Part shown: positions 1 through 64,000 of the stretch, in pieces
Position numbering within the stretch: the stretch's first letter is position 1
How the letters are laid out: every line of letters begins with the position of its first letter
From: Thermaurantimonas aggregans
Lineage (GTDB): Bacteria; Bacteroidota; Bacteroidia; Flavobacteriales; Schleiferiaceae
DNA length: 64,000 bases
Assembly (NCBI RefSeq): GCF_003851885.1
Contig: NZ_BHZE01000001.1
Location: forward strand, 62,001 to 126,000
Direction of reading: 5' to 3'
Position numbers and translations under genes: made by a program
The notes under the pieces: model-generated
Seen by the model: only the letters and a program-made list of their open reading frames with translations
Databases searched by the model: none
Told to the model about the DNA's origin: nothing

Positions 1-1
1 C

Positions 2-1411
2 AATCTCGTAACTCGGGCAATATCTGACATTGAAGTTATCTCCGAAATTTTTTCTGAGGGATTACTTGTTATCATTGGTGACATGCTGAAGGTAGTAGCT
101 ATGCTAATTGCCATGTTTTATTTCATCGACTGGCGATTGAATATCATAGCGCTATCCGTTTTGCCTTTTTTATTCATAGCTACAAGGTGGTTCCAGAAGA
201 ACATAAAAATTTCCTTTCAACAGGTGCGCAACGAGGTGGCCAATTTGAATGCCTTTGTGCAAGAACGCCTCACCGGAATGAGTGTCGTTCAGATCTTTGG
301 CCGCGAAAAAGCTGAATTTGAAAAATTCAAAATCATCAATGCTCGACATCGAGATGCTAACATCAAGGGCATATGGTACTTCAGCATCTTTTTACCGCTT
401 CTCGATCTGATTTCAGCTATTTCTATTGCATTAGTAGTAAGTGCAGGATCATGGTGGGCAGTAAGTGGACAGGATATTTCTCTCGGTGAATTAACCTCTC
501 TAATCATGTTTATCAACATGATCTTCAGACCACTTCGGCAGCTGGCAGACCGTGTCAATTCGCTTCAAATGGGTATTGTGGCTTCTAATCGCGTATTTGC
601 TCTGCTCGACGATGTAAAACTTTTAGAAGTAGATGATTCAACCGCAACAATGCCACCGATCGTCGGCCATGTTCGTTTCGAAAAAGTGACTTTTGGCTAC
701 AAGCCCGACGAAACGGTCTTGCACAACATTTCCTTCGACATCGAAGCGGGCAAAACCCTGGCAATAGTTGGCGCTACCGGCGCTGGCAAGTCCACCATCA
801 TCCAGCTGCTTTCGCGCTATTATGAGCCGCAGTCAGGCACTATTTTTATAGATAATATCAATATTTCTCACGTAGCGCTTCAGTCGCTCAGAAGTCAGAT
901 GGCCGTAGTGCTTCAAGATGTCTTTCTTTTTTCTGACACCATTTACAAAAACATTACGCTCGGGCAGCCTTACACACTTGCTGAGGTAGAAGAAGCTGCA
1001 GACAGAATTGGCATTTTGCCTTTCATTCGTTCATTGCCTGGTGGTTGGGATTACAATGTGCGCGAGAGGGGTGCTACGCTCAGCACAGGTCAAAGGCAGT
1101 TAATCGCCTTTTTGCGAGCGTATTTGGTCCGACCTAAAATTTTTATTCTCGATGAGGCCACCTCAAACATTGATAGCCAAACCGAACAGATGGTACAAAG
1201 AGCCATTGAACACATTACACGCGGCCGTACAAGCATCATCATCGCCCACCGATTGAGCACCATCTTGCATGCTGATAAAATACTTGTACTCAAAAAAGGA
1301 AAAATCATTGAAGAAGGTACGCACCAAGAGTTGTTGAAAAACAAAGGCTATTACAGCAAATTGTTTGAGATTCAATTCGCTTCTTTAACCGAACAAATCT
1401 CAGATCGATAA
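2..1411 (+). CDS. ABC exporter, permease-ATPase fusion (MsbA-like), 5' partial
   Basis: Half-transporter of the type I ABC exporter family, expected in the inner membrane as a dimer that flips or exports a lipid, peptide or drug. The reading frame is open from base 2, so the start lies before the window. The visible part begins inside the transmembrane domain, with a typical cytoplasmic-loop sequence (VTRAISDIEVISEIFSEG), and continues through the last membrane helices. The nucleotide-binding domain follows: Walker A GATGAGKST near base 770, signature LSTGQRQ near 1082, Walker B IFILDEATSNID near 1140, and the switch histidine in IAHRLS. The substrate cannot be told from the sequence. The next gene starts 3 bases after the stop, so the two are probably co-transcribed. 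The family call is certain; MsbA-type lipid export is only the most likely option. Confidence 0.93.
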   Translation, partial: NLVTRAISDIEVISEIFSEGLLVIIGDMLKVVAMLIAMFYFIDWRLNIIALSVLPFLFIATRWFQKNIKISFQQVRNEVANLNAFVQERLTGMSVVQIFGREKAEFEKFKIINARHRDANIKGIWYFSIFLPLLDLISAISIALVVSAGSWWAVSGQDISLGELTSLIMFINMIFRPLRQLADRVNSLQMGIVASNRVFALLDDVKLLEVDDSTATMPPIVGHVRFEKVTFGYKPDETVLHNISFDIEAGKTLAIVGATGAGKSTIIQLLSRYYEPQSGTIFIDNINISHVALQSLRSQMAVVLQDVFLFSDTIYKNITLGQPYTLAEVEEAADRIGILPFIRSLPGGWDYNVRERGATLSTGQRQLIAFLRAYLVRPKIFILDEATSNIDSQTEQMVQRAIEHITRGRTSIIIAHRLSTILHADKILVLKKGKIIEEGTHQELLKNKGYYSKLFEIQFASLTEQISDR

Positions 1412-1414
1412 TTC

Positions 1415-3433
1415 ATGAAAATACTTTTAAATGTATTTAAATTTTTAAAAAATGTCCTTGTAAAAAACAGAGAGTTAGTTCTGTTTTTTATTGCGTCTGT
1501 TTTAATAGCGTTGCTCTATCCAGAGGGAAGAAGATTTCCACACGATTGGAAAAAAAACTCGACTTGGAAATACGATGATCTGATCGCTGAATTTTCCTTT
1601 GTTAGGCCTCTCTCCGACGATGAACTTTTCGGACAACAGGACAGCATCCATCAAAAAATAGTGTATTTTCAACTAATACAACTAAGACCTCAAATTGAAC
1701 TACATTTTTCTGATTCTTCGGTAAAAAACTTTATCGGTGATGAGATTTCAGATCAAATTATAAAAGCGTTTGAAGTTAAGTTAATTGCCAACGAAAAAAT
1801 AAATGAAATAAGCAATGAAAAAAATTCATGTTTTATTTTAAAAGAATCAGACACGCTTGCTATCGATTGCAAAAATATTTTGCTCGCATCACATGTTCAG
1901 AGGGAGTTAAAAAAGTCACTAGACAGTGCTTTTTTATACAAGGGTTTTTCACCTCAAGATGTTTCAATTATAGTCTTGCCTAATCTAAAATTATTTAAAC
2001 AAGAAAATTTAACTGAATTAAATTTTTTACACGTATCTAAAAGTGAGTTGATACAGCAGGGTGATGTACTCGTAAAAAAGGGACAGATAATCGATCAGAA
2101 GACACATTATAGATTGCGTTTTTATCGAGATATTTACAAAACTGGTTATCCGTTTGGTTTAAACAGATTTTATTCATTTTTAGGCAAATGGATTTTGGTG
2201 TCGATCATATTATTTATGTTGTACCAATTTTTGGTTTTTTTCAGACCTAATGTGTTTGAAGATAGCTCAAAAATCTTAATGATACTTTCTTTTGTCTTAA
2301 TCTTTTTTTTCGTAAGTACTCAGATGGCCAAAAGAAATGAAGAGTGGATTTACTTTGTACCAATGCCCATAGTTCCTATTGTCTTAAAAGCTTTTTATGA
2401 CACGCGATTAGCTCTCTTTACACACTTCTTATTGCTGTTGCTTATAGGCATTTACATTAGTGATGTTTACACGTTTTTTCTATTGCATTTTACCAGCGGT
2501 GTTTTTTCCATTATTACTGTTGAATCAATTTACAAAAGAAGTCAACTTTTTACATCCGTTTTTAAAATTATAGCCGTATATCTATTTGTGTTTTTTTCTC
2601 TACAACTCACTACTGGACAATCTTTTGCTTCATCAACCGATACATATTTGAAATTAACGATTAATTCCTTCCTCATTTTATTGGCTTTTCCCATCATTTA
2701 CGGCATTGAGAGAATTTTTGGCATGGTGTCAGACCTCAGCTTACTCGAGCTCTCTGATACCAATATGCCGTTGCTTAAGGAACTTGCAGAAAAGGCACCA
2801 GGCACTTTTCAGCACAGTATTCAGGTGTCGAGTTTAGCAGAGAGTGCAGCAGCCGTCATAGGTGCTAACACATTGCTGGTGCGCACAGCAGCTTTGTATC
2901 ACGACATCGGAAAGATGAAACACCCTCAGTTTTTTATAGAAAATCAGGTGAGCGGTTATAATCCACATGATGAACTTTCCTTCGAGGAAAGTGCTCGGGT
3001 AATCATCGAACACGTAAAAGAAGGCATCACCCTGGCTCGTGAGCGCAAGCTGCCCGAATCCATCATCGACTTTATACGCACCCATCACGGAACCACTGCT
3101 GTACAGTATTTCTACAAAATGTACTTAAAAAATTTTCCTGAAGATCCTAAAGTAGAAGAGCGTTTTCGATATCAAGGTCCAACACCTTTTTCAAAAGAAA
3201 CAGCCATTTTGATGTTGGCTGATAGCGTTGAGGCTGCTTGTCGCAGCCTTGCGCAGATGGGCGCTGATAGATTTCAAATGGAAGCTCAAATAGATGTCAT
3301 TTTTGAGTCGCTCATGGAACAGCGCCAGTTTGACAATGCCAACATTACCCTCGCTGAAATATCCGAAGTAAAAAAGACGCTTAAGAAAAAAATAATCAAC
3401 ATTTACCACAGTCGAATTACGTATCCTAAATAA
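1415..3433 (+). CDS. pgpH: 7TM-HD family phosphohydrolase (PgpH/YqfF type), likely c-di-AMP phosphodiesterase
   Basis: Membrane phosphodiesterase of 672 residues. An N-terminal membrane anchor (about residues 20-36) is followed by an extracytoplasmic region (7TMR-HDED type, about 40-250), then seven hydrophobic segments (about 255-440) and a cytoplasmic HD domain. The HD signature is H496-D497 in HDIGKMKHP, preceded by the histidine of TFQHSIQ and followed by the HH of TRTHHG-like spacing (FIRTHHGT) and a late aspartate in MLADSVEA. Proteins with this order in Firmicutes and Bacteroidota hydrolyse cyclic di-AMP, so that role is inferred from the family. The start at 1415 lies 3 bases after the exporter stop, suggesting one transcript. 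A c-di-AMP link with osmotic or K+ control (trkH lies at 45 kb) is possible but not shown here. Confidence 0.9.
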   Translation: MKILLNVFKFLKNVLVKNRELVLFFIASVLIALLYPEGRRFPHDWKKNSTWKYDDLIAEFSFVRPLSDDELFGQQDSIHQKIVYFQLIQLRPQIELHFSDSSVKNFIGDEISDQIIKAFEVKLIANEKINEISNEKNSCFILKESDTLAIDCKNILLASHVQRELKKSLDSAFLYKGFSPQDVSIIVLPNLKLFKQENLTELNFLHVSKSELIQQGDVLVKKGQIIDQKTHYRLRFYRDIYKTGYPFGLNRFYSFLGKWILVSIILFMLYQFLVFFRPNVFEDSSKILMILSFVLIFFFVSTQMAKRNEEWIYFVPMPIVPIVLKAFYDTRLALFTHFLLLLLIGIYISDVYTFFLLHFTSGVFSIITVESIYKRSQLFTSVFKIIAVYLFVFFSLQLTTGQSFASSTDTYLKLTINSFLILLAFPIIYGIERIFGMVSDLSLLELSDTNMPLLKELAEKAPGTFQHSIQVSSLAESAAAVIGANTLLVRTAALYHDIGKMKHPQFFIENQVSGYNPHDELSFEESARVIIEHVKEGITLARERKLPESIIDFIRTHHGTTAVQYFYKMYLKNFPEDPKVEERFRYQGPTPFSKETAILMLADSVEAACRSLAQMGADRFQMEAQIDVIFESLMEQRQFDNANITLAEISEVKKTLKKKIINIYHSRITYPK

Positions 3434-3458
3434 TGATGAAAAGACTAAACGCCTGACT

Positions 3459-3466
3459 TAACTTTG
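3459..3466 (+). promoter_or_regulatory. Bacteroidota -7 promoter box (TAnnTTTG) for the ECF sigma gene
   Basis: TAACTTTG matches the -7 consensus TAnnTTTG exactly, 41 bases before the ATG at 3508 and just after the previous stop. No convincing -33 TTG box is seen at the right distance. Confidence 0.5.
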
Positions 3467-3507
3467 TACACTGTTCTAACCATTTAGCTCCTTCAACCGT
3501 CTATTTA

Positions 3508-4113
3508 ATGGCTGAGTTAAACAAAGAAAATTTGGACGGCACATCCATCAATCTTGTTCTCGAACAGCGCCAATCCTCTTCGGCGGGTTTATTGGGCTGG
3601 ATCGAGCGTTTGCTCAAAGGCGAGTACAGGGCTGAAGAAGAGATCTATAAATACATTTACCAAAAGCAATACGCCGTAGCGTACAGATATGTAAACAACC
3701 ATGACGACGCCATCGAGATTTTCAACTCGGCCATGGTTAAAGTGTTTAAACACATTAAATCACTCGACGATTACGAGAAAATTGAAAGTTGGATCAAGAA
3801 AATCATCATTAATACGGCATTAGATTTTCTTCGTACCAACAAAAGACATAAAGTCAATCTTCAGCCTATCGAAGATGATTTAAAAAAAATACCAGTAACT
3901 GCTGCAGCTGACAGTGCATTTGAATACGACTATTTGATACAATTAGTTCATCAGCTACCGCAGCGAAAAAGAATGGTCTTTATGCTCTATGCCATCGAGG
4001 GATTTTCGCATAAAGAAATCGCTGAAACATTGAACATTTCAGAAAGCAACAGCAAACTTTTGCTTCATGAAGCAAGAAAATTTCTCCAGAGCAAATTGAA
4101 CAAAAAAGCTTGA
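3508..4113 (+). CDS. ECF-type RNA polymerase sigma factor (sigma-70 family)
   Basis: A 201-residue alternative sigma factor. An N-terminal extension of about 40 residues precedes sigma region 2 (residues about 45-115, including YRYVNNHDDAIEIFNSAM). A short linker leads to region 4 (about 145-198) with its helix-turn-helix (GFSHKEIAETLNISESNS). Such proteins direct transcription of envelope or stress regulons and are normally held by a membrane anti-sigma factor. The next gene starts 2 bases after this stop and has a short cytoplasmic segment followed by a membrane helix, which fits that role. An exact TAnnTTTG box precedes the gene. The regulon cannot be told from the window. Confidence 0.92.
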   Translation: MAELNKENLDGTSINLVLEQRQSSSAGLLGWIERLLKGEYRAEEEIYKYIYQKQYAVAYRYVNNHDDAIEIFNSAMVKVFKHIKSLDDYEKIESWIKKIIINTALDFLRTNKRHKVNLQPIEDDLKKIPVTAAADSAFEYDYLIQLVHQLPQRKRMVFMLYAIEGFSHKEIAETLNISESNSKLLLHEARKFLQSKLNKKA

Positions 4114-4115
4114 CG

Positions 4116-5234
4116 ATGCAAGGAGAGAACAATGACATAGATAATCTGTTCAGAGAAGCTTTTGAACAAGCGATAAGAGAAACGCCACCTGTAAATCAGG
4201 CTTGGAGTAGCATGCAGCATAAACTCATTAAAAGGAGACAAAAAACTTTTCTACTTGTTACCCATATTCTTGCAAATTTTATTCTCTTTATTGGATTTAT
4301 AGGCTTTATTAAACCGATGTTGCTTCAACAAGAAAATAATCGTGAAACAATAAGCGCTCAACAAATCGTGTCTGAAGTAGAAAAAAGCACAAATAATATC
4401 GCAGAAAGTGAACACTCGAACAAAGAGGATATAGAAATAACAAATGAAGCAACTTTTCAAAATAAACCTTCTACTTTAATAGAAAATAATGTTTCATTTA
4501 GTGAGATTGAAGTTAATAGTAAAATAGATGAACAAAAAATTTATTTTGAATACAAAAATCTTTGTCTTCGAGATGAAAATTTATTGAAATATCAGATTTA
4601 CGATGAAGAAGAAATAACCAAGGATAAATCAGATTTTCAATGGACTTTTACAATTGGTTTTCTATTACATAATCACTGGGTTGTTGGCGGTGATTTTATG
4701 GGAAATAATTTGCCAAGTATCGGAGTCTTAGTCTCAAAAAACATTAAACCAAACCTACAGATTACTGCAGGTGCTCGGTATTTGCATCGAGGTAACATGG
4801 ATTACGCTGCCTACTCAAAAACCAAAGAAATTTACGACCTAGAACAAATTAATCTTTACACCCTTTATGTAAATGGAACGCATTGGTTAGAAATTCCGAT
4901 TGGAGTTCAATATTACCTGCCAAATAGAAAAATTTTTGTAGGTGGATACGTCACGTCCGATATTTTTCTACACCAAACAGCCGAATTGGGCGTTAAAACA
5001 GTAGTACCAGCTTTTAGCTTTCAGACTGAAGAACAAAGAAAAAGAGCTTGGAATTACGAATCAGGCATTCCAAAAATTAATTTTGGCATTCGTGTAGAAG
5101 CGGGTGTCTATTTAAACCCAAAAAGTTCAATAAATATCTTCTCAAAAGTGAGTCCTTACAGTGGAGCCCCAAATGCTAATATTCAAAGAAATTACGGTTG
5201 GGATTTGGGTGTAGATTGGCGATATTACTTCTGA
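4116..5234 (+). CDS. Putative anti-sigma-like membrane protein with beta-barrel-like C-terminus
   Basis: About 372 residues starting at the ATG at 4116; a TTG at 4110 overlapping the sigma gene stop is also in frame. Residues about 1-45 are hydrophilic and cytoplasmic-looking (NDIDNLFREAFEQAI), and one strong membrane helix follows (about 48-70). A low-complexity Lys/Glu/Asn linker runs to about 165. The last 200 residues alternate polar and aromatic residues, as in outer-membrane barrel strands (for example ITAGARYLH and WLEIPIGVQYYL), and end in phenylalanine (DWRYYF), as many outer-membrane barrels do. Its position directly after an ECF sigma gene suggests an anti-sigma or signal-relay role. 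A single chain bridging inner and outer membranes is unusual; alternatively the C-terminal part is a soluble periplasmic barrel or sandwich. The assignment is inferred from context and topology only. Confidence 0.6.
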   Translation: MQGENNDIDNLFREAFEQAIRETPPVNQAWSSMQHKLIKRRQKTFLLVTHILANFILFIGFIGFIKPMLLQQENNRETISAQQIVSEVEKSTNNIAESEHSNKEDIEITNEATFQNKPSTLIENNVSFSEIEVNSKIDEQKIYFEYKNLCLRDENLLKYQIYDEEEITKDKSDFQWTFTIGFLLHNHWVVGGDFMGNNLPSIGVLVSKNIKPNLQITAGARYLHRGNMDYAAYSKTKEIYDLEQINLYTLYVNGTHWLEIPIGVQYYLPNRKIFVGGYVTSDIFLHQTAELGVKTVVPAFSFQTEEQRKRAWNYESGIPKINFGIRVEAGVYLNPKSSINIFSKVSPYSGAPNANIQRNYGWDLGVDWRYYF

Positions 5235-5240
5235 TACCTT

Positions 5241-5825
5241 ATGTTTAAATATTTTGCTTCGATTCTCGCATATATTTTTTTATCGTTTTCTTGTAGAAAA
5301 TTAGATAGCCTACCTCAAGATGCCTACTTTGAGCCTCTGACTATTAGTTGGGATGAAGATGGAATATCCCATAGATATAAAGTTGGCGAGAATGCTTTGT
5401 ATTCCAGAAGTTTCACTGTATTAAATTCTGATGAAAATAGGGTATTTGTTCATGAATTTTACATAAATGACAACAACTTTATTCGTATATCGCTTGCAAG
5501 CGAAAAATCAGCTGTTCAAATAGAGCAAGATTTAGAAGAACTTTTTCAGTCGAACAGGGAGATATTTTTTGAAACTGTTGATTATATATCATCCGGTAAA
5601 TCGGTGATCGAATTTTTAGAAAATCGCACTTTAACAGCAAGTTCAATAACTAATTTAAATCTCCAAAATAAAATTAAAATTCTACAATCTAGAAAAGTTC
5701 AGATTTCCAACAAATTTTACTACGAAGCTGAGATTAGCTTTTCTTGCACTTTAATAAATGTTTCTGATAATTCTACACGAACTCTCAACAACGGCAAGGC
5801 AAAGATTGCTATCCGATACAAATAG
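5241..5825 (+). CDS. Hypothetical exported protein, possible lipoprotein
   Basis: A 194-residue protein of no recognised family. It starts with a short hydrophobic signal segment (about residues 4-16) ending in LSFSCRKLD; the cysteine at residue 18 could be a lipidation site, though the lipobox is weak. The rest is polar and predicted beta-rich. It lies 6 bases after the membrane protein linked to the sigma factor and reads as the third gene of that operon, so it may belong to the same envelope response. The next gene is separated by about 70 bases. Confidence 0.65.
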   Translation: MFKYFASILAYIFLSFSCRKLDSLPQDAYFEPLTISWDEDGISHRYKVGENALYSRSFTVLNSDENRVFVHEFYINDNNFIRISLASEKSAVQIEQDLEELFQSNREIFFETVDYISSGKSVIEFLENRTLTASSITNLNLQNKIKILQSRKVQISNKFYYEAEISFSCTLINVSDNSTRTLNNGKAKIAIRYK

Positions 5826-5893
5826 CATTTGCACTTAACATTGTGTTTGCATTTTACACCTTTTAACAGGCCGTATTTTAGCCAGTGAAGAAA

Positions 5894-6919
5894 ATGGCAA
5901 GAGAAGTGAAAAACAAAATTGTTGTTTTTGTTATAGCGGCATTAATAGTAGTCGTTGTTGTATTATTTATTTTTAATAGACCAAAAGACGATTTAGAGGC
6001 ATTAAAAGCTGATTATACTATCCACATCGAAGACACTGCTTCCATCACCAAAATCATTATATCTGACAAAACACCTAAATCAGTGACCTTGGTTCGCACA
6101 AAAAACGGTTGGGAGACTGAAAGTGGCAATCCGGTACGATTGGATGCCATTCAAACACTGCTCGAAACTCTGAATCGTGTGCGCTTAAAAAATTTTGTGC
6201 CCGAAACGGCTCGTGACAATGTGTTGCGCCGAATGGCCAGTGCCGGAAAAGAAGTGAAGGTATATGCGGGCAATAAGCTTATTCGTCACTTCTATGTCGG
6301 TACTGAAACAATGGATGAAATGGGTACCTACATGATGTTGAAGGATGGTAAAAATCCGTATGCCATGTTTATACCCGGTTTCAACGGATTCTTGTCCACC
6401 CGATTTTTTGCAAACGAGGCGCTTTGGTTGCGAAAAACAATTTGGGCATTTGACAATCTCGACATCTCAAAAGTAGAGTATAAAGACTTTGATACACCCG
6501 AAAATTCTTTCACACTGACCATTGACAACGGTTATCAACTGACTAATGCAACCGGTCAGCCTTTGAAAGCTGATAGCATTAAGGCTGCTGTTTTTCTGGC
6601 TGGTTTCAGAACGGTAGAATACGAGGGTGTCATTTTGCCCGAAGACCCTATTTACAAAAGACAAGATTCTTTGAAAGCCTCTATACCTGCCTTTGAACTC
6701 ACTGCATGGAAAAGAGATGGCAGCTGGAAAAAACTCACAACCTATCACATAAAGGCCAATGAAGATGCTGTTGAGTTTTACACCAATTTGGGCAAGTATG
6801 ACCCCGATCGTCTTCATGCGTTTATTTCTAACGACAAAGGGCAAGAACTCTTTGTGCTGGTGCAGTATTACGGATTAGCGCCAGTACTGGTCACTGTTCA
6901 CGATTTGAAAAAGCGATAA
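5894..6919 (+). CDS. DUF4340 domain-containing protein
   Basis: About 341 residues, with a GTG three codons upstream (5885) as an alternative start. One N-terminal membrane helix (about residues 8-26, IVVFVIAALIVVVVVLF) anchors a large extracytoplasmic domain. The repeated pattern of short beta units (IHIEDTASITKIIISD, ENSFTLTIDNGYQLT) and the overall length fit the DUF4340 family. In many bacteria DUF4340 proteins are encoded beside GldF/GldG-like ABC transporter parts; here gldF and gldG lie 48 kb away in the same orientation. The biochemical role is unknown. Confidence 0.75.
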   Translation: MAREVKNKIVVFVIAALIVVVVVLFIFNRPKDDLEALKADYTIHIEDTASITKIIISDKTPKSVTLVRTKNGWETESGNPVRLDAIQTLLETLNRVRLKNFVPETARDNVLRRMASAGKEVKVYAGNKLIRHFYVGTETMDEMGTYMMLKDGKNPYAMFIPGFNGFLSTRFFANEALWLRKTIWAFDNLDISKVEYKDFDTPENSFTLTIDNGYQLTNATGQPLKADSIKAAVFLAGFRTVEYEGVILPEDPIYKRQDSLKASIPAFELTAWKRDGSWKKLTTYHIKANEDAVEFYTNLGKYDPDRLHAFISNDKGQELFVLVQYYGLAPVLVTVHDLKKR

Positions 6920-6937
6920 AAAGCTGTTTTAAAAATA

Positions 6938-6951
6938 TTATGCATGCATAA
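6938..6951. repeat. 14-bp palindrome between the DUF4340 gene and etfB
   Basis: TTATGCATGCATAA is a perfect palindrome. With the flanking A and T runs it extends to a 13-bp inverted repeat with one mismatch. It could be a weak terminator, an operator or chance in AT-rich DNA. Confidence 0.35.
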
Positions 6952-6953
6952 AA

Positions 6954-6985
6954 TTTTGAAGTTCCCTTCTTGCGTAATACCTTCG
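6954..6985 (+). promoter_or_regulatory. Probable promoter of the etf operon
   Basis: TTTTG at 6954-6958 (-33-like) and TACCTTCG at 6978-6985 (seven of eight to TAnnTTTG) are 19 bases apart, the usual spacing, and 32 bases before the etfB ATG. Confidence 0.5.
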
Positions 6986-7017
6986 CAACGATTAGTAATC
7001 CATTAAAAGTGTGACAA

Positions 7018-7764
7018 ATGAAAGTTTTGGTATGTATTAGTCATGTGCCTGACACAACTTCGAAAATCAACTTTACCAATAACAATACTGAGTTTGATAA
7101 AAACGGAGTGACCTTCGTAATAAACCCTTACGATGAATTTGGGCTTACTCGAGCCATTTGGCTTCAAGAAAAGCAAGGCGCTCACGTCACCGTAATCAAT
7201 GTTGGAAAAGCAGAAACCGAGCCTACGCTGCGCAAAGCCTTAGCCATCGGTGCTAATGATGCCATCAGAGTAGATGCTGAACCAACCGACGCTTATTTTG
7301 TGGCATCTGAAATCGCAGCTCAAGCACGTGAAGGTGGTTATGACCTCATCATTGCTGGTCGTGAATCGATCGATTACAACGGTTCGCAAGTACCAGGAAT
7401 GATAGCCGCTATGCTTGGTTGGCCCTTCGTAAACGCTTGCGTGGGACTCGAAATCGAGGGAAACAAAGCAACAGTAATCCGAGAAATTGATGGTGGTAAG
7501 GAAAAATCAGTGGTTTCGCTGCCAGCTGTCATTGCAGGCCAAAAAGGCTTGGTGGAAGAGAGCGATCTGCGCATTCCAAATATGCGAGGCATCATGCAAG
7601 CGCGTACAAAACCGCTGCGCGTGGTTTCGCCTACATCATCTGATTACCTAACCAAGGCAGTAGCATACGAAAAACCTGCTCCAAAAGCTGCCGTAAAAAT
7701 GGTAGATCCTGAAAATATGGATGAGTTAGTGCGTCTTTTGCACGAAGAAGCGAAGGTTATCTAA
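7018..7764 (+). CDS. etfB: Electron transfer flavoprotein subunit beta
   Basis: Small subunit of electron transfer flavoprotein, which carries electrons from acyl-CoA and other flavin dehydrogenases to the respiratory chain. The 248-residue length is normal. The N-terminus MKVLVCISHVPDT, the segment INPYDEFGLTRAIWLQEK and the IIAGRESIDYNGSQVPG motif near residue 120 are family hallmarks of the AMP-binding beta subunit. The etfA gene follows after 30 bases, so the two form the usual etfBA operon. Confidence 0.96.
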   Translation: MKVLVCISHVPDTTSKINFTNNNTEFDKNGVTFVINPYDEFGLTRAIWLQEKQGAHVTVINVGKAETEPTLRKALAIGANDAIRVDAEPTDAYFVASEIAAQAREGGYDLIIAGRESIDYNGSQVPGMIAAMLGWPFVNACVGLEIEGNKATVIREIDGGKEKSVVSLPAVIAGQKGLVEESDLRIPNMRGIMQARTKPLRVVSPTSSDYLTKAVAYEKPAPKAAVKMVDPENMDELVRLLHEEAKVI

Positions 7765-7794
7765 TTCTTTTTTAATCAATAAATTTTTGAAGAC

Positions 7795-8757
7795 ATGAGT
7801 GTTTTGGTATTTATAGAAAATTGGGACGGAAAGCTCAAAAAAGCTTCTTATGAAGCTGCTTCATACGGCGCACGCCTTGCCGCTAAACTTGGTGTGCAAG
7901 CCCATGCTGTGGTGATAAATGTTGCTGACGATGCATCTGTACTTGGAAAATATGGTATCGACACTGTATATGCAATTGAAAGCAACGAGCTTTCGAGTTT
8001 TAACAATTACAAAATGGCTGAGGCCATTACAACAGCAGCAAAGGAATCAGGAGCTAAAGTCCTAGTGCTTTCAGGTACTTTCACCGGAAAAATGATAGCT
8101 CCTCTACTAGCAGTACACCACAAGGCCGCTTTGATTACAAATGCGGTGGCCGACCCTGAGAGCACATCTCCTTTAAAAGTTAAACGCAGTGCTTTTTCTA
8201 ACAAAGGGTATGTGTACTATGAAAGTTTAGCTGAAACAGCTATCATCTCCATAGTTCCTAATGCATTGGGCATTACCGAGCACAGTGGAAAAGGCGAGGT
8301 GAAGAAGTTAGACTTCACTCCCACTACGCCTGTTCAAGTTGAGGTAGTCGAAATAGATCGCGCAAAAGGAAAAATTCCTCTGCCAGAGGCAGAAATTGTA
8401 GTATCAGCCGGTAGAGGCTTAAAAGGCCCTGAAAACTGGGGAATGATTGAAGAACTGGCTGAAGTGCTCGGTGCCAGTACAGCCTGCTCAAAGCCTGTGA
8501 GCGATATGCACTGGCGTCCGCACAGCGAACACGTAGGACAGACGGGTATTACCATCAATCCTCAATTGTACATAGCTGTTGGTATTTCAGGTGCCATTCA
8601 GCATCTTGCCGGAGTAAGTGGCTCAAAGACCATTGTAGTAATCAACAGCGATCCAGAGGCACCTTTCTTCAAAGCGGCTGATTACGGAGTAGTGGGCGAT
8701 GCATTCAAAGTAGTACCGGCATTGACTGAAGCGATTAGAAAGTATAAAGCACAATAA
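7795..8757 (+). CDS. etfA: Electron transfer flavoprotein subunit alpha
   Basis: FAD-carrying large subunit of the electron transfer flavoprotein, 320 residues. The N-terminal domain (1-190) has the alpha/beta fold shared with EtfB. The C-terminal FAD domain shows SAGRGLKGPENWG near residue 203, the HVGQTG motif and YIAVGISGAIQHLAG near residue 265, all diagnostic. It pairs with etfB just upstream. The next gene starts 18 bases later but has its own promoter box inside that gap. Confidence 0.96.
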   Translation: MSVLVFIENWDGKLKKASYEAASYGARLAAKLGVQAHAVVINVADDASVLGKYGIDTVYAIESNELSSFNNYKMAEAITTAAKESGAKVLVLSGTFTGKMIAPLLAVHHKAALITNAVADPESTSPLKVKRSAFSNKGYVYYESLAETAIISIVPNALGITEHSGKGEVKKLDFTPTTPVQVEVVEIDRAKGKIPLPEAEIVVSAGRGLKGPENWGMIEELAEVLGASTACSKPVSDMHWRPHSEHVGQTGITINPQLYIAVGISGAIQHLAGVSGSKTIVVINSDPEAPFFKAADYGVVGDAFKVVPALTEAIRKYKAQ

Positions 8758-8763
8758 ATGAAT

Positions 8764-8771
8764 TAACTTTG
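8764..8771 (+). promoter_or_regulatory. -7 promoter box 4 bases before a start codon
   Basis: TAACTTTG matches TAnnTTTG exactly and ends only 4 bases before the ATG at 8776. If used, transcription would start at or within a few bases of the start codon, giving a leaderless or near-leaderless mRNA. Confidence 0.5.
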
Positions 8772-8775
8772 CACC

Positions 8776-9375
8776 ATGACTAAGGTGCAGCTCTTTTTGA
8801 AAGGTCTGTCTTACAGCCAGACTCACTCCGGTGCCTATGCGCTGGTGCTTGGCGAAGATGAGCAAAACATCCGCCTGCCTATCATCATCGGCGGGTTTGA
8901 AGCTCAGAGCATTGCTATGGCTGTAGAAAACGAAATGAAGGTCCCTAGGCCTCTGACACACGACCTATTCAAAAAATTTGCAGAAACATTTGGAATAGAA
9001 ATCGTCGAAGTAGTCATCCATAAGCTTGAAGAAGGGGTATTTTACTCCTACATCGTTTGTACGATGGGCGACCGAGAAGAGATTCTCGACGCCCGTCCTT
9101 CAGATGCTGTTGCTTTGGCAATACGCTTTAATTGTCCGATTTACACAACAGAAGAAATTTTGGCTAAGGCCGGAGTGGTAATCGACGATCCGGACAAGCC
9201 CAAGTCAAAACCTGCTCAAAAGGCTACTAGCGATGAATCGTCTTCTTCAAACCTTAGCAATAAATCTATCGAACAACTCAAAAAAATGCTTCAAAAGGCC
9301 GTAGATGCTGAAGACTATGAATATGCGGCCCGCATCAGAGACGAAATGAGTAAAAGAGGGTATTCAGGAATGTAA
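8776..9375 (+). CDS. Bifunctional nuclease family protein (DUF151) with UvrB/UvrC motif
   Basis: A 199-residue protein. Residues 1-135 form the DUF151 (bifunctional nuclease) domain, with the typical IIIGGFEAQSIAMA and RPSDAVALAIRF motifs. A Ser/Lys-rich linker leads to a C-terminal UVR motif (about 160-195, LKKMLQKAVDAEDYEYAARIRDE), a helical hairpin used in UvrB/UvrC and Clp adaptor contacts. This domain pair is common in Bacteroidota and the family is assigned DNase/RNase activity; the cellular role is not established. A hairpin overlapping the stop codon may end its transcript. Confidence 0.9.
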   Translation: MTKVQLFLKGLSYSQTHSGAYALVLGEDEQNIRLPIIIGGFEAQSIAMAVENEMKVPRPLTHDLFKKFAETFGIEIVEVVIHKLEEGVFYSYIVCTMGDREEILDARPSDAVALAIRFNCPIYTTEEILAKAGVVIDDPDKPKSKPAQKATSDESSSSNLSNKSIEQLKKMLQKAVDAEDYEYAARIRDEMSKRGYSGM

Positions 9376-9405
9376 TATTTTGCCTTCTTTTGCATTCCTG
9401 TTTTT
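9365..9405 (+). terminator. Hairpin with T-run overlapping the stop of the DUF151 gene and abutting the next start
   Basis: CAGGAATG (9365-9372) and CATTCCTG (9393-9400) are perfect inverted repeats around a 20-base loop, followed by TTTTT. The form fits an intrinsic terminator for the upstream gene, but it ends 2 bases before the transporter ATG, so it could also act on that start. Confidence 0.5.
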
Positions 9406-9407
9406 AC

Positions 9408-10934
9408 ATGAACAAGAGCCACAGCCCAATGCAAAAAAGTATTGTGAAAATCACAGCGATTCTTTTCGCTGTATTTTTTTTGTTTTTAGTTCCCAAGTCA
9501 GCTGTTAGTAGATCTTCAGATACTTCTGCCATTGCTGTTCAAACCATAGAGCAAGAGGAAGTAGATTCACTAGCTGAAGGTCAAAAATTGGAAAAAAAGG
9601 ATTTATCGTCAGCCATTAAGTCCTTAGAATCAGATGGCTTTTCATTGACTTCGCTTGCGAGGGGTATTCTTGGGCTTACTGTTTTATTGATAATAGGCGC
9701 TTTATTTTCTAAGGATCGAAAGAACATCAATTGGGCATTAATTGCTAAAGGCCTTTTTATACAAATCGTAATAGCAGTATCTGTACTCAAGCTGCCATGG
9801 GTGCAGCAGGCGGTTGATTTTATTAGTCAAAAGTTTGTATTGCTGCTGTCTTTTACGCAAAACGGTGCAAAATTTCTCTTTGGCAGCATTATAGAAAATA
9901 CAGAATCTTTTGGCTTTATATTCGCTTTTCAGGTGCTTCCTACCGTAATCTTTTTTTCAGCACTTACAAGTCTTCTCTTCTATTACGGCATTTTACAAAA
10001 AGTCGTTTACGCCTTTGCCTGGTTTATGAAATATACACTTAAGCTTAGCGGTGCCGAAAGTTTATCAGCAGCAGGCAATATTTTTTTGGGTCAAACGGAG
10101 TCTCCCCTCCTTGTAAAGCCCTACATCAGTCGAATGACCCGCTCAGAGTTGCTTTGTGTGATGACCGGCGGAATGGCTACTATTGCTGGAGGAGTTTTGG
10201 CCGCTTATATCGGTTTTTTAGGTGGAAATGATCCAGTGCTTCAGGTGTTTTTTGCCAAGCATCTTATTACGGCATCTGTAATGGCGGCCCCCGGAGCAAT
10301 TGTCGCTTCTAAATTGCTTCTTCCAGAAACCGAAAAATTCTCGGAAGAGATGAACATAGAAAAGAGCAAAATCGGATCAAATGCCCTTGAAGCCATAGCC
10401 AATGGCACTACCGATGGTCTTCGCTTAGCTGTAAATGTGGCAGCGATGCTTTTGGTATTTATTTCAATGATCGCTTTGTTTAACTACATTCTGATGAACG
10501 CCATTGGCGAAATCGGCGGAATTAATGAAGGCATTCAAAAGCTTACCAACGGCCAGTACAAAGGACTTTCTCTACAATTCATTTTAGGTTACACCCTTGC
10601 ACCGCTCACGTGGCTCATGGGGGTAAATGGTCCTGACATTGTTTTGGTGGGTCAGTTGCTCGGCGAAAAATCCATTTTAAACGAGTTTGTAGCCTATGTA
10701 TCTATGAGCCAAATCATCCAGGCTGGTGGTTTTACAAATCCGAAGTCTATCGTAATTGCCACCTATATCCTGTGCGGATTTGCCAATTTTGCAAGCATTG
10801 GCATTCAGATTGGCGGGATTGGTGCCTTAGCCCCAAACAGAAAGAGCGATTTGAGCAAGTTGGGCATTTATGCGCTAATCGGCGGAAACCTCGCCTCCAT
10901 GTTTACTGCCACTATTGTAGGCATTTTGATTTAA
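9408..10934 (+). CDS. CNT-family nucleoside transporter (NupC-like)
   Basis: Concentrative nucleoside transporter in the inner membrane, importing nucleosides with Na+ or H+. About 508 residues from the ATG at 9408; an upstream TTG at 9390 lies inside a hairpin, and a second ATG is at 9429. A hydrophobic N-terminal segment resembling a signal sequence and an acidic stretch (about residues 40-75) precede the core. The core shows the CNT motifs SAAGNIFLGQTESPLL and GGMATIAGGVLAAY, then NGTTDGLRLAVNVAAM. The N-terminal addition makes it longer than E. coli NupC (about 400 residues). The upstream gene is functionally unrelated. Confidence 0.9.
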   Translation: MNKSHSPMQKSIVKITAILFAVFFLFLVPKSAVSRSSDTSAIAVQTIEQEEVDSLAEGQKLEKKDLSSAIKSLESDGFSLTSLARGILGLTVLLIIGALFSKDRKNINWALIAKGLFIQIVIAVSVLKLPWVQQAVDFISQKFVLLLSFTQNGAKFLFGSIIENTESFGFIFAFQVLPTVIFFSALTSLLFYYGILQKVVYAFAWFMKYTLKLSGAESLSAAGNIFLGQTESPLLVKPYISRMTRSELLCVMTGGMATIAGGVLAAYIGFLGGNDPVLQVFFAKHLITASVMAAPGAIVASKLLLPETEKFSEEMNIEKSKIGSNALEAIANGTTDGLRLAVNVAAMLLVFISMIALFNYILMNAIGEIGGINEGIQKLTNGQYKGLSLQFILGYTLAPLTWLMGVNGPDIVLVGQLLGEKSILNEFVAYVSMSQIIQAGGFTNPKSIVIATYILCGFANFASIGIQIGGIGALAPNRKSDLSKLGIYALIGGNLASMFTATIVGILI

Positions 10935-10970
10935 AAGACATAGCCGCTTTTAAATTTCATTAATAAATCT

Positions 10971-11014
10971 AAAACATTTCCATTAGATTTACCGCCACTA
11001 ATGTGAAATGTTTT
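10971..11014 (+). repeat. Long inverted repeat just upstream of the aminopeptidase start
   Basis: The arms 10971-10986 and 10998-11014 pair at 16 positions with one bulged base around an 11-base loop, and end 3 bases before the ATG at 11018. In RNA this would be a stable stem directly in front of the start. It could be a terminator for the transporter gene (TTTTG follows) or a translation-control element. Confidence 0.55.
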
Positions 11015-11017
11015 GTT

Positions 11018-12487
11018 ATGAATGTCCACTTCTCTGATCATTTTCCTTCAGAAGTTACATTGTGTTTTGTTCCAATAGGCAATGATGATCAAGATCTCAC
11101 AGTTCTTTTAGAGCGTTTCGGAATAAACAGCACTAATTTCAGTGAATTTTTATCAAAGAAAACGACCAGAGAATTTACTACAGTCACAGGTTCGGTACTT
11201 TACGTCTTTCTAAAGACAGATGCATCAGAAGCGTTTGTGCCCGTGATGCAAAAATTTCGCAAAGCTGCGAGAAATTACAAGGATTTTCCTACCAAATCCT
11301 GGGTGTTGAGTCTTTTGCACATACAGTCATCAGATACTTGCGAAAAACTTGCTCAGGCGTTTATTCACGGTCTCATTACTTCAACCCAAAACATTGGAAA
11401 AAACAAAACAATCATTGACTTCGAGCACAGCCTATGTGAAAAGGATGCCTCATTAACTGTGGTATCTGCGTATTCTGAGCAATTAAAATCCAAGACTGAA
11501 GAATTCAAAAACTTAGCGAAGGCCCACCTCACTGCTATGAATCTAGGCAATGCTCCATCGAACAAAAAAGATGTAAACTACATGGCGGCTTACTGTGAAG
11601 TATTGGCCAGAAAGACAGGTGTCGAAATCGAAATTTTTCACAAAGAACGCCTTGAGATCGAAGGCTTTAGGGCGCTGCTAGCTGTGAATAGAGGAAGTGA
11701 GTATCCTGCAAAATTTATCTTGCTCAAATACAATATGTCGGCTACTGATCGTCCACTTGTAGCATTGGTGGGCAAGGGGGTGCTTTTCGATACCGGAGGC
11801 ATTAATCTTAAGCCATCCGATAATTTGTTTCTGATGAAAAGCGATATGTGTGGTGCTGCCGCAGTGCTCAGCGCAATAGAGGCTGTGGCACATTCGAAAT
11901 TGAACATTAGACTTTTAGTGGCTGTGCCCCTTACTGATAATGCGATTGATGCCAAAAGCACCAAACCTGGAGATGTCATTGGTTCTTACAACGGCAAAAC
12001 CATTGAAGTCATTGATACCGATGCTGAGGGCCGCCTTTGCCTGGCCGATGCGATAAGTTATGTGTGTAGAAATTATTCGCCAGATTATCTCATTGATATT
12101 GCTACGCTCACCGGTTCGGCTGCCAGGGCCTTAGGACAGCACTACGCAGCACTATTTTCAAATTCCGATGAACTAACTGCCTCCCTTTTGCAGATCGGAA
12201 AGAACACCGGCGAAAAAGTGTGGCCCATGCCGCTAGACGAAGATTATCGTGAAGATTTGCACTCTGATATCGCCGATTTAGCAAATTACTCTAACAAGCC
12301 TACTGCTGGTGCTATTAGTGCAGCACTCTTCTTACAAGAGTTTGTAGAAAAGACTCGGCACTGGGCTCATATCGACATTGCCGGTACGGCTTACACTTCT
12401 TCAGAATTCGGCAAGCAGCGAAACGCATCTGGTTTTGGGGTGGTTTTATTGTATCACTTGATTAAGAACATTTCAGAAAACGCGTAA
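11018..12487 (+). CDS. pepA: Leucyl aminopeptidase (M17 family)
   Basis: Cytoplasmic two-metal aminopeptidase releasing N-terminal residues, normally a hexamer, about 489 residues. The N-terminal domain (1-160) is divergent. The catalytic domain contains VGKGVLFDTGGINLKPS, MKSDMCGAA and DTDAEGRLCLADA, which supply the metal ligands (Lys, Asp, Asp, Asp, Glu) and the active-site Lys and Arg. The usual NTDAEGRL reads DTDAEGRL, a common variant. A GTG at 11003 is in frame but falls in the right arm of a hairpin, so the ATG at 11018 is preferred. The ATP-grasp gene follows 11 bases later, suggesting a shared role in peptide metabolism. Confidence 0.93.
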   Translation: MNVHFSDHFPSEVTLCFVPIGNDDQDLTVLLERFGINSTNFSEFLSKKTTREFTTVTGSVLYVFLKTDASEAFVPVMQKFRKAARNYKDFPTKSWVLSLLHIQSSDTCEKLAQAFIHGLITSTQNIGKNKTIIDFEHSLCEKDASLTVVSAYSEQLKSKTEEFKNLAKAHLTAMNLGNAPSNKKDVNYMAAYCEVLARKTGVEIEIFHKERLEIEGFRALLAVNRGSEYPAKFILLKYNMSATDRPLVALVGKGVLFDTGGINLKPSDNLFLMKSDMCGAAAVLSAIEAVAHSKLNIRLLVAVPLTDNAIDAKSTKPGDVIGSYNGKTIEVIDTDAEGRLCLADAISYVCRNYSPDYLIDIATLTGSAARALGQHYAALFSNSDELTASLLQIGKNTGEKVWPMPLDEDYREDLHSDIADLANYSNKPTAGAISAALFLQEFVEKTRHWAHIDIAGTAYTSSEFGKQRNASGFGVVLLYHLIKNISENA

Positions 12488-12498
12488 AATTCTCAACA

Positions 12499-13710
12499 AT
12501 GAAAAAGTATACCTTTCTCTGCATTACTTTTTACTACAAAGGCGTAGAATTTCTGAAACAGTGTAAAAAAGAAGGCAACACTGTTTTTCTGCTCACCAAA
12601 AAGAAACTCGAAAACAAGCCTTGGCCTTGGGAGAGCATCGATGATGTTTTTTATATGGAAAACGATGAAAACACCCCTGAAAACATTGCAAACATCATTT
12701 TAGGTGTAGCCTGGCTCATGCGAAAGCACAAAATAGACCGCGTCGTAGCCCTTGACGATTTTGATGTAGAAAAGGCTGCAGCCATACGTGAGGAATTTCG
12801 CATTCCTGGCATGGGACAGACTACAGCCCGCTATTTCAGAGACAAGTTGGCTATGCGGATACAAGCCCGCGATGCCGGTTTGAGAGTTCCGGCCTTCTCC
12901 CCCCTTTTTAACGACGATGAAATCAATCACTATGCAGACACCATTCCAGCACCTTGGTTGGTAAAGCCTAGAAGCGAAGCTTCAGCTACAGGCATCAAAA
13001 AAGTGTACGATAAGCAACAATTGTGGGATGTAATAAACAACTTAGGCGATCGCAGGCATATGTTTCTTGTAGAGCAATTTAAGCCTGGAGATGTTTATCA
13101 TGTCGATGCTCTAACTGTAGGAGGCAAGATGCTCTTTAATTGGACATCAAAATATCTCGCTACCCCATTTGACGTAGCGCATGGAGCTGGAATCTTTCGT
13201 TCGATGACCTTAGAGCACAACTCTGCTGACGACAAGGTGCTAAAAAAGTTCAATTCAGAAGTGATGAAAGCCTTTGGCATGCGAAACAGTGCTTCTCACA
13301 CAGAATATATCAAGTGCTATGAAGACGGACAATTTTACTTTCTCGAAACATCTGCTCGAGTAGGTGGCGCCCATTTAGGTACAATGGTAGAAGCAGCCTC
13401 GGGCATTAATCTTTGGAGCGAATGGGCAAGATTAGAATCTTGCCTGCTGCGTGGTGAAACCTATGAGTTGCCTCCCGTTAAAAAGCACTACTCAGGCATA
13501 TTAATTTCTCTTGCCCGACAAAAACATCCAGATATGTCGCCCTTCAATGACCCTGAAGTGTACTGTCACATACCCGAAGAGCACCATGTGGCTCTCATCG
13601 TACATTCTGAAAAGCAAGGTAGAGTTTTAGAGCTTCTGGATAAATATGCAGCAATCGTAAAAGAACACTACCACGCCTCAGCCCCAGTGCCAGATAAACC
13701 TTCGCACTAA
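12499..13710 (+). CDS. ATP-grasp domain ligase of unknown substrate
   Basis: A 403-residue ATP-grasp enzyme. The N-terminal part (1-110) is a pre-ATP-grasp Rossmann-like domain. The ATP-grasp core follows (about 115-310): RDKLAMRIQARDAGLRVP, the nucleotide-binding lysine in PWLVKPRSEASATGIKKV, and the metal-binding end FYFLETSARVGGAHLG. Family members join a carboxylate to an amine or thiol through an acyl-phosphate (for example dipeptide ligases, carnosine synthase, carbamoyl-phosphate synthase). The substrate is not recognisable. The pairing with an aminopeptidase hints at peptides or amino acids, which is inference only. Confidence 0.85.
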   Translation: MKKYTFLCITFYYKGVEFLKQCKKEGNTVFLLTKKKLENKPWPWESIDDVFYMENDENTPENIANIILGVAWLMRKHKIDRVVALDDFDVEKAAAIREEFRIPGMGQTTARYFRDKLAMRIQARDAGLRVPAFSPLFNDDEINHYADTIPAPWLVKPRSEASATGIKKVYDKQQLWDVINNLGDRRHMFLVEQFKPGDVYHVDALTVGGKMLFNWTSKYLATPFDVAHGAGIFRSMTLEHNSADDKVLKKFNSEVMKAFGMRNSASHTEYIKCYEDGQFYFLETSARVGGAHLGTMVEAASGINLWSEWARLESCLLRGETYELPPVKKHYSGILISLARQKHPDMSPFNDPEVYCHIPEEHHVALIVHSEKQGRVLELLDKYAAIVKEHYHASAPVPDKPSH

Positions 13711-13731
13711 GAGGAATTTAGGCTTTGCTAT

Positions 13732-14496
13732 TTAAGTGGTTTTTATATCGCTCATTGCCTTCATGAAGTCCGAAAACTTTTCGGTAGAAATACCAACGGA
13801 ATCTCCGTTTTTCATTTTAATCGATCCACCATCAGCCCGCACGTATTCGTGTACGTGATTAAGGTTCACCAGATAACTCTTATGTGTACGCATAAAGTGC
13901 GGATGCTTCGAAAAAATTTCGTCGTAATACTTCAGCGACTTGCTTGAATAGATGCTTTCGTTGTTCCCGTACACTACGCGTGAGTAAGCCCCATCGGCCT
14001 GTATGTAGTGGATTTGATCTACATCGATGTAGCGTATAATCGAGGTAGTACTTACCGCTAACTTTTTTGGATTGCTGTTTTGAAAGTTGCTAACCAATAC
14101 GTCGTACTTTCGGAAAATTTTTTCTTCCAATCCCATATAGCGATCCACGGCTTCTTTGAGCTCATAGGCTTCGATGGGTTTAAGGAGGTAGTCAACGGCA
14201 CTGAGTTTAAAAGCCTGAATGGCATACTGATGATACGCTGTGGTGAAGATGATGTGAAAGTCGATTTCGTCTGAGTTAAAAAAGTTCAACAACTCTAATC
14301 CACTGTGGCCGGGCATCTCTATATCTAAAAAAACCAAATCGGGTTTTAATTTATTGATAGACTTGACAGCCGAAGGGATGTCTTCGCACATATCAACGAG
14401 TTGCACATCAGGGGTATTCTCAGTTATCAAACCTTGTAACAATTGTCTGGCCATAGGTTCATCGTCAACGATGATGGCCCGAATTGGCTTTCTCAT
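13732..14496 (-). CDS. LytTR-family response regulator
   Basis: A 254-residue cytoplasmic transcription regulator. The receiver domain (1-120) carries the acidic pair DDE at residues 11-13, the phospho-acceptor D58 (LVFLDIEMPGH) and K107-type switch residue (DYLLKPIEAYE). The LytTR DNA-binding domain (about 145-245) shows IRYIDVDQIHYIQADGAYSRV and the FMRTHKSYLVNLNHV motif. Its start overlaps the stop of the kinase gene by 4 bases, so the pair is translationally coupled. Targets are unknown. Confidence 0.94.
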   Translation of the reverse strand: MRKPIRAIIVDDEPMARQLLQGLITENTPDVQLVDMCEDIPSAVKSINKLKPDLVFLDIEMPGHSGLELLNFFNSDEIDFHIIFTTAYHQYAIQAFKLSAVDYLLKPIEAYELKEAVDRYMGLEEKIFRKYDVLVSNFQNSNPKKLAVSTTSIIRYIDVDQIHYIQADGAYSRVVYGNNESIYSSKSLKYYDEIFSKHPHFMRTHKSYLVNLNHVHEYVRADGGSIKMKNGDSVGISTEKFSDFMKAMSDIKTT

Positions 14497-17363
14497 GCAG
14501 TATATGGAATTAAAATTCTAACACGTGTTCCTTTGGAAATATGGTTTTGATCAAAAAGCTCTTCGATTTCAATTTTATAATTTCCCCCTTTAATTTTATT
14601 TAACAAGACAATTCTTTTATCATTTGCTAAAGACGAGAAGGACTTATGAGCAAAGGATTTCTTCGAATTGATTTCTTGACTCTTTGTTAGACCAATGCCG
14701 TTGTCGGTGATTTCAACAGCTATTTGATTGTCTGAAATTTTTTGAATGTATATTCTCAAAAACTTCTCACCTTTTTTATGTAACAATCCGTGTTTTATAG
14801 CATTCTCTACGTAAGGCTGTATTAACATTGTAGGTATATAGATACTTTCTGTATCTATGTCGTCACATGTACAGATGTCAAATTCAAAGTTGTTTACAAA
14901 GCGCATTTTTTCTAGTTCAAGATATATAGCAATTGTCTTCAGCTCGCTAGCTAAGTCTATTTGTTCGGCCTCTGAATTTTCAAGGATTAGACGTGTTAAC
15001 TTACTAAATTTTGAGAGATATTGGGTAGCACTTAGTTTGTCGTTGGCGTAAATAAAGGCTTGGATGGTGTTTAATGCATTAAAGAAAAAATGTGGATTCA
15101 TTTGTGCTTTAATGGATTTTAAGGTCATTAATGCCAGATTTTTTTCAATCTCTGCTTTTTCAGTCACAAGCTTGTTTTTTTTGCTAAGCAATCGAATTTG
15201 CCATAGTACATAAAGAACAAACAAAATCAAAATAAAAAATTGAAACAGTATTAAAAACCAGGTTTGTTTGTAAATAGGCGTTGTAACAATAATATTAAAG
15301 GCTTTTATGATATCTAACTTCCCAAATTCTTTTATGGCAAAATCAATGGTATATTTATCGGGTTTTAGCGACGGAAAAAGCAAATAATCAGTACCTGAAA
15401 GTATCGGATTCCATTGCCCCTGGTTGATGCGATAATAGAGCCTCGATGTTGAGCGTTTGTCTAAATTCAGAAAAGTGTAGTTTACTCGTACATCTTGTCC
15501 TTTCTCGTATTTTATCTCAATGTTTTCAGTGTCGTTTGGCCTTTTCCCATTAACATGGTTTATGATGATTTTTTTTGGAAAATTTATTCTTCTTTCACTT
15601 ATGTTGTTTATGTAACTCAAGTGGGAATTCGAAATTTCCAAAAAAATGTCGTTAAATTTATATATGTATTTAATGTTTTGATTTGAGACAAGGTCTGTTT
15701 CTACTGGCTTACCTTCTTTTAACTCATAAATCCGATTAAAAATTAAAAAAAATATGGAATTATTGCTAAGAATAAATCGAACATCATTTTTCGAATAGGG
15801 TATTTTAATCGGATTAAAGATATTTCTTTTATAATCGTATTTGTATAGTTGATTTTTAAAGTCAATTCCATAAATATCATCCTTTATTTGAAATAATTCT
15901 TTCAAAAATAAATTTGGGTTGGGTGCTGAAATGTCACCGTTACTTCCAGCTATTATTACTCCAGTGTTTGTTGAAATAAAAATTTTTTTATGAATTGATG
16001 AGAATATTACATCTCTATTTCTATACAAATTTGTAAACTTTCGAAATTTGTTTACTTTTTCAGATGCATCGTATAAGGAATCCCAAATAGATTTTTTTAA
16101 TGGATTAAATACATGTTCCAAAAAACCATTTCCACCTGTCGCTGTTACAAAATAGTATTTATCATCAATTATGGTCACACTTTTAGGCGCTACATTTTCA
16201 ACACTAAATATCTCCCGACCATCAGGATGAATAATTTTAACTTCATTGTTGAGAATTATTACAAATTCATTGTAATTTGGGTTAAAAATAAAATGATTTA
16301 TCTGCCTTTTATACACATCTGCATATAGCAATTTTGATTTTTTGTTTGTAATATCAAATTCAAATATCTTTCCTAATCCAGTGGCAAGAAATATTTTATT
16401 TTGAGTAAATATCGTACTTGTGAAATTTTCTTTTAAGTTATGGAAATATTTAATGTCGTTTTCATTGGGAATAATTAGAATGCCTGCGTTAAGGGTACTT
16501 GCTATAAGTTGTCCATAGTTGTCAAAAAATGTTTTCGAAAATTTATAATCGGTCATTAAATAATTTTTTTTATTTCTTTCTTGTATTTGAAGCCCGAGAT
16601 TAGTTGAAATGTAATAAGTATTGTTTTTCAGATCAATCCAATTTATTCTAACTACATCTGAATAAAAAAGTATTTTAGTTGTATCGGCTAGTTTATAAAC
16701 TTCATATGATATATCCGACTTGGTTTGATAAAAAAGTTCATTATCATTTGTAAATATCGAGATGATTCCAGGCCGTGTATCTAAAGTATCTATTTTTTTA
16801 AAATCTACATTAATTCTAAAAATTCCATTTCCAGAAATATAATAAGAATTTTTAAAAAATACTATTGAAGATATTTCCGCATTTGGTAAAAATAGTTGAT
16901 CAATAATATTCAGTGTTTTTAAATTTACTTTTACCAATGAATTTCCATTGTAAAATGTTAAAATGCTATCAATTATCCTGAATGTAGTGAAATTTTTTGC
17001 TTTAAAATGTTGAAGAGTTTTAACCGTATCGTTTTCTACGTAGAATAAATGACCATCAAATGATTGATACCATACACGTCCTCTATAATCGAATTGAATA
17101 CAACTACCAGATTTATTTATATTATCGGTGTAGATAAATGATAAAAATTTGTTTCCATCAAATCGTTGTATGCCTTCATCGGTAGTTATCCATAAAAATC
17201 CATTATAATCAAGGCTTATATCGTATGCTGTATTATCGTGCAGTCCTTTTGAAACATCAAATCGCTCGTGTATGGGGATTTGTGATTTAAGATTTAAACT
17301 GATAAGATTTGGTAAAAGCAGTAAAAGAGTTATGGAAAAATGTGAAGAATAAAATTTTGACAT
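14493..17363 (-). CDS. Two-component sensor with propeller domain and LytS-type kinase
   Basis: A 956-residue membrane histidine kinase. A signal segment (about 8-28) leads to a large periplasmic part with two-component propeller repeats (DISLDYNGFLWITTDEGIQRFDG near residue 47 is a classical unit) and a Y_Y_Y-like domain before the membrane. One membrane helix near residue 710 (WFLILFQFFILILFVLYVLW) is followed by a His_kinase domain with phospho-acceptor H758 (AQMNPHFFFNALNTIQ) and an HATPase domain (YVENAIKHGL). The propeller repeats are more degenerate than in polysaccharide-sensing hybrid kinases. The gene is strikingly AT-rich. It is divergent from glycyl-tRNA synthetase and coupled to the LytTR regulator; no target genes adjoin. 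Confidence 0.9.
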   Translation of the reverse strand: MSKFYSSHFSITLLLLLPNLISLNLKSQIPIHERFDVSKGLHDNTAYDISLDYNGFLWITTDEGIQRFDGNKFLSFIYTDNINKSGSCIQFDYRGRVWYQSFDGHLFYVENDTVKTLQHFKAKNFTTFRIIDSILTFYNGNSLVKVNLKTLNIIDQLFLPNAEISSIVFFKNSYYISGNGIFRINVDFKKIDTLDTRPGIISIFTNDNELFYQTKSDISYEVYKLADTTKILFYSDVVRINWIDLKNNTYYISTNLGLQIQERNKKNYLMTDYKFSKTFFDNYGQLIASTLNAGILIIPNENDIKYFHNLKENFTSTIFTQNKIFLATGLGKIFEFDITNKKSKLLYADVYKRQINHFIFNPNYNEFVIILNNEVKIIHPDGREIFSVENVAPKSVTIIDDKYYFVTATGGNGFLEHVFNPLKKSIWDSLYDASEKVNKFRKFTNLYRNRDVIFSSIHKKIFISTNTGVIIAGSNGDISAPNPNLFLKELFQIKDDIYGIDFKNQLYKYDYKRNIFNPIKIPYSKNDVRFILSNNSIFFLIFNRIYELKEGKPVETDLVSNQNIKYIYKFNDIFLEISNSHLSYINNISERRINFPKKIIINHVNGKRPNDTENIEIKYEKGQDVRVNYTFLNLDKRSTSRLYYRINQGQWNPILSGTDYLLFPSLKPDKYTIDFAIKEFGKLDIIKAFNIIVTTPIYKQTWFLILFQFFILILFVLYVLWQIRLLSKKNKLVTEKAEIEKNLALMTLKSIKAQMNPHFFFNALNTIQAFIYANDKLSATQYLSKFSKLTRLILENSEAEQIDLASELKTIAIYLELEKMRFVNNFEFDICTCDDIDTESIYIPTMLIQPYVENAIKHGLLHKKGEKFLRIYIQKISDNQIAVEITDNGIGLTKSQEINSKKSFAHKSFSSLANDKRIVLLNKIKGGNYKIEIEELFDQNHISKGTRVRILIPYTA

Positions 17364-17462
17364 GAAAAAAATAAAAAACTTTGATAGATATGTTTGGTGT
17401 CTTAAAAGAATGTAATATGCAAATATTAAAACACTTTTGGTAATTGGCTCACATTAAATTTA

Positions 17463-17470
17463 TAGTTTTG
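17463..17470 (+). promoter_or_regulatory. -7 promoter box for glycyl-tRNA synthetase
   Basis: TAGTTTTG is an exact TAnnTTTG match, 26 bases before the ATG at 17496. Confidence 0.5.
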
Positions 17471-17495
17471 CCGTCTGACTTTATTAAAGACAAGA

Positions 17496-19040
17496 ATGAA
17501 TCAAGATACTGCTCTCAAAGATTTAATCGCTCATTGTAAAGAATATGGTTTTATCTTCCCATCAAGTGAAATTTACGATGGACTGGCCGCAGTGTACGAC
17601 TATGGCCAACTTGGTGTTGAATTAAAAAACAACCTTCGCAATTATTGGTGGAATGCCATGACAAGGCTGCATCAAAATATTGTCGGAATTGATGCCGCCA
17701 TTTTTATGCATCCACTCACTTGGAAAGCTTCAGGGCATGTGGATGCTTTTAGCGATCCATTGATCGACAACAAAGATTCAAAAAAGCGATACAGAGCCGA
17801 TGTGTTGATCGAAGAGCAGATTGAGAAATACAACGAAAAAATCAAAAAAGAGGTAGAAAAAGCGCAGAAACGCTTTGGCGAATCTTTTGACAGAGAGCTT
17901 TTTATTTCGACAAACCCAAGAATACAAGAAATTGCCAGCAAGCGCGATGCCCTTCACAAGCGGTATGTGAAGGCTATGGAAGAGAACAACTTGGAGGAAT
18001 TGCGACAAATCATCTTAGACGAGGAGATCGTATGTCCGATTTCAGGCACGCGCAACTGGACAGAGGTTCGCTATTTCAACTTAATGTTTGAAACCAAGTT
18101 GGGCTCTGTGGCTGAAGAGGCTTCACTTATCTATCTGCGTCCTGAAACAGCTCAAGGCATTTTTGTTAATTTTCTTAATGTCTACAAAACCGGTAGAATG
18201 AAAGTGCCTTTTGGCATTGCTCAAACCGGAAAAGCCTTTAGAAACGAAATCGTTGCTCGCCAGTTCATTTTCCGTATGAGGGAGTTTGAACAGATGGAGA
18301 TGCAATTCTTTGTAAAGCCGGGTACTGAAATGGAGTGGTATCACTATTGGAAGGAAGAGCGGATGAAATGGCATCTTTCGCTGGGAATTCCGGCTGAATA
18401 TTATCGCTTTCACGACCACGATAAACTGGCTCATTACGCCAATGCCGCTTGCGACATACAGTTCAACTTCCCGTTTGGATTTAAAGAGCTCGAAGGCATA
18501 CACTCACGTACTGATTTCGACCTTGCCAATCATGAAAAATACAGTGGAAAAAAAATTCAATACTTCGATCCAGAAACAAACGAGAGCTACATTCCTTATG
18601 TAATTGAAACATCCATCGGCCTCGATCGCAGTTTCCTGGCAATTATGAGCTTCGCACTTCGTGAAGAAACTCTAGCCGATGGAAGTACACGGGTACACTT
18701 GAAATTACCCTATATATTGGCACCCATTAAAGTAGCCGTACTTCCGCTCGTAAAAAAAGATGGACTTCCTGAAAAAGCGAAAGAGGTACTCGAACTACTG
18801 AAATGGGATTTTATGTGCGCTTACGACGATAAGGATTCCATCGGCCGTCGCTACAGACGACAGGATGCTACAGGTACACCTTTCTGCGTCACAATTGATC
18901 ACCAAACACTCGATGATAACACGGTAACATTACGCGACAGAGATTCGTTAGAACAAATCCGATTGCCAATTAATGAAGTACACATGTATATCAGCGACAA
19001 GCTACATATAAAAAACTATTTAGGCTCACCTAAAAAATAG
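17496..19040 (+). CDS. glyQS: Glycyl-tRNA synthetase, single-chain alpha2 type
   Basis: Class II synthetase charging tRNA-Gly, 514 residues, the eukaryote/archaeal-like homodimeric kind used by Bacteroidota. The N-terminus carries GFIFPSSEIYDGLAAVYDYG, the ARQFIFRMREFEQMEMQFF motif 2 region lies near residue 255, and motif 3 (ETSIGLDRSFLAIM) near 370. The C-terminal anticodon-binding domain (about 405-510) begins LAPIKVAVLPLVKK. The gene has its own promoter and stands alone before the metal-transport operon. Confidence 0.97.
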   Translation: MNQDTALKDLIAHCKEYGFIFPSSEIYDGLAAVYDYGQLGVELKNNLRNYWWNAMTRLHQNIVGIDAAIFMHPLTWKASGHVDAFSDPLIDNKDSKKRYRADVLIEEQIEKYNEKIKKEVEKAQKRFGESFDRELFISTNPRIQEIASKRDALHKRYVKAMEENNLEELRQIILDEEIVCPISGTRNWTEVRYFNLMFETKLGSVAEEASLIYLRPETAQGIFVNFLNVYKTGRMKVPFGIAQTGKAFRNEIVARQFIFRMREFEQMEMQFFVKPGTEMEWYHYWKEERMKWHLSLGIPAEYYRFHDHDKLAHYANAACDIQFNFPFGFKELEGIHSRTDFDLANHEKYSGKKIQYFDPETNESYIPYVIETSIGLDRSFLAIMSFALREETLADGSTRVHLKLPYILAPIKVAVLPLVKKDGLPEKAKEVLELLKWDFMCAYDDKDSIGRRYRRQDATGTPFCVTIDHQTLDDNTVTLRDRDSLEQIRLPINEVHMYISDKLHIKNYLGSPKK

Positions 19041-19063
19041 TTTCGAAGCTAAAATTCACGTAT

Positions 19064-19071
19064 TACTTTTG
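19064..19071 (+). promoter_or_regulatory. -7 promoter box for the metal uptake operon
   Basis: TACTTTTG matches TAnnTTTG exactly, 18 bases before the GTG at 19090. The metal-loaded DtxR-type repressor encoded next would be expected to bind around here; no clear operator palindrome was identified. Confidence 0.5.
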
Positions 19072-19089
19072 CTCTGAAAAGGGGCAAAG

Positions 19090-19749
19090 GTGTACAGTCT
19101 TTCTGAAGAAAATTATCTCAAAACCATTTTTGATTTAAGCAACGGAGGTACTACGCCTGTGAGTACTTCTGCCATCGCTGCTGCTTTAGATGCTAAGCCC
19201 CCGTCAGTGACTGAAATGATCAAAAAACTCACTGACAAAGGGCTTACGGTATATGAAAAATACCAGGGTTGCTTATTGACAGAGCAAGGAAGGCATCTTG
19301 CCGTGCGCATCGTGCGAAAACATCGCCTGTGGGAAGTCTTTTTGGTACAAAATCTGGGCATGGGCTGGGATGAGGTGCATTCGATTGCCGAGCAAATGGA
19401 GCACATTCAAAGCGATGCCCTCATCGAAAAACTGGATGAATATTTAGGATTTCCAAAGTTTGATCCTCACGGTGAACCCATTCCTGACCGCAATGGAAAC
19501 ATCGCCCGAAATAACTACGAAAAGCTAAGCCTGATGAACGAAGGTGATTCAGGTGTACTGCGGGCAGTAACGTGCGATACAACCGATTTTCTTCAATACT
19601 TGGATACAGAAAATGTTTGCCTTGGATGTATAGTAAAAATTTTAAAGAAATATCCTCATGATAGCAGTTTAAAAATAGAGATAAATCGCACAAAAAGTAC
19701 AAATATTTCACAAAAAACTGCAGAATTGTTACTTATTGAACGGATATGA
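19090..19749 (+). CDS. DtxR/MntR-family metal-dependent transcription regulator
   Basis: A 219-residue repressor that binds DNA when loaded with Mn2+ or Fe2+. The start is GTG at 19090. Winged-helix domain 1-72 (ENYLKTIFDL, then the recognition helix PPSVTEMIKKLTDKG). The metal-binding and dimerisation domain (73-140) has H79 and E82 in RKHRLWEVF and E101, E104 and H105 in VHSIAEQMEH, matching the MntR/DtxR ligand set, and ends with FDPHGEPIP. The C-terminal part (145-219) resembles the SH3-like FeoA domain. It overlaps the binding-protein gene by 4 bases and so heads the operon it presumably controls. Confidence 0.94.
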   Translation: MYSLSEENYLKTIFDLSNGGTTPVSTSAIAAALDAKPPSVTEMIKKLTDKGLTVYEKYQGCLLTEQGRHLAVRIVRKHRLWEVFLVQNLGMGWDEVHSIAEQMEHIQSDALIEKLDEYLGFPKFDPHGEPIPDRNGNIARNNYEKLSLMNEGDSGVLRAVTCDTTDFLQYLDTENVCLGCIVKILKKYPHDSSLKIEINRTKSTNISQKTAELLLIERI

Positions 19750-20681
19750 AAGCATTGCATCGGATTACTTTGATAATTGTAGCAACATACATTTATTCCT
19801 GTACTTCTAATCACCAGACTGATGCGAATAAACCATCTATAGTTTGTACGACTACTATGATTTATGACGCACTGTCGCAAATACTCGATACCACAATGTA
19901 TGTATCTACATTGATGCAACCAGGCATCGATCCACATACTTATAAGGCCTCAGCTGGAGATTTAAAGCAACTGAAAAAAGCGGATTTAGTTGTATATAAT
20001 GGTTTAAATTTAGAAGGAAAATTTTCAGAAACGTTAGATGAAATTTCAAAAACGGATAAAGCATTAGCTGTGACGAAATATTTGAAAGAGTCGGATTTGA
20101 TTTATACCGATGGAACTATTCCCGATCCGCATATCTGGTTTGATTTGCCTCTTTGGCAGTATTGCATTAGAAACACTTTAGACGAAATTTTAAAGCGCTT
20201 TCAAAATCAACTTTCAGCTCAGCAAATTCAATTTATAGAGAAAAATGCAGAGAAGTACTTTTTGGAACTAACAGAGGCACATCACGAAGCTTTGAGAAAG
20301 TTTGCTGAAATACCTCAGGAACAGCGAGTTGTCATCACAGCTCACGATGCTTTCAATTATTTTGGCAGAGTATATGGGGTAGAAGTAATTGGCTTACAAG
20401 GCATAAGTACTGCTTCTGAATTCGGACTGAAAGACGTGGTAGAAATGATTCACTTTATCACCGAACGAAAGATTCCAGCCATTTTCATCGAAAGTACTGT
20501 ATCAGACCACACTGTAAAAGCCGTAATTGAAGGCTGTAAATCAAAAGGTCATACTCTGAAACTCGGTGGCACTCTTTATTCTGATGCCTTAGGACCCAAG
20601 GGGTCAGGCCATCATACCTTATATGGAGCTTTTCGCCACAATGTAGAGATGATTTATCAATCCTTAAAAGCTGGTTCTTAA
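19746..20681 (+). CDS. Metal ABC transporter substrate-binding lipoprotein (Mn/Zn, cluster A-I)
   Basis: A 311-residue periplasmic binding lipoprotein delivering Mn2+ or Zn2+ to the permease. The signal peptide ends with a lipobox-like IYSC (Cys about residue 19). Metal ligands of the ZnuA/TroA family can be read off: the His in GIDPHTYKAS, the His in PDPHIWFDLP, the third ligand in the ITAHDAFNYFG region and an acidic ligand in the GISTASEFGLKD region. The His-rich loop typical of zinc-specific ZnuA is absent, which together with the MntR-like regulator leans towards manganese. Start overlaps the regulator stop (ATGA) and stop overlaps the ATPase start (TAATG). Confidence 0.92.
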   Translation: MKALHRITLIIVATYIYSCTSNHQTDANKPSIVCTTTMIYDALSQILDTTMYVSTLMQPGIDPHTYKASAGDLKQLKKADLVVYNGLNLEGKFSETLDEISKTDKALAVTKYLKESDLIYTDGTIPDPHIWFDLPLWQYCIRNTLDEILKRFQNQLSAQQIQFIEKNAEKYFLELTEAHHEALRKFAEIPQEQRVVITAHDAFNYFGRVYGVEVIGLQGISTASEFGLKDVVEMIHFITERKIPAIFIESTVSDHTVKAVIEGCKSKGHTLKLGGTLYSDALGPKGSGHHTLYGAFRHNVEMIYQSLKAGS

Positions 20682-21493
20682 TGGAAATCGACTCATCCTT
20701 TGCTATTGAGGTAAACAATCTAACAGTAAGTTATACTCATAAACCTGCTCTCTGGGATGTCGATTTGAGAATTCCTGAAGGCGTACTTTGTGGCATTATA
20801 GGACCGAATGGATCAGGTAAATCGACATTACTGAAAACAATTATGGGCCTGATAAAACCCGATACCGGGAGTGTTCGCGTTTTTGGTAAACCAATTGATC
20901 AGGTGCGAATGCGCGTGAGCTATGTTCCGCAAAGGGAGTCGGTTGATTGGCATTTTCCGGTTAGTGTGATGGATGTAGCCCTTATGGGCGTTTATTCCAG
21001 AAAAAGCATCTTTTCAAAGATTACTACTGCCGATAAAGAAATTGCTTTAGAAGCTTTGGCGAAGGTTAATCTTTTAGAATATAAAGACCGACACATCAGT
21101 CAGCTGAGCGGAGGTCAGCAGCAGAGGGTCTTTTTAGCTCGCGCTTTGGCACAACAAGCCGATCTATACATCATGGACGAGCCCTTTGTCGGGGTAGATG
21201 CTGTTACTGAAGATGCGATTTTAAAACTTCTTCAGGAGATGAAAAAAGAAGGTAAAACGGTTGTCATAGTACATCATGATTTACAGACTGCTTACGATTT
21301 TTTCGACTTTATTGTAATGCTGAATTCGCGGCTGGTAGTAGCTGCACCCAAAGAACAAGCTTTCAACAAAAGGTATCTACAAGAAGCATACGGAAGCAGG
21401 CTATCGATTTTAAGCAAAATCAGCGAACTGATAGGGGCTGATGAGTTAAAGCGCACCACAACTGAAATCAATCGCGATGTGGCAGATGCTTGA
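20681..21493 (+). CDS. Metal ABC transporter ATP-binding protein
   Basis: A 270-residue ATPase powering metal uptake. Walker A GPNGSGKST near residue 47, Q-loop in SYVPQRESVDWHFPV (the DWxFP signature is typical of Mn/Zn importers), ABC signature LSGGQQQRVFLARAL near 145, Walker B LYIMDEPFVGVD and switch His in VHHDLQ. It overlaps the next permease gene by 17 bases, indicating tight coupling. Confidence 0.95.
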   Translation: MEIDSSFAIEVNNLTVSYTHKPALWDVDLRIPEGVLCGIIGPNGSGKSTLLKTIMGLIKPDTGSVRVFGKPIDQVRMRVSYVPQRESVDWHFPVSVMDVALMGVYSRKSIFSKITTADKEIALEALAKVNLLEYKDRHISQLSGGQQQRVFLARALAQQADLYIMDEPFVGVDAVTEDAILKLLQEMKKEGKTVVIVHHDLQTAYDFFDFIVMLNSRLVVAAPKEQAFNKRYLQEAYGSRLSILSKISELIGADELKRTTTEINRDVADA

Positions 21494-22763
21494 GCCTAAT
21501 TTTTTGTGGGTCACAGCTGGCAGCATTTTTCTTTCTTTGGCCTCTTCTGCTGTTGGCACGCATTACTTTTTACAGAAAAAATCTCTTTCGGGCGACGTAA
21601 TATCACATGCTTTATTGCCTGGGGTGGTTCTTGCTTTTTTGCTCTTTGGTCAGAAGAGTTTCACAGTACTGTTTGTGGGTTCCTTTTTAAGTGGATTATT
21701 GTCTGTAGTTGTGATGCAATGGGTGCTAAGCGTCACTTTCATTAAACCGGATGTTTCGATGGCAGTGGTACTGACAGCTTTTTATGGCTTTGGAATTGTT
21801 CTGCTTACGTATGCTAACAAGCTTCCTTTAGGCAATCAAGCCGGTTTAGATACCTTTTTGTTTGGGAGAGCTGCTGCTCTTACCCCTGGAGATGTTCAGG
21901 CTTATGCCATTTTGGCTTTAATAATTTTAGGCATTCTAAGAATCATTGAACGTCCACTTATCACCATTTCATTCGATTCTCTATTTGCTGAAGCTGCCGG
22001 TATGAATGTCCATGCCATTCATAACATTATCGTGGCTTTGATCATCAGTGCTGTAGTGCTCGGTGTAAAAGCAGTGGGTGTAGTGCTGATGTCGGCATTT
22101 ATAATCTTACCACCCTTTATTGCCCGGTTGCTTGTAGATAATTATAATCGAATGAAGCTAATTGCTGCGCTTTCAGGGGTATTCATGGCCCTTGTTGGCT
22201 CAACAGTCAGTTATTATTACTCAAATATGCCCACAGGTCCGGTGATGGTGATAGTAGGCGGTGGTATTTTGATCCTCATAATTGTCATAAAGAATTTGCG
22301 CTTAAAAATCAGAAAATACCTATTGCAGCTAAGAAGCGCCAGACAAATTCAGCTCGAGGATTTATTAAAACACTTGTACAAACTCGAAATCGAAGAAAAT
22401 ACTAGGGTTGAAATCAACCTTTTGATTTCTTCGCTATTGGGTAAAAAAGGACTTTTTAAAAACAAAACTGAAGTTAGACGAACGATCCATCGCGCCATTG
22501 ACCGCGGTATGATCTCCCGAAAAGGAAACTTGATTGCCTTGACAGATATGGGGCTATCGGAGGCAATGAGAATTGTGCGCCTTCACCGGTTGTGGGAGGT
22601 GTATCAAGCATCAAAACTCGGCAAAAGAGTGGAAGCCATTCATGCAAGCGCTGAAACCATCGAGCACATCATTCCAAAAAACGTGGAGGAAATGCTGATA
22701 CAAGAACTCCAACAGCCTCAGAAAGATCCACACGGCAAAAACATACCCTATGATGGACATTGA
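21477..22763 (+). CDS. Metal ABC transporter permease fused to a C-terminal DtxR-like domain
   Basis: A 428-residue fusion. Residues 1-272 are a standard ABC-3 permease with eight or nine membrane helices and motifs SGDVISHALLPGV and GVVLMSAFIILPP. After a basic linker, residues 290-362 form a winged-helix-like domain and 363-428 a metal-binding/dimerisation domain. The latter repeats the DtxR/MntR ligand pattern: H370 and E374 in RLHRLWEVY, then H389, E393, E396 and H397 in IHASAETIEH, and ends KDPHGKNIP, as in the free regulator of the same operon. The cytoplasmic domain could sense metal and gate transport, or act on DNA from the membrane; which one is inference. Similar fusions occur in related bacteria. 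It overlaps both neighbours. Confidence 0.9.
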   Translation: MWQMLEPNFLWVTAGSIFLSLASSAVGTHYFLQKKSLSGDVISHALLPGVVLAFLLFGQKSFTVLFVGSFLSGLLSVVVMQWVLSVTFIKPDVSMAVVLTAFYGFGIVLLTYANKLPLGNQAGLDTFLFGRAAALTPGDVQAYAILALIILGILRIIERPLITISFDSLFAEAAGMNVHAIHNIIVALIISAVVLGVKAVGVVLMSAFIILPPFIARLLVDNYNRMKLIAALSGVFMALVGSTVSYYYSNMPTGPVMVIVGGGILILIIVIKNLRLKIRKYLLQLRSARQIQLEDLLKHLYKLEIEENTRVEINLLISSLLGKKGLFKNKTEVRRTIHRAIDRGMISRKGNLIALTDMGLSEAMRIVRLHRLWEVYQASKLGKRVEAIHASAETIEHIIPKNVEEMLIQELQQPQKDPHGKNIPYDGH

Positions 22764-23610
22764 GATTCTTCTCACAGCATTGTTCCTTTCTTCGGCTGCA
22801 GCTTTGGCCGGTTCTTTTTTAGTTCTGAGCGGAAGATCGATGTTTGGCGACGCTCTTTCACATGCTGTATTGCCGGGCATTGTGCTCATGTACCTTCTCA
22901 CAGGTGAGCGCTCTTTTGGGGGTTCATTGGTAGGAGCTATCCTAACGGCAATAGTAGTTTCTTATTTGATTGAACATCTTCAACACATAAGAGGAATACC
23001 ATCAGATGCAGCTATAGGAGCAGTTTTTGTAGTTTTTTTTGCTTTGGGAATAATTTTTATAAGTGGTCCTGCTGCTGGAGTAGATCTTGACCAAGAGTGC
23101 GTTCTCTTTGGCGAAATTGCATTTGTTCCCTTCGAGCGATGGATTGTTGGTGGAATAGATTTAGGTGCTAAAGGAGTTTGGATTTCAGCTGGCTTATTAG
23201 TGTTTGTGGGTTTATTTCTCCATTTCTTTAGGTCTCTATTATCTGTCGTAACTTTTGATACAGAATATGCTAATGCGATTGGCATTCCTTCGAAAAAGTG
23301 GCAGCAGCTCTACAGCATTCTTATATCTGTAGTAGTTGTTATAGGTTTTGAATTAGTAGGAGCTGTTTTAATTGTATCGCTTTTAGTAGCGCCGTCAGCT
23401 ATTGCGTGGTTATTTTCTGCCCGAATCAATGGAATGCTTCGATTAGCAGTTATGGTGGCAATTGTGAGTTCTTTAGTGGGTACTGGAGTCGCTGATGTAT
23501 TCGATGTTTCCATCAGCGGCTCCATTGCCAGTGTACAGGGAATCCTGTTCTTTATAGCATCGGCAGTTTACCGAAGAAGATTCGCTAATAAGCTTAAAAA
23601 GGTTCACTAA
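22750..23610 (+). CDS. Metal ABC transporter permease, second subunit
   Basis: A 286-residue ABC-3 family membrane protein with eight or nine hydrophobic helices and the family motif FGDALSHAVLPGIVLMY near residue 33. It lacks the DtxR-like extension of its partner; the two permeases probably form a heterodimer around one ATPase pair. It starts 14 bases before the end of the first permease gene (ATG at 22750 or 22753) and ends the operon. Its stop overlaps the convergent response regulator gene by 4 bases, with no obvious terminator between them. Confidence 0.93.
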   Translation: MMDIEILLTALFLSSAAALAGSFLVLSGRSMFGDALSHAVLPGIVLMYLLTGERSFGGSLVGAILTAIVVSYLIEHLQHIRGIPSDAAIGAVFVVFFALGIIFISGPAAGVDLDQECVLFGEIAFVPFERWIVGGIDLGAKGVWISAGLLVFVGLFLHFFRSLLSVVTFDTEYANAIGIPSKKWQQLYSILISVVVVIGFELVGAVLIVSLLVAPSAIAWLFSARINGMLRLAVMVAIVSSLVGTGVADVFDVSISGSIASVQGILFFIASAVYRRRFANKLKKVH

Positions 23611-24314
23611 CCGTTGTTGGATTGCTTTTCGATCAGGCGGAAACCTTCGCCGTGAATATTGATTATCTCGAGGCTTGGATCCTCTTTAATGTACTTGCGA
23701 ATTTTTGCCATATACACATCCATGCTTCGAGCTGTGAAGTAACTGTCGTCTTTCCAGATTTTCAAGAGCGCATCCGTTCTCTTAACGAGGTCGTTTTTGT
23801 GCTTAAAAAGCAGTGCAAGCAATGCAATTTCTTTAGGCGAAAGCGTGCGGGCTTTATCAAAAATTTTGAGCTCTCTTAGTCGGGTATTGATAGTGCAATT
23901 TCCAGCGGTAAGCACTTCGGGGATTTCGCTGTCTTTGTTGTCGATTTCCTTGCGATTAAGCAGAGCGTAGATCTTGTGCAATAGAATTTCTGAGTCAAAC
24001 GGTTTGATGATGTAGTCGTCAGCACCTGACTGATATCCTTTGATCACATCGTCTTTAAGTGCCTTAGCTGTTAAGAAAATGATCGGTGTTACCTTGTCGA
24101 TCGCCCGAATATCTGCAGCGAGAGAAAAGCCGTCTTTTTTTGGCATCATCACATCGAGAATGATGATGTCGTAGTTGTTAGATTTAAAAAGATTAAGACC
24201 CATGATTCCATCACGGGCTAAGGTCACTTCAAAGTTGTTTATTTCAAGGTAATCCTTTAGTACCAATCCGAAGTTGGTATCATCTTCTACCAATAAGATT
24301 TTTTTTGTGCTCAT
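23607..24314 (-). CDS. OmpR-family response regulator (RprY-like)
   Basis: A 235-residue DNA-binding regulator: receiver domain 1-120 with acidic E10/D11/D12, phospho-acceptor D54 (IIILDVMMPKKDG) and lysine in DYIIKPFDSE, then a winged-helix trans_reg_C domain (about 135-230, LSPKEIALLALLFKHKNDLVKR). The upstream gene, 12 bases away, encodes its likely kinase. It is the last gene of the six-gene minus-strand operon that begins with the E1-nitroreductase gene, so it may be the transcriptional output of that cluster. Resemblance to Bacteroides RprXY is by overall arrangement. Confidence 0.93.
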   Translation of the reverse strand: MSTKKILLVEDDTNFGLVLKDYLEINNFEVTLARDGIMGLNLFKSNNYDIIILDVMMPKKDGFSLAADIRAIDKVTPIIFLTAKALKDDVIKGYQSGADDYIIKPFDSEILLHKIYALLNRKEIDNKDSEIPEVLTAGNCTINTRLRELKIFDKARTLSPKEIALLALLFKHKNDLVKRTDALLKIWKDDSYFTARSMDVYMAKIRKYIKEDPSLEIINIHGEGFRLIEKQSNNG

Positions 24315-24326
24315 TTTGTCGTGTTT

Positions 24327-25781
24327 TTAATTGTTTTTGAAGGTTACCGTGAAAATGCTCCCCTTGTTGAGTTCACTTTTCACTTTTATATCTCCGTTGT
24401 GAAGTTTTACGATTTCTTGTACGTAGCTAAGTCCGAGGCCATGACCCTTTACGTCATGAATGTTTCCGGTGGTTTGTCGGTAGAATCGATCGAAAACTCT
24501 TTTTTGTACTTCTGGGGTCATGCCAATTCCTTTGTCTTTTACTGCTATCGAAACTTCGTTTGGTTTAGGTGTAAAGAGTTCTATTTGAATGTCTAAGATT
24601 TCAGGTGAATACTTAATTGCATTATCCAGCAAATTTATGATAACATTTTTAATGTGTTCTTTATCTCCAAAAATTCTTGTATTCGATGCATTGTTGATCA
24701 ACCTAATGTTTCCGTTTTTGCTCTCAATGATGTACTTCATGTGATGTATAGCTTCTTCCGTTACTTCGAGTAAGTCGAAGTTTTCGAGTTTTAATTGAAG
24801 TTGTTTTCTGTCGAGCTGAGCAAGTCGAAGTACGATTTCAACTTGCTGATTCATGCGTTTATTTTCTTCTTTGATTTTATTGACGTATTTCATTAATCGC
24901 TCAGGATCGGAAATCACTTTCGGATTGCTCATCAGATCTGTAGTCAGCCCTATGGTAGCAATTGGGGTTTTAAATTCATGGGTCATATTGTTTATGAAAT
25001 CCGATTTAATCCTTGAGATTTCCTTTTGTGTAAGCATTTGATCGACTGTGATATAAAAAGTAATAATTATGATCAGGATCAAAAAGAAAGTCAACGCAAT
25101 AAGCCAAAATACACTTTTGTAGAGAAACGATTTCTTTTTTGGAAAATAAAGAAAAAGCCATACAGGTGGCGACATCACATCGTATCGAAGGAGCATAGTC
25201 TTGTATTCTACTCGAGCTGGGTCAAAATTTTTTGATCGAATTTTAGTCAATTGTTGTTTCTCATAGATTCCGTACTCAAAGGGAGTATTGATGTTTTTAA
25301 ATGCTAATTCGCTTTTGATCAACGAATCAAGATTGATTCCTTCCAATCGTTCATCAATTGATTGAAAGGTGAAAAAATCAGTCATCATCAGTTCTTTTAC
25401 AAGCGAATCGACTACTTGAATTCGGCGCTGATAAAATTTTTTCAAAGATTTATTAAAGCTCTGCGCGATATCAGTTTTGTCTAATTGTTCTGAGCCCGAC
25501 TGACCTGTGCCAGGCATGTTTTCAAATACCTCGTCGATCGACTCTACTAATTCATTTTCATCAGTGGATTTTTGAAGATTGAGTTTTTGGATGATTTTCC
25601 GAAATTTTTCGCTGTTGTCTATTTTTTCTGCTACTCGGTTTAATGCCTCGTTTACATCTCGATCTAAGTTGGTTTCTGATAGCTTTAGGGCAGCATTCAT
25701 CCATAAAACTTGAATGATTATCACCCCAAAAAGTGCTATCGAATTTAGGCTAATAATGAATTTAATGTTCTTGAATTTCAA
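24327..25781 (-). CDS. Membrane sensor histidine kinase (RprX-like)
   Basis: A 484-residue kinase beginning with TTG at 25781; no ATG lies nearby in frame. Membrane helices at about 9-29 and 222-246 enclose a roughly 190-residue periplasmic sensor rich in charged helices. HisKA follows with phospho-acceptor H268 (NNMTHEFKTPIATIG), then HATPase (INLLDNAIKYS, KDKGIGMTPE, GHGLGLSYV). It overlaps the preceding REC-kinase gene by 20 bases, indicating co-translation, and is followed closely by its response regulator. The sensed signal is unknown. Confidence 0.92.
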   Translation of the reverse strand: MKFKNIKFIISLNSIALFGVIIIQVLWMNAALKLSETNLDRDVNEALNRVAEKIDNSEKFRKIIQKLNLQKSTDENELVESIDEVFENMPGTGQSGSEQLDKTDIAQSFNKSLKKFYQRRIQVVDSLVKELMMTDFFTFQSIDERLEGINLDSLIKSELAFKNINTPFEYGIYEKQQLTKIRSKNFDPARVEYKTMLLRYDVMSPPVWLFLYFPKKKSFLYKSVFWLIALTFFLILIIIITFYITVDQMLTQKEISRIKSDFINNMTHEFKTPIATIGLTTDLMSNPKVISDPERLMKYVNKIKEENKRMNQQVEIVLRLAQLDRKQLQLKLENFDLLEVTEEAIHHMKYIIESKNGNIRLINNASNTRIFGDKEHIKNVIINLLDNAIKYSPEILDIQIELFTPKPNEVSIAVKDKGIGMTPEVQKRVFDRFYRQTTGNIHDVKGHGLGLSYVQEIVKLHNGDIKVKSELNKGSIFTVTFKNN

Positions 25782-26868
25782 GTAGATGTTTTTTGTTTGG
25801 CAAAGTTATGCAAACAGTAGTACCCACAGAAACTTCTGAACTCAGCTCTATGTGACCTTCCAACTTTTCTACAGCTTCTTTTACTAAATAAAGCCCAACT
25901 CCGTTTCCAGAAATTTCTGGTGAAACGCGGAAAAACATGTTAAAGACTTTTTCCTGTAATTCATTCACTATGCCTTCTCCATTGTCGCGTATTATGATTT
26001 TCGCCTCTTTTTCATCTGAAAATACTTCGATATTTACCTCGGGATTTGTTATGTCTTTGCGTCTAAATTTAATGGCGTTCGAAATTAAATTCCCGAGAAT
26101 AATTCTCAATCTAAACGTATCCGTAACGAAGTCACACTTAGAATAGATGCTGACGGATGTCTTTATGTTGTTTTGATGTATTTCAAAAGAAAATTCTTTC
26201 AAAACAGATTCAATAAAACACTTAAAATCAATAGCCTGGTAATCGAACACATCCTTCCCGTTTTGATAATATTGAACTATTGAACGAATGAAAGAATCTA
26301 GCCTAATGACGCTATCTTCGATCATTGAGAAATACTGGATACTCAACGGGTCGGTTACATCCTCTCTAGCCATATTTAATAGCCCTTTAATCGTAGTAAT
26401 TGGGGCTCGCAAATCGTGAGAGGCAGAATATATGAATCTATTCAATTCTTCATTAGTTTTCTCAAGTTTTTTAATTTGTTCGCGTATGGTTTCACCGGCT
26501 AAATAATATTTCACTGCATTATCAAGAATCAAAGCAACATCGTTCAGGTCCCAAGGTTTTTTTATGTAGTTGTAAATATGTCCTTTGTTTACAGCATCGA
26601 TTACTGCACTGATATCAGAATAAGCAGAGGTCAGAATTTTAATGGCATCTGGATGTAGTTGAGATGCCGTATATAAGAATTCAACACCCGTTACAATGGG
26701 CATTCTTTGATCAGTGATGATTATTTCTGGCTTTTCTCTTTTGATGATATCAATGGCTTCTTGCTGATCGTGTGTTACAAAAACTTCATACTTTCTTCTA
26801 AAGGCAGCAAGGAATGACTGCAAGTTGCCAAGTTCGTCGTCTAAATAAAGTATTTTTATTTTTCTCAT
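25762..26868 (-). CDS. Cytoplasmic receiver-histidine kinase hybrid (REC-HisKA-HATPase)
   Basis: A 368-residue soluble protein without membrane segments. The receiver domain (1-122) has acidic D10/D11/E12 and phospho-acceptor D53 (IIITDQRMPIVTG) and belongs to the RpfG-like receiver group, closely resembling the stand-alone receiver encoded divergently at 32280 (compare AVIDAVNKGHIYNYIKKPW). A coiled coil (123-145) joins it to HisKA with H151 (YSASHDLRAPITTIKG) and an HATPase domain (GNLISNAIKFRRK, RDNGEG, GNGVGLYLV). A receiver in front of a kinase implies a relay: phosphate from another kinase would tune this one. ATGA overlap of 4 bases with the 7TM kinase gene. Confidence 0.92.
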   Translation of the reverse strand: MRKIKILYLDDELGNLQSFLAAFRRKYEVFVTHDQQEAIDIIKREKPEIIITDQRMPIVTGVEFLYTASQLHPDAIKILTSAYSDISAVIDAVNKGHIYNYIKKPWDLNDVALILDNAVKYYLAGETIREQIKKLEKTNEELNRFIYSASHDLRAPITTIKGLLNMAREDVTDPLSIQYFSMIEDSVIRLDSFIRSIVQYYQNGKDVFDYQAIDFKCFIESVLKEFSFEIHQNNIKTSVSIYSKCDFVTDTFRLRIILGNLISNAIKFRRKDITNPEVNIEVFSDEKEAKIIIRDNGEGIVNELQEKVFNMFFRVSPEISGNGVGLYLVKEAVEKLEGHIELSSEVSVGTTVCITLPNKKHLLEIQEH

Positions 26869-29030
26869 TGTGTTTCAAGTATTTCGGGTATTTCTGCGAG
26901 TTTTTTATAAATGTACAGTTTGAATGTAGTACCTTTACCATATTCGGAATCAACCCAAATTCGTCCATAGTGTTTTTCAATGATTTTATAAACGATTGAC
27001 ATTCCAAGACCAGTCCCTTCACCTACTTTTTTGGTCGTAAAAAAGGGTTCAAAAATTCTCTTTTTAACATCTTCAGTCATTCCAATGCCATTATCACTAA
27101 TTTCAACTACAAAATATTCATTTTCGTGATATGTTTTAATTGTTATTTTTCCAAAATCGTTTGCCTCATAAGCTTTTGCATTTATGGCATCTATTGCATT
27201 TGAAAAGATGTTCATAAAAACTTGATTTAATTTACCAGGATAGCATTCGATGTCTGATTCTTTGCAATAGTCTTTTTCAACAATAATTCTGTTTTTAATT
27301 TTATTGTTTAGCAGCACAAGTGTGGCTTCAATATTTTCATTAATGTTAGTAAATTTTAACGCGTCTTCATCCAAACGACTAAAAGTACGAAGGCCAACTA
27401 CAATTTCAGTGGTACGTTTGGCACCTTCTTCAATTCCTTTAAGCAAGTCGTAAATTTCCTTTTTAATGTATTCTAAATCGACCTGCTTTTTTAAAGAAAC
27501 GATTTCTTTAGCTTCCGGATGGTTGTCAAAGGTTTTTTCATATGCTTCAAGTATTTCCAGCAGATCGTTTATGTCGAGTTTGAGAGGTTGAATGCCACTT
27601 GTGATAAAGTTGACCGGATTGTTGATCTCATGGGCAATGCCGGCGGTTAGCTGACCCAAGCTTGCCATTTTTTCTTTATCCACTAATTGCGATTGAGCTT
27701 CTTTTAATTCCTGTAGGGTTTTTTCCAATTTTTGATTGGTCTTTGAGAGTTCTTCTGTGCGTTTTTGTACTTTTTCTTCAAGGATGATGTTTTGTTCACG
27801 TATAAGTTTTTCGTTTTCTTCAGCTTTTAATAGGGCTTGAAGCTGTGAATATTCTTTTTCTCGCTGTAAAACTTTTATCTTATCTGCTAGGGCAAATGAT
27901 AGTAATAGTACTTCAATGCCTGAGCCGATGAACATGGTATATTTTGTAAAATTGTTGTAAGGAAGAATTCCAAAATCTTTCATGGAAAATACAAAAATCC
28001 CCACCATAAAAATACTCCATGCTATTAGATAAAATTTGGCCGAACGTATACCTGAAATGGCCATTCTGATTGAAATGTAAAGTATGATAATAGCTACTAA
28101 TCCCTGTGCAGGAAGTAGAATTTGATAGCCTATTTTAATCGATGAAAAGAGAGTAATTAAAATCACTAAAACATATTGGTATATAAATAAATTTAATATA
28201 AAGTAAAAGTTTTTGCTGTATTCTTTAATATGGAGAAAGCTAATCATGAAAAGGATTCCGGTAATACTGGCCAGAGCTGAAAAAAGCGTTGGTGAAATCT
28301 CCATTAAAAATGGAGAAAATTGAAAATACAGCAGATGTAATCCGTTAAAACTCGATTGAGCCACTCCCACAAATAATGTGTGAATGACATACCATAAATA
28401 GGATTTATCTCGAATAGTAATGAGCAGAAAGAGATTGTACAAAAACATTGAAGCGATTAGCCCTACATATAGACCATTTATGAGCAAATAATTTCTCTCG
28501 ATATCTCTGTTGTATTCAATCGATTCTAACTTTAGTGGCACGAGCATTTGCTCTTCATTGTGAATCTGAATATACACCTCTAATTCATTAGAATCATAAA
28601 AAATTAAACGATACACATGGTCAGTACTGCGCACATCTCTTTTGTCAATGGTAATATGCGTATTACATGTTTTTTCTATTGTATCTTTTTCAGAAAGTAT
28701 GTAAATTTTTGAGCTGTGTAAAATAGGATTTGCAATTCTTAATTTTATGGAATCCCGAGTACTGTAATTTTTTACTTTAAATCGCACCCATAATTCTCCA
28801 TTTATATTTCCAAAATTAATGCGATTATCTGTTGGTGATTCAAAAGGTTTATTTACAACATCCTTTAATTTTAATCCATACACATTTGAAATGTAAAATT
28901 GTGAAAACTTATTGATGTCAATTACATCTTCACCTCGGTATTCTATTATTGGAATATTTTGCTCTGATTTTGCACTATTTATACTACTGAAACTAATTAC
29001 TAAAAACGCTAATTTTATAAAAGTTTTCAT
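26865..29030 (-). CDS. 7TM-DISM receptor histidine kinase
   Basis: A 721-residue membrane sensor. Signal peptide 1-22; periplasmic 7TMR-DISMED2-type ligand-binding domain about 30-172 (INFGNINGELWVRFKVKN is characteristic); seven hydrophobic helices about 182-383; a long coiled coil about 385-455; HisKA with H467 (GQLTAGIAHEINNPVNFI); HATPase with NIFSNAIDAIN and GTGLGMSIVYKI. DISM receptors are thought to bind carbohydrate-like or other small ligands outside the membrane. It lies 4 bases after the acyltransferase-like gene and overlaps the REC-kinase gene, so an enzyme-made ligand sensed by this protein is an attractive but unproven idea. Confidence 0.93.
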   Translation of the reverse strand: MKTFIKLAFLVISFSSINSAKSEQNIPIIEYRGEDVIDINKFSQFYISNVYGLKLKDVVNKPFESPTDNRINFGNINGELWVRFKVKNYSTRDSIKLRIANPILHSSKIYILSEKDTIEKTCNTHITIDKRDVRSTDHVYRLIFYDSNELEVYIQIHNEEQMLVPLKLESIEYNRDIERNYLLINGLYVGLIASMFLYNLFLLITIRDKSYLWYVIHTLFVGVAQSSFNGLHLLYFQFSPFLMEISPTLFSALASITGILFMISFLHIKEYSKNFYFILNLFIYQYVLVILITLFSSIKIGYQILLPAQGLVAIIILYISIRMAISGIRSAKFYLIAWSIFMVGIFVFSMKDFGILPYNNFTKYTMFIGSGIEVLLLSFALADKIKVLQREKEYSQLQALLKAEENEKLIREQNIILEEKVQKRTEELSKTNQKLEKTLQELKEAQSQLVDKEKMASLGQLTAGIAHEINNPVNFITSGIQPLKLDINDLLEILEAYEKTFDNHPEAKEIVSLKKQVDLEYIKKEIYDLLKGIEEGAKRTTEIVVGLRTFSRLDEDALKFTNINENIEATLVLLNNKIKNRIIVEKDYCKESDIECYPGKLNQVFMNIFSNAIDAINAKAYEANDFGKITIKTYHENEYFVVEISDNGIGMTEDVKKRIFEPFFTTKKVGEGTGLGMSIVYKIIEKHYGRIWVDSEYGKGTTFKLYIYKKLAEIPEILETQ

Positions 29031-29034
29031 ATAA

Positions 29035-29751
29035 CTAAAAATCTAGTTGATATTCGATAAATAACTCTCCTTTTGGTCCTTTTTCCTTGCGTATTTGTCT
29101 GGGTTTTTCTCTTAGTGAAAATACAACTTGTCTGTCGTTTTCATCAGCAGCCTTTAGAGTATCTAAATCGTTGCACACCATAAGCGTAGCGAGCATATCA
29201 GGCTTGGGGTACTCAAATTTTCCTTCCATACCCAAGGATGTTTCAACCACAAAGCCCACATTTCTTACCATTTGAACTGTAAAGGGGGAGCAGAATACAA
29301 ATAGGGTGTCTATTTTTAGACGCTGAGCCAAAGTTACTCCAGCTTTTGCAACGCAAGCCTTTGTGAGCAACCAAGATACGCCTCTTCCGGCTATGGCTTT
29401 TGAGTTCCATAAGCCGCATAGTTCGGCTACTTTACGTCCGGCATCAAGCTCTCGTTGAATGTACTCTTGAAATCGAGGCTCAATATCCTGAAGAGCCTCT
29501 TCTACTGGTAGAGGTTGAAAGTCATTTTTTATTTGGATGCGTGCTCCGCCAAATATTCTGATTCCATCACTGCTCTCTGCCACGATAGGATACACATCTG
29601 GATTATCTACCCATTCGGCTTTGGCAGATGTAACTTTTGGAACACCGTATTCCTCTAATACTTTTTCGTGACCTTCTACGTATTTAATGCAGGCTTCTCG
29701 ATCGTCGATCGAACGAAAGGCTCTAATTCTAAGGTCGATTTCTTCCTTCAT
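29035..29751 (-). CDS. GNAT-fold acyltransferase-like protein, distantly LuxI-like
   Basis: A 238-residue soluble protein with no firmly recognised family. The layout suggests a GNAT or autoinducer-synthase-like fold: an N-terminal region (LRIRAFRSIDDREACIKYVEG), a beta strand with FGGARIQI near residue 67, then VAELCGLWNSKAIAGRG near 108-124 followed by a long helix, and a later strand DTLFVFCSPFTVQMVRNVGF. In LuxI-type and PEP-CTERM/exosortase-associated acyltransferases a similar GxARL strand and an E-L strand occupy the same places. It sits between the E1-nitroreductase and the receptor kinase with 4-base gaps, so a role in making or modifying a small molecule is inferred from context. 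Confidence 0.6.
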   Translation of the reverse strand: MKEEIDLRIRAFRSIDDREACIKYVEGHEKVLEEYGVPKVTSAKAEWVDNPDVYPIVAESSDGIRIFGGARIQIKNDFQPLPVEEALQDIEPRFQEYIQRELDAGRKVAELCGLWNSKAIAGRGVSWLLTKACVAKAGVTLAQRLKIDTLFVFCSPFTVQMVRNVGFVVETSLGMEGKFEYPKPDMLATLMVCNDLDTLKAADENDRQVVFSLREKPRQIRKEKGPKGELFIEYQLDF

Positions 29752-29755
29752 CGAT

Positions 29756-32026
29756 TTATGCGGTGTAATGAGTGAATATTTGATGAATTGGAAGTCGATA
29801 GGATTTTTTCACAACATCGGTAGATTTAAACAATCGAAATACAAATCCAAAGGTGTAATCTATATCCAATTGGAATAGTTTTTTGAATTTATCCTCTGCC
29901 TCGGTCAATAAGGCATTCTGCCAAGGTCGATGGTATGTGTTGGGGTACAATCTATTTCTGTACATCAAAAATGTTATCGGACTTACTGGTTGAAAGCCTA
30001 TTTCGTATTGTGCTGCAAGTATCCAAATTTTCTCCACAGTTTTGCCCAATTGTAGCATTTGGTCGCGTTGGCACCCGGGAGATTGAACCATCATGAGTGC
30101 TCCGGATTTCACTACGGTTTCGCGGCTCATTTTTTCGAGTCCTTTGCCTAAGCCCCAGTCGGCAGTAAGCGATAAGGCATTCCAATCGCGTAGAACTCTG
30201 AAGGCAGCTCTATCGCTTACAGTAGGATTTAAGGTTTCGATGTCTATTCCATCACAAGTTTCTCGGGCATGTGCATCATTCCAACGGGTTTCGCTCATAA
30301 AGTCGTGATGAGCCCACGGATGGGTCAATCGGATGCGATCTGCAAGACCGACGAGCTTGGCAAATTCTTCGATGTCGGATCTGTGAGTGAGGAGTTTAAT
30401 TTTTTGACCGGGGGCAAGCTGATTTTCAGCTTCTTCAAGGAAGTCAGCATCTATTTTTTCGATGCTTCCTTTTAATCGGTTTGTATGACGCTCGTACAGA
30501 TAATGCACCTTAGCAACTGAAGTGAAATCATGGTTTTCAGTTCGCCCAACAATTTGTATGGAGGCAATCAGATTTGGGAATTCATGATTTGAAACGAATT
30601 GAAGGTGGGTTTTAAGGTGAAGTGCCTTAGCAGCAGTTTCAAAGTTTTCGAGCGCTGCTCCTAAGGCCAAATAACTGCCTAAATGATCGACATCAAGGAA
30701 AGAAAAAGCTCTCTTTGGGTTTAGAAACAGATAAAAGGTATCTTCGAAAAGCAACCACTTCCAGGGTTGCACGTTTCCGCCGGAAGGGGCCACTGCGGCT
30801 GCACGTATCAAGGATTCGATTTCTTCGGTCGATAGTCTTATGTACTCGTTTTTCCTTGGCAATTGTTTGACAAAATGATGGAAGTAGAGGTTCCAATCTG
30901 GCTCGTCAGGAGGTTGAGGAATGGTTGGTTTTGCCTCGCCTGCTGATTTATCGGGTATTAGCTCTTCAAAGTCTAAATAGTATCTACCACTTTGGGTGTA
31001 TTGGTTTAGAAAAATTCTTCGCGCCGTATCAGCTCCCATAGCTCCGCCCAGAAATACGCTCGATGCTAATTGAGGCCAGGTGTTGATGGTTTGCTGCACT
31101 TCGAGCATACTTGCCTTCAGACGAGCACTCATCTGTTCAGCGCTCACCATATCGAGTATATAGGGAATCTTCTCTTCGTTTGTGAGTTCAGTGATAGTGT
31201 CGGGATTTAGACCTTCGGCCAGGCCATGGAGTATTGGGCGTAGAGGTTCGAGGTCGAAGCGCTCTACATCGAGCATACCTCTATCAGAGGTGTCCATCAA
31301 TACTGGAATACCGAGCTCTCGGGCGCGATGACGAGCGATGATTTTAATGTCAAGTCCGTCGCATTCATCTACGAGCAAGTCGATTTTTCCATCAGTGAGT
31401 AAGAAGTCATCGAGATTTTCACGCGTGATGCCTTCCGGGTAGATTTTTACTTTTATAAAAGGATCTATTTCCGCTATTTCTCGAGCTGCAATTATTACCT
31501 TTTTTAAGCCAATGTTGGTTATGCCTGAACGCAAGCGGTTGATATTGCTCAGTTCTAATTCGTCGAAGTCAGCTAAGCGGAATTCCGTGGCTGAGCGTTC
31601 CATAGCCATTGTAATGGCGATTGTTTGTCCCACTGACAATCCGATGATTCCGACTTTTTTAGATGAAAGAATTTTTTGTTCTTGTGGAGTGATTTTGTAC
31701 TGATTGCGCGATGTTCGTACTTTAACGAAGTCTTCTTCTGAAGGAATTCGACATGCTGTGTTTTTCCAAGGGTAATATACCCAAATATCTGATTTTTCTT
31801 CTAATTTTTGTTGGATAAAATCTTTTGATTTTTGTTTAAATAGAGGATGTTTTGAGGTGATTTCTGGATATAATATTTTAAATAATTCGTGGTAAATGGA
31901 TTCTCTTAAGTCGTAAATAATGGGATTTTTAAAGTCTTTTTGTGTGCTCTGAAATTCATCGTTTGTAAAAAATTCTGCACGCCAATGTTCGATGGTATTT
32001 TCTATTGGAGTAATATTTAAATTCAT
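29756..32026 (-). CDS. ThiF/E1-like and nitroreductase fusion (Rv1355c/MoeY-like)
   Basis: About 756 residues from the ATG at 32026 (a GTG at 32050 is in frame). An N-terminal region (1-105) leads to a ThiF/E1-type adenylation domain (about 110-345) with nucleotide loop VGIIGLSVGQ and LADFDELELSNINRL near 151-165, where the acidic and Asn/Arg residues of the E1 active site sit. A Pro-rich linker (about 360-378) joins it to an FMN-dependent nitroreductase domain (about 395-750) with APSGGNVQPWKW at 413-424, the FMN-binding signature. The same domain order is found in mycobacterial Rv1355c. E1 domains adenylate a carboxylate and nitroreductases reduce or oxidise with FMN; the substrate is unknown. 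First gene of the operon. Confidence 0.88.
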   Translation of the reverse strand: MNLNITPIENTIEHWRAEFFTNDEFQSTQKDFKNPIIYDLRESIYHELFKILYPEITSKHPLFKQKSKDFIQQKLEEKSDIWVYYPWKNTACRIPSEEDFVKVRTSRNQYKITPQEQKILSSKKVGIIGLSVGQTIAITMAMERSATEFRLADFDELELSNINRLRSGITNIGLKKVIIAAREIAEIDPFIKVKIYPEGITRENLDDFLLTDGKIDLLVDECDGLDIKIIARHRARELGIPVLMDTSDRGMLDVERFDLEPLRPILHGLAEGLNPDTITELTNEEKIPYILDMVSAEQMSARLKASMLEVQQTINTWPQLASSVFLGGAMGADTARRIFLNQYTQSGRYYLDFEELIPDKSAGEAKPTIPQPPDEPDWNLYFHHFVKQLPRKNEYIRLSTEEIESLIRAAAVAPSGGNVQPWKWLLFEDTFYLFLNPKRAFSFLDVDHLGSYLALGAALENFETAAKALHLKTHLQFVSNHEFPNLIASIQIVGRTENHDFTSVAKVHYLYERHTNRLKGSIEKIDADFLEEAENQLAPGQKIKLLTHRSDIEEFAKLVGLADRIRLTHPWAHHDFMSETRWNDAHARETCDGIDIETLNPTVSDRAAFRVLRDWNALSLTADWGLGKGLEKMSRETVVKSGALMMVQSPGCQRDQMLQLGKTVEKIWILAAQYEIGFQPVSPITFLMYRNRLYPNTYHRPWQNALLTEAEDKFKKLFQLDIDYTFGFVFRLFKSTDVVKKSYRLPIHQIFTHYTA

Positions 32027-32279
32027 AGTGTGGAATTTTTTTAAGCCCACCTTGTGAGCGATGCGCTAAAATAGAAAAATTTCGATTTTACAAAAAAGAA
32101 GCTAAGTTTTGCAAAAAAATTATTTTTTTCGACAAAGGAGTACACTGTTCAATCTTTCTGTTTTTTGTTTAAAAAATTTAATCTAAATTTAAAATTGTGA
32201 TGTTTATTTGTGGTTTGGAAAAGCTAGTAGGTCATTATCAAAAATTGTACTTCTATTTGCATTCTTGAATCAAAATACT

Positions 32280-32753
32280 ATGAACGAAAGAGATTTGAAA
32301 TCCATCAAAGTAGTGTATGTAGATGATGAAATGTCGAATCTCACTGCATTTAAATCGAATTTTCGACGTTTCTACACGGTAGAGACATTTATTAATCCCA
32401 CTGAAGCTTTGGAGTGGCTCGATGAAAATGAGGCACATGTGGTAATAAGTGATCAACGTATGCCCGTAATGCAGGGAACCGAATTTTTGGGAATTCTATA
32501 TGAAAAAAAGCCGGATATTGTACGCATGCTTCTTACAGGATATGCTGATATTAAGGCGGTAATTGATGCAATAAATGTGGGTCATGTGTTTCGATACATT
32601 ACCAAACCCTGGCATGAGCACGATATGCGCACTGCCATTGAAAGTGCTTATGAAATGTATCGCCTTAAAAAAGAAAACGCCGAACTGCTGCGAAAGCTTC
32701 AAAGAATTAATGAACAATTGGAATTCATGTATCGACAAAGCATACTGTCCTAA
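32280..32753 (+). CDS. Stand-alone RpfG-like receiver protein
   Basis: A 157-residue protein from the ATG at 32280. Receiver domain 8-128 with D15/D16, phospho-acceptor D58 (VVISDQRMPVMQG), the TGYADIKAVIDAINVGH helix and the lysine of YITKPW; a C-terminal helical tail (about 130-157, KKENAELLRKLQRINEQLE) may form a coiled coil. It has no DNA-binding or enzymatic output domain. It is divergent from the six-gene signalling operon and its receiver closely matches that of the REC-kinase in that operon, so it may act as a phosphate sink or diffusible relay between its kinases. It ends at a hairpin terminator. Confidence 0.88.
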   Translation: MNERDLKSIKVVYVDDEMSNLTAFKSNFRRFYTVETFINPTEALEWLDENEAHVVISDQRMPVMQGTEFLGILYEKKPDIVRMLLTGYADIKAVIDAINVGHVFRYITKPWHEHDMRTAIESAYEMYRLKKENAELLRKLQRINEQLEFMYRQSILS

Positions 32754-32754
32754 T

Positions 32755-32794
32755 AAAGAAAAAGGCCTGAAACCATCACGGGTCAGGCCTTTAT
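32755..32794. terminator. Bidirectional hairpin terminator
   Basis: AAAGGCCTGA (32761-32770) pairs perfectly with TCAGGCCTTT (32783-32792) around a 12-base loop. T-rich on both strands, it lies between two convergent genes and can stop both. Confidence 0.85.
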
Positions 32795-32811
32795 TCATCA
32801 CGCGTCACTAC

Positions 32812-33171
32812 TTATTTGTTTCTTGCTTTTCTCCGCTCTTTAAGTTTTTCTCGTCTGCTTTTGCGTTCGCTTTTTAACTTATTATATTGTTCCTCAGTCA
32901 GCACTTTTTTCAGATTTTCTTCGCGTTCTTGAATAGCCTTTTTTCGCTGTTCATTTAAAGATATTGCTTTTTCAGCGAATTCATCGTTGATTTTTGAAAC
33001 TTCCCGATATTGCTGTTCGCTGAGCATGAGCTCTTTTGAGAGCCTATCAGTGTTTCTTTTCGCCAACTCTTTAATCTTTTCAGGTGATTGAGTGGGCGCT
33101 TCCTCTAATTGAGCCATTAAAGCACTCACAGGTAGTAAAATGGCCGCTAGTATGGCAAATAAATTTCTCAT
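32812..33171 (-). CDS. Small periplasmic Spy/CpxP-like protein
   Basis: A 119-residue exported protein. Signal peptide about 1-20 (LFAILAAILLPVSALMA). The mature part is almost entirely charged helix: a repeated Leu-x-x-x-Gln pattern with MLSEQQYREVSKINDEF and LTEEQYNKLKSERKSRR, as in Spy/CpxP-type or DUF4890 envelope proteins that bind metal or unfolded proteins. The strongly basic tail ends RKARNK. It is probably transcribed alone: a terminator lies downstream and a 9-bp inverted repeat lies directly upstream, a possible operator. Confidence 0.75.
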   Translation of the reverse strand: MRNLFAILAAILLPVSALMAQLEEAPTQSPEKIKELAKRNTDRLSKELMLSEQQYREVSKINDEFAEKAISLNEQRKKAIQEREENLKKVLTEEQYNKLKSERKSRREKLKERRKARNK

Positions 33172-33176
33172 ATGTT

Positions 33177-33215
33177 AACGTTTTGTACATTGGACAAGTT
33201 TTGTGCCAAAACGTT
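33177..33215. promoter_or_regulatory. Inverted repeat, possible operator of the Spy-like gene
   Basis: AACGTTTTG (33177-33185) and CAAAACGTT (33207-33215) are perfect 9-bp inverted repeats with a 21-base spacer, 6 bases upstream of the Spy-like start. Half-site centres are 30 bases apart (about three helical turns). Confidence 0.4.
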
Positions 33216-33288
33216 TAATTAATCCTTAGTCAATCTTTAGCGATGGATTAATTTATTTTATTGCTGGAGTTTAGCCACTCAAACTCAA

Positions 33289-33296
33289 TACCTTTG
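33289..33296 (+). promoter_or_regulatory. -7 promoter box for prmA
   Basis: TACCTTTG matches TAnnTTTG exactly, 29 bases before the prmA ATG at 33325. Confidence 0.5.
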
Positions 33297-33324
33297 TCTT
33301 CGGGCATTCACATTAACTCATTAC

Positions 33325-34167
33325 ATGGAAAAACAGCAGAAATATTTGGGATTTCACGTAACACTCTCTGAAGTACATCCTTGGAAAGACTTGATAATAG
33401 GTGAGCTGGGAGAAGTGGGATTTGATATGTTTGAAGACACAGATAATGGATTTGTCGCCTGGGGTTTAGAAGAAAACATTGATCAACCAAAAGCATTAAA
33501 GCTATTAGAAGCATACGAAAAAAAAGTTTCTTTCACTCTTCGGGTCGAGCAAACTCCTGTTCAAAATTGGAATCAGGAATGGGAAAAAAATTTTGATCCG
33601 GTGGAGATTCCCGGCTTTTTGCGCATTCAGGCACCCTTTCACGAATCAAAAGAGGGGTTTCAATATTCCATAGTCATAGCGCCTAAAATGGCCTTTGGAA
33701 CTGGGCATCATTCTACAACCTACGGCATGTGCATGCTTATGCAAAATATCGATTTCAATGGTAAACGTGTGCTCGACATGGGGTGTGGGACAGGGGTACT
33801 GGGAATTTTAGCCTATAAAATGGGTGCGCACTCTGCTGAAGGCATCGATATCGACGAATGGGCTGTACAAAACACCGAAGAAAATACAACCCTAAACGCT
33901 GTAGATATGCCGGTAAAACTAGGCGATGTACGCGCTATCTCTGGGGTGTACGACGTAATTCTTGCCAACATACAGCGCAATGTTCTCTTAGCTGATATAC
34001 CAGAGTATGTTAAGCACTTGTCTGACGGTGGAAGCCTTTTGGTATCGGGATTTTACCAAGATGATGTTCCCGCCATTGAGTCGGTATGTGTAGCACACCA
34101 TTTGCGCTTAGTTGATCGTTTTACTAAGAACGATTGGGTTGCCCTTCACTTTCAGAAAAAGAATTAG
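33325..34167 (+). CDS. prmA: Ribosomal protein L11 methyltransferase
   Basis: A 280-residue SAM-dependent enzyme methylating ribosomal protein L11. The N-terminal domain (1-95) is substrate-recognising. The Rossmann methyltransferase domain shows IAPKMAFGTGHHSTT near residue 115, the SAM-binding VLDMGCGTGVLGI near 150, an acidic strand end GIDIDEWAV, and the ANIQRN motif in place of the usual NIL-type loop. It starts 29 bases after a TAnnTTTG box. The giant secreted-protein gene follows 1 base after its stop, so they are likely co-transcribed. Confidence 0.94.
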   Translation: MEKQQKYLGFHVTLSEVHPWKDLIIGELGEVGFDMFEDTDNGFVAWGLEENIDQPKALKLLEAYEKKVSFTLRVEQTPVQNWNQEWEKNFDPVEIPGFLRIQAPFHESKEGFQYSIVIAPKMAFGTGHHSTTYGMCMLMQNIDFNGKRVLDMGCGTGVLGILAYKMGAHSAEGIDIDEWAVQNTEENTTLNAVDMPVKLGDVRAISGVYDVILANIQRNVLLADIPEYVKHLSDGGSLLVSGFYQDDVPAIESVCVAHHLRLVDRFTKNDWVALHFQKKN

Positions 34168-34168
34168 G

Positions 34169-37100
34169 ATGAGTCGCATACTGGCCTGGTACGTTTTTGG
34201 TCTATTGTCTTTGATGCCTTTTTTGTCTCAATCGCAGAAAGTTCGCTCTTTTATCAACGATACTGCACAATGGCGTACTGAAGTTTATGAAGTTCTCAAA
34301 GAACAAGACAAAGACAGGGCGGCTAAGCTGGTTAGTGATATTGGTGCTGTACTAAACAGTGGGAAACTATCCGAAGAAGCTTTTGAATACCTCGTTAAAA
34401 CTAGTAACACACTGCTTAAGAAAAGACTACTCGACCTCGATGCATGGAACGACTGGTTTAAAGTGATAATTCACCTTGCAGAACAAGAAGATGCAAAACA
34501 CGCCTTGAGCTTTCATCAAGATTTTGAAATCTACACGCAGAAGAATCCTAACAAAGCCATACGCGACTATTTATCGGTCATGCACGGAGTCTTTCTGAAA
34601 GGCGAGCTTTACAACGACGGTCAACTGAGATGGGTGTACACCGGTGCTTTTGAATTTTTGTTCGACAAAGAGCCTATTTTTAAAATCACAAACACCGACA
34701 TTTATGCTACCTTCAGAGGCGATAGCACTTTTATCGAAAAAACACGTGGAACTTTTCATCCAAAAAGTTTGGTTTGGGACGGTCAGGATGGATTTATTTA
34801 TTGGGAACGTACTGGACTGAGCCGAGATTCCGCCACAGCTCGCTTTCAGACATATCAAATCAATGTTTCAAAAGCTTTTTTTGAGGCTGACAGCGTAACT
34901 CTTTATACTAAAGTCTATTTGAAAGAACCTGTTAAAGGTCGACTGGAAGAACGTTTGAGCAGCAGGAACACCCCTGAAACAGCGAATTTTCCGCGTTTCT
35001 ATGCCTATCGAAAAGACATTGTTATTAAAAATATAGTTAAAGATGTTGATTATGTGGGCGGTTTTTCAGTAGTGGGTAGTGGCGTATATGCTTCAGGAAC
35101 GCCTGATAAACCAGCATCATTTATCCATTTTCACAATAAAAAACCCCAGCTCATTGTACGAGGTGAGCGCTTTTCACTCAAACCTAATCTTTTTACTTCG
35201 GAGGCTGTACAGCTCTCATTGTTGTTGGATGGCGATAGCATCTATCATCCGCGACTATATTACAGGCTCATTCCTGACGATCGAATAGTCACTTTGGTTC
35301 GTCAAGAAGAGGGTCTTGGCCTTTCGCCTTTTGTGGATTCGTACCACAAGTTGATCATGCGTTTTCAGACCTTGGTGTGGAAGTTGGGCGAAGAGAAAAT
35401 TTTGATCTCAAACATGAACCAGGGCCTGGAAATACCTGCCACTTTCGAATCAGCCCAATACTACCGCGAAGAGCGAATGGATCGACTCAGAGGGCTCAGT
35501 AACAAACACCCTCTGATGGAAGTCATTGAAATGAGCAAATACTTCGGCTCAGAGGTGCTCGATGCTGATAAAGTAGCCGAATACTTGCGCATCAACCCTC
35601 AAAACGGAAGAATATTTCTTATGAATTTGGCCGTTGAAGGCTTTTTAAAATACGATTTAAATACCCACAGAGCCACCATCTTACCGCGCACCTATGAATA
35701 CGTAAACAATTATTTAGACAAAAGAGACTTCGACGTCATTCAGTTTGTATCGTCAGTGAGTGGCAAACCCAATGCTACGCTTAGCTTGCTTTCGTACGAT
35801 CTCACGATTGAAGGTGTAAACAGTATTGCTTTGAGCGATTCGCAGCAGGTTGGGCTATTTCCGGCTGATCGAAAAATCGTAATGCACCGAAATCTGAATT
35901 TCGATTTTACGGGTCGAATCTTGGCAGGGCGTTTTAGCTTTTGGGGGCGAGAATTTAAGTTTAAATACGAGCCTTTTATCATAGACATGCCTACGATCGA
36001 CTCTATGCGCTTTGCTGTTGAGAGTTTTGAGAAAGACGCCACCGGAATAGTCACTTTGGTTAATGTCCAAAGTGTGTTGGCCGATCTCACCGGTCAACTT
36101 GACATCGACAAGCCGAACAACAAATCAGGTCGGAAATCGTATGCAGAATATCCCATTTTTAGATCTCTAAAAGAGAGTTACATCTACTACGATAAGCCAA
36201 GCATCCACAACGGGGTGTACAACAAAAAGGACTTCTATGTGCGCTTGGAACCCTTTACTATTGACAGTCTCGACAATAAGCGTACAGAGGGCATATCCTT
36301 TGACGGCACGCTTGTGAGTGCAGGTATCTTTCCCGACATTCAACAAACCATTAAGGTGCAGCGCGACTATTCCTTGGGCTTTGAGATGGAAACACCCATC
36401 ACAGGACTGTCAGCTTATGGCGGCAAAGGAAAATTCACTCAAAAACTTTCTCTCTCTAATAAAGGCCTTCGCGGTGATGGCCAAATAGACTATCTCTCAT
36501 CGGTGGCTAAAGCAAAAGAATTCTTTTTCTTCCCAGACTCTACCAATGCAGTGAATGTCTCATACGAAATTGCAGAAGATTCAAAATACAACGTGCCACA
36601 TGTACTGGCCGACAATGTGGTGCTTCACTGGGAGCCCAAGAGAGACATCATGTTTACACAAAATACCTTGAGCCCTTTTTCGATGTATGACGATATAGCC
36701 ATGCGGGCTGACGGTAGAATGGCACTTTCGCCTAAAGGGCTGAGAGGTGATGCGGCTATAGCCTTTCAAAACGCTGAGATGAAATCGCGCGACTTCTCCT
36801 TCCGCCGTCGTGAATTTTCGGCTGATACGTCTAATTTCCGAGTGCGCCCATATGACTCAGGGCCGTGGGTGTTTGAAACACTGTCAGCTTCCTCTTATGT
36901 GAATTTCGACAAAATGAAGGGCAACTTCACCCTTCATTCAGCTGCTCAGTATATGAACTTTCCTGAGCATCAATACATTGCTTATATGGATTATGCCGAT
37001 TGGCACATAAAAGAAAAGTCTATCGAAGTGATGAAGAAAAGTGCTCTGCCATCATCGCGTATGGTTAGCACCCATCGCGATCAAGACAGCCTTCAGTTTG

Positions 37101-38578
37101 TGGCAGGCAGTGTGAAATTTCGAATGGTTGAAAATTATTTAGAGGTATTTAAAGCCTTTGAGATTGAGGTGGCCGATGCTACCATATTTCCCGACACAGG
37201 CTACGTGGTAATCGATCCTCAGGCACAAATGCGCACTTTGAAAAATGCCAAAATCATCGCCAATCGCCAAACGAAATACCACGCCTTTGAAAAAGCCACC
37301 GCAAACATCATCTCGAGGAAAAATTATACAGGATCGGGCTATTACCAATATTTAGATGAAGACAATACCGCTTGGCCTTTGTTTTTCGACCAAATTCAGG
37401 TAAACCGACAGGGTATAACCAATGGCAGAGCTCAAATTTCAAAAGACGATGCCTTCTTTCTCAGCACCTATTTTGCTTTTTATGGCGAGGCATTATTAAC
37501 AGCGCCTGAAAAACAACTCACTTTCGATGGCTATACGCTCATTCAGCATACCTGCAGCAGAATTCAAACCGACTGGTTTCCCTTTAAGTCAATCATCGAT
37601 CCAAAAAACATTGTGATCGATTTACCTGAAACAGCTGAAGAACTCAACCGAGCCAGAATTTTTAACGGAATTTACATTGCAAATGACTCTACATCTGGTT
37701 ATTCCGCATTTCTGTCTAAAGAAAGTAGCAGAGCCGATCTCGAATTGATTTTGGCAGGAGGTCAACTCTATTTTGACAAGGCTCAAAACAGTTACATTAT
37801 CACTACGGCTGAAAAGGTAAAAAATCCGGAAGCAAAAGGAAACTACCTTGCGCTTAACATCAAAACTTGCGAAATGTATGGCGAGGGCCGTCTCTCATTT
37901 GGCGATCGCACTGGCCTCGTTGAAATAGATGCTTATGGAACCATACGCCATAAACTGGTCAATGACGAAATTACTATCGATATGTGGATGGGTTTCGACT
38001 TTCACTTTAACGATGATGTTCTTAAAGCCATTACCCAGACGCTAAAAGATGCTGATCTGCCCTCAGCTGATTTGGCCAGGAGGGCATTTACAGTGGCCGT
38101 TAACGAAATGCTTGACGGCCGTGAGCGCCAGCGATTTATCGATGAGCTGCGCAAAACAGGCTTGCCCGAACGAATGCCGAAACCCTTTCAGAGCACCATT
38201 ACCTTCAGCGACATCAGGCTAAAGTGGAATCCCGAGACCAATTCGTTCTACTCTGAAGGTCCCATCGGTATAGGTTCGATAGGAAAAGTGCAAATCAATA
38301 AACGCGTTAACGGCATACTTGAAATTGCCCGAAAACGCCGTGGCGACGAGGTGACACTGTATATAGATATGGGCAGCAAGGATGTATACTTCTTCCAGTA
38401 CAGACGCAATCTGATGGAGTTTTACTCTCCACGCCAGGAGCTTATGGACATGATTACCAATACTAAGCCCGATGCGCGTCGTAAGGAAGAGAAGGGCAAA
38501 CAGCCCTACTCATATACCACTTCTACCCGCGGCAAGATGAACCGATTTGTAAATCGCATGGAAGGTGAAGGCGAGTAA
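34169..38578 (+). CDS. Very large secreted protein of unknown function
   Basis: A 1469-residue protein from the ATG at 34169 (an upstream in-frame start at 34112 overlaps prmA). Signal peptide about 1-22 (ILAWYVFGLLSLMPFLSQS). Residues about 25-150 look helical; after that the chain is a long series of beta-rich segments without Cys-rich or sequence-identical repeats, e.g. VGGFSVVGSGVYASG near 310 and LTGQLDIDKPNNKSG near 640. There is no second membrane helix and no type IX secretion C-terminal domain that I can recognise. Long beta-rich envelope proteins such as LptD/AsmA-like or beta-jellyroll OstA-like proteins are conceivable relatives, but no motif proves it. Codon use and base composition match its neighbours, which argues for a resident gene. 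Confidence 0.85.
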   Translation: MSRILAWYVFGLLSLMPFLSQSQKVRSFINDTAQWRTEVYEVLKEQDKDRAAKLVSDIGAVLNSGKLSEEAFEYLVKTSNTLLKKRLLDLDAWNDWFKVIIHLAEQEDAKHALSFHQDFEIYTQKNPNKAIRDYLSVMHGVFLKGELYNDGQLRWVYTGAFEFLFDKEPIFKITNTDIYATFRGDSTFIEKTRGTFHPKSLVWDGQDGFIYWERTGLSRDSATARFQTYQINVSKAFFEADSVTLYTKVYLKEPVKGRLEERLSSRNTPETANFPRFYAYRKDIVIKNIVKDVDYVGGFSVVGSGVYASGTPDKPASFIHFHNKKPQLIVRGERFSLKPNLFTSEAVQLSLLLDGDSIYHPRLYYRLIPDDRIVTLVRQEEGLGLSPFVDSYHKLIMRFQTLVWKLGEEKILISNMNQGLEIPATFESAQYYREERMDRLRGLSNKHPLMEVIEMSKYFGSEVLDADKVAEYLRINPQNGRIFLMNLAVEGFLKYDLNTHRATILPRTYEYVNNYLDKRDFDVIQFVSSVSGKPNATLSLLSYDLTIEGVNSIALSDSQQVGLFPADRKIVMHRNLNFDFTGRILAGRFSFWGREFKFKYEPFIIDMPTIDSMRFAVESFEKDATGIVTLVNVQSVLADLTGQLDIDKPNNKSGRKSYAEYPIFRSLKESYIYYDKPSIHNGVYNKKDFYVRLEPFTIDSLDNKRTEGISFDGTLVSAGIFPDIQQTIKVQRDYSLGFEMETPITGLSAYGGKGKFTQKLSLSNKGLRGDGQIDYLSSVAKAKEFFFFPDSTNAVNVSYEIAEDSKYNVPHVLADNVVLHWEPKRDIMFTQNTLSPFSMYDDIAMRADGRMALSPKGLRGDAAIAFQNAEMKSRDFSFRRREFSADTSNFRVRPYDSGPWVFETLSASSYVNFDKMKGNFTLHSAAQYMNFPEHQYIAYMDYADWHIKEKSIEVMKKSALPSSRMVSTHRDQDSLQFVAGSVKFRMVENYLEVFKAFEIEVADATIFPDTGYVVIDPQAQMRTLKNAKIIANRQTKYHAFEKATANIISRKNYTGSGYYQYLDEDNTAWPLFFDQIQVNRQGITNGRAQISKDDAFFLSTYFAFYGEALLTAPEKQLTFDGYTLIQHTCSRIQTDWFPFKSIIDPKNIVIDLPETAEELNRARIFNGIYIANDSTSGYSAFLSKESSRADLELILAGGQLYFDKAQNSYIITTAEKVKNPEAKGNYLALNIKTCEMYGEGRLSFGDRTGLVEIDAYGTIRHKLVNDEITIDMWMGFDFHFNDDVLKAITQTLKDADLPSADLARRAFTVAVNEMLDGRERQRFIDELRKTGLPERMPKPFQSTITFSDIRLKWNPETNSFYSEGPIGIGSIGKVQINKRVNGILEIARKRRGDEVTLYIDMGSKDVYFFQYRRNLMEFYSPRQELMDMITNTKPDARRKEEKGKQPYSYTTSTRGKMNRFVNRMEGEGE

Positions 38579-38596
38579 TGAAGGTAATCTTCGACC

Positions 38597-39400
38597 TTAG
38601 GGAAGAATGCTTTTGTTTTTTAAGCCTTCGTATTGAATCAGTTCAGCTTTCAGCGAACCAACTAATAATTCCGTTTTAATTAAAACAGGAACCTTATTAT
38701 CGTCGTTTGACACCCAAATGGTCATTGTGTCTTTTTCTTTGAATACACGTCCCTTTTGAACAATCGGTTTAAATTTAAGACAATTGATTTTTCCAAATTT
38801 GGATTTAATGGTTTCCTCTCCGATGTACCGGATCTGAAATTTAAACATTTCATGATCGAGAAATACTGGGATTTGGATGACAGCTCCTGGCGTTAGTGAT
38901 TTAATATCAGTGAACCTTGCATAGTAAAAAGCGGAAAAAATGTCTTGTGTGCGCTCTTCGAGCTGAAAGACTTTATTTTTATCCAGCAGAATATCAACAG
39001 CTGTGTTCGTTTTGGGGTCGAATAGGATGTGATGTTTTATGATGTATCCACCTTCGTCCACATCCCTTATGAATTCGATAGGCTCTAAATTATCGATATC
39101 GTAGTAGGTTTCGTATCTGTCGCGCACTCTGAAAAACCATTCGAACATTCCCTTTGAATACCCTATACCTACCATATGGGCGATGTTTTTCCCTTGGCGC
39201 TGCTGAATATTATCAACGCTTATGATGGCTTCACCTGCTGTGAGTAATCCGTAAGAGATCGAATACACGAGTCGCTCGCCTGTGGCAAAGGGTTTTACTG
39301 AACTGATGCGAATGTTCGGTGTGTTTTCAGTGGTTTGGACGGATGATTGAGCCCCAGCAGTGAGCACTAAGAGTATTGCAATGGCACTTTTGATTTTCAT
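38597..39400 (-). CDS. DUF3108 domain-containing exported protein
   Basis: A 267-residue protein with an N-terminal signal segment (about 4-18). The remainder fits DUF3108: a start FATGERLVYSISYGLLTAGEA near residue 38, WFFRVRDRYETYYDID and a late GKINCLKFKPIVQKGR. The family is predicted to be a periplasmic or outer-membrane-associated beta-barrel-like fold with unknown function. It converges on the giant secreted-protein gene (18-base gap) and is divergent from a small membrane protein gene. Confidence 0.8.
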   Translation of the reverse strand: MKIKSAIAILLVLTAGAQSSVQTTENTPNIRISSVKPFATGERLVYSISYGLLTAGEAIISVDNIQQRQGKNIAHMVGIGYSKGMFEWFFRVRDRYETYYDIDNLEPIEFIRDVDEGGYIIKHHILFDPKTNTAVDILLDKNKVFQLEERTQDIFSAFYYARFTDIKSLTPGAVIQIPVFLDHEMFKFQIRYIGEETIKSKFGKINCLKFKPIVQKGRVFKEKDTMTIWVSNDDNKVPVLIKTELLVGSLKAELIQYEGLKNKSILP

Positions 39401-39447
39401 GCAGAAACTTCTTTGTGCAAATAACTTCTAAAAAAATGCCAAAATTT

Positions 39448-39455
39448 TACTTTTG
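39448..39455 (+). promoter_or_regulatory. -7 promoter box for a small membrane protein gene
   Basis: TACTTTTG matches TAnnTTTG exactly, 23 bases before the ATG at 39478. It lies downstream of an alternative in-frame start at 39415, which argues for 39478. Confidence 0.5.
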
Positions 39456-39477
39456 TCCAAAGATAAAATCAGCAATT

Positions 39478-39999
39478 ATGAGACTAGCCATTTGGTTACT
39501 TCTATTGGGCTTTTTGATTTATTCAGAAAATAGTCTTCGTACAGCAGGCGAAGAACGCCTTAAACCCTTGGTAAATGGAAAAAACCCGCCAGATTTATCC
39601 ATTGGAATTTCAAAAGAGAAATTGATTAATTTCTATGAGATTGCCGGTCAAGAAGGTAGGGAGACGTATGCAAACATTTTAATGAGATACGACTTGCTTT
39701 ATCCGCTTTCTTATGGATTGTTTTTTGCCTATACCATTTCATTACTGGTTCGGAATTTCCGCAAGCGCTTATTGAGCATTCTGATTTTTTTGCCTCTTAT
39801 CAGTATGCTCTCAGATTTTGTGGAGAATGCAGGTTTTATTCTGCTCGCTTACGAATACCCCAATTTTGACGACCAACTGTTTCAAATAGCCCGAACAGCG
39901 CAAATACTAAAGTGGTCAATGGCCTTTGCATCGGTTGCCACTATAATTGTGCTACTGATTGCTAATGGAATTAGACTTGCAATGCGCAGTAAATCTTAA
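39478..39999 (+). CDS. Small multi-pass membrane protein of unknown function
   Basis: A 173-residue protein with about four hydrophobic segments: an N-terminal one (LAIWLLLLGFLIYSE), and three in the second half (about residues 78-95, 102-122 and 140-165). The extracytoplasmic loop after the first helix is polar (GEERLKPLVNGKNPPDLSIG). No family recognised. It converges on the DUF349 gene, whose stop is 25 bases away, and has its own promoter box. Confidence 0.7.
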   Translation: MRLAIWLLLLGFLIYSENSLRTAGEERLKPLVNGKNPPDLSIGISKEKLINFYEIAGQEGRETYANILMRYDLLYPLSYGLFFAYTISLLVRNFRKRLLSILIFLPLISMLSDFVENAGFILLAYEYPNFDDQLFQIARTAQILKWSMAFASVATIIVLLIANGIRLAMRSKS

Positions 40000-40023
40000 A
40001 CAGAAAGGTCAAAAAAAGGGTAA

Positions 40024-42018
40024 TTAGCGCTTCTTGTCGTTTTGCCTTTTACCCTTTTTGTTTTTACGATCTCTCCCCTGATGTTTTTGTCTTTCGCTTC
40101 TCTGAGTGCGTTCGATTTTTACTTCATGAAGTGGAAATTGGTCTAAAATTTCCAATTTTTTAGCTACGAGCTCGAGGTTCGCTTTGTGTCGGGCAATGTT
40201 TTTTTCAACCTCTTTGATAAAGGGATTAGAGCTCGATTTATTGGAGAAAAGATTAATGTTGTTTTCCAGTTTTTGAAGGTCTTTTTTGAGGTCGTCGTAC
40301 TGGTGGAGGAGTCTCTGGCGCTCTATGTACACAGCTTGCTTGTCGTCAGCATCCCAGAGGGCTTGCATTTTTGCTTCGAAACGTACCAGGTAGATATTCT
40401 CCTTATCGAGATCGAGTTTTTCAAAAAGTGCGTCTATTAGTTTTTGAAATTCCTTTTCGATGTCGCGATATTCAGTGGGTACTTTTCCGAGCGCCTTCCA
40501 CTTTTCGATTTGTTCTTTTAAGAAAGGGACGCTGATGTTGTCTGATGGGGTGGTCTTTAACTCTTCGAGCTGAGCCTTTTTGTTTTCGTAATTTTTGTAA
40601 AGCTCAGCTTCTTTCTCTTTTAGGTATGCATGATATCTGTCGAAGAAAGAGTTGCAAAACTCTCTGAATTCATTCCACACTGATTCAGAAAATTTTCTCG
40701 GCACAGGACCGATATTTTTCCAATCAGCCTGCAATTTTTTGAAGAAGTTTACTCCTTCTTCCCAGTCTGTTCTTTCAGCATTCTGACGGGCAAGCTCGAT
40801 CAGTTCTTTTTTCTTCTGAAGGTTTTGTTGCTGTATCTGTTTAAATTGCTTATAAAAAGCGTTTTTGCGCTTTTTAATTTCACGAATGGCTGCATTGAAT
40901 TCTTCCCAGATTTTATCATTTTCTTCGTGCAGTACTCTGCCGATTTTTTTAAATCTTTCGGTGTACGAACTCAAGCTTTGGGTCAGATTCTGCCAGCCTT
41001 CATGTGTATTGATTTCATCTAGATTGATGGAGCGCAACTCTTCGAGAATGGCTTTTTTCTGAGAGATTTTTTCTTCCTTTTCCTTTTTAACGAGCTCAGC
41101 CAATTCACTTTTTTTGCTACGCACTTTGTCGATGGCTTCATAAAAAGCCTTTGCAAGTGCTTCGCGATTTTCGTAAGGTACAGGTCCTGTTTCTCTCCAC
41201 TCTTTTTCGAGCGCCCTTACTGCTTTATTAAAGTCAGCGATGCGTTCAAAGGTCTTATCTGCTAATTCGAGGGCTCGCTGAATGATTTCTTCCTTAATTT
41301 CTTGATTTTTTCTGAAGTGAAGATCTCTAAAATCTTTATTTAGCTTGAGATTGTCATAAAATCTGTCGAGGTAAAAAGAATAGGTTCTATTGATGTGTTC
41401 GGCCATATTGTAAGGTATCGGGCCGATTTTTTTCCACTTTTCTTGTAAGGTGCGGACCTTTTCGAAAATTTCCTCCGTAATATCTACATTCATAGCAAGT
41501 TCCTTGAGCTCTTCGAGTATGAGCTGCTTTTGATGGAGGTTGTTTTCGAGTTGTTCCTTTTTTTCTTTATAATATGCGTTTAGCTTGTCTTTGTATTCTT
41601 TGTAAAGTTCTTTGAATTTGATGCGAAGCGGTTGTTCATAGCTGAAGTCAATCTCGTTGCCACCTTCTTCGATAAAGGCGTGCAGCTTGTCTTTGCGCTC
41701 TTCGTCGAGATGGTAGAGCAGATGCCTTTTTATGGCCTCCATGTGCTGCTTGATGGCTGACACATGGTTGTGCTTCAGTAGCGAAACTGCTTCTTTATAG
41801 AGTTGTTCAGGTGTATAATCTGCGTATTTACTATATAGACTATCTGACTCCGAAGCTTCGTCTTCATGGTCATCTTCATCGGAATGATGCTCTTGGATTA
41901 TGTCATCCAATTCATCATTTTGAGGAATCGAAGTCGTTTCTGGAGTAGAGGTTACGGTTATTTCATTTTGATCATCTACAGTCTTAGCCACTTCGTTTTC
42001 GTGCAGTCCGTTGTTCAT
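40024..42018 (-). CDS. DUF349 repeat protein
   Basis: About 664 residues from the ATG at 42018 (an upstream in-frame ATG at 42081 would overlap aroE). An acidic, disordered N-terminus (1-75) is followed by at least five DUF349 repeats of about 70 residues, each with a W-K/R-x-x-G-x-x-P core: KKWKKIGPIPYN-like, WRETGPVPYE, FKKIGRVLHEE, WKNIGPVPRK and WKALGKVPTE. The chain is almost all charged coiled coil and ends with a very basic tail (KNKKGKRQNDKK). DUF349 proteins are cytoplasmic and have unknown function; the basic tail suggests RNA or ribosome contact, which is inference. It closes the DUF368-aroE-DUF349 operon. Confidence 0.9.
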   Translation of the reverse strand: MNNGLHENEVAKTVDDQNEITVTSTPETTSIPQNDELDDIIQEHHSDEDDHEDEASESDSLYSKYADYTPEQLYKEAVSLLKHNHVSAIKQHMEAIKRHLLYHLDEERKDKLHAFIEEGGNEIDFSYEQPLRIKFKELYKEYKDKLNAYYKEKKEQLENNLHQKQLILEELKELAMNVDITEEIFEKVRTLQEKWKKIGPIPYNMAEHINRTYSFYLDRFYDNLKLNKDFRDLHFRKNQEIKEEIIQRALELADKTFERIADFNKAVRALEKEWRETGPVPYENREALAKAFYEAIDKVRSKKSELAELVKKEKEEKISQKKAILEELRSINLDEINTHEGWQNLTQSLSSYTERFKKIGRVLHEENDKIWEEFNAAIREIKKRKNAFYKQFKQIQQQNLQKKKELIELARQNAERTDWEEGVNFFKKLQADWKNIGPVPRKFSESVWNEFREFCNSFFDRYHAYLKEKEAELYKNYENKKAQLEELKTTPSDNISVPFLKEQIEKWKALGKVPTEYRDIEKEFQKLIDALFEKLDLDKENIYLVRFEAKMQALWDADDKQAVYIERQRLLHQYDDLKKDLQKLENNINLFSNKSSSNPFIKEVEKNIARHKANLELVAKKLEILDQFPLHEVKIERTQRSERQKHQGRDRKNKKGKRQNDKKR

Positions 42019-42050
42019 AGTCTTTATGTAAATATCAGAATAACAATGTT

Positions 42051-42800
42051 TTACAAAGAATGTTTTGAAATAAATTCCCACGCTTTACGGGCTTGTAAAT
42101 GTAGCATTTCAAGTCCATTGTGCACAAAGGCGTTTTGGTTTTCACATTTTTGTAAAAAAAGAGTTTTCTCTGGATTGTAAATTAAGTCAAAACAATAGCT
42201 TTTTGGTTTGATTTTTTTAAAGTCAATAGGTGGATGTTCATGGACGTTCGGATACATTCCCAGGGGCGTTGTATTTACTATGAGTTTTGGGTATTCAAAT
42301 GCACTTAGATTAATCTCTTCATAGGTAAAGACATTTGTGCTCTTTTTTGAACGTGACACTGAAATATAAGGAATACTCTGCTTTTCAAATACATATTTTA
42401 CAGCTGCAGCACTACCTCCTGTACCAAGTATCATAGCATCTGCTGGAACTTTGCCGCTCAAAAAATTCAACAGACTGCACTCAAAAGCCACTGCATCTGT
42501 ATTGTGACCGATTAGCTTTCCTCCTGTTGCTTTAACAACAGTGTTTACGGCGCCCACACCCTGAGCCTCTGGAGTAAGTTCTTGCAAGTAGTTCAGGATT
42601 TCCCTTTTGTATGGAATGGTTACATTAAAACCAATAACAGATTCATCATCTAGAAGCCTCAATACTTGTCGAATATCAGAAATTTCAAATAGTTCATACG
42701 AAAACTCTGTCAAACCCTCTTGCTCAAAGAGTTTTTGCCAAATCATTGGAGAATATGAGTGACTTAAGGGGTAGCCTATCAGACCTACCTTTTTACTCAT
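42051..42800 (-). CDS. aroE: Shikimate dehydrogenase
   Basis: A 249-residue enzyme reducing 3-dehydroshikimate to shikimate with NADPH in aromatic amino acid synthesis. Substrate-binding motif KVGLIGYPLSHSYSP at the N-terminus, catalytic lysine and asparagine in NVTIPYKREI near residue 63, and HNTDAVAFE near 100. The NADPH-binding loop ILGTGGSAAAVKY is near residue 122 and the late GLEMLHLQA motif is present. It overlaps the DUF368 gene by 8 bases and precedes the DUF349 gene by 32 bases. Confidence 0.95.
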   Translation of the reverse strand: MSKKVGLIGYPLSHSYSPMIWQKLFEQEGLTEFSYELFEISDIRQVLRLLDDESVIGFNVTIPYKREILNYLQELTPEAQGVGAVNTVVKATGGKLIGHNTDAVAFECSLLNFLSGKVPADAMILGTGGSAAAVKYVFEKQSIPYISVSRSKKSTNVFTYEEINLSAFEYPKLIVNTTPLGMYPNVHEHPPIDFKKIKPKSYCFDLIYNPEKTLFLQKCENQNAFVHNGLEMLHLQARKAWEFISKHSL

Positions 42801-43719
42801 TGCCTTGCTTGCTAACCAGTCTGGCTGCCATTATCTCAATGGTAATTACGAGAGCTGCTCCAAGAATGAAAAACACAATACATTCTAAAATCATGGGATC
42901 GCCTTTCATCTGAGTAGGCCAAATACTGCGCTCGATAAAGGGAACTTCTATGCCTTTGCTGTTGATGCGCGTCTGTAATACCTGTTTCCAAGGCCATACT
43001 TTGTATAGGGCACCGATCATAAAGCCACTGAGCAAGCCTACTGCAGCATCGTGGTATTTGTTTAAGAGCCAAGTAAGGACGTTTGCCATTACCAAAAGCC
43101 CAAGTCCACATCCGACAGCAAAAAGAACGATAATTCCGAATTGAAGCGATGTAACCGCTTGTAATATGGTTTCGTATTTTCCGAGCAAAAGCAAGATAAA
43201 ACTGCCCGAAATGCCAGGCAATATCATAGCTGAAATTGCAATAAATCCACTTAGAAATATGTAGAAACTACCCTCGGGCAAGGAGACCGGTATTGACCGT
43301 GTAATTTGGAATGCGACGGCAAATCCTAATACGAATAAGGCGATTACTGCAGCTGTCCAGGTTCTGATTTTTCTCATCACCAAAACGGAACTCGCCAAAA
43401 TCAACCCAAAAAAGAAAGACCAGGTAAGCAATGGAAAAACACTCAAAGCGAATTGAATGGCTTTTGCCAGAGATGCTATGGAGACGCCAATGCCAAGGAA
43501 AAGCGGTATTAAAATACCGAGTCTTGCTGATTGAGCAAATGCTTTTAATCCATTCGACTTCCACTCGAGCCAAGCCGGTCCACCAAGATTTTTAATGCCC
43601 GCAAGTAAATCTTCATAAACACCAGTAATGAATGCAATGGTGCCGCCCGAAACACCAGGTACAATATCAGCGGCACCCATACCCATTCCCTTTAAAAATG
43701 TTAAAAAATATTGTTTCAT
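42793..43719 (-). CDS. DUF368 (PopT-type) polyprenyl-phosphate transporter
   Basis: A 308-residue inner-membrane protein with about eight to nine hydrophobic segments. The N-terminal GMGMGAADIVPGVSGGTIAF motif and the second inverted copy ISAMILPGISGSFILLLLG near residue 160 are hallmarks of DUF368. Family members (PopT) are reported to return undecaprenyl phosphate across the membrane for cell-wall synthesis, so that role is taken from family knowledge. First gene of the operon with aroE; an exact TAnnTTTG box precedes it. Confidence 0.9.
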   Translation of the reverse strand: MKQYFLTFLKGMGMGAADIVPGVSGGTIAFITGVYEDLLAGIKNLGGPAWLEWKSNGLKAFAQSARLGILIPLFLGIGVSIASLAKAIQFALSVFPLLTWSFFFGLILASSVLVMRKIRTWTAAVIALFVLGFAVAFQITRSIPVSLPEGSFYIFLSGFIAISAMILPGISGSFILLLLGKYETILQAVTSLQFGIIVLFAVGCGLGLLVMANVLTWLLNKYHDAAVGLLSGFMIGALYKVWPWKQVLQTRINSKGIEVPFIERSIWPTQMKGDPMILECIVFFILGAALVITIEIMAARLVSKQGNE

Positions 43720-43735
43720 TTCAACAAATTGCCGA

Positions 43736-43743
43736 CAAACCTA
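43736..43743 (-). promoter_or_regulatory. -7 promoter box for the DUF368-aroE-DUF349 operon
   Basis: On the minus strand the sequence reads TAGGTTTG, an exact TAnnTTTG match, 16 bases before the DUF368 ATG. Confidence 0.5.
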
Positions 43744-43821
43744 AGAGAAAAAAGGCAATAATGCCGGACTTTTCCGCTCTTGGCCTGTTAATAAAATTGC
43801 CTGTAGGCCCTGTGTTTGTTG

Positions 43822-43829
43822 TAATTTTG
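43822..43829 (+). promoter_or_regulatory. -7 promoter box for the TPR protein gene
   Basis: TAATTTTG matches TAnnTTTG exactly, 35 bases before the ATG at 43865. An upstream in-frame start at 43829 overlaps the box and is rejected. Confidence 0.5.
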
Positions 43830-43864
43830 TGGCCAAATTTGAAGTAATACTTCTTCTTCTTACC

Positions 43865-45262
43865 ATGCCTGATTTTGAATACGACGAAACAACCGGCTTA
43901 GTGATGCGTTTTGAGCGCATGCTTGCCGAGGATCGTCAAGAGTACTTTGACATTGATGAGCTTGAAATAATCATCGATTATTACTACGCCAGCGAGGAGC
44001 TCAAAAAAGCGCTGAAAGTAGCCGACTATGGCTCTGAGATATTTCCTTCTTCAGAAGTGTTTCCGATTCGCAAAGCACAGATCTACATGGATCTAGGCAG
44101 AATCGATGAATCGCGGAGAGTATTGAAAAAAGCTGCACAGATAGATCCTGATAATCCGGATGTGCTTTATCTGCACGCCGAAATACATTCTAAAACCGGC
44201 AACCATCAGCTTGCCATTCAATACCTGAAAAGACTCACACAGCTGTATCCTGAAGATACAGAGGCATTGACCTTTTTAGCTGGTGAATATGCTGTAGTGT
44301 CTAACTATCAGCAAGCAATAAGCATCTATCGTCAGCTGATAGATGAATTTCCAGAAGATCATTTCATCTTGCACAATCTAGTGACTTGCTATGATGAAAT
44401 GGGCGACCAGGAGGAGGCGATTAAACTGTTAAACAATATTATTGACAGAGTGCCTTACAACGAAGTTGCCTGGCACAACTTGGGAAATATGTATGCCAAA
44501 ATGGGCAATTACGAAAAAGCCATTTGGGCATACGAATACTCTATTCTGATCGATGAAAATTACATAGCGCCCTACTACGACCTTGGCTACACGTACGAAA
44601 CGGTGGGCGACTATGAAAAAGCCATTGAAATCTACAACCAAGCTTTAGAAATCGACATCTTCACAGCCCATTCCTACTTATGTCTTGGCAGGTGTTACGA
44701 GGCTCTAAATTCCAATAAAAAAGCGCTTTTTTACTACAAAAAAGCCCTAGAAGAAGATGAAAACAACCCTGCAATACACGCTGCTTTAATAAAATTTTAT
44801 TCGGATAAAGATTATAATCGCAAGGCTCTCTTAACCCACGTAGAAAGGCTGCTGGAGTTAGAGCCAAGTGCTGAAAGCAAGCTCTTAGCTGCAAAAATCC
44901 TTTTTGCTCATCGATTTGACGTAGAGGCCATGAAGCTTACGAAAGAACTCATGGCCCAGCGGAAGCACGACAAAGAGCTATTGCTCTACTTCACACGTGT
45001 GCTTATAGGCACCAGCCGATTTAAAATGGCCATTAAAATCTTGCGATTTTTAACTACTATGCACCCTGACGATATCCATGTTAGAATAGTTTTAACGGCT
45101 GTATACATGATCAACGACAACAATGCCTCTGCAAAAATTCACTTTCGGAAAGTTCGTAAACTCAGCTCTTATTCTTTAGATGATTTGGTAGTGTTGTTTG
45201 ATCAATTTTTAAATACGGATGACCTCTCCGAATGGATGTTTTATGTGAATATGGGGTTGTAG
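43865..45262 (+). CDS. Tetratricopeptide repeat protein
   Basis: A 465-residue cytoplasmic-looking protein with no signal peptide. From about residue 35 to 330 it consists of consecutive 34-residue TPR units, for example NEVAWHNLGNMYAKMGNYEKA and YIAPYYDLGYTYETVGDYEKA, followed by less regular helical repeats to the end. The repeat solenoid suggests protein scaffolding. The neighbour 21 bases downstream is a potassium uptake gene, but no functional link is visible. Single promoter box upstream. Confidence 0.93.
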   Translation: MPDFEYDETTGLVMRFERMLAEDRQEYFDIDELEIIIDYYYASEELKKALKVADYGSEIFPSSEVFPIRKAQIYMDLGRIDESRRVLKKAAQIDPDNPDVLYLHAEIHSKTGNHQLAIQYLKRLTQLYPEDTEALTFLAGEYAVVSNYQQAISIYRQLIDEFPEDHFILHNLVTCYDEMGDQEEAIKLLNNIIDRVPYNEVAWHNLGNMYAKMGNYEKAIWAYEYSILIDENYIAPYYDLGYTYETVGDYEKAIEIYNQALEIDIFTAHSYLCLGRCYEALNSNKKALFYYKKALEEDENNPAIHAALIKFYSDKDYNRKALLTHVERLLELEPSAESKLLAAKILFAHRFDVEAMKLTKELMAQRKHDKELLLYFTRVLIGTSRFKMAIKILRFLTTMHPDDIHVRIVLTAVYMINDNNASAKIHFRKVRKLSSYSLDDLVVLFDQFLNTDDLSEWMFYVNMGL

Positions 45263-45283
45263 AGTTTCGAATACCCTATAAAA

Positions 45284-47095
45284 ATGATGATTCTCAATCA
45301 AATACGTGAATGGATTAATATCCGGTTGTACCCTTCCAAAAGAAGGGTGCTTTTGTTTTTGAGGTATTCTTCCTTTTTTGTAGCGCTCGTTACCTTATGT
45401 GCTCTTGTCATAAATTATGGTTACGAACTCAGCGGTGAAGACCGTCGAATGGTGTATCAAATCGTTCGCTTTTCCTTGGTTTTTTATTTGTTGAAATACA
45501 TAGTAAAAATTATCTACGATTTTCACCCTATTGAGTTTATAAAAAGTACCCTTACAGAGGCTTTTTTAATGCTCTTCATATTAGTGAATTTGCTAACCAT
45601 ACACTTTTTCAATTTTAACGTATTAACTTTTCTGGGGAATTTGTTTGATATCGGCGATATAAATCACTTTTTTGAGGTCGGTATTCAGGTGTATTTTTTG
45701 ATTGTATTTTTAATAGAAGTTGGCAAAGCAACATCCGTACTTGAAAAGGTAAATGTAAGCCCTAGCACACTTTTTATTTTTTCCTTCATCATTTTAATAT
45801 CCATCGGTACAGCCCTTCTGATGATGCCTGAGATGAATACCGTTGGCAAAAGTCCCCGATTTATCGATGCCCTCTTTACTAGTATATCTGCCAGTTGTGT
45901 TACAGGCCTAACGGTGGTTGATACCGGTGAATTTTGGTCGGTCAAGGGACAATTTGTTATAATGGTACTTATACAATTTGGCGGATTGAGCATTATAAGT
46001 TTTGCAACATTATTGGTACTTTTTACTCGAAATAATATTGGAATTCGTCAGCAAAGTATCATGCAAAACAATCTGTTAGCTGATTCTTTAAGTAGCTCTT
46101 CGGGTCTTTTAAAAAGGATTTTTTATTATACGTTTTTATTTGAAATGGTTGGAGCTACTTTGTTGTATTTATCATATTATGGACGTACAGATGGAAGTGT
46201 GGGAAACAATATTTTCAATGCTCTTTTTCACAGCATTTCTGCTTTCAACAACGCTGGCTTTTCGACCCATATTGGAGGATTTACTTCAGAAGAAGTTGCT
46301 AACATATATGTATTGCATATTCTGATAGCTTTTTTGATTATTTTTGGTAGTTTGGGCTTTTCAAATATTTTTGATTTATTCTCGATAAGAAGGCGCAGAA
46401 AAGAACAAAAAAAGCCATGGTTGGGGCTCAAAATAGATACAAAAATTTCACTTTACGCAAGCAGTATATTAATTCTTCTTGGAGGTGTTCTGTTCTATTT
46501 TTTGGAAGAAAAAAATGTCCTTTCTGACAAGGATTTTTATGCTAGAATTACTACGTCTTTTTTTCAATCAGTTACAACGCGCACAGCTGGATTTAATACT
46601 GTAGATATTGGGTCGCTTCAGATGTCCACACTAATCATTTTTATTTTTCTCATGTTTATTGGAGCCTCACCGGGTTCTACAGGGGGTGGTATTAAGACTA
46701 ACACTTTTGTGCTCATATTCTTGGGTACATACACTATTATAAGAGGTCGTGCTCGCTTTGAGCTATTTAAGCGTACAATTCCGCACGATTTAGTACTAAA
46801 GGCCTACTCAATTATGCTATTCGCCATATCGATCATAAGTCTGGGTATTTTTCTCCTTTCGTTGTTTGAGCCACAGTTTTCCTTAATTCAGATATCATTT
46901 GAACAGGTAAGTGCCTTTGCAACGGTAGGACTTTCAACGGGAATTACACCGCATCTCAGCACAGCAGGTAAGATCATCATAATGTTTACCATGTTTATAG
47001 GTAGGGTAGGACCATTGACCCTTGCGTATTCACTACTTAGGCAGACCAGGGCCAATGCCTATAAATATCCCGAAGCTCGTATGATGGTGGGCTAA
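45284..47095 (+). CDS. trkH: TrkH-type potassium uptake protein
   Basis: Membrane subunit of a Trk/Ktr K+ importer, 603 residues. About 170 N-terminal residues with extra hydrophobic segments precede the core, which has four pore-loop repeats. The selectivity-filter region is seen as SASCVTGLTVVDTG near residue 205, SAFNNAGFSTHIGG, TTRTAGFNTVD and SAFATVGLSTGITP, each around a conserved glycine, plus the diagnostic PGSTGGGIKTNT. A regulatory TrkA/KtrA partner is not encoded in the window. It converges on the aldehyde dehydrogenase gene with 3 bases between stops. Confidence 0.93.
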   Translation: MMILNQIREWINIRLYPSKRRVLLFLRYSSFFVALVTLCALVINYGYELSGEDRRMVYQIVRFSLVFYLLKYIVKIIYDFHPIEFIKSTLTEAFLMLFILVNLLTIHFFNFNVLTFLGNLFDIGDINHFFEVGIQVYFLIVFLIEVGKATSVLEKVNVSPSTLFIFSFIILISIGTALLMMPEMNTVGKSPRFIDALFTSISASCVTGLTVVDTGEFWSVKGQFVIMVLIQFGGLSIISFATLLVLFTRNNIGIRQQSIMQNNLLADSLSSSSGLLKRIFYYTFLFEMVGATLLYLSYYGRTDGSVGNNIFNALFHSISAFNNAGFSTHIGGFTSEEVANIYVLHILIAFLIIFGSLGFSNIFDLFSIRRRRKEQKKPWLGLKIDTKISLYASSILILLGGVLFYFLEEKNVLSDKDFYARITTSFFQSVTTRTAGFNTVDIGSLQMSTLIIFIFLMFIGASPGSTGGGIKTNTFVLIFLGTYTIIRGRARFELFKRTIPHDLVLKAYSIMLFAISIISLGIFLLSLFEPQFSLIQISFEQVSAFATVGLSTGITPHLSTAGKIIIMFTMFIGRVGPLTLAYSLLRQTRANAYKYPEARMMVG

Positions 47096-47098
47096 GCG

Positions 47099-48490
47099 TT
47101 ATTTCAGCAAATTTTTTACCCATTTGATCTTGTTGCCAAAAGGCGGGTAGCGCAGGGGAATGTCGATCCAGGTAGATTTGTACAATACGCTGCGTTCGTG
47201 CGAAAAGCAGTCGAAGCTGCGCTTGCCGTGGTAATTTCCCATACCGCTGTTTCCTACACCTCCGAAGGGCAGATGGTCGTTTGCTACTTGCATCACTACT
47301 TCATTAATGGCGGCTGAGCCAGAAGAGGTTTTTTGTAAGATTAAATCTTGCTCTTTTGAATCTTCAGAAAAAATGTAGAGCGCCAGTGGTTTTGGTCTTT
47401 CGTTGATGAATTGAATGGCTTCATAAACCGTTTCAAAGGTCAAAATAGGTAAAACTGGACCGAAAATTTCTTCCTGCATCACTGGTTGATCGGCTGTAGC
47501 TTCTACTACAGTAGGCTCGATGTATCGGCGATTAATGTCAGCGTGTCCTCCGTAAAGCACTTTGGAGTGACGAATGTAGTTTGTGATGCGCTCTGCATGG
47601 CTGCGGTTTACGATGGCCGGATACTCTGCATTCTCAGCAGGGTTTTGACCATAAAACTTGCGTATATACTCCTTGAGTTTTTCGATTAAAGGTTCTTTGA
47701 TGCTACGATGTACTAAGATGTAATCGGGTGCTATGCACGTTTGTCCGGCATTGATAAACTTGCCCCAAACAATACGGCGAGCTGCTACATCGATGTTTGC
47801 TTTTTCAGTTACGATGGTTGGGCTCTTTCCACCTAATTCGAGTACTACAGGAGTCAGATGTTTGGCTGCTGCTTCGTACACAATTTTACCTACTCGCGGG
47901 CTACCTGTGAAGAAGATTTTATCCCATTTTAACTCCAGTAGTGCTTTTGATACCTCCGGACCACCAGGGAGCACTTTTACGTAGGAATCGTCGAATGTCT
48001 TTGAAATAATCTTTTCAATGACGGATGCTACGGTAGGTGTAAATTCGGAAGGTTTGATTACTGCAGTATTACCAGCCGACAGAGCGCCTATAAGTGGCAT
48101 CATTACGAGTTGAAAGGGATAATTCCAAGGGGCTATGATGAGGGTTTGTCCGTAGGGCTGTGGAAGTATTCTACTTACTGACCAAAAGTGGATTAATTGA
48201 TTAGTGGGCACGCGTTTGCCTTTAGCCCATTTAGGTAAGTTTTTGTAATGGAGTTGTATTTCCTGATAAACGATGCCGAGTTCTGTAGCCCAAGCTTCGA
48301 ACTCCGATTTTCGCAGGTCGGTGTGAAGCGCGCGAAGAATTTCACTTTCATGGAGTTCTATGCTCTTTTTAAGCCGCAAGAGAGCCTCGCGTCTGCTTTT
48401 TACGGCGAGGGTGTAACCTTCAGAGAAGTACTTTTTTTGTTTTTCCAGAAGGTGTGAGAAGTCTATGGCAGTTAGTTCTACGGTGTTCAT
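47099..48490 (-). CDS. Aldehyde dehydrogenase family protein (class 3/fatty aldehyde type)
   Basis: A 463-residue NAD(P)-dependent enzyme oxidising aldehydes to acids. Cofactor-binding region IIAPWNYPFQL near residue 118, catalytic glutamate E218 in VVLELGGKSP and nucleophile C252 in NAGQTCIAPD, then the EEIFGPVLPI motif. Its short length and C-terminal stretch RYPPFGNKIKWVKNLL resemble class 3 or fatty aldehyde dehydrogenases. No pathway partner is adjacent. Confidence 0.93.
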   Translation of the reverse strand: MNTVELTAIDFSHLLEKQKKYFSEGYTLAVKSRREALLRLKKSIELHESEILRALHTDLRKSEFEAWATELGIVYQEIQLHYKNLPKWAKGKRVPTNQLIHFWSVSRILPQPYGQTLIIAPWNYPFQLVMMPLIGALSAGNTAVIKPSEFTPTVASVIEKIISKTFDDSYVKVLPGGPEVSKALLELKWDKIFFTGSPRVGKIVYEAAAKHLTPVVLELGGKSPTIVTEKANIDVAARRIVWGKFINAGQTCIAPDYILVHRSIKEPLIEKLKEYIRKFYGQNPAENAEYPAIVNRSHAERITNYIRHSKVLYGGHADINRRYIEPTVVEATADQPVMQEEIFGPVLPILTFETVYEAIQFINERPKPLALYIFSEDSKEQDLILQKTSSGSAAINEVVMQVANDHLPFGGVGNSGMGNYHGKRSFDCFSHERSVLYKSTWIDIPLRYPPFGNKIKWVKNLLK

Positions 48491-48531
48491 AGTTGCACTT
48501 TTACATTAAAGCGATAAGAAAAAAAATTTGT

Positions 48532-48852
48532 TCAGTACCGTCGGCCCATGCGATAGATTTCGTCGTAGTAATAAATGGCACCACTGGTAGTTTGCACGTA
48601 TGAGCGTTGATGTTCATGGTCGTCTTTCGTGCGTTCCGCTACAGGAACATTTTTGTAATAATTGCTGCAATATGTGAATCCAATGTTCGAGTTTGGAAAA
48701 AATACCGGTAGTTTTCTTGTTCGATTAATAGAATCGTACACGATAGTAAAGGCCTTATAGGGTAGAGAAGTGGTAGGTTCAATATGAGTCAGACGCTGGG
48801 CTGAAGCATGAGTAAAAAAGAAAAACAACACAAGTATAATAGTGGGTTTCAT
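48532..48852 (-). CDS. Small exported hypothetical protein
   Basis: A 106-residue protein from the ATG at 48852; an in-frame start further upstream (48918) would run through the htrA terminator and is rejected. Signal peptide about 1-18 (IILVLFFFFTHASAQ). The mature part is short, tyrosine-rich (IYYYDEIYRMGRRY at the C-terminus) and has one cysteine. No family recognised. It lies between htrA (upstream, terminated) and an aldehyde dehydrogenase gene. Confidence 0.6.
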   Translation of the reverse strand: MKPTIILVLFFFFTHASAQRLTHIEPTTSLPYKAFTIVYDSINRTRKLPVFFPNSNIGFTYCSNYYKNVPVAERTKDDHEHQRSYVQTTSGAIYYYDEIYRMGRRY

Positions 48853-48860
48853 AGCTTTAA

Positions 48861-48893
48861 GAGAAAAAGAAAAGCCGCCTCTATCAGGCGGCT
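48861..48893 (-). terminator. Intrinsic terminator of htrA
   Basis: AGCCGCCT and AGGCGGCT (48873-48880, 48886-48893) form a GC-rich 8-bp hairpin with a 5-base loop; on the minus strand it is followed by a T-rich tract, downstream of the htrA stop. Confidence 0.9.
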
Positions 48894-48921
48894 CTAATTT
48901 AGTAAAAGAAAAAGTCATTTA

Positions 48922-50361
48922 TTAATTCCAACCAAAGCCAAAGTAGTCAGGTCTTCCGTCTGGGCGAACGCCTTGAATTAGCACACCTTCACCTGACTTG
49001 AGACCTTGTAGCATAGAGTTAAATTCCTCTACGGAACGCACCGGGCGATTGTTGGCAGAGGTAATGATGAATCCGTCAGGAACCCCGATTTTGCGGAATT
49101 TTCCACCTGGCTGAGTGCTTACTACCTTAACGCCATGAGGAATGTTAAAACGACGTTTATCTTCGTTTGAGATGTTTTCGAGCTTAGCCCCTAAAATGTT
49201 TTCAAGAGCAAGATCTTCTTTTTTCACAATTTTGGTATTGCCGTGAATGTTGCGCAGTTTTACTTTGAAGTCACGGCGCTTATCGTCTCTTAGTACGGTT
49301 ACTACGACTTCATCGCCAGGTCTTTTGCGACCGATTAATTCTTGAAGTTCTGAAACTTTTGAGATTTCGCGTCCATCCATAGCTATCACGATGTCGCCTT
49401 TTTTGATGCCTGCGGCTTCAGCGGCACTGTTTTCATTTACTTCATTTATATATACTCCCTTAGTTTGTTTGATGTTGAGTTCGCGCGCGAGTGCAGGCGA
49501 CAGATCTGCAATAGAAACTCCTAGAAAAGCCCTTTGCACGTTTCCATATTCGATCAAATCTTCCATTACCTTCTTCACAATGTTAGAAGGTACTGCAAAG
49601 CTGTATCCTTCAAAAGAACCACGAGTAGAAGAAATAGCTGTATTAATACCGACCAATTCTCCGCGTGTATTTACCAAAGCGCCACCGCTATTACCTGGGT
49701 TTACTGCTGCATCTGTTTGAATAAAAGCTTCAATGGGGAATTTGTCGGCGATGATGTTGATGGAGCGCCCTTTCGCACTTACGATACCAGCAGTCACGGT
49801 ACCTGTTAAGTTGAAGGGGTTACCCACGGCGAGTACCCATTGGCCAACGCGAAGCTCATCGCTGTTGCCAAATTTTATAAATGACAGATTGTCAGCATCT
49901 ACTTTAAGCAAGGCAATATCAGTAGCAGGGTCTGTACCTACCACGCGAGCACTTAATTCGCGGTTGTCGTGCAGCACAACGGTAATTTCATCGGCATTAG
50001 CGATTACGTGATTATTGGTAACTATATATCCATTTTTCGTTACGATCACACCACTACCAGTACCTTGCTGTATGCGGTCGGGCATCTGGCTGCGTCCGAA
50101 AAAGAGTTCTTCGAACGGACTGAGCTGACGCCCGCGGATGGTGGCAGAGGTTTTTACGTGCACCACGCTTGGCAGTGTAATTTCAGCTGCTGCTATGAAG
50201 TCGCCGTCTTCAGGAGCAGCGGAAGCTGGCCTTACTACACCACTGTATCCTTCTTCACGAATGATACGCACTTCAGGCTTTTCGAAAAAGAGTTTATATC
50301 CGGCCAGTGTAGCAGCTCCGGTCAATATGGCAAAAGAAATCTGCAAAAGAGTCTTTTTCAT
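48922..50361 (-). CDS. htrA: HtrA/DegP-type periplasmic serine protease
   Basis: A 479-residue envelope quality-control protease and chaperone. Signal or anchor segment about 5-22. Trypsin-like domain (about 55-265) with catalytic triad H118 (TNNHVI), D148 (TDIALL) and S225 (GNSGGAL). First PDZ domain about 275-365 (FLGVSIADLSPALA, GIKKGDIVIAMDG); a second, weaker PDZ-like domain follows (about 385-479, IPDGFIITSANNRPV-type pattern). Likely induced by envelope stress, in keeping with the sigma factor and Spy-like genes elsewhere in the window, although no shared operator was found. Confidence 0.95.
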   Translation of the reverse strand: MKKTLLQISFAILTGAATLAGYKLFFEKPEVRIIREEGYSGVVRPASAAPEDGDFIAAAEITLPSVVHVKTSATIRGRQLSPFEELFFGRSQMPDRIQQGTGSGVIVTKNGYIVTNNHVIANADEITVVLHDNRELSARVVGTDPATDIALLKVDADNLSFIKFGNSDELRVGQWVLAVGNPFNLTGTVTAGIVSAKGRSINIIADKFPIEAFIQTDAAVNPGNSGGALVNTRGELVGINTAISSTRGSFEGYSFAVPSNIVKKVMEDLIEYGNVQRAFLGVSIADLSPALARELNIKQTKGVYINEVNENSAAEAAGIKKGDIVIAMDGREISKVSELQELIGRKRPGDEVVVTVLRDDKRRDFKVKLRNIHGNTKIVKKEDLALENILGAKLENISNEDKRRFNIPHGVKVVSTQPGGKFRKIGVPDGFIITSANNRPVRSVEEFNSMLQGLKSGEGVLIQGVRPDGRPDYFGFGWN

Positions 50362-50465
50362 CGCAGTAAAAAGTTTTGGAAATTTTGAAGCATTTATGCC
50401 AAAAACTGTTCCAACCCTTTTTTTATTGACACCTCAAAGATTTTTAACACTTGAGATAGATTTGT

Positions 50466-50930
50466 TTAATGATGCTTGCTCAGCGATTTGATCACCTTGA
50501 GCGCTTCAGCTACATGCGATTTGGGAGCAAGGTTACTCTTATAAGACCAGACTATATGACCATTTAAATCAATAATGTAAGTGATCCGGGAGAAAAGTAC
50601 CCCAAAAAATCCAGTTGGCACGTCGTACATTCGGCGAATGGAACCATCGACGTCGGTGGCTAAGTGGAATGGCAAACTGTATCTGGTTGAAAATTGAGTA
50701 TGAGAGTCGTTTGAGTCGCCCGAAATGCCAATTACCTCTGCTCCATGTTCAACAAACTCTTCATATTCGTCTCTAAAGCTACACGCTTGAGCGGTACAAC
50801 CCGGAGTAAAATCTTTCGGATAGAAGTAAAGCACGATGATTTTTTGACCTATAAAATCAGATAAATGCAATTTTTTGCTGTGTTGATTGGTGAATTCGAA
50901 CAAAGGGGCTTTTGACTTAAAAGGCAACAT
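50466..50930 (-). CDS. bcp: Thioredoxin-dependent thiol peroxidase (Bcp/PrxQ)
   Basis: Peroxiredoxin of about 154 residues from the ATG at 50930, where the conserved fold starts (LPFKSKAPLFEFTNQ); an ATG at 50993 would add 21 residues. The peroxidatic cysteine lies in PKDFTPGCTAQACSFRDEY and the second Cys 5 residues later is the resolving one, giving the 1-Cys/2-Cys PrxQ pattern. It reduces H2O2 and organic peroxides using thioredoxin. Its neighbours htrA and dnaK are also stress genes. Confidence 0.92.
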   Translation of the reverse strand: MLPFKSKAPLFEFTNQHSKKLHLSDFIGQKIIVLYFYPKDFTPGCTAQACSFRDEYEEFVEHGAEVIGISGDSNDSHTQFSTRYSLPFHLATDVDGSIRRMYDVPTGFFGVLFSRITYIIDLNGHIVWSYKSNLAPKSHVAEALKVIKSLSKHH

Positions 50931-51134
50931 TTCTATTTTTTTGGAAAAAAAACCGGCTTTTGATTGAATTGTTTTATCTATTCCGATGACCATTACTTTT
51001 TACTGCAAAGGACTGACAAGGGTTGTAAGGCAAAAAAGCAATTCGGATGACAAAAAGTCATTTTTGTTGAAATTTTACCTGATGGCACATGTATTGTCGA
51101 GTTTAAACAAAAATTTTTGTAAAACAATCGGATT

Positions 51135-53033
<1,899 letters not shown>

Positions 53034-53052
53034 ACTAATCAAAACACACAAC

Positions 53053-53083
53053 AAGCCGGAACTAAAAATTCCGGCTTTTTTTA
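53053..53083 (+). terminator. Intrinsic terminator of dnaK
   Basis: AAGCCGGAA (53053-53061) and TTCCGGCTT (53069-53077) form a 9-bp hairpin followed by a T-run. Confidence 0.92.
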
Positions 53084-53715
53084 ATTTCAATTTCTGCTCT
53101 TAAAATTTAAAAAATCTTAGACAGCACGATTTACATCTCAATGAACATTTTGATAATTTATCAGACCTAAAAAATGTTTTCGTGTTTTAAATGATCAAAA
53201 AATTAAAAGAATGTTTGCCATAATTAATTTCCTAAATTGCTAGATTCAGATAATTTATATTTTAAAATGATAATTCATCTAAATATATTTTGTAGTTTTT
53301 CTGAATGTAAAAAAAATATTTTTCAAACATGTTTATTTAATAGGTTGATTAAAAAATCTTTTTGAATAATGAATAATTTGTATAAATGCTCAGTGTGAAG
53401 TAGGTATAAGCCACTGATTTATATAACTTTTAAAGAAATGGTTTCAAGTAATTCTTAATTTTTTTCTTTCAATGAAAAAAAGAATGTTCTGAAGAAAATT
53501 TCATGGATTGTATTTATATGTAACAAAATAATTTAGACAAAAATCCTTGCGTTAATAAACAATAATTTGAATGAAGATGAAATTAATTTAAATTATTATT
53601 TAAAAAAATTAGTAGTAATCGAGTTGAAATTTTTTAAATATCTACTTTTAATGACTGACTACAAAAATCATCACATATTTAATAATTTTTATTTTTTGAA
53701 CGAATGTACTTATAT
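53084..53715. other. Very AT-rich intergenic DNA
   Basis: About 630 bases with no convincing gene. It is dominated by A and T runs and has stops in all frames apart from a weak 66-codon frame that runs into a terminator. No tRNA, repeat array or promoter box was recognised. Confidence 0.6.
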
Positions 53716-53740
53716 AAAAAAAGCCACCTTTTTAGGTGGC
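53716..53740 (-). terminator. Intrinsic terminator of the lipoprotein gene
   Basis: GCCACCT and AGGTGGC (53723-53729, 53734-53740) form a 7-bp hairpin with a 4-base loop, followed on the minus strand by seven T residues. Confidence 0.9.
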
Positions 53741-53763
53741 CATTGGTTTTTAGATTTAGAGAA

Positions 53764-54477
53764 TTAATCGTTTTCAACATCTATTATTTGCTCAATCAAA
53801 TCTTTTAATCTTTCATATAGTACATTGTTGCCATCGATGTTGTTTGGGCCAATCTCAATTTTTCCATTTTGATTTCCATCTGTTGCTTGAGTGAGATCGA
53901 TTCCACCTTTTGACGGATCAAAAATTAATGAAACATCAAATATGAGCGATACGTTAATCTGTGATAGATTATTTAATGATATAGGTGTATCAAATTCTTT
54001 TTCAAACTCAAAATCATCTTCAATTTCAATTTCAAGAGGCTGATTACCTAAGCTTCCAATAACCACTATGCTAGCTTTGTTAGTTATTGCATCCGTTTTT
54101 GGATTTTTATCTATTTCAAATTCAATTTCAGAATATAAGCCATCTGGTAATTTTACAAAATCTGTTAGCATTACATCTCTAGGTGAGTTATTTTCAATTA
54201 TTTTGATTTCAAAAGGTCCTTTCATTTCCTCTTCGGTAATGAGGCTATCTGGATGATTATTAAGTTCAAATTCTATTTCAGAGATGTTTATCCACATTTC
54301 ATCAATGTGAAGCGACTGGCTTGTGCGATTAAAGTTTGTAGATGCAAATTTTGTTGAAACTTTTATGCTTATTCCATTCTTAATAGATGTAGAATTCTCT
54401 TTTTTGCAAGATCCAATTAAGAAAGCAGTTACTGCGAATAAAATAATTAAAACATTTTTCATATTCATATTATTCAT
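53764..54477 (-). CDS. Lipoprotein with DUF4382-like beta-sandwich
   Basis: About 237 residues from an ATG at 54477 (further in-frame ATGs at 54468 and 54462). Signal peptide with a good lipobox, LIGSC, then a Ser/Lys linker. The mature part follows the DUF4382 pattern: HIDEMWINISEIEFELNN, later LTDFVKLPDGLYSEIEFEID and a second strand region ending NVSLIFDVSLIFDPS, where a short NVSLIFD-like segment is repeated. Its family role is unknown; probably a surface or periplasmic lipoprotein. It stands alone in AT-rich DNA and has a clear terminator. Confidence 0.75.
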   Translation of the reverse strand: MNNMNMKNVLIILFAVTAFLIGSCKKENSTSIKNGISIKVSTKFASTNFNRTSQSLHIDEMWINISEIEFELNNHPDSLITEEEMKGPFEIKIIENNSPRDVMLTDFVKLPDGLYSEIEFEIDKNPKTDAITNKASIVVIGSLGNQPLEIEIEDDFEFEKEFDTPISLNNLSQINVSLIFDVSLIFDPSKGGIDLTQATDGNQNGKIEIGPNNIDGNNVLYERLKDLIEQIIDVEND

Positions 54478-54510
54478 TGATTTTTTACAAAAATAAAAAA
54501 ATATAATCAA

Positions 54511-55069
54511 ATAATTTTAAAAATATCTTGGGATTCATAATATATTTATTGAAATCATTATATTTTTCTCTGAAGATTACATTTATATATTTTTGAAATA
54601 AAAGTTTAAAATATTTTTAAGTTCATAAAAAAACCATGAATTTTTGTATTAAGTTTCAAGAATTGTTAAAATATTTATAAAAGGTCGTTAGTCATTAACG
54701 CTCACACAATAGCGTAAAGCTTTCTCAAAAAATAAAAAATATTGATTCTAAAGATCTTTTAATTTAATTCTGTTATTGTCATAATAGATGTTTTTTGATT
54801 AAATGATGTTTTTTTAAAAAAAGATTGAGTTTAAAATTCGGCTTTTTATTTAAGTTTTTAATTTGGTGTAATAGTGTAATACTTTTTATATAATAAAAAG
54901 CGAATTATGTTCTATCGCTTTTACTATCAGTTAGTTAGGTGTCGGAGAAGCAGAAATTGCCCGAAAAGTGACTTATCCTATTCGTCTTCAATTAATCTCA
55001 TCTGAGCAATTTTTTTGAAGGAAGTCTTTTGAGAGAGTGATTTGCTCAAGTATTCAGACGCTATGTTGT
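54511..55069. other. AT-rich intergenic region upstream of gldF
   Basis: About 560 bases without a gene. It contains two overlapping hairpins: CTTTTTAT (54882-54889) pairs with ATAAAAAG (54893-54900), and AAAAGCGA (54896-54903) pairs with TCGCTTTT (54915-54922), so they are mutually exclusive. A further 7-bp inverted repeat TGAGCAA/TTGCTCA (55003-55009, 55042-55048) is present. No RNA gene is recognised. Confidence 0.5.
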
Positions 55070-55077
55070 TACTTTTG
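55070..55077 (+). promoter_or_regulatory. -7 promoter box for the gldFG operon
   Basis: TACTTTTG matches TAnnTTTG exactly, 23 bases before the gldF ATG at 55101. Confidence 0.5.
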
Positions 55078-55100
55078 CTGGCATATAGTCAAAAAAGTAA

Positions 55101-55832
55101 ATGAGTAGCCTGTATTGGAAGGAGATTAGAAGTTTTTTTGGTTCGCTGACGGCGTATTTGACGATAATTACGTTTTTGCTCCTTACTGGGCTGTTTTTGT
55201 TTGTCTTTCCGGGAGGGCTGAATGTGCTTTCGATGGGCTATGCCGGTTTAGATAGCCTGTTTATCATTGCGCCTTGGGTGTTTTTGTTTCTCATTCCGGC
55301 TATCACGATGCGGATGTTTTCAGATGAGATTCGCTATGGCACTATTGAGCTGTTGCTCACGCGTCCGCTGACCGAGTGGCAGTTAATATTCGGAAAATAC
55401 TTGGCGGCTGTGACGTTGGTGGTTCTTTCGCTGTTGCCTTCACTGGTGTACGTCATTACAGTATATGTACTTGGCGATCCGCCGGGAAATTTAGATTCAG
55501 GCGCCACCATAGGCTCATACTTAGGCTTACTTATGCTTGGAGCGGTGTATGCTGCGCTGGGCATTTTGGCTTCGGTGCTCACTGAGAACTCAATTGTATC
55601 ATTTTTAATCGGGGTGTTTTTGTGTTTTTTCTTTTTTTACGTAATCGATCAACTGGCTGCACTTAGCGTGCTGGGCAAGAGTGGGTTGCTGCTGGCACAC
55701 TTCAGCATTAGCGAACACTACAACAGCATCAGCCGAGGGGTGGTGGACAGTAGGGATGTGGTGTATTTTGTGGGAATGATCGCAGTGGCTCTGGCCACAA
55801 CGCGATTGGTACTGATCGTGCGCAGAAGCTGA
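55101..55832 (+). CDS. gldF: Gliding-motility ABC transporter permease GldF
   Basis: A 243-residue ABC-2 type permease with six hydrophobic segments, beginning SLYWKEIRSFFGSLTAYL, a typical GldF start, and RMFSDEIRYGTIELLLTRPL after the second helix. GldF works with GldG and the ATPase GldA, which is not in this window. In gliding Bacteroidota the complex is required in some species and dispensable in others. gldG starts 6 bases downstream. Confidence 0.92.
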   Translation: MSSLYWKEIRSFFGSLTAYLTIITFLLLTGLFLFVFPGGLNVLSMGYAGLDSLFIIAPWVFLFLIPAITMRMFSDEIRYGTIELLLTRPLTEWQLIFGKYLAAVTLVVLSLLPSLVYVITVYVLGDPPGNLDSGATIGSYLGLLMLGAVYAALGILASVLTENSIVSFLIGVFLCFFFFYVIDQLAALSVLGKSGLLLAHFSISEHYNSISRGVVDSRDVVYFVGMIAVALATTRLVLIVRRS

Positions 55833-55838
55833 TAGAGG

Positions 55839-57554
55839 ATGACAAACAAGGTAAAAAAACTCTACGTGTGGTACGGCAGCTTGCTTGCTGCTGTGATAGT
55901 GGTATATGTACTGGTTCAATATGCAGGCGTGATACGCCTTGACCTAACTGCCGAAAAGCGCTACAGCCTTTCGCCAGTAACCAAAGAACTTCTGACGGAA
56001 GTAAAGGAACCTATGATCTTTACGCTGTACCTGGATGGTGAATTGCCATCGGGATTCCGCAAGCTGCAGCGCGAGGTTAGGCAAGTGTTACAAGAGTTTA
56101 GGGCGTACAATCGAAATATTCTCTTCAAAATCGAAGACCCGGCCGCGGTAGGCGACAAAAAGGCTGTTCGCGACTTTCAGGAGCAGCTCGAGTTTAAAGG
56201 CTTATCGCCGGTGCAGGTGGAAGTGAACGAGGGCAATCAGGTACAGTTTCTTCAGCTCTTCCCGGGCATAATCGCTACCTATGGCGAGAAAGAGTCGGCC
56301 ATTCAATTGCTCAGCACACATATCAACACTACCCCCGAAAATCAGATCAACATTGCCATTCAAAATCTTGAGTACAATCTGACCAATGCCATCCGAAAGC
56401 TTGTTCGAAAGTTTAGCCCCACCATTGCCTTTCTCGAAGGGCATGATGAGCTCTTGCCCGGCAGAGTAGCCGATATATCGCGGGCGCTTTCGGAGCACTA
56501 CACGGTTTCTCGCTTTAACATTCGACAGTTCGAAAAAGACTCAGCCACCGGCGAAGTGAGCATTTTGCGACAGATGCAGCGACTTGACAATTACAAATGC
56601 CTTGTAATTGCTAAACCTCAAAAGCCCTTTACAGACCTTGACCTGTTTTTGATTGACCAGTTTATCATGAACGGGGGTAAGGTCGTATGGCTGATCGATG
56701 CGGTGGCAGCTGATATGGACTCACTCAGCCGGGCATCGGAGTTTATGGCGTACCCAATTCTCGATGAACTCAGACTGGGCAATTTGTTTTTCCGCTACGG
56801 ATTTCGCATCAATACCAACCTGGTGCAAGATCGCAAGGCGGCCTGGGTGAGCGATATGCGCTCGGTGCGCCGGTGGATATACTTTCCGCTTATCGATCCG
56901 CTGTTATTTCACCCGATAACAAAAGATTTAAATTCCATAAAACTCGAATTTGCTTCTACCATTGATACCGTAATAGCACCGGGGGTCAAAAAGACTCCAC
57001 TGCTTAAAACATCCGATGCTACACGTACTGTGGCTACACCCCACATCGTACGTTTGGCACATCTCTATAACTACCCTGGTACTGAGCCGTATCCAAAGCG
57101 CTTCCTTACCGTCGGTCTGCTGCTGGAAGGGACTTTTACGTCGTATTTTAAAAATCAAATCGTACCAAAAGAATCCGGACGCCAGATACCCTTCCGCGAA
57201 GAGAGTGTCCCGACTCAGCAAGTAGTAATAGCTGACGGAGATGTGATTAAAAATCAACTGAACATCGTTAACCCAAATATTCAGAAAGGAGCTCCCCTGC
57301 CGCTGGGATTCGATCAGTTTACAGGTACACAATACGGCAATCGGGATTTGATGCTCAACATTTTTGACTATCTGCTCGACGACAAAGGCCTCATCGCCCT
57401 GCGCAACCGCGAGTTTAAACTCCGACTGCTGAAGATGAGCCGTGTGTATGAAGAGATGTGGCTGTGGCGCATTATTAACGTGGCCCTGCCGGTTGTACTG
57501 GTCGTTATTGCCGGTGTTGTCTATACTCAGATTCGAAAAAAAATGTATGTTTAA
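55839..57554 (+). CDS. gldG: Gliding-motility ABC transporter accessory protein GldG
   Basis: A 571-residue protein with one N-terminal helix (about 8-27), a long extracytoplasmic ABC-transporter auxiliary domain and a C-terminal membrane helix near residue 548 (VALPVVLVVIAGVVYTQ). The motif RLDLTAEKRYSLSPVTKELL near residue 32 and AIQNLEYNLTNAIRKLVRK near 180 are characteristic. It partners GldF (6 bases upstream). The SDR gene follows 3 bases later but is not an obvious gliding gene. Confidence 0.92.
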   Translation: MTNKVKKLYVWYGSLLAAVIVVYVLVQYAGVIRLDLTAEKRYSLSPVTKELLTEVKEPMIFTLYLDGELPSGFRKLQREVRQVLQEFRAYNRNILFKIEDPAAVGDKKAVRDFQEQLEFKGLSPVQVEVNEGNQVQFLQLFPGIIATYGEKESAIQLLSTHINTTPENQINIAIQNLEYNLTNAIRKLVRKFSPTIAFLEGHDELLPGRVADISRALSEHYTVSRFNIRQFEKDSATGEVSILRQMQRLDNYKCLVIAKPQKPFTDLDLFLIDQFIMNGGKVVWLIDAVAADMDSLSRASEFMAYPILDELRLGNLFFRYGFRINTNLVQDRKAAWVSDMRSVRRWIYFPLIDPLLFHPITKDLNSIKLEFASTIDTVIAPGVKKTPLLKTSDATRTVATPHIVRLAHLYNYPGTEPYPKRFLTVGLLLEGTFTSYFKNQIVPKESGRQIPFREESVPTQQVVIADGDVIKNQLNIVNPNIQKGAPLPLGFDQFTGTQYGNRDLMLNIFDYLLDDKGLIALRNREFKLRLLKMSRVYEEMWLWRIINVALPVVLVVIAGVVYTQIRKKMYV

Positions 57555-57557
57555 CGG

Positions 57558-58349
57558 ATGAATATTGATTTAAAAGGCTTAAACGCTTTGGTGGGTGGAA
57601 GTACTGCCGGGATCGGACAGGCCATTGCAGAGCGATTGGCCGCTGCAGGTGCTACTGTGACCCTACTAGCTCGAAATGAAGCCAAATGCAAGGAAGTTCT
57701 CAATCTTTTGAACAAGAATATCGGTCAGCAGCACGACTACATCCTTGCCGATCAGACTTTGCCCTTAATACTGAAAGAAACTCTCGATCACTATCTCGCT
57801 GACCATTCAAAGACCTTTCATATAGTCATTAATAACACCGGTGGACCATCGCCTGGGCCTTTGCACCAAGCAGCTACTTCTGAGCTCGAAAAGGCTTTTT
57901 CGCAGCATGTGATAGCTTCACACCTCATCATGCAGACTTGCCTGCCCGGTATGAAAAAAGCTGGCTATGGCCGAATCATTAACGTGATTTCAACATCGGT
58001 GAAAGCCCCTTTGCCCAACCTGGGTGTTTCCAATACCATCAGGGCCGCAATGGCCAATTGGTCAAAAACTTTAGCCACCGAATTGGCTCCTTTTGGCATT
58101 ACGGTTAACAACATCTTGCCCGGCGCTACCGATACCGATCGCTTGCGGTCTATCATCGAAACAAAGGCAAGCAAAAGCGGAAAATCCGCTGATGAAATTC
58201 GCCAGGAGATGATCGGTGAGATTCCTGCTGGGCGCTTTGGCTTGCCGCGAGAAATTGCCGCGGCTGCAGTCTTTTTAGCTTCGCCTGAAGCGGCTTACAT
58301 CACCGGAATTAATGTGCCCGTAGATGGTGGGCGAACACCATCGCTTTAA
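57558..58349 (+). CDS. SDR family oxidoreductase, divergent active site
   Basis: A 263-residue Rossmann enzyme. Cofactor loop GGSTAGIGQAIAERL at 13-27 and the NNTGGPSP motif near residue 92 are intact, as is the late ITVNNILPGATDTDR. The catalytic YxxxK is not: the aligned positions read S158 and R162 (GVSNTIRAAM), while the preceding serines (VISTS, 144-147) remain. Many SDRs with this SN-x-x-R form are annotated as 3-oxoacyl-reductase-like, but activity with the usual mechanism is doubtful. Co-oriented with gldG (3-base gap); a separate promoter serves the next gene. Confidence 0.88.
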   Translation: MNIDLKGLNALVGGSTAGIGQAIAERLAAAGATVTLLARNEAKCKEVLNLLNKNIGQQHDYILADQTLPLILKETLDHYLADHSKTFHIVINNTGGPSPGPLHQAATSELEKAFSQHVIASHLIMQTCLPGMKKAGYGRIINVISTSVKAPLPNLGVSNTIRAAMANWSKTLATELAPFGITVNNILPGATDTDRLRSIIETKASKSGKSADEIRQEMIGEIPAGRFGLPREIAAAAVFLASPEAAYITGINVPVDGGRTPSL

Positions 58350-58390
58350 ACCTGTTTTTTCTCGCGAAATACGTTTTCATCTGTCAAACC

Positions 58391-58398
58391 TACCTTTG
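58391..58398 (+). promoter_or_regulatory. -7 promoter box for nrnA
   Basis: TACCTTTG matches TAnnTTTG exactly and ends 5 bases before the ATG at 58404, implying a leaderless or near-leaderless mRNA. The in-frame GTG at 58398 overlaps the box and is rejected as a start. Confidence 0.5.
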
Positions 58399-58403
58399 TG
58401 TAC

Positions 58404-59405
58404 ATGACTACAGAAGCTATTGCCTTGCGCCGATTGATTGATAGCAGTTCAAGTATTCTTATTACCACCCATATCAATCCCGATGGCGATGCAGCGGGCA
58501 GTTCTTTGGCCTTGTATCACATCCTGTGCAAAATGGGCAAAAATGTACTTTTCATTTCACCCAATGAAATACCGCCGTCGCTCCACTTTTTGCCCGGAGT
58601 TGATGAATATGTGCCTTTCAATCAAAACCCGGATACACTTGCTGAAAGACTTCAAAATACCGATCTGCTCTTTTGTCTGGACTACAATACCCTGAGCCGC
58701 ACCGGCGATGCCATGGCCGAGCTACTCCGCACCTTTGCTGGAAAGAAGGTGCTTATCGACCATCACCAGCAGCCTGATACTGATTATGCGATTTCATTTT
58801 CCGATACGTCGTATTGCAGCACCTGTGAATTGCTCTTTCAAGTACTTTCAGAAGCATACCCTGATTTGAAATGGCTCACTCCCGATGTGGCCACGTGTTT
58901 ATACACAGGCATACTTACTGACAGTGGCTCTTTTCGCTTTAATACAGTACAGCCGCGCACGCATAGGGCTGTGGCGACCTTACTCGAAGCCGGTGCTCCA
59001 CATACGGCCATTCATGAAGCTATTTTTGATCAAAACCGACCTGAGCGTTTCAGGCTGATGGCCGTCATGCTTAGCCATATGACTTATCTGTCGCATTCGG
59101 TGGTCTATTCATGGATTACGGAAAAAGAATTTCTCCAATCAGGTGCTGACAAAGAGGACTCAGAGGGTTTTGTAAATATGGGGCTTTCGATACGAGGAGT
59201 AAAAGTATCAGCCCTTTTCAGAGAAGAAGAAGGAAAAGTGCGTATCTCTTTCCGATCAAAAGGTGAAGTGGATGTAAACCAATATGCCCGCACATACTTC
59301 AATGGTGGAGGCCATCGCAATGCCGCTGGTGGTACCTGGTATGGTACGATTCAGGAAGCTGTGAAGCGATTTGAAGAGACAATTTTTGAAGTAGTACCAT
59401 CGTGA
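58404..59405 (+). CDS. nrnA: DHH-family phosphoesterase (NrnA-type oligoribonuclease/pAp phosphatase)
   Basis: A 333-residue enzyme that removes nucleotides from very short RNAs and dephosphorylates pAp. DHH domain: THINPDGDAAGSS near residue 21 and the DHH motif LIDHHQQPD near 118, both metal-binding, followed by TGILTDSGSFRFN. DHHA1 domain near the C-terminus with the GGGHRNAAGG signature. Length and order are as in the family. The AT-rich accessory islet begins right after the stop. Confidence 0.93.
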   Translation: MTTEAIALRRLIDSSSSILITTHINPDGDAAGSSLALYHILCKMGKNVLFISPNEIPPSLHFLPGVDEYVPFNQNPDTLAERLQNTDLLFCLDYNTLSRTGDAMAELLRTFAGKKVLIDHHQQPDTDYAISFSDTSYCSTCELLFQVLSEAYPDLKWLTPDVATCLYTGILTDSGSFRFNTVQPRTHRAVATLLEAGAPHTAIHEAIFDQNRPERFRLMAVMLSHMTYLSHSVVYSWITEKEFLQSGADKEDSEGFVNMGLSIRGVKVSALFREEEGKVRISFRSKGEVDVNQYARTYFNGGGHRNAAGGTWYGTIQEAVKRFEETIFEVVPS

Positions 59406-59605
59406 ACAATTAAAAAGAGTTCTTTGATCAGAGGGTATCCAAAAATTTGATTTTAAAATTAATATAAAAATTAGGATATAATTAATATATATACATGAAT
59501 TTTTAGGTGTCAAAACCAAAACAAGGCCTTGAAAGCGATTTTGAACGGGAATCCGAAAACCGTGAGAAGAGTAGGAGTTTTAAAATTAATTAAAATAAAA
59601 AAGCC

Positions 59606-60247
59606 TTGATTAGTCTTTCGTTTTTCTTTGTAATTCAGCTTCTTAGTGCTGGTCAAATTAGAATTATAAGACAAGGGAGTGCCAATGGAATTCATTATGA
59701 TCGGGTTGATTCATATAAATCGGGTTGGTGGATTTTTGGTGAAAGACAGCTTGTTTATAAAGACCCTGGCAACATCAAATGTAAATGGGGCTTGAGTTCC
59801 GACCCTAGACTTAATAATGGTGTTTATGCTGAAGAAATTGAAGGCTTTTTAATTTTCATGTTATCTTCAGTTGTAATGAGCGGTACGCATACAGCTAATC
59901 GTTTTGGTTATGTATATCCGTATGTATTTACTTCTTCAATTGTAGAGGAAAATGTTTACAGACTTAATTTAAAAACCGGTAAATTAGAATGCATTTATGA
60001 GGAAAAGAATATATTGAGTGATGCTTTGAAATCAAAATATTTCAGAATATCTACATCAGTGGAGATTCCCAAGAATTTAGTTCTTTCAATGAATGACCAA
60101 AATATACCTTATCGAATACATAATCTTTATGATCTAGACTCAATGGCTGTAATTTATAATCGCATTGAGCACAATAATAAAAAGAATCACTTGTTTATTC
60201 TGGAAAATGATGGCGAAAATTGGGGTAAAAGAAAAATTATTTTGTGA
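59606..60247 (+). CDS. Orphan exported protein with an irregular start
   Basis: A 213-residue frame beginning with TTG at 59606. The first 16 residues (ISLSFFFVIQLLSAGQ) look like the hydrophobic core of a signal peptide, but the basic n-region (Asn-Lys-Lys-Ala) lies just upstream in frame with no ATG/GTG/TTG before the stop at 59591. The gene therefore has either an unusual start or a damaged one. The rest is polar, beta-like and without known motif. It lies in the accessory islet between nrnA and the Fic remnant. Confidence 0.5.
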   Translation: MISLSFFFVIQLLSAGQIRIIRQGSANGIHYDRVDSYKSGWWIFGERQLVYKDPGNIKCKWGLSSDPRLNNGVYAEEIEGFLIFMLSSVVMSGTHTANRFGYVYPYVFTSSIVEENVYRLNLKTGKLECIYEEKNILSDALKSKYFRISTSVEIPKNLVLSMNDQNIPYRIHNLYDLDSMAVIYNRIEHNNKKNHLFILENDGENWGKRKIIL

Positions 60248-60358
60248 AACAACAAATCTAAAAAAGAAAGTGCATTTCCATTACAATTTTATCAGCCATT
60301 TATAATTGATGGAAATTATGGATAAACGGTTTTTGGCAATAGAAAATCATTCGATTTG

Positions 60359-60706
60359 ATGATTACCTATTCAAATCAAAGGATAATTGGTAAAAGATGG
60401 AATCAAAATTTAAAGCTTATAGTGCCTGAATATTGTCAGAAATGTGTAAATCCGAACGATAAAAGATTTCGGTATGTTGTACATAGTAATGGGGATAAAA
60501 AAGCCCAACAAAGATTTATTAAATCCAATGGTTTTTCAAAGAATAATGTATTTTACTATAGAGTAAAAAGTGACTTTGATATTTTGTTTACTTTACCCCT
60601 TGATGATGACCCTTTACATCATTTTTTTATGAACAGAATTATTGAAATTTATCGCGAATATATTTGGACTTTGGGAAAGAATTTTTTTGAAAATATGAAA
60701 AGATAA
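60359..60706 (+). CDS. Short orphan ORF, possibly frameshifted
   Basis: 115 residues from the ATG at 60359, with Cys2 motif CQKCVNPND near residue 28 and a basic middle part; no family recognised. A second short frame (ATG at 60310, reading MEIMDKRFLAIENH) ends one base from this start in another frame, so the two may be pieces of one frame-disrupted gene. Low confidence that it is functional. Confidence 0.4.
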   Translation: MITYSNQRIIGKRWNQNLKLIVPEYCQKCVNPNDKRFRYVVHSNGDKKAQQRFIKSNGFSKNNVFYYRVKSDFDILFTLPLDDDPLHHFFMNRIIEIYREYIWTLGKNFFENMKR

Positions 60707-60894
60707 ATAAAAAATCTCATACTTATATTTTATGCAGTGAGTTGCCCCTTTGTTTTTTTAATAGACAATTTTACATAGTATTTATTTTACAAGACTAATC
60801 TAATCGCACTTTCAAAATCGGATGTTATTTAAAGACTATTACCAAAACCTGAATCAGAGGTGATCAAGTGACTTTTTCAAGCCTGAAAATAAAA

Positions 60895-60949
60895 TAAAAA
60901 AGAATCCTGTTTTACATTACATCGATAAAGTAAAATAAAATTCTTTTTA
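60895..60949. repeat. Nested inverted repeat before the Fic remnant
   Basis: AAAAAGAAT (60897-60905) pairs with ATTCTTTTT (60940-60948), and inside it TTTTAC (60910-60915) pairs with GTAAAA (60930-60935). The 55-base element ends 16 bases before the Fic start codon. It may be a terminator, a miniature mobile-element remnant or chance in AT-rich DNA. Confidence 0.4.
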
Positions 60950-60964
60950 TTGTACCTCAGTCTC

Positions 60965-62124
60965 ATGCCTAACATAGAGAATTTTCATCCAGGCTCTTGT
61001 GCACAGGGCTATCGGTACCAAATATTTTATGCCTACTAAAATCAATACCGAATGGCAATGGAGCAGTGCGGAAATTAATGAGTTGATTGAAAAAGCAGCT
61101 TTAAAACTAGGCGAGTTAAATGCTTTATCTCGATTTGTGCCCAGTGTTGATGCTTTTATACACATGCACGTGACGCAAGAAGCTGTATTATCAAGTGAAG
61201 GTATACAAACCAACATTTCAGAAGCATTGTTGCCTGAAAATGAAATTCAACCCAAAAGACGTGGCGATTGGAAAGAGGTACGCAACTACATTCGGGCTTT
61301 AGAATATTCCATATAAACACTTGAGGTGCTTCCAATTTCCGGACGTTTAATATGCGAAACACATCGAGTCCAGATGACAGGAGTGGGAGGTGAGCATAAA
61401 TTGCCAGGTGAATATCGAAAAAGTCAAAACTGGATTGGAGGTCTTTCGCTTACAGACGCTGTGTTCATTCTACCACATCATGATAATGTGCCGGAATTGA
61501 TGAGTGGTATGGAGTTTTTTTTTGCACAACGACCAGATTCATTTACCCGATATTCTGCGGATAGCTATTGCGCATTATCAATTTGAAACGATTCATCCCT
61601 TTTTGGACGGCAATGGTCGAATGGGCCGATTGCTTATTACATTGCTTTTACTGGATCGAAAAATTTTGCAAAAGCCCTTGCTATACATTTCTTCTTTTTT
61701 TGAGAGAGACAGGTATTTGTATTACATTAGATTGCATCGAGTGCGAACAGATGGAGATATGTACGGTTGGATTAAATACTTCCTAGTAGGAGTGGTAGAA
61801 ACGGCTGAACAGGCTCTCGATAAGCTTCATTCTATTTTAAATGTTAAACGAGAAGTAGAAAGTTTGGTTAATTATCAGTTTGGAAAAAGAACTGCTAAAG
61901 GTATGTGTAAACTGAATGCCTTGTATGAAAATCCATATATCAAAATCGATAAAGTAGTCGATATTACTGGTTTGAGCTTTAAGGCTGCTTCAGACTTAGT
62001 CGCATTGTTCGTAGATCAAAACATCTTATTTATAGATCATTACATTTTATACGAAATTACAGGTCAGAGCAGAAATCGGATTTTTGTGTTTAAGCGGTAC
62101 CTCTTGAAATTTTTGAAAAATTGA
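60965..62124 (+). pseudogene. Disrupted Fic family protein gene (Fic/DOC AMPylase type)
   Basis: Read across frames, the segment encodes a whole Fic protein of about 385 residues: N-terminal FHPGSCAQGYRYQ, Fic_N region, NWIGG and PHHDNVPELM, then the active-site HPFLDGNGRMGR and a C-terminal winged-helix part. Lesions: a one-base frameshift in a TTTT run near 61023-61028; loss of two residues in the conserved SSRIEG-type stretch (reads SSEG near 61190); an in-frame TAA at 61314-61316; a frameshift in a T9 run near 61520. Arg in the usual VRGEH is also Gly. The catalytic motif is intact in the last piece (61504-62124), which could still be expressed. Two of the lesions are in homopolymers, so assembly error could account for those but not for the TAA. 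Confidence 0.85.
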
Positions 62125-62125
62125 G

Positions 62126-62986
62126 ATGAATATTCCTTCTTCACTTTCTGATAAGATTATCAAAAATCTTATCAATAAAGATGTATGTCTTACATTCAAA
62201 GGAGTCCACGGCGGTTGCATCGGGCAGTCCTATTGTGCAGAGGCTGAAGGTCTGCGTTTTTTCGTCAAAACTATCACACAGTCTATGCCTTCGGATTTTT
62301 TCCGCAAAGAAGCCAATGGTCTTCAACTGCTCAAAAATCAGGGCCTGAAGAATGTGCCCGAAGTATGGCTGGTCGATGACGATGTTTTAGTATTAGAATG
62401 GGTCGAGCCCGGTCGAAAAACTTCGGCCACCATGCGGCAGGCAGGTATTGCTCTTGCTGAACTTCACCTTCGGCCACAGCCCTTTTTTGGCCTTGATGAA
62501 GACAACTATATCGGCTCCTTACCGCAACCGAATGGGCGGTACGACAGTTGGGCAGAGTGCTATTTTCATTCCAAACTCTGGCCGGCAGCGCAGGAGGCGC
62601 ACAGACGGGGTCATTTGGTGGCAACTCTGCTTGCTGATTTGGAAATTTTGTACAAAAAACTACCCGAGCTACTGCCTGATGAAAAGCCTTCGCTCTTACA
62701 TGGCGACTTGTGGGGCGGAAATGTGATGGCTGCGGCCGACGGCCGACCTTATTTTATCGACCCGGCCGTGTACTTCGGCCATCGCGAGGTGGACATTGCC
62801 ATGACCATGCTCTTTGGCGGCTTCGACAGTACCTTTTATCAATCGTATTACGAAACGTACCCACTGCTGCCAGACTTTAGGCAAAGAATTCCGCTTTACA
62901 AACTCTATCCGCTGCTGGTACATGCAGCACTTTTTGGCATTTCGTATCAGGCCGATTGTGTAGATTGCATTCGAATGTATGTGTAA
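62126..62986 (+). CDS. Fructosamine kinase family protein
   Basis: A 286-residue kinase-fold enzyme. Family members phosphorylate sugars attached to amines (fructosamine/ribulosamine), which leads to deglycation of proteins. Motifs: a nucleotide-binding loop region GGCIGQSYCAEAEG near residue 29, catalytic HGDLWGGNVM near residue 192 and a metal-binding Asp in FIDPAVYFGHREVD near 210. The length is normal. It starts 1 base after the end of the Fic remnant, so it could have lost its original promoter if that gene was inserted; no own promoter box was found. Confidence 0.92.
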   Translation: MNIPSSLSDKIIKNLINKDVCLTFKGVHGGCIGQSYCAEAEGLRFFVKTITQSMPSDFFRKEANGLQLLKNQGLKNVPEVWLVDDDVLVLEWVEPGRKTSATMRQAGIALAELHLRPQPFFGLDEDNYIGSLPQPNGRYDSWAECYFHSKLWPAAQEAHRRGHLVATLLADLEILYKKLPELLPDEKPSLLHGDLWGGNVMAAADGRPYFIDPAVYFGHREVDIAMTMLFGGFDSTFYQSYYETYPLLPDFRQRIPLYKLYPLLVHAALFGISYQADCVDCIRMYV

Positions 62987-63001
62987 ATCCACCAAAAACT
63001 T

Positions 63002-63382
63002 ATGAAAAAACACAACTACCTGATTTTGATCAGCTTGGTAACCCTAGGGGTGGTGTTACTTTCGTCTTGTGGCAGTACTAATGAGCCACAAGATAGCGAT
63101 GAAATGACAGAAAATAGCCAGGCGTTTATCTCCAATGTGGAAATTTTACCCTATGAATTATCGGATTCGCTTACCGTTACACAAGTAAAAACAACCCTTG
63201 TAGCTCGTGAGCGCGACTCTGCTTTTACGCTTGTAATTCAGGCTTTGAGAGGAGAAAATACTTTTCTCGACAGTGTTTTTTTCGCCGTAAAAAAAGATGA
63301 CACCGCCCGTGCCAATGTGGTCTTTACACAATTGCCATTCGACGAAAAAAATCCACCGAAAATCGAACTCATCTACCACTAA
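63002..63382 (+). CDS. Small lipoprotein of unknown function
   Basis: A 126-residue protein with a clear lipoprotein signal: basic start, hydrophobic core and lipobox LLSSC. The mature part begins with an acidic linker (NEPQDSDEMTEN) and continues beta-rich to the end, with no known domain. It lies 15 bases after the fructosamine kinase gene and is followed directly by the RNA methyltransferase gene, so it may be part of that transcript. Confidence 0.75.
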   Translation: MKKHNYLILISLVTLGVVLLSSCGSTNEPQDSDEMTENSQAFISNVEILPYELSDSLTVTQVKTTLVARERDSAFTLVIQALRGENTFLDSVFFAVKKDDTARANVVFTQLPFDEKNPPKIELIYH

Positions 63383-64000
63383 ATGTACACATTGCTTGTA
63401 AAGACTCTTTCTGGATTTGAACAGCTCCTTGTCGACGACATTCGCGAGTATGGTGGTGAGATACTTTCTGTGCAAAAAAGGTCAGTAATTTGTAAAGGAG
63501 ATCATCGATTGGTCGTAGATGTAAATGTGCGCTCGGGAGTTACTGTTTTTGTGTACATCTTATTGGAGAAATTTACAGCAGCATCTAAAGAACACTATGT
63601 GCGAAATGTGTCGAAAATTCCCTTTCAAAACTTTGTAAAAACACATCAAACATTTGCCGTTAAAAGCGATGTCTTTCAATGCCCTTGGATCGACAATTCG
63701 ATGTACGCTTCCCTTCTGTTAAAGGATGCCATAGCAGATGTACAGCGTAAAACGTCAGGCTCCAGGAGCAATGTAAATGTGGAAAATCCGGATGTAGAGT
63801 TTTATCAATACATCTACAGAGATTCTGTATCTATTTACATCAACACTTCCGGCCAACCATTGTACAAAAGAGGATATAAAACGCTTTCGGCCAAAGCTCC
63901 TGTTAACGAAGTATTGGCACACGGCATACTCAGGCTTAGCAAATACAATCAGAATACGCCATTTGTGAATCCCTTTTGCGGTTCAGGGACGTTCATTAGT
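63383..64000 (+). CDS. THUMP-domain class I SAM RNA methyltransferase, 3' partial (RlmL/Trm-like)
   Basis: An open frame of 206 codons from the ATG at 63383 to the window end, which cuts it. N-terminal YTLLVKTLSGFEQLLVDDI and the THUMP-like region (about residues 40-160, with DPDVEFYQYIYRDSVSIYIN-like strands) lead into the methyltransferase domain, recognised by the NPFCGSGTF motif at the very end, where SAM binds. Family members methylate 23S rRNA G2445 (RlmL/RlmK type) or tRNA; which one is not decidable from half a protein. Start follows the lipoprotein stop at once (TAAATG). Confidence 0.88.
   Translation, partial: MYTLLVKTLSGFEQLLVDDIREYGGEILSVQKRSVICKGDHRLVVDVNVRSGVTVFVYILLEKFTAASKEHYVRNVSKIPFQNFVKTHQTFAVKSDVFQCPWIDNSMYASLLLKDAIADVQRKTSGSRSNVNVENPDVEFYQYIYRDSVSIYINTSGQPLYKRGYKTLSAKAPVNEVLAHGILRLSKYNQNTPFVNPFCGSGTFIS

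Follow-up and report, generated by a model that had tools for sequence, protein, structure and literature searches.

The pairing, in many Bacteroidota, of a putative acyl-oxazolone synthase with a dedicated membrane sensor histidine kinase in one operon suggests that acyl-oxazolones act as chemical signals between cells. The operon lies within a 64,000-nucleotide stretch of the Thermaurantimonas aggregans genome (contig NZ_BHZE01000001.1, positions 62,001 to 126,000 of the forward strand), which is referred to here as the window, and encodes a TrzS-type fusion enzyme, a TrzA-like acyltransferase and a phosphorelay built around a 7TMR-DISM kinase (Table 1). On balance we consider it probable that the operon both makes and senses a small lipid signal drawn from the acyl-oxazolones or related N-acyl amino acid derivatives. 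The fusion enzyme is an additional member of the already known Rv1355c/TrzS family, and the novelty lies in its gene surroundings, the kinase and receivers, rather than in the enzyme. The physiological role of oxazolones has been described as 'a major unresolved question' (PMC12856293). If our proposal is correct, acyl-oxazolones gain their missing biological role. A conserved operon in which the synthases are tied to a single sensor-kinase group offers a concrete answer that can be tested in cultured laboratory bacteria, Pedobacter and Algoriphagus among them. Bacteroidota would in addition gain a candidate quorum-sensing chemistry together with its matching receptor. No earlier description of a synthase/7TMR-DISM kinase locus was found in the open-access literature searched, which was covered partly as titles and the starts of abstracts.

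Table 1. Features of the trzS region, with coordinates as positions within the window unless given as residues.
Feature	Position	Strand	Basis
TrzS/OxzB-like acyl-oxazolone synthase (predicted)	29756..32026	minus	NF005901; Pfam ThiF and Nitroreductase; model matches
ThiF-type cyclase half of TrzS (predicted)	residues ~1-380		
FMN nitroreductase-fold desaturase half of TrzS (predicted)	residues ~400-764		
TrzA/OxzA/FeeM-like amino acid N-acyltransferase (predicted), 238 aa	29035..29751	minus	4 bases after TrzS; model match
Proposed receptor, a 7TMR-DISM sensor histidine kinase whose extracellular domain is DISMED2	26865..29030	minus	Pfam
Receiver and histidine kinase protein of PhcR-like layout, without DNA-binding domain	25762..26868	minus	Pfam
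Further sensor histidine kinase, operon end	24327..25781	minus	Pfam HisKA and HATPase_c
OmpR-type response regulator, nearest RprY, possible DNA-binding output	23607..24314	minus	Pfam Response_reg and Trans_reg_C
Stand-alone receiver, ~157 aa, divergent from TrzS	32280..32753	plus	Pfam Response_reg 7.1e-18; ATG at 32280
Intergenic region between divergent trzS and lone receiver	32027..32279	.	Presumed site of both promoters

The proposed mechanism has five steps. The FeeM-like TrzA would acylate an amino acid, probably an aromatic one; the ThiF half of TrzS would adenylate the free carboxyl and convert the N-acyl amino acid into a 5(4H)-oxazolone; and the nitroreductase half would desaturate the alpha-beta bond using FMN and O2. 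We infer these three steps from experimentally studied orthologs, fold and residue conservation. The 7TMR-DISM histidine kinase would then sense the neutral acyl-oxazolone or its hydrolysis product, and phosphate would pass to the receiver-kinase and lone receivers and on to an output, as proposed for PhcBSRQ of Ralstonia. Gene linkage, co-occurrence, a common kinase group and analogy point towards these last two steps. The ligand is proposed on the grounds of the phc-like layout and the conserved phospho-accepting columns, and its identity and release, together with the output of the kinase, are conjectural. PhcBSRQ likewise combines a signal-making enzyme, a sensor histidine kinase, a receiver-kinase without a DNA-binding domain and a lone receiver (PMC8578825). 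The likeness is one of gene layout within one operon, and the signals would differ: PhcB makes a 3-hydroxy fatty acid methyl ester, whereas the window operon is proposed to make an N-acyl amino acid derivative. In other Bacteroidota the first, fourth and fifth steps would be kept while the tailoring enzyme is a ThiF protein without the desaturase, a methyltransferase of either the ICMT or the class I SAM type, or an FAD oxidase, which would yield chemically different 'dialects'. We give an even chance to the broader reading that such loci form a family of cell-cell signalling systems widespread in Bacteroidota, each joining a conserved N-acyl amino acid synthase, a dedicated 7TMR-DISM kinase and a phosphorelay to an interchangeable tailoring enzyme (oxazolone cyclase with or without desaturase, one of two kinds of methyltransferase, or FAD oxidase), so that lineages would signal with differently modified N-acyl amino acids.

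On the minus strand TrzS is followed by TrzA, the 7TM kinase, the receiver-kinase, an extra histidine kinase and the OmpR-type regulator, with intergene gaps of 4, 4, -4, -20 and 12 bases. The 7TM kinase matches 7TMR-DISM_7TM (1.9e-40), 7TMR-DISMED2 (2.8e-14) and HATPase_c (1.2e-25), and its presumed phospho-acceptor His467 is kept in 132/132 aligned sequences. The receiver-kinase combines Response_reg (3.1e-13) with HisKA and HATPase_c and retains Asp53 in 114/114 and His151 in 113/114, and the corresponding Asp of the lone receiver is kept in 146/146. A small downstream receiver is absent from the window, where a histidine kinase and the OmpR-type regulator are found instead and the lone receiver is the divergent one. 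Among the loci tabulated, such replacement of the small receiver by an extra histidine kinase occurs only in the window and in L041. The OmpR-type regulator scores 261.8 bits against the NCBIfam RprY model, which is under the cut-off of 370. The acyltransferase and sensor-kinase genes of the operon had not been mentioned in the initial annotation of this DNA.

The same gene set surrounds the synthase in other lineages. Our sample combined 38 loci, the best 80 of 522 confirmed matches (top matches, not a random sample) and the window which, minus 6 duplicates, gave 113 distinct loci; dropping 29 with short flanks left 84 that are flanked by 5 kb or more on each side. All four partners (TrzA, 7TM kinase, receiver-kinase and lone receiver) are present in 71 of these 84 loci, and individually TrzA is found in 82, the 7TM kinase in 78 when a lone 7TM part is counted, the receiver-kinase in 74 and the lone receiver in 80. 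Gene order varies by lineage, with TrzS-TrzA or TrzA-TrzS and the receiver up- or downstream, and the set is kept together. The best 80 of the 522 matches include Pedobacter, Mucilaginibacter, Algoriphagus, Daejeonella, Arcticibacter and Arachidicoccus as well as many uncultured Bacteroidota. A 7TM kinase was not found within 5 kb in six of the 84 loci (L070, L075, L076, L077, L120 and L131); two of these, L120 (Dyadobacter) and L131 (a MAG), also lack a nearby TrzA. No kinase was found near the synthase in L146 (Blastocatellia), which has a short left flank, and none is annotated near it on two Actinomycetota plasmids whose annotation is incomplete. Counted by distance, 7TM kinases account for 141/1259 ORFs within 4 kb of the enzymes versus 0/1316 beyond, a count that includes duplicates and four loci (L211, L212, L215 and L216) found through the kinase. 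Genes of the 7TMR-DISM type are scarce, numbering 1-5 per genome in 12 genomes.

Co-occurrence extends this association from loci to whole genomes. In an order set of 395 genomes the kinase is present in 30/30 synthase-positive genomes (E 1e-75 or better) versus 7/365 others, and in a phylum set of 395 genomes in 11/11 versus 6/384, with Fisher p of ~1e-38 and ~2e-17 respectively, uncorrected for shared ancestry. Among the order-set exceptions, G629 and G686 have strong kinase matches in genomes that are 88-90% complete. The matches in G407, G417 and G438 are weaker, G417 and G438 carrying an enzyme-swapped module and G407 being cut by the contig, while in G637 and G692 the match is confined to the kinase domain. 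Of the phylum-set exceptions, G126 and G383 carry the enzyme-swapped module and the other four match only in the kinase domain. The kinase can also be unlinked, lying on another contig in G453 and ~102 kb from the cyclase locus in G599, and G534 and G662 each hold two synthase loci plus an additional unlinked kinase copy. By sequence comparison the kinases of the module, including those unlinked to the synthase, form a group apart from their paralogs. Linked and unlinked module kinases (33) separate as one group from 10 other 7TMR-DISM proteins of the same genome set with an SH-aLRT of 100, and 24 module kinases separate from 10 paralogs with a support of 96, both in quick whole-protein trees with long branches flagged; the 24 were hand-chosen from 132, and the paralogs were those 10, out of 17 paralog loci, that the sensor profile recovered. 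In a tree of the sensor part the single-group support is weak at 68/80, two of its 34 rows (the window, WIN, and L063) having been cut too long, into the kinase part.

The partnership of acyltransferase and kinase also persists where the tailoring enzyme differs. A TrzA profile search of the class returned 54 positive genomes out of 295, and the neighbourhoods of 40 of the 44 new TrzA-positive genomes were covered, leaving out G749, G788, G944 and G818. TrzA was called in 38 of the 40, the two others (L266 and L296) having overlapping ORFs, and the 7TM kinase adjoins the enzymes in 37 of these 38, among them L265, which is cut by a contig end; L297 has no adjoining 7TM kinase. When overlapping frames are retained among the ORFs, the 7TM kinase is found in 39 of the 40 stretches, the exception being L265. 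In a census of 163 locus records, duplicates included, the tailoring gene is ThiF-NTR in 124 and ThiF alone in 27; four records have a class I SAM methyltransferase, two each have an ICMT-family methyltransferase, an FAD_binding_4 oxidase or a ThiF fused to an unassigned domain, and two have no tailoring gene (one at a contig end). The cyclase is thus swapped for a methyltransferase of two kinds or an FAD oxidase in 8/163, with acyltransferase and sensor kept; the four ICMT and FAD-oxidase loci were found through the kinase and the four class I methyltransferase loci through TrzA. Most of the exchanged enzymes could mask the carboxylate or alter the alpha carbon of an N-acyl amino acid. In L077 the ThiF-fused domain has no NCBIfam or PDB sequence match. 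At E 0.001 an NTR match was recovered in 0/16 genomes with a ThiF-only cyclase and in 4/4 fused-enzyme genomes; a remoter desaturase may lie elsewhere in the ThiF-only genomes. On FastTree kinase trees NTR switches between present and absent at least 12 times. Tailoring labels cluster in FastTree trees of the sensor (16 changes), kinase (19) and TrzA (19), against a shuffled mean of ~31; the sensor shows no clear excess over the kinase, and tracking of the tailoring enzyme by the sensor beyond common descent was not seen in any tree.

An unlikely though serious possibility is that the kinases merely regulate the pathway, such that an outside cue such as stress or nutrients drives oxazolone production and the product serves as an antimicrobial, a membrane lipid or redox protection. 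Regulators commonly lie beside biosynthetic genes. The OmpR-type regulator at the end of the window operon could act on promoters, whereas no DNA-binding domain was found in the lone receiver, the receiver-kinase or the small receiver of the examples run. Sub-inhibitory antibiotics induce oxazolones in several Proteobacteria, and the tyz genes have been linked to oxidative stress (PMC12856293). Regulation alone sits less comfortably with the retention of the kinase while the tailoring enzyme is exchanged, and with the comparison of neighbouring ORFs by size, which showed none recurring from lineage to lineage apart from those for the enzymes and signalling proteins.

A second possibility, which we think distinctly improbable, is that the producing cell itself reads the product, as an intracellular or membrane-borne messenger rather than a cell-cell signal. 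Tryptazolones are enriched in cell pellets, with acyl-tryptophans in the supernatant, and oxazolones hydrolyse easily (PMC12856293); pellet enrichment and ready hydrolysis are awkward for a secreted oxazolone. The Mtb trz genes adjoin c-di-GMP genes (PMC12856293), and on a Rhodococcus plasmid TrzS has a GGDEF gene nearby. However, the DISMED2 domain of the proposed receptor is extracellular, and a like layout serves a secreted signal in Phc (PMC8578825). The neighbourhood of the window synthase differs from that of the mycobacterial genes, a conserved 7TMR-DISM phosphorelay occupying the place of the c-di-GMP genes reported for TrzAS (PMC12856293).

A signal between cells, made and sensed by one operon, is the reading we prefer. 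Several described systems have similar enzymes. TrzAS constitutes the N-acyl tryptazolone pathway of M. tuberculosis, M. smegmatis and Rhodococcus jostii RHA1 (Rv1356c-Rv1355c), and Rv1355c was named TrzS in December 2025 (PMC12856293). Common to TrzAS and the window are the ThiF-FDO fusion family, the adjoining acyltransferase and the ATP-site Asp, and the window TrzS is ~32-37% identical to fused plasmid-borne actinobacterial relatives. Proteins like it may already be included in the similarity network of PMC12856293, which is coloured by neighbouring oxidases and acyltransferases. Equivalent acyl-oxazolone chemistry on Tyr or Phe has been reported for OxzAB of Pseudoalteromonas rubra (via PMC12856293) and TyzACB of Mtb (PMC10404671). 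These two systems have in common with the window an N-acyl amino acid synthase, a ThiF cyclase and a nitroreductase-fold oxidase, but a dedicated sensor kinase is not described for them in the sections consulted. The N-acyl tyrosine clusters of Stieleria, Thalassotalea and M. kyonggiensis also combine an N-acyl amino acid synthase with ThiF and nitroreductase, those of Stieleria holding a methyltransferase gene as well, and the term 'histidine kinase' is absent from the main text of the report on them (PMC12479983).

The assignment of TrzA depends on its predicted fold. TrzA has no Pfam or NCBIfam match, and a fold search was required because its profile also found no match among PDB sequences. 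The AlphaFold2 model (pLDDT 90.4) has as its best PDB match FeeM (2g0b, Z 17.0 over 182 residues), followed by LasI (1ro5, Z 15.4), with other acyl-homoserine lactone synthases lower down among general GNAT enzymes. A model of TyzA similarly resembles FeeM and BjaI, and that of OxzA has the same scaffold (PMC10404671). Glu110 of TrzA is kept in 146/147 sequences. The substrate of TrzS is therefore most likely a free N-acyl amino acid supplied by this modelled FeeM-like neighbour. In the mycobacterial pathway TrzA N-acylates L-tryptophan, and TrzS of Mycobacterium smegmatis then closes the N-acyl-tryptophan into a ring with ATP and desaturates it with FMN and O2 (PMC12856293). The two-step modification of one substrate that the initial annotation had thought plausible has accordingly been demonstrated for an ortholog, which partly supports its expectation of carboxyl activation and flavin oxidation to a heterocycle. 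By homology, the window TrzS would make an acyl-oxazolone from an N-acyl amino acid.

The setting in which the annotation had placed this chemistry, the formation of azole-type heterocycles in a peptide or RiPP by analogy with McbC, is in our judgement very improbable. E1-like enzymes such as MccB do activate peptide C-termini, and MccB is among the structural matches of TrzS, but the partner enzyme has the fold of an N-acyl amino acid synthase and the orthologs work on N-acyl amino acids (PMC12856293). The McbC-type reading was set aside because of this FeeM-like acyltransferase and because the ten ORFs around trzS that were scanned with Pfam include no YcaO. A molybdopterin or thiamine E1 fused to a flavoprotein, as an old MoeY/MoeW-type label would have it, is hardly credible and was rejected, since the weak matches to the sulfur-carrier NCBIfam models lie far under their cut-offs (ThiF 54.4 bits versus 159, MoeB 34.5 versus 266), NF005901 lies far above its own, and no sulfur-carrier family is among the Pfam matches of the ten ORFs.

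The fusion of an E1-like (ThiF) domain to an FMN nitroreductase, on which the annotation had rested, is borne out by translation motifs, Pfam, NF005901 and an AlphaFold2 model. All three motifs originally quoted (VGIIGLSVGQ, ADFDELELSNINRL and APSGGNVQPWKW) are present in the translation. The ORF extends over 29756..32026 from its ATG or 29756..32050 from an alternative GTG, and residue numbers are counted from the GTG at 32050. Pfam detects ThiF at residues 119-252 (3e-14) and Nitroreductase at 406-435 (4.7e-07), and NF005901, 'Rv1355c family protein', spans nearly the whole chain (residues 44-759) with 704.5 bits versus a cut-off of 476. The AlphaFold2 model, built from 14 fused homologs, has a mean pLDDT of 80.8 and a pTM of 0.66. 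When both halves are compared with known structures, the first matches ThiF-type enzymes (9egb at Z 24.9, and ThiF 1zud at Z 23.9 over residues 105-365), and residues 402-764 match the Acg homologue 2ymv (Z 32.2, 2.4 Å over 305 residues). The second-best structural match of TrzS is AclA of Tenacibaculum, for which a literature search found no paper. Another genome of this family carries a fused homolog that is 65% identical, so the fusion is not an artefact of assembly or chance.

Conserved ATP-site residues join the NF005901 match and the FeeM-like partner as grounds for membership of the Rv1355c/TrzS family. The ATP-site columns checked are nearly invariant, and conservation of the flavin-domain columns is high but incomplete. 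Across 145 distinct ThiF domains, 10 of the 13 conserved-looking columns checked are invariant, and the column of D231 is Asp in 145/145. Residues were mapped to M. smegmatis TrzS using as a stand-in a plasmid homolog of M. dioxanotrophicus (L195), by which D217 of the M. smegmatis enzyme corresponds to D231 on the basis of its 323-residue spacing to R540. In the FDO domain, R540 itself maps to either R572 (R in 82/116, K in 26/116) or R574 (R in 110/116), and the likely counterpart of Q651 is a column with Gln in 68/116 and His in 48/116, at a spacing that is off by 2.

In two compared loci, L077 and L078, the ThiF cyclase is fused to an extra C-terminal domain. No 7TM kinase, the proposed receptor of the module, adjoins the fusion gene in either locus, and both genomes carry a kinase ortholog unlinked to it. 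For the L077 domain, a search with 236 residues returned no NCBIfam match and no PDB sequence match.

On a Rhodococcus plasmid, a GGDEF gene lies near an Rv1355c family gene, resembling M. tuberculosis trzAS, which c-di-GMP genes adjoin according to PMC12856293. In a Blastocatellia genome, the neighbour of TrzS matches GNAT weakly, and no module kinases occur in the available stretch around TrzS, where the left flank is short. A Streptomyces plasmid carries a beta-ketoacyl-ACP synthase III gene directly after a ThiF-family gene, a pair that is possibly a further relative of the pathway.

Coordinates of features in the window and in compared loci (L) and genomes (G; C, contig)
Feature	Position	Strand	Setting
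ThiF cyclase fused to extra C-terminal domain	L077:9055-10887	-	
ThiF cyclase fused to extra C-terminal domain	L078:1-1695	+	
ThiF-family gene, then beta-ketoacyl-ACP synthase III gene	L197:6990-9904		Streptomyces plasmid
GGDEF gene and Rv1355c family gene	L196:5864-10112		Rhodococcus plasmid
TrzS and adjoining protein with weak GNAT matches	L146:1720-5153		Blastocatellia genome
Gene after receiver-kinase, an inorganic pyrophosphatase in one case examined	L058:15045-15620 and like loci		Algoriphagus-type
Histidine kinase and RprY-like OmpR regulator	window 23607-25781		operon end
ABC-3 metal permease and DtxR-type C-terminal domain, one ORF	window 21477-22763		
Second 7TMR-DISM protein of G000	G000:C7:66995-67603		inside L328

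In Algoriphagus-type loci, the gene 3' of the receiver-kinase gene encodes, judging from one case examined, an inorganic pyrophosphatase, which would drive an adenylating reaction forward. Among the tabulated loci, the window genome and L041 lack the small receiver gene near the operon end; a gene for a histidine kinase stands there in its place, together with one for an OmpR regulator resembling RprY, and this regulator could be the DNA-binding output of the operon. A separate single ORF in the window fuses the C-terminal domain of a DtxR-type iron-dependent repressor to an ABC-3 metal permease. A second 7TMR-DISM protein of G000 falls outside the tree group of module kinases and has a close counterpart in G411.
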